A stretch of 64,000 nucleotides of DNA from Panorpa germanica. Taxonomy: Eukaryota; Arthropoda; Insecta; Mecoptera; Panorpidae. The stretch's first letter is position 1. Each line of letters begins with the position of its first letter. Where the stretch lies: contig OY783214.1 of assembly GCA_963678705.1 (NCBI GenBank), positions 15,686,001 to 15,750,000 on the forward strand, in the 5' to 3' direction. Positions 1 through 64,000 of this stretch are shown in pieces. Position numbers and translations under genes: made by a program. Below the pieces are notes generated by a model that was not told the origin of the DNA, searched no databases, and worked only from the letters and a program-made list of their open reading frames with translations.

Positions 1-560
1 GGAGATATTCAATATGAAGTGGACTTATTGTAGCAAAAATGAAGTGAAAGAAAAGTGGCAAGGTATGTGGAGCAATTCAGAGAAAGGAAGAAAGTTTTTT
101 AGTTTACAGTCTTCGGTGTGCGGACGTCGTTGGTGGTGGAAAGCCCAAGGTCCGAGAAGAGTGTTATCACTTATCTCGAGACTAAGGGTATACCATACAG
201 GGGCATTCGCACATCTTAAAATAAATCACTAGGTGCAAGAAGATATGTGCAATTGTGGAGGAGGGGTAGCAGATCCAGAATATTTGATATTTCAATGTAC
301 AGAAACGGAGGCCTACAGAAATAATTTGTACAGAGTTTTAGTAAAAAATGGAGTGGTGTTGCCAACGAGTATGCAGGAACTACTAAGATAGCTGAGGTGG
401 CCAGTGTGCTTAGTCCATAGACAGGTTATGGCATATAGCGGGTTAAAAATTTTAGATAGTAATAATAATAAATGAAATGTAAACATGTAAAATGTTAATA
501 AAATTAATTAAGAAGGGCGAAAAAAGGACCGCGGTCCTAAAAACCCCGTGAAGTATTATT
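1..560 (+). mobile_element. Decayed LINE (non-LTR retrotransposon) 3' end, open at the window edge
   Basis: The frame starting at 14 reads through residues such as WQGMWSNSEKGRKFFSLQSS and SRLRVYHTGAF to a TAG at 230-232. It continues in the same frame to a second TAG at 389-391. The second half contains MCNCGGG...DPEYLIFQC, which matches the C-terminal CxCG...H...C knuckle of I/R1/Jockey-type LINE ORF2 proteins, with the usual His replaced by Tyr. The internal stop and the lost His mark it as dead. A perfect 14-bp palindrome (AGGACCGCGGTCCT, 525-538) sits in the 3' UTR-like tail. The 5' part lies outside the window. The LINE assignment is by motif; the clade is not settled. Confidence 0.6.
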
Positions 561-2737
561 AAAAAGAAATATATATGTAATGTGAAAGTATATTGACTAC
601 GGTTTACTCATATTCTGTCTTACTACACATCTAGATATCAGAACTGATATTTAAATCAGCTGACAAAGCACTATCGGTATTCCTAATATCTTAGGGAGCA
701 TCATGCTGTTCTGGGGCTAGATACTAGATTCAATATACGTCACTCGAATTTGAAGTGAATATGGAGCGATTATTCGAAGCTTTCCGTTTCGTTCCGTTCT
801 TGTTTTCGGTTGTCAGTGTTTCCAGCAGATACTTCATCTGCACCAGATAACTCTGAATAAACACGTGCATAATACAAAACCACCTCGGAGAAGTTTTCAC
901 TTCAGTACTTTGGAATTGGTCTAACAGTGACACTCGTGTTTACAAAATACGCCGCCAGGGGTAGTAAGGAATAGTAGTTTCACAAATGTAGTTGGTCACA
1001 AATACATATATGTTACATAATTATATTTACTGAGTCTAAAAGAGTGCAGCTTTCTAGACTTTTTATGCCAAAAATGTATATATGAGTAGTGGTTCCTGGG
1101 ATCGGAAAATACAAATTAATTCACTACTAGTTAGTGAGCTTTATATATAATTAACATTTAAAGTAATAAAATCGATAAAATCAACTTTAAAAAAAAAGCT
1201 CTTTAAAGTTTTTTCAATACACTTATACAAAACGAAAGCTCTTTGATGTAACTGCTATTTATTTTCAAAGTATGGGATTTTCAGATCGGAAACAAATTTA
1301 TTTTTTAAATAACTTTCTGTACATTAGCCATGGCTTTTTGATTTATCTACTTATCCATCCAGATATACTTACATTCGAACTTTTAAGTGTTTAAAGCTTC
1401 TTGAATCGCATCAAAACATATGAGTTACCCTCTCTGTTTCTTAAAGCGTACGATGTTTATTAGATTTCTTTTTATTAGTATTTGCTTATGACTTTTCATG
1501 TTTCAGAAATTTTCAAATTATATAACTGGTCCTTATTTACTTTCTTTTATAAGAATATTGTATACATTATTTAAATTTAATAAAGTTTTCAACTTTTCGA
1601 TAACAAAAGTTTTAAATATGTCAATAAAGAGAATTAAAATTTTGAAGGTAACTTTTTTTTTGGTAAAATATTTTTTAAAGTTAATTCCCTTTAAGTTTTG
1701 TTGAACCAGTATTATAATATTAAATTTAATTTATTTCCGCAAACAAAAAGTTTATTTCTTTTATTAAAAATACATCTTAAAATATGAATATTATTTTTTT
1801 TTTAATTACTCGTTGATATGTCAGACAAGCAGTAGTTATTTTAGAAATTTGGCAACTAAAATGACGAACTGTACTCGTTAGGACGAAACAAATAATACAG
1901 TTAGCACTCGTACGCTATATGTTTTATAAAACAAATTTCAAATTCAATTCAAAATTTTGATATTTACCCTTTTAACACTAAGCCTTAGATGATGATACCA
2001 TTCGTCACAACATCTTTACCGCGTTGTAGGAATTCGCATTGCTGTATATAAATCATATATATTTTTTTGACTTGTTTAATTTTAAATAACATGTAAAAAC
2101 TTGCATATTTTTTAATGAATAACCTACCTCTCACATACCCGTACAAACTCGTAATTAATAAAACATCATGAGTATATAGTTTGCTTTGAAACTTTATTTA
2201 AAATGTTACTGACGTTCTGTATAAATTAACAAACTACTGTTAACAATGAAATTACTTTGTAGATACTAGTATGTGTGTGTGTGTGTGTGTATACACGTCC
2301 ATTGTTTAACTATTATATAATATTATTATTTTTTGTTGTAACAAAGTGAAAATCAACAGACTTTGGTTATTACTGGTATTGACACTATAAAACATGAACG
2401 CTTTGCTCACTGAGTTGGACTGCATGTATGCTTTCATCTATACAACATATACATTTACATATACCTAAACTTTATACGCTCTTGTACACACCTACAATTT
2501 TCTTTGTCCTATGCATTTCACGTGTAAACTGTATTTCAGTATTGTTTGTACACAAGTCTATAGAGTAGCTAGTACACTTTATGAAACACAGAATATTGTG
2601 CATGTCAAAGTTTTATTAAAATTATTAAAAATAAAAATATAAAATTATTTTTAATTCAAATTTTGAGTTTAAATAGGAACATTTTATGCAGATATATTAT
2701 AATAAATCAATTTTTATACAACTAACTTGAAAATTTA
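561..2737. other. AT-rich stretch without recognisable gene
   Basis: I see no convincing coding region. ORFs here are short and dominated by F/I/K/L/N/Y codons, as expected from AT-rich noncoding DNA. A (TG)n microsatellite lies at about 2270-2290. A slightly GC-richer patch at about 740-960 has no recognisable motif. Confidence 0.5.
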
Positions 2738-3316
2738 AATGGGCTTGTTACAATATCTATTTTCGTCTAACTTCTAACATTTTTTAGTGGTCGATTTTTC
2801 AATTGTTGATTGAAATTGATTTTAATAAATGTGTATTGGCGTGTCTATTTCATTAAATATCTAAATGTTGACGGAGATATAGCAATTAAAAATTTTAATT
2901 GTAGTTTTAGCGCTAGAAATGGTCGGTCAGTGCTGTGGTAATGTTTTGTAGCTGTTGGTAGTCGAAATAATCAAGTCAAGCCAAAGAATAATAAGATTTT
3001 ATTTTATTTAACCCTGCTAAGGCAGACATAATATTGAAATTTGATTGTTCCTTAAAAAGCTGTATAATATTTGATATTTTGTTATATAAATACATATAGC
3101 AGAGATTTATGAGGTGTAAGGTTGATAACCTGTATACTTGTCAGAGTTCTGTCAAGAATATATCTCTTTTACGCTCTGTTGTATAAAAGAGATAGCAACA
3201 TAGCGGTTATGAGGCAACATGCATTTGGAATGTTTTGACTTTTTCAATTATAAATATCTCCTAACATATAAGGAGTTATTAAACAATAAATGCATATTTA
3301 AGAGTCTAGTAAGTTT
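2738..3316 (+). mobile_element. GGGCTTGTGTCC MITE, copy 1 (old, right end lost)
   Basis: It begins AATGGGCTTGTTA and follows the complete copy at 57001-57633 almost throughout: the TTTTTTAGTGGTCGATTTTT block, GCGTGTCTATTT, TTTAGCGCTAGAAATGGTCG, CAGAGATTTATGAG and CATATAAGGAGTTATTAA. It carries a segment with CTCTGTTGTATAAAAGAGAT that the complete copies lack but the fragment at 51781-51943 shares, so these two form a subfamily. The right terminal inverted repeat is no longer recognisable. It is non-autonomous and has no ORF. Confidence 0.65.
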
Positions 3317-3487
3317 TTAAATTTTGAATATTAAAATGTGCATTTTTAAAATACGAACTAAATTAATAACTGAGAATATGACATTATTCTCAGTGGTATA
3401 TGGCGGTATTCAGTTTTAATAAAATATGTTGAAAATAAGCTACTTTTGACCGTTTTCGATTTTTTTTACATAACCTCACTTGATTTT

Positions 3488-3770
3488 AATCAAATTTGTA
3501 CACCGTGTGCAGTTTGGTCCAACTTGAAAGATAGGATAGCTTAAATCTCAATTTATTTATCTTATTGCTAATTATTTGTCTATTAATTATCTGTATATGA
3601 CATATGACATCGGGCGACGATGATGGCGACATCTGTTGACTAGATTGAGTAAATATTCTGTTGAGTAAATCGAAAACTGTTGACTAGATTGAGTAAATAT
3701 TCAATAGATGGCGCTATGTAATGTAATATGACAAAAACGTTAGGCACAGCAACGCGTGGCCGGGACAGCT
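3488..3770 (+). mobile_element. Candidate retroposon tail ending GGCCGGGACAGCTAGTA
   Basis: The segment runs from AATTTGTACACCGTGTGCAG through GATAGCTTAAATCTCAATTT and GATGGCGCTATGTAATG to GCAACGCGTGGCCGGGACAG. I associate this block order with a widespread insect repeat (RTE-like or SINE tail), from general familiarity and not from a comparison. It holds a 26-bp direct repeat (3633-3658 and 3677-3702) containing GACTAGATTGAGTAAATATT. A related end on the other strand may lie at about 20150-20200 (AGCTGACTCAACAGACGTTG). Confidence 0.3.
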
Positions 3771-6700
3771 AGTAATATTATATATTATACGTAGAAAGAT
3801 TAAGAGAATCTTAAGTAGCAGGCGATGCATATTTATTTTTATAAAAACACATAAAAAACGCGTAATGTCTATTAAAAATATATATTAGAGCCATTTGAAA
3901 AACCAAAAGCCACCGCTTTCATGTAATTTTTCTTTAATAAAAGAAAAAATAATATTAAATGTTATATTAAAAAATATTTTGCATATACATTGTAATGATA
4001 ATGTAAACGGAACGGCGTGGTGAGGAGAGGAGAAGAGAGGAAAGACAAGGAATGGAGACCCTGGTGAGAAGAAGGGATTACGCGAATATTTATTGGCATA
4101 AAGAAAATGTAAATAGCAAGTAAAATACTTCGTATTTATGAAAAATACTTGGAAAAGTGTAGGAAATCATTTTAGAAAAAATTTAATTTAAAATAAAATG
4201 TAAATAATATTAAAACTTATATACCTACATGTATATATATATATATATATATGTAGTCTAAAAAAATAATGATGTTCCTTTTGGTTGTATTAGGAGTCTC
4301 TGTTAACAATATGGTATTACTGATATAAAGTAGCTTTCGAGAAGAGCTTTTGTGAAGAGCACAAAACTTGGACTTGAGAACTTATAACAAAATCTTCTTA
4401 CGTTGTACAACAATATAATAAAGTTAAAGAAGATAGAAAAACATATTATGTTATAACTCGTATATACACATATATATCTCTCAATAAGTTAGTAGGTTGA
4501 CACATAGATTATAGAACAGCCACTATTGACAAATCAATCTGATTTTTCAAAAAGTCATTGCTTTGCTTGAACAATATTTTTACCCATTAAAAAGCAAAGA
4601 ATTGTCAACACACAAAATACAGATTTTTCTATGTCAGAATGTCATGTTATTTTGTATAGGTCCTTTAGACTCAACCATTCAACAAAATCAATACAGTAAT
4701 CAAAGAGTATTGCCTCATTTATGTAGTTAATGTCCGCGTACATGCATGAAAATATTTATACAATTTTAGTAAGCAGAGGCATACTTAGGGGGATGGGGGA
4801 TCGATCAGACTCCATTCGCAAATAGACACCCAGAACCTATATTTGGAGTCAACGATGACTAGATAAAACTAATTTTGCGTGAGATCTAAATAAGGCCTCG
4901 GCTCGAAACGGTTTACATAAAATCGATTTTGCGTATGAGCTAAAAAGAAAGTTTCTATATTGAATACAGCTCCAGGCCCCCTTCAGCCTTAGTACGCTAC
5001 TGCTCGTATCAACGCACAAAAACATCAATAAGCAGTTCATTATTTCTGTATAACTCCAATCATTTCTGTTCCATAAGGTTTAAAATGTATATTTAATAAA
5101 CATCAAAGCAAGATTTATAACAGTCGGTTATACTCGTAACGAATCAAATGTAAACTGTGATCCAGAATTAATGAAGGCAAAACATAATGAAAGTGTTTTG
5201 TTCTGATTAAATGGAATTATTCATATTATTAAAATGTTTTTACATTTAAAACAGAAACAAACAGTAAAAGAGATAATTAATTTTAGCTTTCTTATAGAAG
5301 CTTAACCAAACGCGACGTGATTTCTTTATTTATTTGAGCTTTTCTTATAAAAGCTCTTCTATTTATTCTATCCACTCGTATTTATTTACGTTCTTTTGTA
5401 GTTAAGGAAAATAGAGCTTTATTTCTATGTTTGCTGGAAATTGATTAAGATAACATATATATTTTTGTAACAAGAGAAGATACTTTACTTTCATTAAATA
5501 AGAGTTAAGTCATTTCCGGTAGAATATTATTTTAACTTTGAAATTAATTACGTTCACAAAGAAAAAGATCATTCTGAAAGACACTGCTATGAAAAGTTTG
5601 TAGTGTAAATTAATGTTATTGAATTCAAAGGACGAAAAAATGGATAATAATCTAGACAAATATTTCAATTTTAAATTCGAGTAGAATACAAATTTAAAAA
5701 AAGAATTATAAATTATTTTATGAAGCATACGTTTTTCTCTATTAGCCTGTTCATATATAGTAAACAATTTGGATGATAAATGAAAGTCCTCAATAGCAAT
5801 AGAGAATTAAAAAAATTCAACTTCAATTCAAAACAAAACGCAACGGGAGAACGGTCAAGTAGTGCTCATAAAGCGAATAGCTATAGAGCTCATGAATTCA
5901 TATTGTTTTTGAATTATTTGCAAATAAAAGAAAATAAAAGCAATTTAAATTTTTAATTATAATATTTTAATAAAAGTACCCCTTTACCATTTCAAGTTTA
6001 TTCATGGTTTCATATAATAAGCTTTATTTTTAATTAAGATAAAGTTATGAGTATTTGAAATTTAATACTAGTGGGTACATAAATGCTACATAGGGATTCT
6101 GTACTGGCTGCGAGATATCAAAGCAACTATGTTTTCAGTTGAAATGAATGTAGAAATATAATTTTATATATAATACTACACACAGGGAAATGTAAAAATT
6201 ATTAGAAGATATTATATGAGTTTCAAAATAAGCTGGACTATAACTAACTCGACTACGCTGATTTTCCATTGAAACTTTTCTAAATAAAGTTGTTAACATA
6301 TATAGTAAAAGTTTTCTTAACAACCCAGCCTTATTCTCTAAGGATTAAGGATGTTGTTGATTACATCTTACATTGATTACACTATTTGTTTATAATAAAC
6401 ATGTATTTGTACAGTTCAATTTTCAATTGAATAGAAATTTTGACACAACGTTGCATTCTAATATGCGCATGTTTTAGAAAATCGTAAATTTATATGGCTT
6501 TATTTAAGCATGAATCGTCGCCAAATTTTCTTAATTTAAAGTGTACAATTATCCGTTAGTTACTACACTTACTTCCATGGAATACGGGTATGTCACAGCT
6601 TTTCTTAGAGCTTTAAGCTCTAAGATTATACCCTACACGTAATCACTACACGGCGTAGTTCACATCGGTAATCCATTTCATCTTCCTTCAGGTGCGTTCA

Positions 6701-6804
6701 GATAGACTCACTCAGCCATGGTTTAGAATACTACACCGTCTAAGACATTATTTTCTTAATACATCGCACTGATAATTAAATTCTATTATTACACGACTTA
6801 CTAA
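3771..6804. other. AT-rich stretch without recognisable gene
   Basis: No gene can be supported. It holds a purine-rich patch at 4010-4080, an (AT)n tract inside a 32-bp palindrome at 4225-4256 (CTACAT...ATGTAG), and a perfect 21-bp inverted repeat with a one-base centre at 6604-6624 (CTTAGAGCTT/AAGCTCTAAG). A weak minus-strand ORF at 4849-5040 has no recognisable motif. Confidence 0.5.
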
Positions 6805-7062
6805 GGAGATGTATTTGATTACATTCGTACTGCAAACAGATATATCAATCCGAAACGAAGCCTACATAGAAGTGGCACTCGATATCCCAAACTCGGCAAG
6901 CAAACAAATGCCAAATCCCAAAGACTTATAAATATCGCTTTAGCGAAGCGTAGAGCTAAAACAGGCAAGGAAAGTTCTAAGGGATTGTTTGTGTTATATG
7001 TGTATAGTGACCCAGTAGCAGGAGACAATTGGCTTTACATCGTGGACGTCTTGTTGTTTTGA
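6805..7062 (+). pseudogene. 85-codon open frame without a start codon; possible fossil exon
   Basis: A plus-strand frame is open from just after a TAA (6802-6804) to a TGA at 7060-7062 and has no ATG at its beginning. The deduced peptide is basic and not simply AT-driven: it includes RYINPKRSLHRSGTRYPKLG, then INIALAKRRAKTGKESSKG, and ends in SDPVAGDNWLYIVDVLLF. The segment is visibly richer in G+C than its surroundings. An AG immediately precedes the open frame, which could be a relic splice acceptor. I do not recognise the protein. It may be a piece of a transposon ORF, an exon of an unrecognised gene, or chance. Confidence 0.25.
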
Positions 7063-10000
7063 TTTTTTGATGTGTTTTAAAGGTAATAAAGGTTTAAATG
7101 ATGGCAATCAAAATCAATTTCTTTGACATATTTCTTTATTACTGAGTCTTTGGATAAAGATAATTTTACTTGTATATAGTAGACATAATTTTCGATAACA
7201 TTTTAGTAAATCTAATAGTACATTACTTTTATTGTATACGCATTTATGGCGTTACAAACAACTTAGATTTTTTACATTCCATTTCTGAATTAACAAAACC
7301 AAATATTAAATTCTTTCCTTCCGTTTTAATGTTCTTCATCTTCTATTTTTTTATTTCCGTCATCCACCTTTTTCATTCTTTGTTCACTAGCCACATTTTT
7401 CTGACTTAACCTCCTTTCTCCCTGGACGAAAACCAACACTAGCACCATCTATGGTCCAAATATTCGTTTTGGTATTTACTGTTAGAAATTATAGATGTAC
7501 GTGTCAGTTATATTCTTCCTTTTGCCCCCACCTTAAGACACTCTGATTCTCCTTAACCTAAACGTTTTTGATAGCATAATCCTGGTCATTCTTCCCTGCA
7601 CTAAGGAGACATCGCACCAACAGTCAATTCAATCCTAATCAAACATTTCACATTCCTTTCACTCTTAGCAAACCCGTTTCGTTCCAATTATCAACGAACG
7701 ATCATTGTTCTAGTTATAAAAAGTGAAATAAAGTTAATTCAAATTAAGATTGTATATAGATAACTTGTAAATTAGAGATATTTAAATTAAAGCCAGTTTT
7801 TGTTTTTGGTTCGAACTGATTTACAGCCAGTTAAGTTACGTCAAAGCAAGATCACCAACATGTAGACTCTTGACTTCGTTCCACCTCCTTTTCCATTCCT
7901 CCTCCTTTCTTCTCTATATCTCCCTTATGCACCTTCTCCTCTCAATAAATCCTTTATCTTCTTTTCATGAAGAATCCTGAACTCTTATATACTCGAACGT
8001 CTCTTTTACTCGCTTACGTATTCTACAGACCCTCCCCTCCATTTATTTGCAGTATAAGTTACGCTCCTCTTCATTTCTTATTCTGAACCGTGCTATATTG
8101 TAGATCTAATAATTCGTAAATTATTATTAACTATCAATTACGTATTAGATCGAACTCAGCCAGTGAACGAAGAGGTTTACATTGGAAACTTGGGGATAAA
8201 ATCGTGCGTGCATCTTTTACAAGAAAATAATATCCTGCTACTGGTCTATGTTTTAGTTTGTACCGCTTTTAGGATACCCTTGTGCAAACACACAAAACTC
8301 GCAAACTCACAAACCCACATCTCAGCAACTCGTCAGAGATAGATGGTCCATGTACAATGAGTTCCAGATATAAAAAATACATGAACTAAGAAACATAATA
8401 CATGAGTTTATATACAGATGTTGGAACAGATACCGACATTAGATACAGCGCAGCACCTTATGTATTCATATAAAGCGGATTACAGAAATTGTTTTCAGCT
8501 AAAAATAAATAAATAAGAAAACGGGAACCGGAAGAACGAAGCGAGACAAGAAGTTGTTAAATTTATCTGAGTAGACAAGGTTGTAAGAAGATTTTAGGGG
8601 AAATATATGAGATTTACAAAATTGATAAATACAGTAATTTACAGAGGATTATTTGTACTGGGTAAACTGAAGCTGTGCACGTGCAGCCACGTGCAAAATG
8701 GAACTGATTTCAGGATTATATGGCTAGGTATTATCAAATAATAAAATTCTTCTTGGATGGGAAATATATTGTGGTTGATACGGTTTCAACTTTTTTGTAT
8801 TTTGTTCAAAATGAATTAATTTTTTGTTTACTTTAGCGTCGCATAAATCATGGCTCTCTTAAGGTAGTTGTCGTGCTGTAAGACTCATAGGTAGACTCTT
8901 GTATTTTTAATTAAGAAAACTAGTCGGAATATAATCTTTTACAATAGCATATCTTAGGAATATAGAAAATTGTTGAACATGTAGTTATTTCAATAGAACA
9001 ACGTAAAATTGAGCATTTTATTAATAAATAAATATAGCAGTACAAATATCATTCCAGTTCATTAATGAGATATCTCCGTATATTGATATGCTATGCATTG
9101 CAACAGAATTCGACAAGTTTATTTTTGCATGTGAGTCAATATTCAAATTTCGATATATAAAATATTTGATAGTGTTTGTACGGGTTTTGTATGTATCACG
9201 ACTCTGCCGATATAGACTTGGTAGAACTTATTAAGAATTTATGATCCTTAAAAAAATTTTCTTAGGAAGGTCACATGAATTGTATGTTATATATCTTTGT
9301 TTACGTAACAGATAAGTTTTGTTATTAAACCTTAAATACTAGTAACCGTGTATATCACGAATGTAAGTCAGCTGTAGTCTAATTACTCTAATCCGCTGTT
9401 CAATTTCAATGTCGATACGAACAGAAACATGAACGAAATTCAAGCACGATCCTAATTAAAAAGTTGAAGTTCAAATTTCAAACTGAGCCTAAATAAAAAA
9501 GGCTATAAGAGATCCCCACAGTAAACTGTCGTTTCTCACTTAATCCTACAGGGATTAAACGAACTGCACCCTATTTAATTCAAGGGATGTAAAACACTGG
9601 ATAGACGGTAGACCCTTTTCTTTCACGGTCCACCACCAATGGATTGCCGACGGCTGCCGGCTACGTTGTGTACATCTTGGTAATTACTCTCCACAATCGG
9701 TTGTAGAGTTTTCGAAAAAGTAATACTGGTCATATTTCATTGGAGATACGACTAGCTACCCCCTCCGCCTCCCCTCCTACTTGTTTACCTTACAGATTTA
9801 TGGGCAAAACCTTTTGTTTGTAGAAAACTTTAACGTAATGTAGGTCTTATCTATTTTTAGATTTCATTTTAATTATTTCAGAAATTTGGGTATACATAGA
9901 AACAGATGATATATTTTTATGCTTAAAAATGTATCTCTAAAAGTATCTAAAACTTTTTTAAGTTAAAGAATTTAAACATTGTTAGAATACAATTAGGACA

Positions 10001-11109
10001 ACACAGAGGGCTAGATATCTGTGTCTTCAGGTTCAATCTTGAGACCAGATTTATATTTTCTGGGTTTGGTTATTATCAAACTAAATTGATTATGTACATA
10101 CATAATTATAAACTTATTAGGTAGCAGTGTAACTCATTGCTAACTACAACGTAGGTTGTCAGTGATAAATAAATTAAATTTACAAAAAGAATACATTATT
10201 TGCACTGATATATAATTGCATAATTTCGATATTCCTTAGTATGCTAATTTATGTGCAAAACGAGCTTGCCAAAGATATGAAAACTATTTAATTTCCGAAT
10301 GATTTTACTTTTCTATTTGCATTACCAAGACATGGTTATTCATCATAACAAATACTTCACACTTTATTACTAATCAATGATCATTTAGAACAAAACTTAA
10401 CAGTAAAGTTCTTCAAGCTTCATGATCACCCCCTTGCATCTTCTTCTCTTCTTATTCCGCTATATCGTAGTACATCTTTCACGCTTATTACTTTACTGCA
10501 GATTATACTCGTATTTCAACAAATACAACACAAGCTCAGTGTTGCGTGACTCGACATCGATGTTGGCGTCGGTTTTATACTCTTAGAGCTTTTAAGTTGC
10601 TAAAGCCGTTTCCGTATTCCAATAAAAGCTTTGTCTTATTGCGTTTATGTTTCCGAATCAAACATTAAATAAGTGGAAATATTGAGTTCATAAATTCAAA
10701 CAACCACAACAACATTTTGTCTTTAAGTAACATAAAGAGTTTATCTTAAGCTGTTAAGAAATAAATAAGTAACATGAGGTTAGGTCAAAGTTCATGACTA
10801 ATGCTATGCGTATTTTTAAAAATTATATTTAAGTACATTGGTCACCTACCCATGTAGAAAATGTAACGCATTGTCGTTAGCTTGTATGGCTGGCTATTGC
10901 GAAACTAGCACTGCAAATAAATTTTCTATATGAGAAAGAAAAAACGATCCTTTAAATTAGATTGAGGCAAGCTAGAAACTGTTAAACTTTGTACCTGGGT
11001 AGCTTATTAAAAGTCTGTTGCTCTAGACTTACAGTAGGCTTGCAATAAGTTCAATTTGTACGGTAGGTGTCCAATGTCCGACCGTATCAATTTATTATTT
11101 CATTTAATT
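7063..11109. other. AT-rich stretch without recognisable gene
   Basis: No gene can be supported. A pyrimidine-rich region at 7860-8050 looks like the complement of a purine-rich LINE tail but has no diagnostic motif. A GC-richer patch at 9600-9690 holds a short minus-strand frame (containing IHWWWTVKEKGLPSIQCF) that I do not recognise. Two CACGTG motifs at 8678-8693 are listed separately. Confidence 0.5.
8678..8693. promoter_or_regulatory. Pair of CACGTG E-boxes
   Basis: CACGTG occurs at 8678-8683 and again at 8688-8693, exactly 10 bp apart, which is close to one helical turn; each is embedded in GCACGTGC or CCACGTGC. bHLH factors of the Myc/Max and CLOCK/CYCLE type bind CACGTG. No gene is recognisable nearby, so function is only a possibility. 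Confidence 0.2.
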
Positions 11110-11395
11110 AAGTCCTGAAACGCCGCTCCCCTCTTCAGTCTGCTGAACGTAGTCCTGTCTTCCACTAGGTTGGTCACTAATATTTTTGGATGCTCCCAAC
11201 TCGGTCTTTGTATTTTTTTGTTTAAAGTTTAATTTCTTCTCTCACTAGTATAGTTAAATCATGATGCTGTATTTCGTTTGTAATATATCAAGATACGTCT
11301 ACAATCATGCGTAGTGCTTTTGATTGAAATCTTAGTAAGATCTCAATGTTTGAGTCAGCTGATGTGTCTCACAGTTGTAATCCATACATATTGGC
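11110..11395 (-). mobile_element. Jockey-like LINE fossil, C-terminal part of ORF2
   Basis: On the minus strand one frame reads SNIEILLRFQSKALRMIVDV, then a stop, YITNEI, and LTILVREEIKL followed by KYKDRVGS. This matches the order of conserved blocks after the reverse transcriptase in Jockey-type ORF2 proteins (N-I-x-I-x-x-R-F-Q-S-K-x-L-R-x-I, then V-x-x-E-I). An upstream stretch with GLN/Tyr codons (KPI..MDY) is in a different frame. Stops and at least one frameshift show an old, dead copy. Boundaries are approximate. Confidence 0.55.
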
Positions 11396-13468
11396 TTAAG
11401 TAAACATTTATACAATAACAAGCTAAGCCAGACCACGTTTCGCTGTGACCAGTCTGATATAAAATGAATGGGAAAGTAAATGCACACACACAATCACAGA
11501 CGACGATCAACTGTAAAGAAATGAATACGATTTTCGAAAACACGCGCGTTTTCAAATTCAATGTTGTGACAAAATTTCAACCCCAATCTACCGACTAGTT
11601 TTCGAGTTTTGCGAGCACAAACATATGATAACGAAACTTTTTTAAATCATTACTTCCACAACGTTAAAAATACAGAGTGGAAATAACATTCACAATACAT
11701 GTTATATCAGATTACGAGTTACAGAGTAGAAACCAACGACATCGACAAATACAGTCAAGTGAATATTGAATACAGAGAACAAAATAATCTGGTCTAGTGG
11801 TCAAATGGTCTGATGGTCCAGTTACTACTGTCTGTACTAGTCTAGCGGAGATCACAAAATCGCAACAGTGTTCCAAATGTATTTCATGTGATAATCAAAC
11901 TGAATGCAATACTCGTATGTTTAGCATCAGCTTTATGTTTAGAGCTGCAATGTAATATTTAGGTCAAACCACAACTACTGCACTCTCACGAGTATGTTAA
12001 ATAACGAACATTTATGTTTAGTGAATATAGTCGTTTATTTTGAAAGTGGGACAAGTGCTGTTTTTATTTTATTACATACATACCACCAATCAATAAAAAA
12101 ATATATTAAATATTGTTCATTTATTACTGTTAAAGAAAATACAGGATTCCTCAAAAAAAAAGTCGCAGGTTAGTGCGTGCTACGTTCAGAAATTTAAGGC
12201 ACAGCAACCTGGCTTCAAATCTTGTGACTGTGTTTAGCTGGTACGTATTGCCATCCCTTATAGTTTACGTCGATTGTTTCCATCTACGCTCGTTAGGAGT
12301 GTTCAAAGATGTTCCAGAATTCATGAGCTATCTACGACCCACGTAACAACTAATCTTGTGACCTTTTAAGCAGATAAGTTGTATTAGTTTATAAACTAAT
12401 TCAACTTATCCCATCTAACTACAAGTATAATCTAAGGAGTGCGTAATCTAACAATAATGCCAACACTCCAAGGAAGATCTTCTCCCTTATTTCTATATTC
12501 AAATTAAATAACATATTCCCCAAGATCAAAAATAGAAGATTCATTTGGGATGCAAATACGTTACAATTTTATTAGCTAGATGTGCTATCATTTTAATTAA
12601 TAATTAATATAGTTACGAGTCAAAACGTGTTTCTATATAAAAGTTACAACAAAATGTAATTAAGTGAAAAAGTAGAGAATCTTATTATCTACAAAAAAGC
12701 TCTTCACAAAAATTTTGTGGAAGTTGTACTTTTCAAGTTAAAGAGAGAAAAACTGTTTGCATCCTTATATTTAAGATGACGAATGGTTGTACTTTCCAAC
12801 CCGAAAATGTAACGAATTTCCTTGACTACTAACAGTTTTATATCAATAAGTTTTTCATTCATAATCAATAGCAATTACTTAGCAATTAACGTATTCATGC
12901 TATTAAATCAATCTACTTAGATCTTGTTTTTGATTTAATACTTAAAATATTTACACTATTATAACTGGTGCCATAACATATGTCACTAACTTCAGCAACG
13001 GAAAGCATTTGCCATAGAATATAAATTAGGACACTAGTACGATGGATTTTCCAACAATAATTCAGAAATAACTTCCGCATACATTTGCCAAATATAATTC
13101 GAGTATTCGATGTAAACAAAATCAATATGAAATTCAGAACAGTTAGAAAATATCAGGAGCTGAATTGTTTTTGTGTAATTCAAAAATAATATCAAGATTA
13201 CAATGTCAATGTCAGACACTTTCTTTTCATCCGTTTCTTTTAATCAAAATACAATTCATATAGATAATTATTAATAGAGGTACAGTTCCGCCGTGTTGCT
13301 TTTCAAAATATGGCCACTTTAAAATACTTTTGCACACCTCGTCCTTGTTTGATGGACGATGCGGTGCCGCTAACTCTCACTTAGATAACTTAGAAAACTA
13401 GACACGCTCTATTTTATGCGTTCTTCTTATATGCAATGTTTTTATTATACAGTCTACAATGTCACTAA
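11396..13468. other. Intergenic, with one end of a dispersed repeat
   Basis: No gene can be supported. About 90 bp at 11451-11540 recur in the same orientation at 18160-18260; both contain ATGAATGrGAAAGTAA, CACACACrC, CACAGACGA and ATTCGAAAA-like blocks, so this is a dispersed repeat. A tRNA-like segment is listed at 12161-12229. Confidence 0.5.
12161..12229 (+). other. tRNA-like segment, possibly a SINE head
   Basis: A 7-bp acceptor-like stem (AGTCGCA with TGTGACT, one G-T pair) encloses 55 nt with an A-box-like GGTTAGTGCGTGCTA and a B-box-like GGCTTCAAATCTT. Both boxes deviate from consensus, and I could not fold clean D and anticodon arms. A functional tRNA is unlikely; a tRNA-derived SINE head or a tRNA pseudogene is possible. 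Confidence 0.25.
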
Positions 13469-13749
13469 GGCCCTCAGCACACTAATCTGCCCGAAACGAA
13501 TGTCATTACAACTGTGTTGTTAGTAAAAGAACGAACGTGTTTACAAGTGAAATAAAACACACGTGCTCGTTTTTGTTGGTAACTTCGTTTCGCGTTTAGT
13601 TTTCAATCAGCCGACTCGTGTGCCTTTCTTCGTGTTTTATCTCACTCGCATACAATTTCCATCTCTCACTAACAACAGTTGTAATCACATTCGCTTCGGG
13701 TAGATTCGGGGCTAAGGTTTGCAACCAGTCGCGTCGTGTGCGGACGCCC
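13469..13749. mobile_element. MITE-like element with ~40-bp terminal inverted repeats
   Basis: The left end GGCCCTCAGCACAC, followed by AATCTGCCCGAAACGAATGT and ATTACAACTGTGTTG, is matched in inverted orientation by AACAACAGTTGTAATCACAT, TCGCTTCGGGTAGATTCGGG and GTGTGCGGACGCC at the right end. The right inner block is interrupted by an extra AAGGTTTGCAACCAGTCGCG. It is about 280 bp and noncoding. A solo right end recurs at 23717-23775. I could not define a clear target-site duplication. Confidence 0.45.
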
Positions 13750-16360
13750 AATTCCTACTTCCTTAACCGAACCTCCAGTGGTCATTTCGGTCCTTCGTTC
13801 AAATCAAACCCTTAGACTTTGTAGTCTGCCACGTGCCAAATCCTGTCAATGGCAAAACACACAAATCATTTGTTTAGAAAGTGCTTTTCACTGCAAAACA
13901 ATCTGAGGTCATTTTGGTAATAAATATAAGTAATATAATTTGCGTTATATTATATATTTTTCCAAATATAAAGAAATGTCAAGCCTCTCCAGAGATTTCA
14001 CGTTAATAATTGCAATAATTCATCTTTGAAAATAACATTTCTCAAGTGTAACTATGCACAATTACAGTCGTTTCTGGTTAGAGTACAAATAAATGACTCA
14101 TGTCTTATAGAAAACTTTCAGTTTAATAAAATCTTTAGAATCATCTAGTAAAGAGATTAGTAAAAGTTTGTAATAAAATAAAATGAAAAGTTTTGAAATT
14201 GGCTTCATTAGATAAAGTTATAACTAATTGATTAATTTCAAAATTACATTTATGAGAGTTATTAGAACTTTCAGAAATTTATCTTCAAATGAGAAATTTA
14301 ACGCCTAAGGTAAGAGAATATGAACATGAGAAAAGTCTTAAACTTTATATGCGCGTTATGAAACATTAAACGTAAATATTACATAAACTAATGGTAAATT
14401 TTTACTCATACTAATAATTTTGTGAACAAAATAAAAGTTTTATATTTTACAAGTTCGTTTATTGTGAAATGTTTTTTTCGCCTGTCATGGAATAAATACG
14501 CGCAGCAAAACTTCCTGCAATAGAAGAATTAATTATTGTAGAATGTCTTCTACTCGTGTCTACTACAACTGCGCAAGATTGATGGCTTTGTAAATAAAAA
14601 GGTGGCGCGAAATATCAAGTAGGCGATGTGAATCTATCATTTATTATTCATATCAATTATACATACGTTCTTAAACGACAAGAAAGAGTTGATAAGTTCG
14701 TGGTGTATGAAATTCAGACACAGCTGAAATAATCATGGACTTCGACTGTCGAAACGCGTACGGGTATATAGCAAACACCACCGACCGCTGTTTGATACAG
14801 AGTTGGACTGAGTAAAAAGATATAACGAAAATATTAGGAAAATATATTAAAATGTAATATATAACAAAATATGTGATATCGTATATCACCCCTTTATCTA
14901 GACGGTGCATTCGGGAAATGCTTTTATTTTTATTTTCCGTTTTTTTCAACTGATGTCCAAGTCCAAGCACTCTAGTTTCGCCGCTAAATATAATATAGAA
15001 TAAGATTATTTCCCTTCAGTTCGCCTCTGTCAACAGCAATACTTTAGCAAGGGAGCAAATCAAATGGAAAAGTCCTGAAACAGCGTTGTACTTATCCTAC
15101 TGGAAAGCAGAATATATTTTGCCAGCTTATCTACTGAGTAGAAGATACAGGTAAACGTGGAGATAGGTATGGATGCGAATGGAACATTGAGCAATGAACA
15201 TTGAACAGCCTCGGATATTACAGGTTTAGAAGGATGAGCAACATCCGATCCGCTAAATAAAGGGATTTTATTAAATAAATTAGGGTTAGGAATAAATACC
15301 TTTTGTTATACTTTAATGAAAGTATAAATTGGTTTTAGTATAAATGGGTTTTATATTTAACATTTATTAGATCTGCTTATCAGTTTTATTGTGTCCGATC
15401 TATTTTGCTTTGTTGCGTAAATATTACTAATGTTAAATAATACAATCTATTAACAATTATACGGACGAATTAGAATTAGAACTTGAATTTTTTTCTATTA
15501 TTTATAAATTTGAACCTATCACTGTTATTTCAATTTGTTAATCGACAAAACTAAGCAAGTCTGACTGCCATTTCAAAAATCCGCACGCATCCGTACGCAT
15601 GCGCACTAACTAGATTTACGACCAGTGCTGTTTTTCGGCGTGCAAAGTTGCCAATGTGAACGCGGTCGAATAGCTAATAACGAATTTTGTTAGACACGTT
15701 AAAATTTTGTACAAAGATTCCGTTATACTACTATGAATACTTCATGGAATACCGCGACAGCTGTAAACGTAGTGACGCTTGATTCTGCAACTCTTTTTAA
15801 ACCAACCATATATATTTATCGCTACCGGTATACGACTATAACGAAACTTACACTGGATTTACAGTTTTAAACAACGCGAAACGAAGTGAATAAGAAGTAA
15901 CTAATTCTTATCTTCCATACGAGGAAAATAAAGAAAAATGATATAAAATATATAATCCATTAATCCCTGAAGTTCACCATACGCTACTGCATAAAATACA
16001 TATAAAATAGCCTTAAATTAATTAACTGTACTGTACCCCATACGTGAGATTATAATCAATATTAATGTATGCATTAAATAACAGTTCAACTCTCGACCCC
16101 CAACTCACCCTCCTCCTCCCTAAATCCAACTCCAACCCTTCGACTACGATGTACAAGTCTAGAAACGGTTTGTATCTGTGTTCCATCTATGTGGACTTCC
16201 AACCAGTGCCGGATTAGGTTAGCTGAGAAGGGGCTCTAACATAAACTTCGAAAAAATACTTCATACTTTGAGTTTTTATCTTTCGACATAAATTTACTTT
16301 TTCAGACGTGTTAATAAAGATTTTTATGCAAGATTATGTAATGTTACATACTAAATTTAT
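13750..16360. other. AT-rich stretch without recognisable gene
   Basis: No coding region can be supported. A minus-strand ORF at 14671-14970 (99 codons) is rich in I/F/Y and has no motif. A C-rich patch lies at 16090-16150. Near 16205 the sequence GTGCCGGATTAGGTTAGCTG looks like part of a dispersed repeat, which I could not delimit. Confidence 0.45.
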
Positions 16361-16380
16361 AGATTAGTACAAGACTTTTA
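16361..16380 (+). repeat. Target-site duplication, left copy
   Basis: AGATTAGTACAAGACTTTTA here is repeated with one difference (C to T) at 16607-16626. The two copies exactly bracket a LINE 3' end. Confidence 0.85.
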
Positions 16381-16606
16381 CAAGAATGCTTAAATTATAG
16401 TTTACAAAGATCAAAATTCAATAGTGAAATATTAGATGTGATTAAAACTTTTCCTGTTAGTACTAAATTTTTGTTAAGTGAGTCAAAATTAATTAGTGAA
16501 TTATTGAAATATTTAAAAATTTGTAAAATAGAATTATAAAATGTTAAATGTAAGATGGTGGCTATGACGAATAAAAGTCAAGGCAAATAAATAAATTAAA
16601 AAAAAG
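16381..16606 (+). mobile_element. 5'-truncated LINE insertion, 226 bp
   Basis: The insert carries the last 50 codons of a LINE ORF (16387-16539, ending TAA; for example KFNSEILDVIKTFPVSTKFL and ISELLKYLKICKIEL). A short 3' UTR containing GATGGTGGCTATGACGAATA and an A-rich tail of AAATAAATAAATTAAAAAAA follow. It is flanked by a 20-bp target-site duplication with 19/20 identity, the signature of target-primed reverse transcription. The ORF tail is undamaged, which suggests a fairly recent insertion. The same family occurs on the minus strand at 47735-48130. Confidence 0.85.
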
Positions 16607-16626
16607 AGATTAGTACAAGATTTTTA
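16607..16626 (+). repeat. Target-site duplication, right copy
   Basis: AGATTAGTACAAGATTTTTA follows directly after the A-rich LINE tail and matches 16361-16380 at 19 of 20 positions. Confidence 0.85.
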
Positions 16627-19575
16627 ATGTCGTTTGCATTTATAAGTATATTAATCTCTTCGGTAAATAATATAACATACCATTTCACGTTGAATTATAC
16701 ATCAGTTTACGTTTTGCCTTCATTAGCCATAATTAACTAACAAAGCTTAATGCAATCAAATAATATATTTATTAATGTTATACGAGTATATTATTCATTA
16801 TTGTGCATTGTTTGTTCGTATATATAAACGTACAAAACATATTTTTAAAGATGGTAATACTAAAGCATAATTACTTTCATGACCAAACAAATATTTGATT
16901 CGGTTTCACGGGCCACTAGGCTTCTAAATACGGATCTGTTTCAGTTCAAAGCACGGAATATACTCATCTAACTAACTATATTTAACTTTATATGTAGTTC
17001 TCAATATTATTCCGAGTTGCAACCGTTTTGTGATAATATGTGCTTGGATACTACAGCAGCTTGAAGTTGTCCTAAAGCTACAACGCAGTGAACATAACGT
17101 TAATCATACAAAGTCGCGGTACGGGAACTAATTAACAAACTACATACATATTTGTTTATTAATTACAACGCCAAACTTATTTTAAAATTTTAATTAATTA
17201 GATGGTTGTAGCAATTTGTTGAGAATATAATAGAACAAATTTACACTAATACCTACTTGACAGTTCAATGTTTAACGCAGATTATTTTCCACGGTCTGAT
17301 TTTTAGGTGGACTACAATTTTTGTATGTTTTTTATTTTAATTGAACAGCGTTTTACTCGTTCTAGAGATTTACCTCTATGTAAAGTTTTTCATCAGTGCG
17401 ACTTTTAACACAATATTTAATCAACTTTTAATTAGATTTCGACTGATTCGTATCATCCCATTAACATTATGCAAATTATGTGCAAACAAGATCATTTGGA
17501 AAATGTGTCATGATTAAATAAGTTGCAGATATAAAAAGCAGTTCAGCACTGGACCTCCAATGTCATAATTAGCAATGTGATGCAAACACACACTGTAGTA
17601 TGTAGATGACAATGAAATGTTTACATTATTTTTGGCAAAGTGACTGAATAAGCTCAAGCCTACCAAACACCCCAAAAAAAATTTAATCAACTTATTAAAA
17701 TTCAATAAACTAAGTTATCATTGAAATGACGCAACTATTTTTTAAACGTGAACACTTTAATGAATGCCTGTAATATAAAATACCTCGCAACAGGTATAGA
17801 AAAGAAAACAAATCATTTTAATTATAACTCTATTTATTTGAAACATATTCAAAACAAAGTTATTCAATTAACCTAGTTTCACGCACGTAATTAAGTCATG
17901 TATTGATATTTAATTAAATTAATTAAACAATACAAAATGTTAAACAAATAGTAGTACTAACATATAATTTAATGTTATCCTTTACCAAAATTCTAAAACA
18001 AATAATTTAATTAAATTTACTTATTACTCAAAACAATCAAGTTATTTCTGCTTATTTGGTAAGACCGCTTTTCAGGTGTATGAATAATATACTGTTCAAG
18101 TCTGAGTTTTGGTAATACATAAGATCGTATGTACTAATTAAATCCGTGCTTTGGTATGGCTCAGTTTTATATGAAATGAATGAGAAAGTAAGTAAAAGAC
18201 ACACGCAGAAACACAGACGATTATCATCTGCAAAGAAACGATGAATTCGTTATTCGAAAATTTCAAGTTCATTGACCGACTACTGAAGAGGCCTACAGAC
18301 TGAATTTTTATGTATAAAGATAATTGTATAATATTTTTCTTCAAGTAAAAACAACATTTTATTTTTCTGTGATTATTTTCTTCGAGTATACTTTTTGTTA
18401 TGTTTTTAACACTTATGATTATATTTTTTACTCCAACAGTACTGAAGATATAATGTGAAAAGCTATTTACCAACAGCAGGTTGTCGAGTGATAGGTCTCA
18501 GTATCAGAAATAAGAATAAATTTAATCAATTAAACTTAAAAATATAAAAGATTAGTCTGACTGTAAAATGTCAATATATGATGGAATAAAAACACCCTCT
18601 GTCGCAACCGGAATGGCCATGTAAACCATAGAACACGGTTCTATGAACCTTCCTTAACAAACTGTCAAAATTTCAAGACATTACATTCAGTATAAACGAA
18701 AATACAACACATTACCAAATATCGTGCTTTCACTGTAAATAAAATACTTATTGTACAAACCGTCAATGGTATACTCGTACAATGAAATTTAAATGATATA
18801 TTCGTACCTGGCACAGGTACATAACGAAGCAAGTTCCAGTTTTTCCGAGAATGTTGAATGGACCATGTCTACGAGGTAGTCAGGTTAATTTATTGATCCA
18901 GGAAAAGGTCAGAGTAGGGAACGAGTACCATATGGTCGGTCGGTCTATTTAAATACAAGTATATTCTATTATATAGACTCAATACTTTACGGCAATTTTC
19001 ACTTGGTAATTATTGATATAGGTTAATGTTATTTTCGTTAAAAGAATATATTATGTACTATTGCGTAGGTATATAACAAAGAAGGGAATGGTGTGAAGGC
19101 AGTGATTAGTCGGGATCCGACTTGTTTTAACTCGTTTTAAAGAGATATATAAAAAGAACTTTTAAAGTTTGGATTGTCGTTCCTGACTTGGTTGAAATTA
19201 TAGCTAATTTTAATCTCCCTACGATCAGATACGGTTGCTTATACAAAAGTGCCCGCAAATAGATGCTGCTAACTGTTAAAAATACATAAGAGCGAGAGAA
19301 AGTTAGGGCACACACCGTACATCAGACAAGGACGCAAGCAAGACGTTATGAACGTATAAATTTAACGAATTTTTCATCTTCAAATGTCAGATACTACTTA
19401 TAGCTTTACCGAGAAACACACAAACCGTCAATATTATAAAGGTGGTGAACAAAAATAATTAAAATCGATCATTTATATAACACTACTTTAACACTTTTTA
19501 AATTAGGAAAATGCAACGGTAGTGTTTTGCATATTCTCACTGCTTGTTCCACAAGGAAGCGAGAAACTGTCTTCA
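16627..19575. other. AT-rich stretch without recognisable gene
   Basis: No gene can be supported. The minus-strand ORF 18138-18473 is built partly from a dispersed repeat (18160-18260, also at 11451-11540) and is not credible as a gene. A perfect 8-bp stem with a 3-nt loop lies at 18627-18645 (CATAGAAC/GTTCTATG). Confidence 0.45.
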
Positions 19576-19583
19576 TATAAAAG
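19576..19583 (+). promoter_or_regulatory. Possible TATA box of the 52-residue small ORF
   Basis: TATAAAAG lies 121 nt upstream of the ATG at 19704. An insect TATA box usually sits about 30 bp before transcription start, which would leave a leader of roughly 90-100 nt. That leader would contain a 16-codon upstream ORF (19615-19665). TATA-like strings are common in such AT-rich DNA, so the weight is modest. Confidence 0.3.
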
Positions 19584-19703
19584 TTTAAGACGTACTAATT
19601 ATTATAACACTATTATGAAACGAGAACTGCAAGTAAATGTAAATCCGCAAAACACCGTGAGGTAAGGCAGCAGCAAGCAGGGCGTGAGCAACATCAGAGC
19701 GTC

Positions 19704-19862
19704 ATGATCAACAACATGCTAATGATTATTACCAGCTTGTTGATTCTTGGCGGCGCATTTTCACTTATATTAACACTAATTTATGTTAGACGAGAGTTGT
19801 GCTGGTATGATGAACAATACAGCTTCCCAACAGGAGCATGTTTCAACAAGTATCGTGGATAA
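19704..19862 (+). CDS. Candidate small membrane protein, 52 residues
   Basis: The ORF runs from ATG at 19704 to TAA at 19860-19862. The N-terminal part, with blocks MINNMLMIITSLLILGG and AFSLILTLIYV, is one continuous hydrophobic segment of about 24 residues (roughly 5-28). It is followed by a charged RRE and then LCWYDEQYSFPTGACFNKYR near the C-terminus. The positive residues directly after the segment suggest a signal-anchor protein with a cytosolic tail; two cysteines flank an aromatic stretch. Codons use G and C more than the surroundings, and residues W, C, P, G and R are present, unlike chance ORFs here. It is too short for most gene finders. I do not recognise the family. It could also be one exon of a longer gene. 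Confidence 0.4.
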   Translation: MINNMLMIITSLLILGGAFSLILTLIYVRRELCWYDEQYSFPTGACFNKYRG

Positions 19863-21019
19863 TATTGTGATGAAGCCGTTTTATCGCTCAGTATGGCGTT
19901 GTGTTGTTCATTAGGTAAATTTAGCTGCATAAAATATGAAAGTGTATTCGCGTTAAATATATGATATGAGTAAAAAGTTTATCCAAGTAGCTTCATTATC
20001 CAAGTAGCAGGTTGCTGGCCTTTGTGAGATGATTCTTGTTCATAAAAACTGTAATTTAAATTGCTGCTGTTAATTTCAGTATAAAGAGCTGTCTTCATTA
20101 GTATAGAGCCGCGGGTGAGGCATTTGCCTCATTGTATTTAATTTTATACCAGCTGACTCAACAGACGTTGTCCTGTCCAAATTTGCGCACATAGTAGCAA
20201 ATATTCCATATCAGTTTCTCCAGAATTTTTCAGATAAATTTAAAATTTTTCTTTTTCTAAAAAACTTATTTAATCGCCGTTTAATTTATAACATATTTCT
20301 CATATAAATGGTTTAAACACATTTCCCCGATATAATTTAATTCTTCCAATTTCTATCAACATTGAGACGTGGTAGATATCTTTTTCCACAAGAGATGGAA
20401 TTCAATTTTTATCTAAAATAACTGTTTTAATCCATCAATTTTACGCACAAACGGTCCGACTTTTTTTCCATCAAAATAAATGTTTATTCACTCCCACTAC
20501 CACTTACACCCTCCCTTCAATAACCCCGCTGGCTCAGGTTTTATTTCACACATTCCACATGTATCTCATTGACATCTCTGCCAGTTGGAAATTTACTACT
20601 TCTGGAAATAAAGACATATATTATACAGGAGTAGTTATGTAGTTGTACACAGTACGAGCCTGTACTTGCATGGATGGTCCTGACTGGAATAGCTGGCCCA
20701 GGCTCATGTAAAGCTTTTAGTATAATAACTGGGTCAGAATTACCAGAGATTTAAAGGGAATTTGCGAAATACAAACACTATCCGATAGACGCAAAGTACT
20801 GGCTTATGCAATATGTGTTTTATGCCAGAGTCATTGTTAATATTTAATTAGAATTTTGTTTTGATGTGCAAAAATATAACCGCTATATGAACAAAATGGA
20901 CGCATGCATATTTCATAATATAATAATGAACGTACTTTGAATTACGTCCGATTAATGTAAATCTATTTTAAGCTGTAATAAGTATTTTTTTATTTAAGTA
21001 TATAAGAAAATATTGAACC
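19863..21019. other. Intergenic; possible retroposon end
   Basis: No gene can be supported. A 7-bp stem with a two-base loop lies at about 20116-20131 (TGAGGCA/TGCCTCA). The block AGCTGACTCAACAGACGTTG just after 20150 looks like the reverse end of a common insect retroposon (compare 3488-3770). AATAAA motifs occur at about 20477 and 20607; the first is the nearest plausible poly(A) signal after the small ORF. Confidence 0.4.
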
Positions 21020-21085
21020 CTAATAAAAATAGCAAGTACATCGTTATCACGAGTACCGATGAGATTTATTTGTTTAGGGTTGGAA
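21020..21085 (+). repeat. 66-bp direct repeat, left copy
   Basis: CTAATAAAAATAGCAAGTAC begins a 66-bp block ending TTTAGGGTTGGAA. It is repeated at 21575-21640 with about three differences. Inside is a small stem-loop, which in the right copy is a perfect ATCGGTAT/ATACCGAT. Confidence 0.7.
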
Positions 21086-21115
21086 ATATTTGTAAATATT
21101 ATTTACCGAAATCCC

Positions 21116-21577
21116 TAATGACTTTTCCACAAACATGAACGCCTACCTCAATTGTGTGAACAAAATTTATTATTTTTATGAAGAAAATACAAACACTTTA
21201 AAAGAATTCGCTATACAAAAGAATAATCAAAAATTCATGACACATGTGGAATCCATTAATCAAATAAGATATTCATAAATATTGATACATTATTATAACA
21301 AATTCTTTTAAACTACTCACGCGACGACCTCTTTTTAAATATTTGTTTGTTATAAAATTGAAATTGTGTTTCTTAGACTGCAATATACATAACTTGAAAG
21401 TGTAAAGTGGTATTCCCACCTACTGTTTTAATTTTATGTTTCAATCACAGAACAGAATAATCATTTCTTGAAGTGTTTTAGTTTTAACTTTGAATTTACT
21501 TAGTGCGCATGCGTCATGAAACATTTAAATTTTTTGTCAAGAGTAGTTTTTCACAGGAACAGATTTATTTATATCTA
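21116..21577 (+). repeat. ~460-bp dispersed repeat, copy 1
   Basis: It starts TAATGACTTTTCCACAAACA and ends GATTTATTTATATCTA, and is closely matched by 24123-24568 in the same orientation. The main difference is a short block (TCATTTCTTGAAGTGTTTTA) present here and missing there. It lies between two 66-bp direct repeats, a context the second copy lacks. No ORF or terminal inverted repeat was seen. Confidence 0.75.
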
Positions 21578-21640
21578 ATAAAAATAGCAAGTATATCGGT
21601 ATCACGAATACCGATGAGATTTATTTGTTTAGGGTTGGAA
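21575..21640 (+). repeat. 66-bp direct repeat, right copy
   Basis: It matches 21020-21085 and overlaps the last three bases of the ~460-bp repeat. Its stem-loop ATCGGTAT-CACGA-ATACCGAT is perfect. Confidence 0.7.
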
Positions 21641-24122
21641 CTAATTTGTTAAGATTTAAAATTAAAACTAAAACTCTGTGAGTGGGAATGATATTGTCAC
21701 TATAAATTGAAGATGCAAATAAACAAAATAAGTCAAATGAATTGGATAAAACAAATGATCTAGAAAGTACATCGAAACTGCTTTTAAAGCACAATTTTCC
21801 TTATTTGTAATAATATTTGTTTGTATTGAGCAATCAATGAGCTTTCACGATTACAATAAGCTCAGCTTTAAGAAGAATCCTTTCTATTTCGTCTATAGCG
21901 TATTAATACGGAGTATTATATATCTGTGTGTGTGTATGTGTGTGTCTTTGTAACCATATGTAGTAACGATCCCCTACACCCCCTCCACCAATCGCGGGTG
22001 GTTCTAGTCCAATCCTCTTAGTTAGACTGATTCAATCAAACATTATAGGATGCGTAAAGTTTTTCTTTTTCTATTTATCTTATAGAACTCATCTTTTCAA
22101 TGAAAGGCTTTGTGGAAATCTCATTACTCAAATCAACCATGATGGAACCCTGAAAAATAAAAGAAAATTACTGCACGCCTAAGGGTGTAATTTTCTTTCT
22201 GAATATATAAATAAACCTAACGAATTTAAGAAAATAAGATTTATATTTAAATTTGTAAAATAAAAAACAAAAAATAAGAATTTGAATCACAATTTTTTGG
22301 CTTTTGTAGTTTATAGTCTACATCGTCATTTAGACAATATTTAAAATGTTTTTTCAAAATGATTTTCCGGTTCATTGTCTATAAATAATAAATAATCCAT
22401 CTATTTGATTATATATATTTTTAATTTTATTCGGCTATCAAATACGCGATACTCTTTCTGGACACCTTGTACATGAACAATAAATTAATGTAATAAAAAT
22501 AAATATGTGCAACTATACATGTATATTTATACAAATAATACTACAGTTATACATAATTTATACATTGTTTATAATATTTACCATAACACCGATTATAAAT
22601 CTAATTAACATTTTATTATATATTTATGCAAAGTATAATAAAGCAAACAAAAACGCAAGAGTGTTTATAAGACTAAAATAAATAAATACCACCTCATATC
22701 TCTTCTCACGGTTTAAATACAAAACTGTATAGTATATTAGATGTGACATCACCCGCACAATGTATACGCATAATAATACGTTTACGTTTACGCTTCTTTA
22801 GTGGTTTTATACAGGGCCGCACTGTACAATACAATGTTTATTCAAATAAAGTATCATCATCTATAAAGTATCAAAAAATCATCTTAAATTTTGTGTGACT
22901 ATCTTCACAACTTCCAATGAATAAATACTTTTCTCTTAAATGTAGAAAATTAATAAAAACAAAATACTAACATTGTATATAGTCAACTTGTATTACATTT
23001 TGTGTTTTAAACGTTATCAAGTCTTCTTCGCCAAATTACCTGCGTTTGACCCTGCAGCAAGATCTAATGTAACATCGCAACGACACTACGCCTCTCGCGG
23101 AGAGTTTTGAAGCCGTTGTAAATTATGTAACAGCCTCGACAGTTTTTGGCAATTACTAAATGTAAATCGAGGTACAACCATTACCACTAACACTGTTCGG
23201 TTACGGAAATAGATACCGAAATATGTATATGTTGACACGACCATACAGAGGTCCTCTTACCGTGTGTAGTTCCCATGCAAACAGTGCTAATGTAAAACCC
23301 AGCATTTGTAAATACTACCAGGGTTCTCTCAATTAAAAGTCAATAGTTATATAACAATCATTTATTAATAATCAATTCCAATCGAATATATTTATTGTCA
23401 GGTCTGTATATGTTAAACTAACCGCAAACGAAGTTTCCAACGAATGTCGAGCCGTGTTTCGTGACTCTATAGAATTTTGAACAATAGCATAATAGGGGAT
23501 TTTATTGTGTCGTATTGTGAGGTATTTGTATGTATGTATGTATTTAAATACTTTTGAGTAGTAGTTGTGCACATCTCTGCTCATGATGTCACCATCAAAA
23601 GCATACAACGTAATTGCCCTGGGACCTAGAAACATAGTTGCTCAAATCGTGCTCAAAACCAGTTTCAAATCAGTTTAGTTAATTGTGCCGTGTGCTCTTA
23701 TTAACAGCACAGTTGCGTTCTCATTCGGTTCGGGCAGATTCGGGGCTCGCGTTTGTGCGGACGGCCTAAGTGTTGTATGTCCAATATCCTATGTTGAATT
23801 CTCAACTCGAAATTGCCGTGTCTGTGCAAAAGATGTACGAACTGCTTAAGTCCCGAAACAGTTACATTAGCATCCTAGATGAATAGGCACCTCTGTACCT
23901 TTGCATTATGTTATCGCTATGTCTAGGTTGAAGTCATAGCGATGCACTGGGAGTATTCATAGAGCCAAATAGCAGTATCAGATCATTGTAATTTTTAATT
24001 TAATTACTTAATTACGTGTTATTTAGTGGAAATCTATTTCCATCTTGGAAACATTAGCTTTTAACATTCTCCCGATTAACTGAAGTCCGCATTATTAAGG
24101 TTGTCAACGTCTGTAATATTTG
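21641..24122. other. Intergenic with a solo MITE end
   Basis: No gene can be supported. A motif GAGTGGGAATG near 21678 mirrors TATTCCCACCTACTG near 21410, so a MITE may overlap the ~460-bp repeat's 3' part. A GC-richer patch at 23040-23110 includes CTCTC/GAGAG hairpins. At 23717-23775 a block with TTCGGTTCGGGCAGATTCGG and GTGCGGACGGCC is a solo end of the 13469-13749 element. The minus-strand ORF 23372-23635 has no motif. Confidence 0.45.
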
Positions 24123-24568
24123 TAATGACTTTTCCACAAACATGAACGCCTATCTCAATTGTGTGAACAAAATTTATTATTTTTATGAAGAAAATGGAAA
24201 CACTTAAAAAGAATTCGCTATACAAAAGAATGATCAAAAATTCATGACACATGTGGAATCCATTAATCAAATAAGATATTCATAAATATTGATACATTAT
24301 TATAACAAATTCTTTTAAATTACTCACGCGACGACCTCTTTTTAAATATTTGTTTGTTATAAAATTGAAATTGTGTTTATTAGACTGCAATATACATAAC
24401 TTGAAAGTGTAAAGAGGTATTCCCACCTACTGTTTTAATTTTAAGTTTCAATCACAGAACAGAATATTGTACTTTTGACTTTGAATTTACTTAGTGCGCA
24501 TGCATCATGAAACATTTAAATTTTTTGTCAAGAGTAGTTTTTCACAGGAACAGATTTATTTATATCTA
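24123..24568 (+). repeat. ~450-bp dispersed repeat, copy 2
   Basis: This is the near-identical partner of 21116-21577, about 3 kb downstream in direct orientation. The ORF crossing its 5' part (24076-24270, minus) is accidental. Confidence 0.75.
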
Positions 24569-27500
24569 TATTCACAAGTATTGCTCTCTTGGCAATTCGA
24601 ACACTACCAGGAATAAATGAGCCTGCTAATATATACATAACAAGTGCAATGTTCTCCTATGTTATAACATTATACAGTTCAGTGTTTAGTTAGGTTTATA
24701 CACTGTACTGCGAACAGTAGGAGAACACGCGTTCGATATGGTTATTTATAGTTGCAAGATGACATCCGCGTCTGTAATAATTATTGCTAATGTATGCTAA
24801 ATGTACTGCAATATAACATAATACATGTAGGTCAATATAAGACCTTCATAAAGACTTTAGTATAGCCCTGTGAACACAAAGCATGGATATTTATTTAAAT
24901 ATACGTCAAATATTATGTAACTCAGTAAAAAATTTGAACTCTATCTTTTTTGTATTCAATTTATTTAACGTCGGCGTTTTTGCGATGCTGGATCCTATCA
25001 CCGACGAGCTCCTACTGTTTCGCGATATCGTAGTCTCGTAAATCCGAACCCTTGTCAACCCATTATTTACCTTGGACGGCATTTTAACGACCACTGAAAC
25101 ACGTCATCGCGGCGTCAAGGTGGATACTATCCCAAAATCATATGACTTTGTGTAATATTTTCCTATGAACTTATTCATTGATGTGTTATGTAAAGTACAA
25201 CGCTGCCTAATCAGTTTATGATTATGTATGTCCATAATCAATTTGACTTGACTGGGACACATAAGTCTAGCATCTCTCATCAATACTCACGCCCACTGTG
25301 TTCATCTAAATAAACTACAGTTAGTGGTACATATATGTGTTTCTCGGATAAATATATTTTAAAAGTATCCTATACAATTTTATCTTATCTCTTTTTTATT
25401 AATTGAATTTCGGTTTTGATTGATATCTGTTTTAATAAATGCAAATAAGGAAAAAAAGCGTTAACTTTTTATCAATTTGCAGTTTTTTTTATTTTTATTT
25501 TTAGTAGTAATATATTTCCTATCAAAAACTTATACTTCCAAGTCTGACAACTAGAAACTTATAATGACTTGCTCGAATATTTTATAGCACTCTGTGTTTA
25601 TATACTTTTTACAAAGTTTAATTGTAGGGTGTTACTAAATTTATATTACTTGTTTTAAAAGTAAAAAATGTTTTATATAGTATTGCTATGAGCTTGAAAT
25701 AGCTATTTGCTAAATGTTACTAGCGCTTCGCAATTATGACCGAGCTGGTTGATTCGTTGACGGCACTGGAAAAAAATGTAAATGGTTTCTATTACCGTAT
25801 TTGAAAAAGCAGCAGTTCTAAGAATAATCAAATTTTCAATTCCTGAAAATACGAAATAAATGATAAAAAAAAGTAAACAAACTATAATATATTCTTACTG
25901 TAAGATCGAAGAAGAAATACTTGTCAACTTAAATTCTAAGAAGAAATATTAAAGAACTTAAAGTTTCCATGGTTACTTAGACGCACCAAATGAAACATAT
26001 AATGCTTTGCTCATTTTCTTCTCCTTCACAATTTATTATTTTTAATGGCCTTGTTTCTTACGAATTCGCTCGTATCTTACTTCTATAATATTTAAGAAGA
26101 TATGAATTTTTAATTTTCTTATAAATATTATTTTAGTTTTTAATATTTTTAATGGATATAACTTGTACGATCTTGAATTAGAACGACTCCTTTTAATTTG
26201 TTAGATAAAAGTTGTATAACATTATATATAGCTATATATATAACATTTAGGTCTAATATGTTATGTAAATGTTACATTACAATAGTTTTTATAAATATTT
26301 ATTTCATTTCAATATATTAATCCTATGATTTAATATAATATATAAGATTTTGAATAAAATTCTTTAGTTTTAGTATGAAGTTATTATCATGCAATTTATT
26401 ATGTATAACAAATGTATTAGGCATGGTGTAATACACATATATGACACCATAAATTCTGCCAACATAGTGCGATGGCGTCCGTCGTAAATATAATTAAAAA
26501 TGAAATCTTCATAGTCTCTTAGGTTTTGGTTTCGGAATTTAAGAATAATTTTTTTTAATCAACTTTAAGGGTAATTACCTTTATAAAGTTTAACTATATG
26601 TAACCCCATAGTGCATTTCTATTTATGTATTCAAATAAAGGGCAACACTCGTATATTTTTCTTTTACTATTTATTGTTTTATAACTAAAAAAAATCTGCT
26701 AAATATGTAGTATTTACGTTCAATTACTTAATAATATTTTTTTAAAAGAATATCTTTAGGTCTCAAATATTTCTTTTTTAAACGTAAACAAAAACATTCT
26801 AATAATTTGTAAACAAAATTTGTTTAGATATTAAATGTTTCCTTTTTTAAAAGAAAACAACAACTATAAAATAATCTGATGTCAAAACGAGCTTTAAAAA
26901 ACTTGTATATCATAAATAACAAATGAAGAATACATTGTCATCGATGTGTCGGCGTTATCATCGTCACTTATCAAGCGACAACAATTTACAATTTACATAA
27001 TCCAAACCATCTATCATTCTCCGTCCCCCGTTCCCCGTCCCCCATTCCACTCCAAGAGTAAAACATATGGAAACATACCTCAAAATATTCACCAAACGCC
27101 TGCCTATCTAGTTGTCAGTTTATAACACTTGTAATACACATTGTTTAAATATTATCGTTGTCTGTATTATTTTCCTAAATTACACACCAATATTCATCAC
27201 ATACTAATACTCGCACATGTAATAAACACTCATCATCATCATGAGTATAATTGTCAGACAAATATTGTCGTTAATAACGAAACAACTGCAAACTACGACA
27301 AACTAGAAAGCGTTAATAACTACCACGTCTTCGTTTGTTTATAGTTACAGTGTGAACTCAATTTTTAAGGTTAGATATTTGAATATACAGTACGGTATAT
27401 ATGTACATATAGAGTTGTATTTCGTTTTAATTAAAAAGTCCACAACACTGAGATTTGTTTTAGGATATCTCCGAGCAGCGGTATTAGATATGGATTAATA

Positions 27501-27573
27501 TTATCAACACTAAAGATATAGTGTTTATTTACTTTGCATACATATCATATACGTAAAAACATGTAAACCCGGC
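24569..27573. other. AT-rich stretch without recognisable gene
   Basis: No gene can be supported. A minus-strand ORF near 24906-25094, with MPSKVNNGLTRVRIYETTIS, is GC-richer than its surroundings but matches nothing I know. A C-rich patch lies at 27010-27050. The remainder is A/T-dominated. Confidence 0.4.
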
Positions 27574-27750
27574 GAGTCAAAAAGTGCGGACGCCGTGGAA
27601 CTACAGTTTCGACTGCCAGCGACGCGTCCTGCCAACTGGCTGGCTAAAACTCTGAACTCTCGATAGTGGTCCTTACCACGGTGTACAGAGACTGACTGCA
27701 GGAGTTAGTGCGCTATCAGGAAGGTGCGCGCGCACTTTTCTATGTCACTC
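27574..27750. mobile_element. GC-rich, possibly MITE-like block
   Basis: A ~177-bp GC-rich island begins GAGTCAAAAAGTGCGGACGC and ends with GCGCACTTTTCTATGTCACT. The ends are inverted copies of a GAGT(g)ACA...AAAAGTGCG motif. It contrasts sharply in composition with its flanks. No target-site duplication was identified and no ORF is evident. Confidence 0.3.
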
Positions 27751-30700
27751 TGATGAGGAATTTTGGGGTGGTAAAAACACCAGTTTTTGAAAGGGTGTGA
27801 GATATTTGTGTGGATTAAAATAGGGGATAGGGGATGAATCTATTGAAAGGGTTCGTAATTTACATGATCTGCAACAATCTTTTGATATATAAATTGTAGA
27901 TTAAGTTTTGTAATTATAATATTTATTGATATTACTTTTATTAAATTGTCTGGTTGATTGAATTGAAATTAAATTTATTTGAGGTTAAATTAGTTTTATA
28001 TTCAAGTTCAGGGATATGGGACTAAAATTCTTTTTGAGCTTTTTTGCGAACGGTGCTAATATATAAATGTAACAGCCCTTTTTTAAATTTAACGTACAAT
28101 TAATATTAAGCCATGATTTTGTAATTTAGATACAAAAAATAATGAACTTTAAAAGTACAAAACCAACAGTAAAAATTCTTCATTTTAAATTTAATAAAAA
28201 AGTTTTAACGTCACAAAATTAAAGCTTTTTTATATCACGTGTTATATTTTTTTCAGTTAATATACAGAGCTTTTATTACAACGATCATAAATAAAAGCTT
28301 TTATGTTTTTGTAGAACTTTTTTTTAGTGTAATTGCAAATATATATTTTTTTTATATAATGTTTATGTATTTGTATAATAAGGAAATGTATACAGTAACA
28401 TATTCTGTTAATTTTCATAAAAGAAAACTTTAAATTACATTATGTTTTATGCTTTAATATGTTTATGGAAAATAAAAGGAAATTGTTATCATTTTTAAAA
28501 TCACAACTCGTTAAATATAAACACTAAATAATTTAGAACTTTGTTATTTTATATGTATGTACATAATGTTCAAATTTCAAACGCTATAAATAATACATGT
28601 CAAAAAGCAATCAGTAATATTCAGTTCAATACATTCTAGTTTAATAATTTACCTAATGTTAATAGAAATACTCTAGCTGATAATCAATGTGAATTGTATT
28701 TAACAATGACGTCATTTCTAATAGAATTAAGCATAACATGAATCGTTATTAAATATTAATTAATAATAAAATAATTGATTAATTACATGAACAATGTAGC
28801 ATAAAATATTTGTTCCATGATTTTATCGTCTACTTCAAGCGATCCCCAAACTATTGCACCCCTCTTTAGCCACATTTAGGTTTAAAAGTATTACGCGGGC
28901 AGGATTAAAAATTGTATTGTCTAGGATTGTGTCAGGACAAAATTTTATTGACCCGCCTCTCGAACGAAAGTGCTAGCGCTCCGCTACGACATTAACCGAC
29001 TGAATGGCGATTTTTAAAATTTGAAGTTATTTTGGCACACATATAAATATATTCTTATATCATTCTTTGATACAGCTTCACCAAAAGTCATTTTGTGTTA
29101 ATTTTGACACGCAATGTTTTAACAAGGGAAACATTATTAATAAGGGAATAGTGTGTCAGTAGAAAGTGTAATTTTATAATTTGTTTAACATAAGATGACC
29201 TCGCATAGGAGGGTTTGACCCTCCTATGAAGCTGCAGTTTCTTTTTAGAATAAAGTTAAGTTTTCTATGATAAAAGGGTTGTTTTATTGAACATATACCT
29301 AGTAATTGGATTGGGACAACGGTCTTTACTTGAACTATATATTGTAAATTCACTTATAATTATTACTTTTATTGAAGCCCAAATATATTTCTAACAAGAT
29401 AGTTCATTACATTCAAGACAGTACTCATCAAAAAAGGTTCCTGTCCGCGGGTCTTAGTTTAAGGGCCACTGGGCTGCGTGGTACCAAATATTTGTCGACA
29501 AACCATCAATATTATATGAATGAGTAATTAAATAGTTTATCTAATACACATAGTACATGGAAATTTTAATGTGCGGTGGGTGGTTGGGTGGTATGGTCGT
29601 TGTACAGAGTGGGGGGTTGTTCTGTTTGATAACTGAAGTATCTACTTGTGTTAATGAACATATGAGTATCAATTACATTTTGCGTAGTTTATAAACGTTG
29701 TATGTATGTATGTGTATATGACATTGTTGTATAGGTTGGAACTATTTAACCAAAACCAATTTACAACACAGATAGAAAATTCTCTTGTAATGCAAGTTTC
29801 ACATATGCTAGCTTATGTGAAGCTAATTTCAAGGGTAATTTTCCACCTGGAATGCGTTTTATGGTGCATCGACGTAGAACTTGAAAGGGATCCTGGAAGA
29901 AGTTAAGAGTGTATCAATAGGTGTTGACTGTTTTGCTTTTGTCGCCCTTTTGTACAAGTGTTAGTTTTTATTCTTTAAGTCTTAGCTTAAACATAATATC
30001 CCAGACTTCCTCAGCGAAACTGAAGTACATATATGTGTTTTTTTCTAAGGCTTCATTATTCTAATATTATACCTTCCCAGTTAAGTGTTAACCTTGCACT
30101 GCGACACAAAGTCTATTCGAGTAAGTAGAAAATGAACCTTGTGGCAAGCTAGCAAGTATGTAGCACTGCAAGACAACTTTCTACCTGAGTCAGTAAGTGA
30201 CAAAATAAAAACTAATAAACGAATAAAAGTCTGTATCGATAAACTTTCATTGGCACATTTTATAAAAGTAAAAAATAATATTGTGATAGTTTTATAAAAA
30301 TAATAATCCAACATAAAAATACACTAGAACTATATTTAATATTAATAAAATATATATTCATAGATGAATATAAGACCGTCACCACTTTACTTATTCCAGA
30401 TATTTATATACTGGTACAGTATTTTATACATGAGAGTTCTCTTCTCCAGGAGTTGTACTATTGGACTATTGTAACGTCACAACTAGAGTTATAACTTATA
30501 AATCGATTTTTGTGAACACTAAAGAAAAAAGAAGGAAGAAAAAACTTTTGTGAAAATATATTTTTGTCACTTGTCCAAGTTGGAGAATTTGGCACAGTGT
30601 TACTGCTTACATGCTTGAAATAAAATAGGAGACAAAAAGTAAACAAATACATAAATAATACTGAGTAAATATGGGAAAATGATGCATGCAGTCAACAAAA

Positions 30701-33492
30701 TGGAAATGGAAATAGAAATAGAAATAGTTTGTTTGTAACTGACTCGGAAATATATTAAATTAATATATTCAAGGATACTGTTACTTATACGCTTTGTATT
30801 GCTTTTATTAAATTAATTTCAGTTTTCTGAATAACAAATAAATATATATATTAATTCTTTCATGAAGAAGTTACAAAATAAGGCAAAGATTTTTTAGCTG
30901 CGCACGGATGCAACAGCTTTCACGAGCCTGACAATTTATTTGTTAACCCCTGAATACAATCGTTAAGGGATGCGGCGTTTCACCATTACCGCACTGGCAT
31001 TGGCAGTGTCTTCACTAAAGAAACTTAAGAGAAATAAATGGATACAATAGCCAACTATTTCCAAATAGTTTTACTGAAGTGAAATAAAACATGAACATGT
31101 CGCCAACAGTGTTATAAATGATAGTTTATTTTCCAATAACACATTGATTTCGAAATACGACTTGTAGTAGCAACAGAAACATAAGGCTACATTGAGTAAA
31201 GCTAAAAGGATCTAATGCCGTCTGCAGACCATTTGTTAAACTTTTTTTTAAGTTGTTGCCATAGAAACCAACATATTTAAGTATTTAAAAGTGGATGTAC
31301 TTTTTCTTCAAATAATTTTTACTTATGCAATATTTATTCAGAAGTAAATCGATTATGTCGGACCCGCCATAGAAAACGATGAAGCAACTCACAACTTAAA
31401 ACAATACCTAATGCATATCCATATTTAATGTAATACCCAACAACTAATCTAACAAGTTCACAGTCACAAAAAAGTTTAAGCGAAAGAAAATGTTTTTTTG
31501 CGAAAAATAAAAAGAGTTTTCGAACTGTTAGGAAAGAAGATTATAATTGTTAAAAAATAAAGTTTTTAAGTGATATCTGGAAAGAGTATGAACTAAAACA
31601 TTTGCAATGATAATAATACTTTGCTTTAAGTTTTAAGCCGAACAACTCGGTAAAACTTTACCCTAGTTACCCTGGTGTTACAATAAGAATCAGCACTAAA
31701 TAGAAAAGCAGAAAGCTTAATGGTCATGGATATTCGAGCTTTTATTATTTTTATAAATAAGTTGAATGGGAAGAATATGATATTTGTGCATATAGAATGT
31801 AAAAGTCATTATCATAGACAAGGAAGATTGATGTACGAATATAAATGCTTTAATATTTGAAAATGCAGGTTGTATCAATAAGAGCTGATTGTTTTAAATT
31901 TGCCATCATTTCGGAACGGGACTGTTGGAATAGTAATAGTTCGATTATATCGATCATCCAGCTTATCATCTCTGAAAAATCGATGTTTTCTGTGCATCTC
32001 TAGTAAAGACTACGTAGCCTTTACTCATACGCAGTCTTAAGTGCTGTTAATTTAGGGCTATATACTGCTACAGCCCAAACTTAATAGTTTTGTAACTTTT
32101 AAATCACTTCGTTTTACAGTTTTGCACTTCGTTGTGTGGAAATATAATTTTAAAAGGATAATGCATTTACACTTTATGTACGTACTTACAATACGATGAA
32201 ATTTAATGCACGTTACTTGTAAATTTTACTTTATAAAGTAAATTTGGTTTACGAAAAGTTTTATGATTCTTCAAGGTTTTGTTTTAAACGTATAACGATA
32301 ATGCATCATTTCTTGCAATCATACGTTGTGTCTTATATTAATTTGTATATGTTTGATAGTATAATAAGTCTACAACATCAAAGGCTTAAGGAATCAAATA
32401 TATAAAAACCAATATCTTAATATATCACTACCTAAAGTGCAATTAAAAATTCCTGCCCTTTATTTCTTTCTCCAGTATTTAGGGCACTTAATGTTTATGG
32501 CACTGTTACCCTCGATAGCGACTGAATTCTAAAAATCTTCTCTTGTTCGTTACTTTCATGCAGCAGGCCATTAAATCGATCTGGAGATCTACCACGAGAG
32601 AACAATTTAATCCGTTCTGAATCTTTATTTAACATTCATAATCAAAAGGTTATTCTTCTCTGGCACATATGATAGCTTAAAAGTTTTTTGAACACAGTGA
32701 AACTAAGGTCTTAATGATTTTCTGCGTTTTCTTTATATAATACGTTAGATTATCACATGAAAAGTTTCTTATTCACAAAGTTACTAAATTATACATGTTT
32801 AACACTACAAGATCTTTTAAATAATACTCATAACATTTGCTAGCTTACCACAAACTAATTCGAACGTTCATTTGTAAAATACTGTGCTATAGGTTCTGCT
32901 ATTTCTATCTAATTGATTACGTCATTGGTAAAGGCATACAGCAATGCATTAATTAATATCAAAGTCATTTACACTCCATGAAATATATATGCAATCTATT
33001 TGTGGCATCTAATGGTCATAAACCACGGTCTTAACAATACATCAATTAATACCAACAATATGAAAGGCTGTAATTCAGGTGAGAGTAATCAATAATTGTC
33101 CAGTGTACAGCCGGCTTGTTATCGTAGCATATATCAAATTGGATTCAGATAACGCAACGCACCCGTCAATATGTTTTGTTGTTCATATCGGGCTGCATCG
33201 CAGATGAACAGTGATAGCTGTTGTAATATGTTCAATAATGGAGCAAACCGCCGTCCGCCTTGTACTGGTACTAGTATACAGGGTGACTTACAGGGTCTTC
33301 CATTTATCCGTGGGTGGTAGTGTAGGGTAAAAGCAGTCGATAATTGTTGAAACACTTTCTTAATAGTTGCATGTTAAAGGTGCTGGCAGAAATTATGCAG
33401 TTCGTTCTAAAATAAGAGAAACTACTGCTTAAATATTTTTCGTTTCTGAATAACTTTTTTTAAATGTACTTATATTTTGTAATTTGTTTCAG
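27751..33492. other. Long AT-rich stretch without recognisable gene
   Basis: No gene can be supported. It holds a perfect 11-bp stem with a 3-nt loop at 29204-29228. A copy of a dispersed repeat with CAAGCTAGCAAGTATGT lies at about 30100-30190 (others at 43790-43870 and 48165-48290). A GC-richer island at 33130-33360 is open on both strands (73 codons minus; a Cys-rich 50-codon frame from 33172 plus), but I recognise neither product. A tRNA-like block near 28950-29010 was considered and not accepted. Confidence 0.4.
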
Positions 33493-33779
33493 GTTTGCCT
33501 GAGGAGCCAGATGCAGCTGCAATGAGGCCAAATACCAGCATCATGTCCATGACTTTCTACGACGAACAGCTGGATGATGATCCTGATGATGCAGAGGCCG
33601 ATGATGCATGCCATCGATGCAAACAGCGAAACGAGCTTCGAGTTAGTTCACGTAAATAGTCGGTGTTGACCTAGCTGCCAACGTAGAGAAAGGGGCTACA
33701 GTTCCAGAAGACTTCTACGGGATCTATGAAGCCGTTGACGGAGCTACTACGCGCCCCGCAAAAAAAAATTAATAATGGT
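33493..33779 (+). pseudogene. Fossil exon, copy 1, bounded by splice-like sites
   Basis: A strong acceptor (AATTTGTTTCAG) precedes it and a strong donor (ATG|GTAAGT) follows. One frame reads PEEPDAAAMRPNTSIMSMTF, then YDEQLDDDPDDAEADD and CHRCKQRNEL, to a TAG at about 33657. Another frame downstream reads VGVDLAANVEKGATVPEDFY then GIYEAVDGATTRPAKKN, to a TAA. The protein-like composition in two successive frames suggests a formerly continuous acidic coding exon broken by a frameshift. It is GC-richer than its flanks. A shortened second copy lies about 390 bp downstream. I do not recognise the parent gene. Confidence 0.4.
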
Positions 33780-33885
33780 AAGTTTTTTCTAATGTATAAA
33801 AGTCTTGCTTTTTTATCATTTTAAGAAGGTTATGGTCTTCTTTAATCATATTAATTTTACTTACACTTTATAATTTGTTTCAGGA

Positions 33886-34015
33886 TTGGCTGAGGAGCCA
33901 AATGCAGCTGCAGTGAGGCCAAATATCAGATTAGGTCCATGACTCTTTACGACGAGCAACTTGAACACTTCCCCGGGAGTTTATGAGCCCGTTACGCAGC
34001 TAATACGCGCCCCCA
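33886..34015 (+). pseudogene. Fossil exon, copy 2, shortened
   Basis: It starts after the same TTTGTTTCAG acceptor and repeats copy 1 (LAEEPNAAAVRPNI in the equivalent frame), then CTTTACGACGAGCAACTTGA and a GCTAATACGCGCCCC-like end. Large internal deletions and an early TGA make it non-coding. The intervening sequence also matches upstream sequence of copy 1 in part, so exon and flank were duplicated together. Confidence 0.4.
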
Positions 34016-35352
34016 CCAATGTGTGAAAATTGGACGACATTTCAACAAAAAGTTAAAAGTGGAAAAGTTATTCTAAAGTGAAAACTTTATTTCTCTTAAT
34101 ATAGTAAATTGAACTTTTTCATAATTTTTAACAAGATTATAGTCTTCTTTCGAGAAAAAATTAATATTCTGCTGTATTTACGTATTGCAAAATGTATGAC
34201 TTACAAATATATGAAAATAAAAACACTTGTAATTAATTTTACTTCTTTTATTTATATATTATAAAATTCAGAAATACATTAGAAAAAGAATTCTTTTGAA
34301 ACATTTCACATAGATCTAAAGAAGAACAACAAAAATTCGATTTTTTAAGAAGGTTATACACTTTTTTCAATGCAGAAACTGGGAAAACCTTATTTCTCTT
34401 AATATATTAAATAGAACCTTTTCATCATTTTTAACAGAGTTACAACCTTCTTTCTACAACAAATTTATAATCACAAGGATTTTTTAAGTTTAAAATTCTT
34501 CTTTGCAAACATTTATTCGAGCCATAAATAACAGCATAAAACCAGCCGTGAATATCATAAACTGTTTTACCTAAAATGCATAATTTCCCAAGACAATAGT
34601 TTTGTAAACAAACGATATTTTATTCAACATTCCAACATTTCGTTACCGTTACCGCGTTGCATCTGCCGTTAGTCGTTAGTCCTTAGTCGTTAGTCGTTAC
34701 CATTGCTGTACTTTATAGTTGTTTAGTTTAAGTTTTCTGACTTAAAGTTTTCAAATAATTTCTAAACTATGCACATAACAAATACGTAATAGTTTCATGT
34801 ATTGCAGTGACAAAGAACTTGCAACTTTTTTCATTTAACTTTGTCAAAGTTCAAGGAATGTTCTATTACGAGTATGTTTCGTTTATTGTTCCTTAAACTG
34901 AATTGTTGTTAATTGTGTTCTATATAGTAGAGTGGCAACCTTACTTTCCGTCAAAATATTTTCGTGATTTTACGAGATTTTTAACATAAATATTTTTCTT
35001 TAGATTGACTTGAAGTTTTGAGGCAACGTTGCATTCGTATTTCTTTACTAGTGAAGTAGGACTAAAAGATGGTTTTGCTTCTCTACTAACAGCGCTTATG
35101 CCGTGAGAACAAATATACAAACTCTTTCAACCCGGAACAAGTCATTATAATTAACGTAATTTATGTAGTCTGGTGCAATAACTTTGCAAACTTACTTAAC
35201 TGCAACATATGGAACTCCAGAAATTTAAATAGTAAATTAGTAGTAGAAACTAGAGTAGTAGTAGTAAGCTAGAAAGTGCAAGCATTACAATACAAGTCAA
35301 TTTCTACATGAGAAGTAAAAAATAAACATTGAACGAATGTGACTTTTGTATT
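34016..35352. other. Flank of the giant inverted repeat, with shared modules
   Basis: The module TTTTTAACAAGATTATAGTC with TTCTTTC appears at about 34120-34155. A variant, TTTTTAACAGAGTTACAACC, lies at 34425-34455, and a weaker one is near 33820-33850. The same module sits at the core of the giant inverted repeat (36605-36635, inverted at 37125-37160 and 37316-37350). A short tandem GTTAGTC/CTTAGTC repeat lies at about 34668-34707. No gene is seen. Confidence 0.5.
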
Positions 35353-36600
35353 TTTTTTTAAGTTTAAATTTTAAATAACTAAGCGTGTCTGTTTCTTATG
35401 CGACCTTTTTTTATTTTCATGGACATTTTTTTCTAAATTTTTTTTTTGATTCTTTAGAATAATTTGATGCAGTTATATTCGTTAGGCTTTAAATTAAAGA
35501 ACTGCTTCATTACATTTTAAATATCTACACGATTCTGGCTTTTAAGCGACCTTTTTTAAATTCATGGACTTTTTTTTCAAATTTTTTTTTTTTTATTTCT
35601 TGAAATTTTTTGATGCAGTTATGTTCGTTAGGCTTTAAATTAAAGAACTGCTTCATTACATTTTAAATATCTACACGATTCTGGCTTTTAAGCGACCTTT
35701 TTTAAATTCATGGACTTTTTTTTTCAAATTTTTTTTTTTTGATTTCTTGAAATTTTTTGATGCAGTTATGTTCGTTAGGCTTTAAATTAAAGAACTGCTT
35801 CATTACATTTTAAATATCTACGCGATTCTGGCTTTTAAGCGACCTTTTTTAAATTCATGGACTTTTTTTTTCTAAATTTTTTTTTGGATTTCTTGAAATT
35901 TTTTGATGCAGTTATGTTTGCTAGGATTTAAATTAAAGAACTGCTTCATTACATTTTAAATATCTGCGCGATTCTGGCTTTTACGCGACCTTTTTTAAAT
36001 TCATGGACTTTTTTTTCTAAAATTTTTTTTTGGATTTCTTGAAATTTTTTGATGCAGTTATGTTTGCTAGGATTTAAATTAAAGAACTGCTTCATTACAT
36101 TTTAAATATCTACGCGATTATGGCTTTTACGCGACCTTCTTTAAATTCATGGACTTTTTTTTCTAAAATTTTTTTTTGGATTTCTTGAAATTTTTTGATG
36201 CAGTTACGTTCGCTAGGCTTTAAATTAAAGAACTGCTTCATTACATTTTAAATATTTGCCCGATTCTGGCTTTTACGCGACCTTTTTTAAATTCATGGAC
36301 TCTTTTTTCTAAAATTTTTTTTTCGATTTCTTGAAATTTTTTGATGCAGTTATGTTCGCTAGGCATTAAATTAAAGAACTGCATCATTACATTTTAAATA
36401 TCTGCGCGATTCTGGCTTTTACACGATTTTTTTTAAATTCATGGACTTTTTTTCTAAATTTTTTTTTTGGGATTTCTTGAAATTTTTTGATGCAGTTATG
36501 TTCGCTAGGCTTTAAATTAAAGAACTGCATCATTAGATTTTAAATATCTATGCAGGAACTCAAAAAATTGCATTGCTCTTAAAATCATAAAAGTGAACCT
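35353..36600 (+). repeat. Giant inverted repeat, left arm: 8 tandem 146-bp units
   Basis: The anchor GCGACC (or its variant) occurs at 35400, 35546, 35692, 35839, 35985, 36131, 36277 and 36423, a period of 146-147 bp. Each unit contains AAATTCATGGACTTTTTT, long T-runs, GATTTCTTGAAATTTTTTGA, TGCAGTTATGTTCGCTAGGC and TTTAAATTAAAGAACTGC. Within a unit, TGATGCAGTT and AACTGCwTCA form a further inverted repeat. The first unit is the most divergent (TTTTCATGGACA). No credible ORF exists. Confidence 0.9.
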
Positions 36601-37124
36601 TTTCATCATTTTTAACAAGATTATAGTCTTCTTTCTATATGGAGATTTAATATATTGATATATCATAAACTAAAATACTTATTTAAAAATAAATAACAAA
36701 TTTGAAATCAGCATTCAAAACTACGTTAAAAACCATTAAAAAATAAACAAATTATTTTTTTCAATTTTCATGAAAAGTAAGAAGGCTATAGCCTTCTTAC
36801 TTTTGTTAAAAAAATCAAAATTTATTTTGACGTATAATATATGTTTTCAAACGTAGTTTTGTATGCTGATTCAAAAATTGAAATCCATTTTTAATTACCT
36901 CTTGCGGTTAATGAGTAATCGGCGTTTAAAGATTTATTTTATTTCGATTTTCATAAGAAGTAACAAGAGTATAACCTTCTTACTTTTCATAAAAATTTAA
37001 GAAAATATATTTGTCATTTTATAACGGATTTTAACTTAATTTTGAATGCTGATTTCAAATTTATAATTCATTTTTAAATAAGTATTTTAGTTTATGATAT
37101 ATCAATATATTAAATCTAAATAAA
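36601..37124. repeat. Core of the giant inverted repeat
   Basis: The core is itself mirror-symmetric about position ~36880. The segment beginning at 36645 (ATTTAATATATTGATATATC) is found inverted, ending at 37115. The left half holds a perfect 32-bp palindrome at 36773-36804 centred on GGCTATAGCC. The mirror position on the right (~36955-36990) holds an eroded version with GAGTATAACC in the middle. No ORF is present. Confidence 0.85.
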
Positions 37125-38990
37125 AGAAGACTATAATCTTGTTAAAAATGATGAAGAGGTTCACTTTTATGAATTTAAGAGCAATGGAATTTTTTGAGTA
37201 TCTGTGTAGATATATAAAATCTAATGATGCAGTTCTTTATTTTAAAGCCTAGCGAACATAACTGCATCAAAAAATTTCAAGAAATCCAAAAAAAAATTTA
37301 GATTATATCTCCATATAGAAAGAAGACTATAATCTTGTTAAAAATGATGAAAAGGTTCACTTTTATGATTTTAAGAGCAATGCAATTTTTTGAGTTCCTG
37401 CATAGATATTTAAAATCTAATGATGCAGTTCTTTAATTTAAAGCCTAGCGAACATAACTGCATCAAAAAATTTCAAGAAATCCCAAAAAAAAAATTTAGA
37501 AAAAAAAGTCCATGAATTTAAAAAAAATGGTGTAAAAGCCAGAATCGCGCAGATATTTAAAATGTAATGATGCAGTTCTTTAATTTAATGCCTAGCGAAC
37601 ATAACTGCATCAAAAAATTTCAAGAAATCCACAAAAAAAATTTAGAAAAAAAAGTCCATGAATTTAAAAATGGTCGCGTAAAAGCCAGAATCGCGCAGAT
37701 ATTTAAAATGTAATGATGCAGTTCTTTAATTTAAAGCCTAGCGAACATAACTGCATCCAAAAATTTCAAGAAATCCAAAAAAAAATTTTAGAAAAAAAAG
37801 TCCATGAATTTAAAAAAGGTCGCGTAAAAGCCAGAATCGCGCAGATATTTAAAATGTAATGAAGCAGTTCTTTAATTTAAAGCCTAGCGAACATAACTGC
37901 ATCAAAAAATTTCAAGAAATCCAAAAAAAAAAATTAGAAAGAAAAGTCCATGAATTTAAAAAAGGTCGCGTAAAAGCCAGAATCGCGCAGATATTCAAAA
38001 TGTAATGAAGCAGTTCTTTAATTTAAAGCCTAACGAACATAACTGCATCCAAAAATTTCAAGAAATCCAAAAAAAAAATTTAGAAAAAAAAGTCCATGAA
38101 TTTAAAAAAAATCGTGTAAAAGCCAGAATCGCGCAGATATTTAAAATGTAATGATGCAGTTCTTTAATTTAATGCCTAGCGAACATAACTGCATCAAAAA
38201 ATTTCAAGAAATCCAAAAAAAAATTTTAGAAAAAAAAGTCCATGAATTTAAAAAAGGTCGCGTAAAAGTCAGAATCGCGCAGATATTTAAAATGTAATGA
38301 AGCAGTTCTTTAATTTAAAGCCTAGCGAACATAACTGCATCCAAAAATTTCAAGAAATCCAAAAAAAAATTTTAGAAAAAAAAGTCCATGAATTTAAAAA
38401 AGGTCGCGTAAAAGCCAGAATCGCGCAGATATTTAAAATGTAATGAAGCAGTTCTTTAATTTAAATCCTAGCAAACATAACTGCATCAAAAAATTTCAAG
38501 AAATCCAAAAAAAAATTTTAGAAAAAAAAGTCCATGAATTTAAAAAAGGTCGCGTAAAAGCCAGAATCGCGCAGATATTTAAAATGTAATGAAGCAGTTC
38601 TTTAATTTAAAGCCTAGCGAACATAACTGCATCAAAAAATTTCAAGAAATCCAACTAAAAATTTTAGAAAAAAAGTCCATGAATTTAAAAAACGTCCCGT
38701 AAAAGCCAGAATCGCGTAGATATTTAAAATGTAATGAAGCAGTTGTTTATTTTAGAGCATAACGAACATAACTGCATCAAATTACTCTAAAGAATCAAAA
38801 AAAAATTTTAGAAAAAAATGTCCATGAAAATAAAAAAGGTCGCATAAAACCCAAAATCGCATAGGTATTTAAAATCTAATAATGCAGTTTTTTATTATAG
38901 AGCATAAAGATCATAACTGTATCAAAATATTCCAAAGAATGAAAAAAAAATTAGAAAAGAATGTCTAAGAACTTAATAAAACTTAGACAT
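37125..38990 (-). repeat. Giant inverted repeat, right arm: 10 inverted 146-bp units
   Basis: The inverted anchor (GGTCGC or variants) occurs at 37529, 37672, 37818, 37964, 38110, 38256, 38402, 38548, 38693 and 38838. A weak eleventh partial unit follows to about 38990. The core-proximal module (GACTATAATCTTGTTAAAAA) is present twice (37125-37160 and 37316-37350), a local ~190-bp duplication absent from the left arm. The outermost unit (ATGTCCATGAAAATAAAAAA) mirrors the divergent first unit of the left arm. Confidence 0.9.
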
Positions 38991-40794
38991 CATTGCGCCT
39001 GACAGAGCGGCAACATTACTTACGAGTAAAATTTACAGTATGTGACAATATTTACAGACTAAAAGTAACAACTAATTGAAGGCGCAAGAAATATTACGTT
39101 TTTATCAGCAATTAAATTTAACCGTTTTTGTTAAAATTAATTAAGAGTTATACAGCAAAAAGTAACAATAATTTTTTTAGTTTTTCTAAAATTCGGGTTT
39201 CCAGGAAATTCAGGGGAAAATCTGAGGACGCCATAAGTCTTATAATTTCATTCTCTACGAAATAGGAAATTTTCAGAAACATTGACGAAGCCGTTTTCGA
39301 GCTATAAGAATATAAACATACAGTTGGAATATTATAATATAGGATAGACGTTGTTTGAAATCATTTCTGCCATTCGTTTTATTTTGCAGTGAACCGGACT
39401 GTGCATAATTAAATATTTAACCGCAGCGTAATGGTTTTAATATTTTAATAAAATATAATATCTGCTTGCATGAACATATTGAATTTTCTCGTATTTTCAT
39501 TGTGTTTTAATTATAGGTGCAGTGCGTGCGTATTGTGTAATAATATTTACAACGCAAACTGGCTGAGTTTAATTACAACAATTACTATAATGTGGAAAAC
39601 GTTGCAGACAACGCAATTATTAAAACGACAAATATATACATTTAGAACAACGAAACACAGAAACGGGTGTGCTTCATTTTATTGTTATTATTTTGACTAA
39701 ATATTCAAAAATTAAAAGTTGGGTAAATGTAAATTATAAATAATGAAAATAAAAACAATTTTCCATTCTACATGCGATAATGCTTAACCTAAAGGAGCGT
39801 CACCACTTGTACAATACTTGTCTACAACGCTGTGTTTAGATGTATCCTCCTCCGTTCCCATTGTCTCATGTTGTTTGACCTCCAAACCTATTGTGACATT
39901 ACACATTTGAACAAAAATTTAGTCCAGTTTTTTTTCTTTTTTTGGAAGTTGAATTTTAGATGAGTTGCCAAATTTTCAGCGATTCTTTTAAATAAAAATA
40001 CAAATATTTTCTATAAAATAATTTTTTTTATTTATAATTATGATACATAATTATTTATATAACACAGTGACCGAGAACGTTGAGGCGTGGTGCTTGTCTG
40101 CAATATTTTTAATGTCTTTTGAACTTGTGTTTTATACCTAGTCTAAATTACATTTGAACTCAAAAAAACATCATTGCCTCAACGATCTTTGCAGTGGTAC
40201 TAATTCAACGAATTTTTACAACTGGTATGTAAATATAAAGCCCTCAAAAATAAAGTTCTTTAAGAAATCATATATTTACTTATATCTAAACATAAACAGA
40301 TGACGAAATAAATTAATTAAATTTATAATATTGACTATCGTTAAATATTTTAGAATTCTTTCTTTAACAAATATTAGTATTTCAATTATTGAATGTTTTT
40401 GTTTTTGCGAGTAAGTTAAAGTTGTGCTTTTAAATATAGTTCAGTTTATGAGAGAGCGAATACTTATGCTTAAAAGAGTTATTCCATATAAATACACGAT
40501 ACGATGGTGAATTTTATATCTTTCTCGCTCTTCCATACATTATAGCAAAATCAACAAATGGCTTAAATTTTTAAGCATAAGTCTTCGGCGATCTGTCATA
40601 AATGTTATTATAAAAAATAAACAAACATGCACATACCTTTGTATTTGCATATACATATGATATTCAGTGTAGGTTTTACAACAGAACAGCATATACATAG
40701 GATATGTAATTTACATGAATGTATATACCTAGAATACTTTATGTATATCCAAATGTTTTTTAGAAATCTATAACAGTAACATGCAAACATAGCA
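38991..40794. other. Intergenic between the inverted repeat and the phospho-lyase gene
   Basis: No gene can be supported. The plus-strand ORF 39470-39700 and the minus-strand ORF 40608-40790 have no recognisable motif. The last ~100 bp may be 3' UTR or downstream flank of the phospho-lyase gene. Confidence 0.45.
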
Positions 40795-40800
40795 TTTATT
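40795..40800 (-). terminator. Possible poly(A) signal of the phospho-lyase gene
   Basis: The minus strand reads AATAAA here, 251 nt after the TGA at 41051-41053. ATTAAA also occurs at about 40826-40831. Either would give a 3' UTR of about 220-270 nt containing the 40881-40944 hairpin. The motif is frequent in AT-rich DNA. Confidence 0.3.
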
Positions 40801-40880
40801 ATGTTAAATTTTACATAGCTGTATTTAATAGATTTTAATTTAACAACTTCAAATCTTTAACTTAAGAACGTACTACATTG

Positions 40881-40944
40881 CAGTGTTGTAATATTTTGTA
40901 TCTAAATGCAATTTAGATTACATTACATTTATATTACAACACTG
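40881..40944 (-). repeat. 64-nt two-tier hairpin in the presumed 3' UTR
   Basis: CAGTGTTGTAATAT at 40881-40894 is perfectly inverted as ATATTACAACACTG at 40931-40944. The 36-nt interior holds a second perfect 8-bp stem, ATCTAAAT/ATTTAGAT, with a GCA loop. It lies about 107-170 nt downstream of the phospho-lyase stop codon, on the transcribed strand. It could be a regulatory RNA structure, a pre-miRNA-like hairpin or a tiny inverted-repeat transposon. Confidence 0.5.
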
Positions 40945-41050
40945 TTTAATTGTTACATTGCTAATAACATCAAATTAATGTTAAAAATTATACTATAACA
41001 TATTGTGCTATACCTTATAAGCGAATTATATAAATACTTCTATATCTAGC

Positions 41051-53047
<11,997 letters not shown>

Positions 53048-53300
53048 TATTGCGAAGTAGTTATTATAAAAACTTTAGAGAAATTGATGAAAAAATAAAC
53101 ACTTTTCTTTATTTAAGTATTTAAATGTTGGCTTCCCGCCAACTGGTTCAGATTGTATGTAGTAACAAACGAAACGAAAGCGTGTCGAGTCGTACCGTAC
53201 CGTGGAGTACCAAATCAGCTGATAACGACGAAAATCGAGCGTTCAACGAAAGAGGTCTCAGACTAAAGCTAGGACTGACTCACTACAAATTCAAGTGTTA
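53048..53300 (-). promoter_or_regulatory. Probable 5' UTR and promoter region of the phospho-lyase gene
   Basis: Immediately upstream of the start codon the sequence becomes GC-richer, with several CG dinucleotides around 53165-53260. A TCAGTC initiator-like motif lies on the minus strand at 53278-53273. No TATA box is obvious at the right distance. An upstream noncoding exon cannot be excluded. Confidence 0.35.
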
Positions 53301-54090
53301 GAACACAGGTTAATCGATGTTACTCTGAGTTTCTTATGATTTAGCTAGAGTAGCGTAACCGCTTATATCACTAAGAGTAGGGTCAAAAAAACTTGAGTAC
53401 ACTGCTAATTTAATATGTATGTTAGAGAAGGATAGAAAATGTTGATCGATTACTTCCTTTCTCATTGGTGTAATTGTATGACGCTAACAATTTTTAAACT
53501 ATTTATTCATAGATTCTCAAACTTTTCAAATAAATTAATAATAATTACTACTTCTGAAATATTAATTAGTTAATATATATTTGGTTACCTGGGAAGTAAT
53601 TAAGAAGTTTTGAAAGTCCTGTTTTTAAATCAATTAAGTAAAATTTTAGGAATTCATTTAGAAATAGTAGATTACAATGTCAATATACATCGTTAATAAC
53701 ATTTCGAAGTAGAAATGTTAATTTTACAGAATAAATAGCTAGACGTTCAAAATTGCAAGAATAATTAGTGTCTATTAGACAAAGGCTCATTATCATTTTC
53801 TAAGCAAATATTTAAAGAATTTTAAACTGAAATCGAAACTTTAAATAGAATAAACAAGGAATGCAATATATAAATAGCATTCCCAACAACCATTGTGTTA
53901 TGAGATTTAACAATTTTATCATAAAAAAAATATCCTAATAAACTATTTGAATGAAAAATAATTATAATTCATTAAACATACCTCGAGACACAATAGAATG
54001 CTTCTTCGAATATAACATTCTATGCAAAGAAACAATGTGATTACCTTAACAACATACAGTTTCCTGCAAATATGTGCGTTTACAGTTAAT
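53301..54090. other. Upstream intergenic, nothing recognised
   Basis: AT-rich, with no ORF of note, no hairpin and no recognisable repeat. Confidence 0.5.
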
Positions 54091-54639
54091 GGGCTTGTGT
54101 CCTATGTCTTAATTTTTATAAAAGTGTACTATATATTGATAAAGTGGGTTACTAAAACCTCAAATGTTCAACTCCTTATATGTTAGGAGATATTAACAAT
54201 TAAAAAAGTCATTTTGTCTCTTTAATTATTAAAAGGATTCAACGTTGTACACATTCCAAGTGCATGTGACATCACAATCCTTGTGTAAGGTTACCAACCT
54301 TACAGCTCATAAATCTCTGCTAAATATTATTTACAGCTATTTCAAGGAACAATAAAATTTCAATATTATTTCTGCCTTAGCAGGGTTAAATAAAATAAAA
54401 ACTTATTATTCTTTGATTTGACTTGATTATTTGACTACCAACAGCTACAAAACATTACCAAAGCACTGACGTACTCAACAAATAACTGACGTTAAAATGC
54501 ATTTTGCGTCATACAAATATGGCCGACCATTTCTAGCGCTAAAACTACAATTCAAACTTTTAATTGCTATATCTTCGTCAATATTTAGATATTTAATAAA
54601 ATAGACATGCCAATACACATTTATTAACATCAATTGCCC
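54091..54639 (-). mobile_element. GGGCTTGTGTCC MITE, copy 3, shortened near one end
   Basis: It begins GGGCTTGTGTCCTATGTC and follows the intron-8 copy in the same orientation to AACATCAATT. It then jumps to a residual GCCCA with a deletion of the GTCGATTTTTCAATTG-type end. 549 bp remain. Confidence 0.75.
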
Positions 54640-56044
<1,405 letters not shown>

Positions 56045-56300
56045 CCCAGTAAACATTTGGTGAAGTGTCCTTTTTTGTGACGTTTCTATCACTATTTCAC
56101 TTCAATTATAGTTCGCATCAACTTTATCTTCATTTGTATTCCGACAGGTGGAGTGATTCCGTCATCTGTAGCCGATAAAAGAGACATTTCATATGAACGA
56201 TTGTGAGAAACCGAATTATAAACGAATTCTTTCATGACAAAAAAATTAAACGCATTTCCAATATTATGTCAAACTGACTCCAAAATGTTCCAAAACTGGG
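56045..56300. mobile_element. CCCAGTAA MITE, copy 2
   Basis: 256 bp. Begins CCCAGTAAACATTTGG and ends TCCAAAACTGGG, with the right end eroded. Interior blocks are shared with 50993-51246. A motif CATTCCCACTCACTGTTTC just outside (56343) resembles ends seen near 21410 and 49907. Confidence 0.7.
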
Positions 56301-57000
56301 AAATTTTTCATTTTTGCAAATACATAGTTACCTTAAGCCACATTCCCACTCACTGTTTCAATGTTAATAACCTAAAATGTAAGTTCAATTTATGAAATAT
56401 AAGGAAATAAAATTAATTGTATTAAATACAATAATTTATATTAATAAAGATAGTAATTATTACAAAATAATGTATATTCTAACGCATGATTTTACAAGTT
56501 CAAAATTACATTTAAGGTTAAAACTGGGTACGATTTCCAATGCCCGTATATTCCGAGATTGACAAAAGCCATTACCTTGAAGGGTTTGTTGGTTATAGGA
56601 CTTCTTAAACAAATACCAGTTTCCATCTAAACAGTTCCATCTAACAATTAGATAATGTTTGAATTGCAACTTATAAATTAGACTTGCAAATTGAGTTTAT
56701 TCACATAATCACATCTTAATCATTTGTTATAAATAAGGCATTAAAATGAATTCTATAGAAGTTCAAAGTTCAATGAAGATATTATATCATTTACTTTTTT
56801 CATTGTTTGACACGATCTATTAAAAGCAGTGATTAATTCTATTGATCACGATTGCAGCACGTGATGGAAACATAGGGAATCTATATTGTATAAATAAATC
56901 AATTATTTAAATATATGCAAATGATCAAGATATGATGGTACTGGAAGACTGCGATTTCAAGTTGACGATGATTCTATCTCGCGATTCTGGATTGTAGAAT

Positions 57001-57633
57001 GGGCTTGTGTCCTCATTTTTTAGTGGTCGATTTTTCAATTGTTGATTGAAATTGATGTTAATAAATGTGTATTGGCGTGTCTATTTTATTAAATATCTAA
57101 ATGTTGACAGAGATATAGTAATTAAAAGTTTGAATTGTAGTTTTAGCGCTAGAAATAGTCGGCCATATTTGTATGACGTGAAATGCATTTTAACGTCAGT
57201 TATTTGTTGAGTAGGTCAGTGCTATTGTAACGTTCTGTAGCTGTTGGTAATCAAATAATCAAGTCAAGTCAAAGAATAATAGGTTTTTATTTTATTTACC
57301 CCTGTTAAGGCAGACATAATAGTGGAATTTTATTGTTCCTTAATATAGCTGTAAATAATATTTGATATTTTGATATATAAATACATACAGCAGAGATTTA
57401 TGAGCTGTAAGGTTGGTAACCTTACACAAGGATTGTGATGTCACATGCACTTGGAATGTGTACAACGTTGAATCCCTTTAATAATTAAAGAGACAAAATG
57501 GCTTTTTTAATTGTTGATATCTCTTAACATATAAGGAGTTATTAAAAAATAATTGAACATTTGAAGTTCTAGTAACCCACTTTATCAATATATGGTACAC
57601 TTTTATAGAAATTAAGACATAGGACACAAGCCC
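57001..57633 (+). mobile_element. GGGCTTGTGTCC MITE, complete copy (reference orientation)
   Basis: 633 bp from GGGCTTGTGTCCT to AGGACACAAGCCC. Including the flanks, the inverted repeat is perfect over 18 bp (AGAATGGGCTTGTGTCCT). It is noncoding, with no target-site duplication I can define with confidence (GATTGT and GATTGA lie outside the 18-bp repeats). Four further copies or fragments lie at 2738, 41631, 51781 and 54091. Confidence 0.85.
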
Positions 57634-57638
57634 ATTCT

Positions 57639-60600
57639 GATTGATAATGAATGGTGATGAGAAGGTTTAATGTTTGCTGGGTTGCAATTGGCAACAACAT
57701 TTAAGACACGCGCCATCTTAATCAAAGCCAAACATAGCTAAACACATACTTCAAAAAAAAAATTATAAATTACAATAAATTATTTTCAAAATTAGTTACC
57801 ATCGTACCAAATTGCGCAAATTGCAAACAGGTGATTAATATATGATCTTGTAAACATATTTCTAAATACATACACACTAATTAACAAATATTTGTTGCTA
57901 TGTGTTAAACCAGAGTTAAAAATAACGTACAGGTGTAAATAATTTTAAAACATCGTAGTATTTCAAGATAATGTTCACTATTCATAAAATATGGTATATG
58001 CGCTATTACATAAATGCGGTTGTGATCTATAACTGAATTTGTACAAAACTTAAAGTTGGTTATTAAAACCTCATATATCCAAATATTTTTATTCAATTCG
58101 CAATAAAAGTTAAAAGCGAAAAAAATAAAAGTTATTAACGATTGAAATAATCAGTTTCCCCCTTTTTATTATTAAATGGGGAATATATAAAAAAGAATTA
58201 ACTAGTCGTCGTCATTCCTTCCTCACCTTCTTCCCCACTACCATTTACCCACCTTCACCGTCACTGTTGATGCGCAAAAGAGATGCAGAATTAAACGACA
58301 CAGTTATAAGAGCTGTATGAATCTATAATACGATGGTGAATTTTATCTTATTCACTCTTATATACATTATAAAAAAATAAATGAGACATTGTTTTTAGAT
58401 TGTATCGCAGATTTTTACGACTCAACATATTTTAAGCAGGAGTCACCGCCGAACTCTCGTAATTTGAACTATAGAAAGAAAAGTTTCCATTTCCAGGTCA
58501 CGTGATGGGATCTAGGTAAAGAAACGGTCATTTTTGTTGTAGATTATTTTTATTAAACTTCATTTGGACATCAATTAATGCAACTTCAAGTTGTCATAAT
58601 TTGAGTTATACATATTAGTACAGTGGTAGCAAATCTTTCCCAAAAACAGTATATGGGGAGGGGAAACACAAATTGCTTAAATTTTTATTCTGTGTGAACA
58701 AGATATGACAATATTGAATTTTTTACAATTTTGAAAACAACAAAAAAAACACAAACAATTTATATTAAGTAAAGTGATTAACTTGATTTATAATAGATTT
58801 ATTTTATCGGAAAAAATTAAATCATAATGAGCAAAGAAAATGAGAGTTCTTGTTTTGAGCATATTCTATTTTTTATGAGCTTCTTTGTGTACAATGCGAA
58901 AAATTAATTTGTGGTACTTTCATTTAACATAAGATTTTTCATATAAAATTTTGTTTTTCCAATTTTTTTTTCTTCTTTTTTTGATATTTTATTTTTTTAC
59001 AAAAAATTTCATTTTATATTATACAATTATTTTACATTATCAGATTAAATACGATAGATTAATTTTACTTTTTGATTGAAATTATATATTTTTTATTTAT
59101 ATTTTGGCAATGAAAATCTAATATGTAAAACAAAGCACCACTTTACACTTATTTACAGCAGTTTCAACTTAAGAATAATAACAAATTCCTTTTATAATTA
59201 ACCAACTTTCAAACAAAAAATTTAACAATAGAAAATGTAATAAATATTGCGTAATAATTGAAAGAAATTACGAATTACGGTACGCGTCAACAGTTTAGCA
59301 TGGAACTGTATTACTATTACTACTCAAGCAAGTGCGTTCACTGTTCAGTATCGTACGCATCGAAACAGGTAATTTACCAAAGTAAATATTTTTGCCATGA
59401 ATAAATTAAACAAACAATAGATTTACAAAATCATATTAAAAAAGAAAATTAAATTATGAAATAAACGACGTTTTTGTTTAGGATTGATTATACCATTGAT
59501 TGTTAAATTTTCTAATTAAAAGCAGACTAAATGTAAAACAAATAGCAATTGTTATGTATTTTTAATTGAAATACCGCATGTTTTAAAAAGTATTCATATT
59601 TACAATTGAGTGAATTATTATTACAAATTTTAATTTTTTTTTTTTTTTTCTTTTTTAAAATTATTTTTCGAAAACACACATCTATCTAGAAAACACTACA
59701 AGTAACCGATTTATTAATAGAAATATGGATATTTTGAGTCGAAATACGAATGACAACCGTTATATTCGCGTGGAATAAGTGTAAAAATATTTTTTTAGAT
59801 GATGAATAATTATATATATATAGAGATTTTAAGACTTAATATTTTTTTTATATATCTTTTTTTTTATATATATAATATATAATTTTATAATCTACATCTA
59901 GCAGACTACATTTGTCTACCTATTTAATTAATATTAATTAAAGTCTATAACAATTTATTTTTTTAATTAAAAGTCAAATACTCTCTGACTAGCAAAACTT
60001 TTACATCTCAAAAACAATCAAATATTTTTGCGTTCTTTTTCACATAATATTCTTACTAAACAATATTAACACACAACAGTCGTCGTCACCATAGTAAAAT
60101 AAGAAACAAATCTGAAATCCTGCAAGACTGGCTAAAAAGTCTCATATGTCCGGATGTCAAGATATTCGAGATCAAAAATCGCGCACTTGAGACAAGTTTC
60201 AACATGTGTTGTCATATTAATTAACACTTTACTTAATTTCCTGAGATGTAAATGTTTAACAAATACGACAGTATTTAATAATAATTATATATATAGTATA
60301 GATATAGTATATTATTCCTGTATTTTAACTTTATTTTTAAAATGTACAAAATTTGAAAAATCATTGTTTTTAAATATAATTTGAGTTGACTCAAATGTTA
60401 TCCTTACATCTTACGAAACTTATCAAACGATTTATGGATTAAAGCGTCAGTTTTATGTCGAAGGAACATTTAACTGATATTTTATGTTTGCTGATTACGT
60501 ACATTGATTAATTGCAAAAAAAAGATTATTGTAAAAGATTAATTACTCTAGTAAATGTTCTTAATAATCTCATAGATCAACAGGTTATGTTATTTGACCT

Positions 60601-62746
60601 TACGCTCTTCGCCATTTTGAAAAAAATGGCGGCATTATCGTCAACTTATTACTGGCCTTTAAAAGAGTACTTTACGCGATTTTCTAACTGTTTGTTTAAA
60701 ATACGGATTCAGATAAAAATATCTGCCAATAGTATGGATACTATTATCTATAAATGATGCACTTATTTGATTGCTTTGATTTCTATAAATTCATCATTTA
60801 CAATTAATAAGATTTTTTATAATGCGTAGTGTTTTAAATGAGACAGAACAACTTCTTGTTAGTGCGCTATTTTTCTGCGATGCAATTCTGGTGGCTCAAA
60901 TTTCACAAATGTGAATTAGCTTGTTTTGCATGCTATCATGTTGAATCTTGCAAGCAAGCTTGAAATGTGCACTGTGAAAGAATTTAATTATATAATAATA
61001 TAATTTACCATACTGCTCTAGACTTTTTATGGATTTTTTTAAAGACAAAGCATCGATTGTAAAAATAACATTATATCTTACATATAACATCATACCATAT
61101 CGTCTCCTTTAAAATATCTTGCATTCAAACTGTTTTCTTTTTAATATTTATTTTTCATTTTAAGAAAATTATTGGCCAGCTTTTAAATGTAAATAAATTT
61201 AGCGTATGCTTCTTTGTTGTTAACATGCTATATGAATGCAGGGTTTCTAAGAGAAAAAATAATGCTAATGAAAAATTAAACTAAGTTTGCGGGCCCAAAA
61301 GCGGGTCAATTATGTTTGGACCCTAAACGTGTAGGGTTTCTCGAATAAATTCTTTTAATTTATTATAAGAGCAAATCCGCTAAACACAAACCGTAAATGT
61401 TACATACAAAAAATGTAAAATTTTACGTTTTGTTTATGTAACATTTTTACAAGATTTTATAAGTTACGTATATTTTTACAGATCATTGTCTTATATAATT
61501 GATATGTAAGTGGATGCAGGCTGTTATTTTTTTATTCAATATACGTAACTGTGTTTAATGGATTATTTATTTAAATTACTTAAAAACTAATGCAGTTCTA
61601 ACGGAAATTATTTTGACTAAATACTGTCATATACATAACTACAACTAAATTATGCATGATTGCATATTATTGCATGAATACGTCATGATATCAGACTTAA
61701 AACTATTTTTTTCTTAAAATTATATGATTTGTCAAAATTACATGCTTTTCATTTTCTATGCCTGAATTTAAAGACTAAACAAATTAACAAGACTACCATT
61801 TTATTAATTATTTTATTATTAACTTATTGTTTTGTATGATATCAAAAATCTCGCTATTTTCTTACACCATTAGAGCCTTTTAAGTTATTCAATGAAGAAG
61901 CGAGATTGAAAATGAAAAAGGTACGATATTTAAGAAGCGTTTTAAAGCTCACGAAAGCTGTTTTAAAGCTTAAAGCTACATACAAATGATATTGTTTCAT
62001 AATCCAACTCATACAGTTAAATCTTACGTTATATTTTATCAGTTTAAGAACCATTTGATATTCTTTTTGTTTATATACTTTCCCGCTAAACACAAAACGT
62101 AAATGTTACAGTAAATAATGATAAATTTTATATTAAAAATTCTGTTTTCTATTTATTTTTAGTCAAGAAAATCCGTCTAGAAACACCCATTCCTAATGTC
62201 TGTAAATCTCCAGAAAATTTAAATTCAAATCCAGGTTTTTGACCATTTTACAAGATGAAAATATTATTTGTTAAAAACATTACATCATAAATACATAAAT
62301 TATTGAAAATTGTGTTTAGCGAGTTATATGTTATAGATTTTAATTATTTTTCGAAGTTAAATAAATTCTTGTCATATTTAATAGTTATTTCAAGTAAACG
62401 AAAACTATATGATTATTTTTTTTCTGCTTTTTGCACACAACAATGAAAACAAATCTAACTGTTGAGGATAAAATAAATTCATCTAATTTTGTACATTTCA
62501 CTATACTTTCTTAATTAATTATTATTATAATTATTATGCTTGATTATATTATGAGTGAGTGAAAAAAGCAACACACAAATATTATTATTTATACATACAT
62601 CAAGATTAAAAATATTCTGTTTTGGAAGTCATGTATTCTGTGTAAACTTTACAATTATTCTCAATAAGTACCAGTGCAACAAATATATTCAATACGGAAT
62701 TAGATGTATTACCAAGTGGATATTATATAAAAATTAGTTACATCCA
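57639..62746. other. Long AT-rich stretch without recognisable gene
   Basis: No gene can be supported; all ORFs are short and hydrophobic or lysine/asparagine-rich. It contains the second 45-bp block (59320-59364), an 8-bp stem GCCATTTT/AAAATGGC at 60611-60630, and a 27-bp block CCGCTAAACACAAA(a/c)CGTAAATGTTAC repeated at 61377-61403 and 62083-62109. Confidence 0.45.
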
Positions 62747-62754
62747 TGGTCCGG
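62747..62754 (+). repeat. 8-bp target-site duplication, left
   Basis: GTTACATC directly precedes the foldback element and recurs exactly at 63365-63372. Confidence 0.7.
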
Positions 62755-63364
62755 TGTATAGGTTGCAACCTTAGAGTATATATATATATATATATGGAGA
62801 AAGAATGCTGGAACTAAAAGTGTGTCCAAAATTTGTGCGAGAGAGAAAGGTATATGTTCCTATTTGTTCTCTATGCGCATGCGTCGAAAGTGACAGTTGT
62901 CAAGTCAGAGCTGTCTAGATATAATAATTATAAAATTATATTATATTGATGTAGAAAATGTAGATATGTATAAATATAAATAAACTATATATAAATATAA
63001 CTAAAAACGTGAGTTCTGTCCACTCCAAATATCAACTGTGTTGTCCGTTATCCGTACAGTGACATCTATGGCGTTCATGACTATATGTTTTCACTGAACG
63101 ATCACTGTTTTACCGACAGACGAGCTTTGTACCAACTAAAGAAATACAATTTCTTTACATTTTTAATATTTATTATATCTTAATAGAATATTAATATTTA
63201 TTATATCTAGACAACTGTCACTTTCGGCGCATGCGCACAGAGAATAAATAGGAACATATACCTTTCTCTCTACCCACACATTTTGGACACACTTTTAATC
63301 TATAGGAAATATAGGCTATACACATCCATATATATATATATATGCTCCAAGTTAAAAGGCCATG
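62755..63364. mobile_element. 610-bp foldback transposon, hAT-like by its 8-bp duplication
   Basis: The ends are CATGGTCC and, inverted, CATGGCC. Subterminal sequence is inverted over about 150 bp: AAAAGTGTGTCCAAAATTTG, GAGAGAAAGGTATATGTTCC and CGAAAGTGACAGTTGTC on the left are matched by their complements at about 63190-63300. (AT)n tracts sit symmetrically at both ends. The 8-bp duplication GTTACATC fits hAT-type (or P-type) insertion. No transposase is present. Confidence 0.75.
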
Positions 63365-63372
63365 GTTACATC
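63365..63372 (+). repeat. 8-bp target-site duplication, right
   Basis: GTTACATC, identical to 62747-62754. Confidence 0.7.
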
Positions 63373-64000
63373 ACAAAATTAGAAAATTGACGAAAAGATG
63401 GCAGCACTAGACAAGAAAACAGTTTTTTCGTAATATCAAACTTTAGCTTGTGAAGAATGGAATTAATATATTAGAGCTATCTCTATGTGAGACTCGGTAC
63501 TTTCATTGATGATGTTAGAATGAGAAAAATGATCCGTAAAATATGTACAATGGATCTTCATACATCTTTCTCTTTCTAACACGCGTTTGTATACATATAG
63601 CAATAAATTAACAAATGCATTTAATGCTAATTTAACATTCATATATAATAGACTATATTTCGGTTGTGTACTTTTTTTAATTTAAATTCTATCTCAGCTG
63701 ATATAAGATGTACAATGATTTCTTGAATTAATCCCAATATTAACCATTTTTATTGAATCTAAATCAGCTTTCTTTATTTAATTTGATAACCATTAGTTTC
63801 ATCTATTATATAAGTACGTTGAATATAAAAATGTCAAAGTTTTTAATCCTAAAGTGTATCTAAATGTAGTTGTGCCCCTTATAAATTATGCAAGGCAACA
63901 TTACTTACACATAAAGCTGATGCATTTGCTAAAGAAATACTATATCACTATTTACGAAATAAAGTTACATTTGAAAATACTATTTATTTACATCATGAAT
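63373..64000. other. Right edge, nothing recognised
   Basis: AT-rich sequence without a credible ORF, repeat or hairpin. Confidence 0.5.

Follow-up and report, generated by a model that had tools for sequence, protein, structure and literature searches.

Helitrons are defined by a 5'-TC and a 3'-CTRR terminus, a palindrome of 16-20 nt located ~11 nt from the 3' end, and insertion at AT without target duplication (PMC4067079, in the part consulted). Their movement is thought to proceed via single-stranded or circular DNA, with the short 3' hairpin as stop signal, and the circles described for Helraiser carry a head-to-tail junction of the 3' and 5' ends (PMC4778049, likewise in part). The non-autonomous rolling-circle elements of the DINE-1/HINE type (Helentron-type) are portrayed, in the sections we draw on, as having T-T insertion, short inverted repeats in subterminal position and a single, one-way array of ~150 bp satellite-like internal repeats (PMC4067079, PMC7492417, PMC8268682). 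Inverted arms made of tandem repeats are known from foldback elements. In Tetris of Drosophila virilis, the arms are terminal inverted repeats that consist of a variable number of ~220 bp units around a middle domain, with target duplications of 8-10 bp (PMC4079207, in the part consulted), and Galileo of the P superfamily is described, in the account available to us, as a cut-and-paste transposon with long, internally repetitive terminal inverted repeats. Finally, Drosophila hpRNA loci such as the hp-CG4068 cluster, an array of hairpins, have long inverted repeats able to form dsRNA and vary in copy number (PMC10317233, in part).

Here we describe a structure in the window, the whole 64-kb stretch of DNA analysed, that is very probably one copy of a dispersed non-autonomous Helitron carrying an internal foldback of more than 1 kb between asymmetric Helitron ends. 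We read it as a Helitron because of its family's ends: TC at the 5' end, CTRR at the 3' end, a T after the 3' end, and a direct CTAG|TC junction in one copy.

Anatomy of the copy in the window

The initial annotation of this DNA had described a giant inverted repeat at 35353..38990, with arms of 8 against 10 tandem 146-bp units around a core of ~525 bp. The anchor motifs indeed recur every 145-148 bp in the two arms, oppositely oriented and with a single step of 196 bp in the right arm, and a profile of the unit run over the 64-kb window returned the same numbers of full units, with all further matches in the rest of the window being noise (E >= 2.9). The core had been underestimated, since the unit-free middle spans ~671 bp, or 888 bp if measured between the outermost full units. 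The annotated range encloses the inverted arrays but is too short for the element, which extends beyond it on both sides (Table 1).

Table 1. Features of the putative Helitron copy, in window coordinates
Feature	Position	Strand	Basis or remark
Whole element, interpreted as a non-autonomous Helitron with internal foldback	35332..39344	-	5' end from comparison with other copies, 3' end from subterminal likeness
5'-TC terminus (GA on the + strand)	39343..39344	-	Next outward base T on the + strand, hence A before TC on the element strand
5' end region, common to other copies (TCCTATATTATAATR..., inner stretch ...TGTTGCCGCTCTGTCAGGCGCAATGATG...)	38982..39344	-	Copy comparison
Right arm: 10 full 146-bp units at 37421-38878 and outer partial unit at 38882-38981	37401..38981	-	Unit profile
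Duplicated arm/core junction with extra partial unit at 37225-37301	37123..37318	-	TRF period 196 over 37123-37500; unit profile match
Unit-free core (36554-37224), itself an inverted repeat: 36603-36812 vs 36948-37157, 80%	36554..37224	.	Self-comparison
20-bp palindrome AAGAAGGCTATAGCCTTCTT, five copies (36614, 36779, 36962, 37124, 37320) at <=4 mismatches	36614..37339	.	Likewise in cores of other loci
Left arm: 8 full 146-bp units at 35365-36532 and ~21 bp	35365..36553	+	Unit profile
3' subterminal remnant, overlapping the first unit	35332..35375	-	Local alignment with 3' ends from five copies; weak BLAST match (E 0.19)

Ungapped pairing of the two arms gives 95% complementarity along one stretch of 832 nt and 96% along another of 686 nt, and one left and one right unit do not differ at all in their aligned columns (100% identity). 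Even the outermost, diverged units of left and right are 82% alike, closer to each other than to the remaining units. At its 3' end the window copy has lost recognizable likeness over the terminal ~25 nt (half of the hairpin plus CTAG), and the remnant listed in Table 1 was matched to the 3' ends of five copies by local alignment, in which none of 500 shuffles did as well for any copy, with a BLAST E of only 0.19.

A stem of more than 1 kb, anticipated in the initial annotation for any transcript through the locus, is also what RNA folding predicts: of the 1188 bases in the left arm, 1127 are paired with the right one, at a minimum free energy of -2045 kcal/mol compared with -643 for one shuffled sequence. 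Such a long inverted repeat capable of dsRNA is a trait of hpRNA loci, here seen in the predicted fold, and the repeats could be taken for the arms of a host hairpin-RNA locus feeding endo-siRNAs. We consider this most improbable, as the structure, with its transposon ends, is scattered over at least 37 places and not confined to a single host locus. If the element is transcribed, hairpin RNA is a possible output, and siRNA could arise as a by-product of the element.

Beside the element lies a gene for a class-III aminotransferase, whose exons, recognized from reading frames, run on the - strand from ~51.6 to 41.2 kb; the element ends ~1.8-1.9 kb downstream of the last recognized exon. When 11 ORF pieces were searched against Pfam, only class-III aminotransferase scored above the cut-off, in one piece, and the exons, when joined, share 59-69% identity with the best 120 proteins listed, mostly from insects and with no close relative among these, which points to an insect as the host. 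No RNA family reached the gathering score. Other repeats in the window include four related copies, 74-90% identical, of a different repeat (2778-3131, 41627-42239, 54088-54635 and 56998-57637), which is probably a MITE since three of the four have inverted ends like AATGGGCTTGTGTCC. A GC-rich exon-like stretch that follows a possible splice acceptor is duplicated at 84% (33460-33574 and 33851-33964) and has no Pfam match, and a perfect (AT)n run of 95 bp occupies 55889-55983.

A dispersed family with two kinds of ends

The search of the unit against the host genome that the initial annotation had proposed revealed a dispersed, multi-copy family. In the 464 Mb of the genome (249 contigs, the window lying within contig C11), the unit query gave at least 172 matches (best 40 of 1336 candidates scored), which by eye fall into 34 places besides the window, and the core query gave at least 144 (best 40 of 1048 scored), with identities of up to 99% among the matches listed, window excluded. 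These copy counts are lower bounds. We compared 37 loci, namely 30 of the 34 unit places, six from the core query and the window; this sample is not random, the first 20 loci having been picked partly for both orientations being listed. Every one of the 37, window included, follows the plan of (+) array, core and (-) array, with 346-1295 bp between the arrays and 3-17 units in each arm's main array. A single-orientation array was seen at none of them, and no coding capacity was found in the element. Two pairs of cores are 99.7% identical over 697 bp (L024 and L027) and 99.6% over 517 bp (L022 and L024), and some movement has therefore been recent.

This recurrence bears on the reality of the inverted organization. 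Chimeric reads can give near-perfect palindromes, and one locus (L012:1154-6778) reads as such a palindrome, with outer arms 99.9% identical over 1262 bp, and continues for 1113 bp past its arrays; either an inverted duplication of young age or an error of the local assembly would give this. For the family at large, however, an artefact from a fold-back read is unlikely because unit numbers and flanks differ among the 37 loci that share the plan, and the arms in the window differ from each other as well, in the number of full units, in many substitutions and in an inner core of only 80% identity. The chance that the structure is an artefact of this kind, or a plain one-way satellite, appears negligible. 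A viral origin was also considered, and neither of two exact-pattern scans over viral contigs returned a match.

When the copies were aligned at their outer ends, two kinds emerged, 5'-TCCTATATTATAATR... and ...CTCGTTGTCTTGCAACGGGCCGAAAAGCTAG-3' (also given as TCCTATATTATAAT... and ...GGGCCGAAAAGCTAG). Since the seeds that located the ends were drawn from the family, these ends document membership in it and the bases at the insertion point and do not amount to an unbiased search. The base after the 3' end is T in all 16 readable loci, corresponding to 13 independent flanks, since L009, L010 and L037 have a common flank, as do L012 and L015; in L051 this T belongs to a short stretch that precedes a second 5' end. 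The 3' end reads CTRR in 13 of the 16 (12 CTAG and one CTGG), the exceptions being CCAG, CGAG and TTAG. At the 5' end, seven of the eight readable loci have TC (the window, L020, L022, L024, L048, L051 and L052; L041 reads AGAC), and five of the eight have A before it. A potential hairpin of 19 nt, CTCGTTGTCTTGCAACGGG, lies 12 nt from the 3' end and recurs with small changes; its folding energy as DNA, -4.7 kcal/mol, does not stand out from that of shuffled sequences, 53 of 200 of which did as well.

Both ends are readable in only four of the 37 loci: L022 (3076 bp, site A^T), L051 (3850 bp, site A^T), L024 (2690 bp, site T^T) and L041 (4101 bp, site C^T, with an altered 5' end). Judged by eye, none of these complete copies has a target duplication. 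Head-to-tail junctions are present at two loci, with CTAG joined directly to TC in L052 and three bases in between in L051.

These ends decide against a true foldback element of the FB/Galileo/Tetris type, in which the inverted arms would be the termini on which a cut-and-paste transposase acts. The initial annotation had named foldback transposons as one of two candidate classes, the other being hairpin-RNA loci, and had allowed for a new element. Much of the foldback anatomy is present: the family is mobile, dispersed and multi-copy, and arms of inverted tandem subrepeats in variable number flank a middle domain at all 37 loci, as in the available description of Tetris (PMC4079207). However, the arms are internal, with mutually unlike, Helitron-type sequences at the ends outside both of them. 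The array edges in the window, tried as element ends, proved to be the wrong place, the 5' end being 363 bp further out; the 800-bp flanks of the window's arms have no inverted similarity (82 of 100 shuffles as good), and short direct matches there are at chance level. Neither terminal arms nor target-site duplications were thus seen, and a foldback transposon in the strict sense is very unlikely.

A further reading would separate the foldback from the ends, as an inverted satellite array captured by, or lying beside, one or more Helitrons. Some loci look as if this were so: inner sequence of the 5' type flanks L011, L017 and L028 on either side, fragments of it lie within or next to the arrays of L014-L016, and most of the 37 loci lack a readable end on one side or on both. 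Such arrangements are more than a simple Helitron accounts for, and rearrangement is common in the family. Against the capture of a satellite, the order of end, arm, core, arm and other end is the same in the independent copies L022, L024, L041 and L051, and all the loci compared have both orientations, so that we give this reading scarcely any credence and retain the Helitron with an internal foldback.

The 20-bp palindrome of the core is likewise a family feature, with at least two copies in each of 26 cores checked (<=4 mismatches) and 110 copies in 21 kb of cores compared with 3 in 77 kb of arrays and ends and 12 in 98 kb of flanks. Within the window, at 4 mismatches, it occurs only in the element and at 33823-34452, where there are four copies (three with <=4 mismatches, one with 6). 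We considered this block at 33.8-34.5 kb as part of the window element, with which it has the palindromes in common, but in L051 (4699-5000) another Helitron 5' end comes directly after the first element and leads into repeats of this kind. This second end with its repeats marks a sibling element type, and the block in the window is probably a fragment of such a sibling.

Inversion of cores and turnover of arrays

Several copies differ in the orientation of their cores. Judged by the sides on which their ends lie, the window copy and L037 are oriented alike, yet one of the two cores has to be reversed to obtain the match of 98.8% over 888 bp (84.7% over 678 bp when not reversed). The core of L010 is likewise reversed relative to the 3' end (98.4% over 885 bp), and a 115-bp loop matches at 99-100% in reverse in both L037 and L010; L045 agrees with the window copy. 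The count leaves out L038, L040, L042, L043 and L044, in which the loop is present and the ends are unclear or missing. Cores reversed relative to the ends indicate inversion of the core, the outcome expected if inverted arms recombine, and flipped cores in near-identical copies provide a readable record of inverted-array recombination.

The junctions of arm and core have an extra partial unit on one side in the window copy, L009, L019, L020, L024, L027 and L037, and on both sides in L010, L011, L012, L017 and L041, a sequence pattern that suggests copying from arm to arm. In a nearest-neighbour test with 459 full units from 26 loci, the closest unit was in the same arm for 190 (8.5 expected), in the other arm of that locus for 46 (9.2 expected) and at another locus for 222 (441 expected). 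The arrays are therefore homogenized locally, and less so between arms. Expansion is not confined to the arms: the core of L018 (1193-2487) holds 12 copies of the 20-bp palindrome, mostly ~87 bp apart, and the core too is therefore capable of tandem expansion.

Three further arrangements were observed. A small copy beside L012 and L015 has a fragment of a (+) unit directly against a (-) unit; inverted subterminal units may have been the starting point of the arms, with this copy as a seed form, or the copy may equally be a deletion product. L023 has a 774-bp direct duplication, 99.4% identical, on both sides of the element. The common 3' flank of L009, L010 and L037 continues for ~266 bp past CTAG (longer in L009 and L037) while their 5' flanks are without match, pointing either to read-through of the 3' end or to a shared duplicated segment.

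A plausible life cycle of the element begins with a Rep/Helicase supplied from elsewhere, which would nick at TC and stop at the 3' hairpin and CTAG. Slippage or unequal exchange would lengthen and shorten the arrays, and the arms would recombine with each other, which would flip the core and carry changes from one arm into the other. Whether the foldback is itself a working part is more doubtful. The Helitron might depend on or profit from the kilobase-long hairpin, either as a structure in replication or stopping or as dsRNA that tunes host silencing. We regard this as a rather unlikely proposal; if true, it would explain the retention of the foldback in all 37 sampled loci together with its recombining, homogenizing arms.

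Comparison with known systems

In the literature searched, we found neither the terminal sequences nor the 20-bp palindrome, and recognized no description of a Helitron with inverted arrays, judging mostly by titles and the openings of abstracts. An inverted-array hairpin is thus known from other transposons and was not found described for Helitrons, which does not establish its absence from print.

With canonical Helitrons, represented by Helraiser/Helibat of bats (PMC4778049, PMC4067079, in the parts consulted), the element shares the 5'-TC and the CTRR-3', as well as the T after the 3' end, usually an A before the 5' end, and the CTAG|TC junction; near its 3' end it has a candidate for the hairpin. 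In contrast to them, it contains two inverted 146-bp arrays and a palindromic core, with no coding capacity found. This combination gives a natural test of the stop-signal model: in a Helitron family that spreads with an internal hairpin of more than 1 kb, helicase and polymerase must pass that hairpin unstopped.

Compared with the hpRNA loci, in the available account of the hp-CG4068 cluster (PMC10317233), the likeness lies in a long inverted repeat able to form dsRNA and in varying copy number. Whereas hp-CG4068 is an array of hairpins, the element here would make one hairpin from two arrays inside a transposon, according to the predicted fold. The element nevertheless disperses loci able to form dsRNA across an insect genome.

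The closest analogues are Tetris and Galileo for the anatomy of the arms and DINE/HINE for the central repeats. Tetris, as far as its description was available (PMC4079207), has the same inverted arms of variable tandem repeats and a middle domain, and Galileo, in the account consulted, the same long and internally repetitive inverted repeats, but in both the arms are terminal, whereas in the element here they are internal and, compared with Tetris, enclosed by Helitron-like ends. DINE-1/HINE, in the portions consulted (PMC4067079, PMC7492417, PMC8268682), are similar in being non-autonomous rolling-circle elements with satellite-like internal repeats of comparable length, but the element here has two inverted arrays in place of one and inserts mainly at A^T. 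It thus unites two things that are separate in the literature examined, the array arms of foldback elements and the central repeats of Helitrons.
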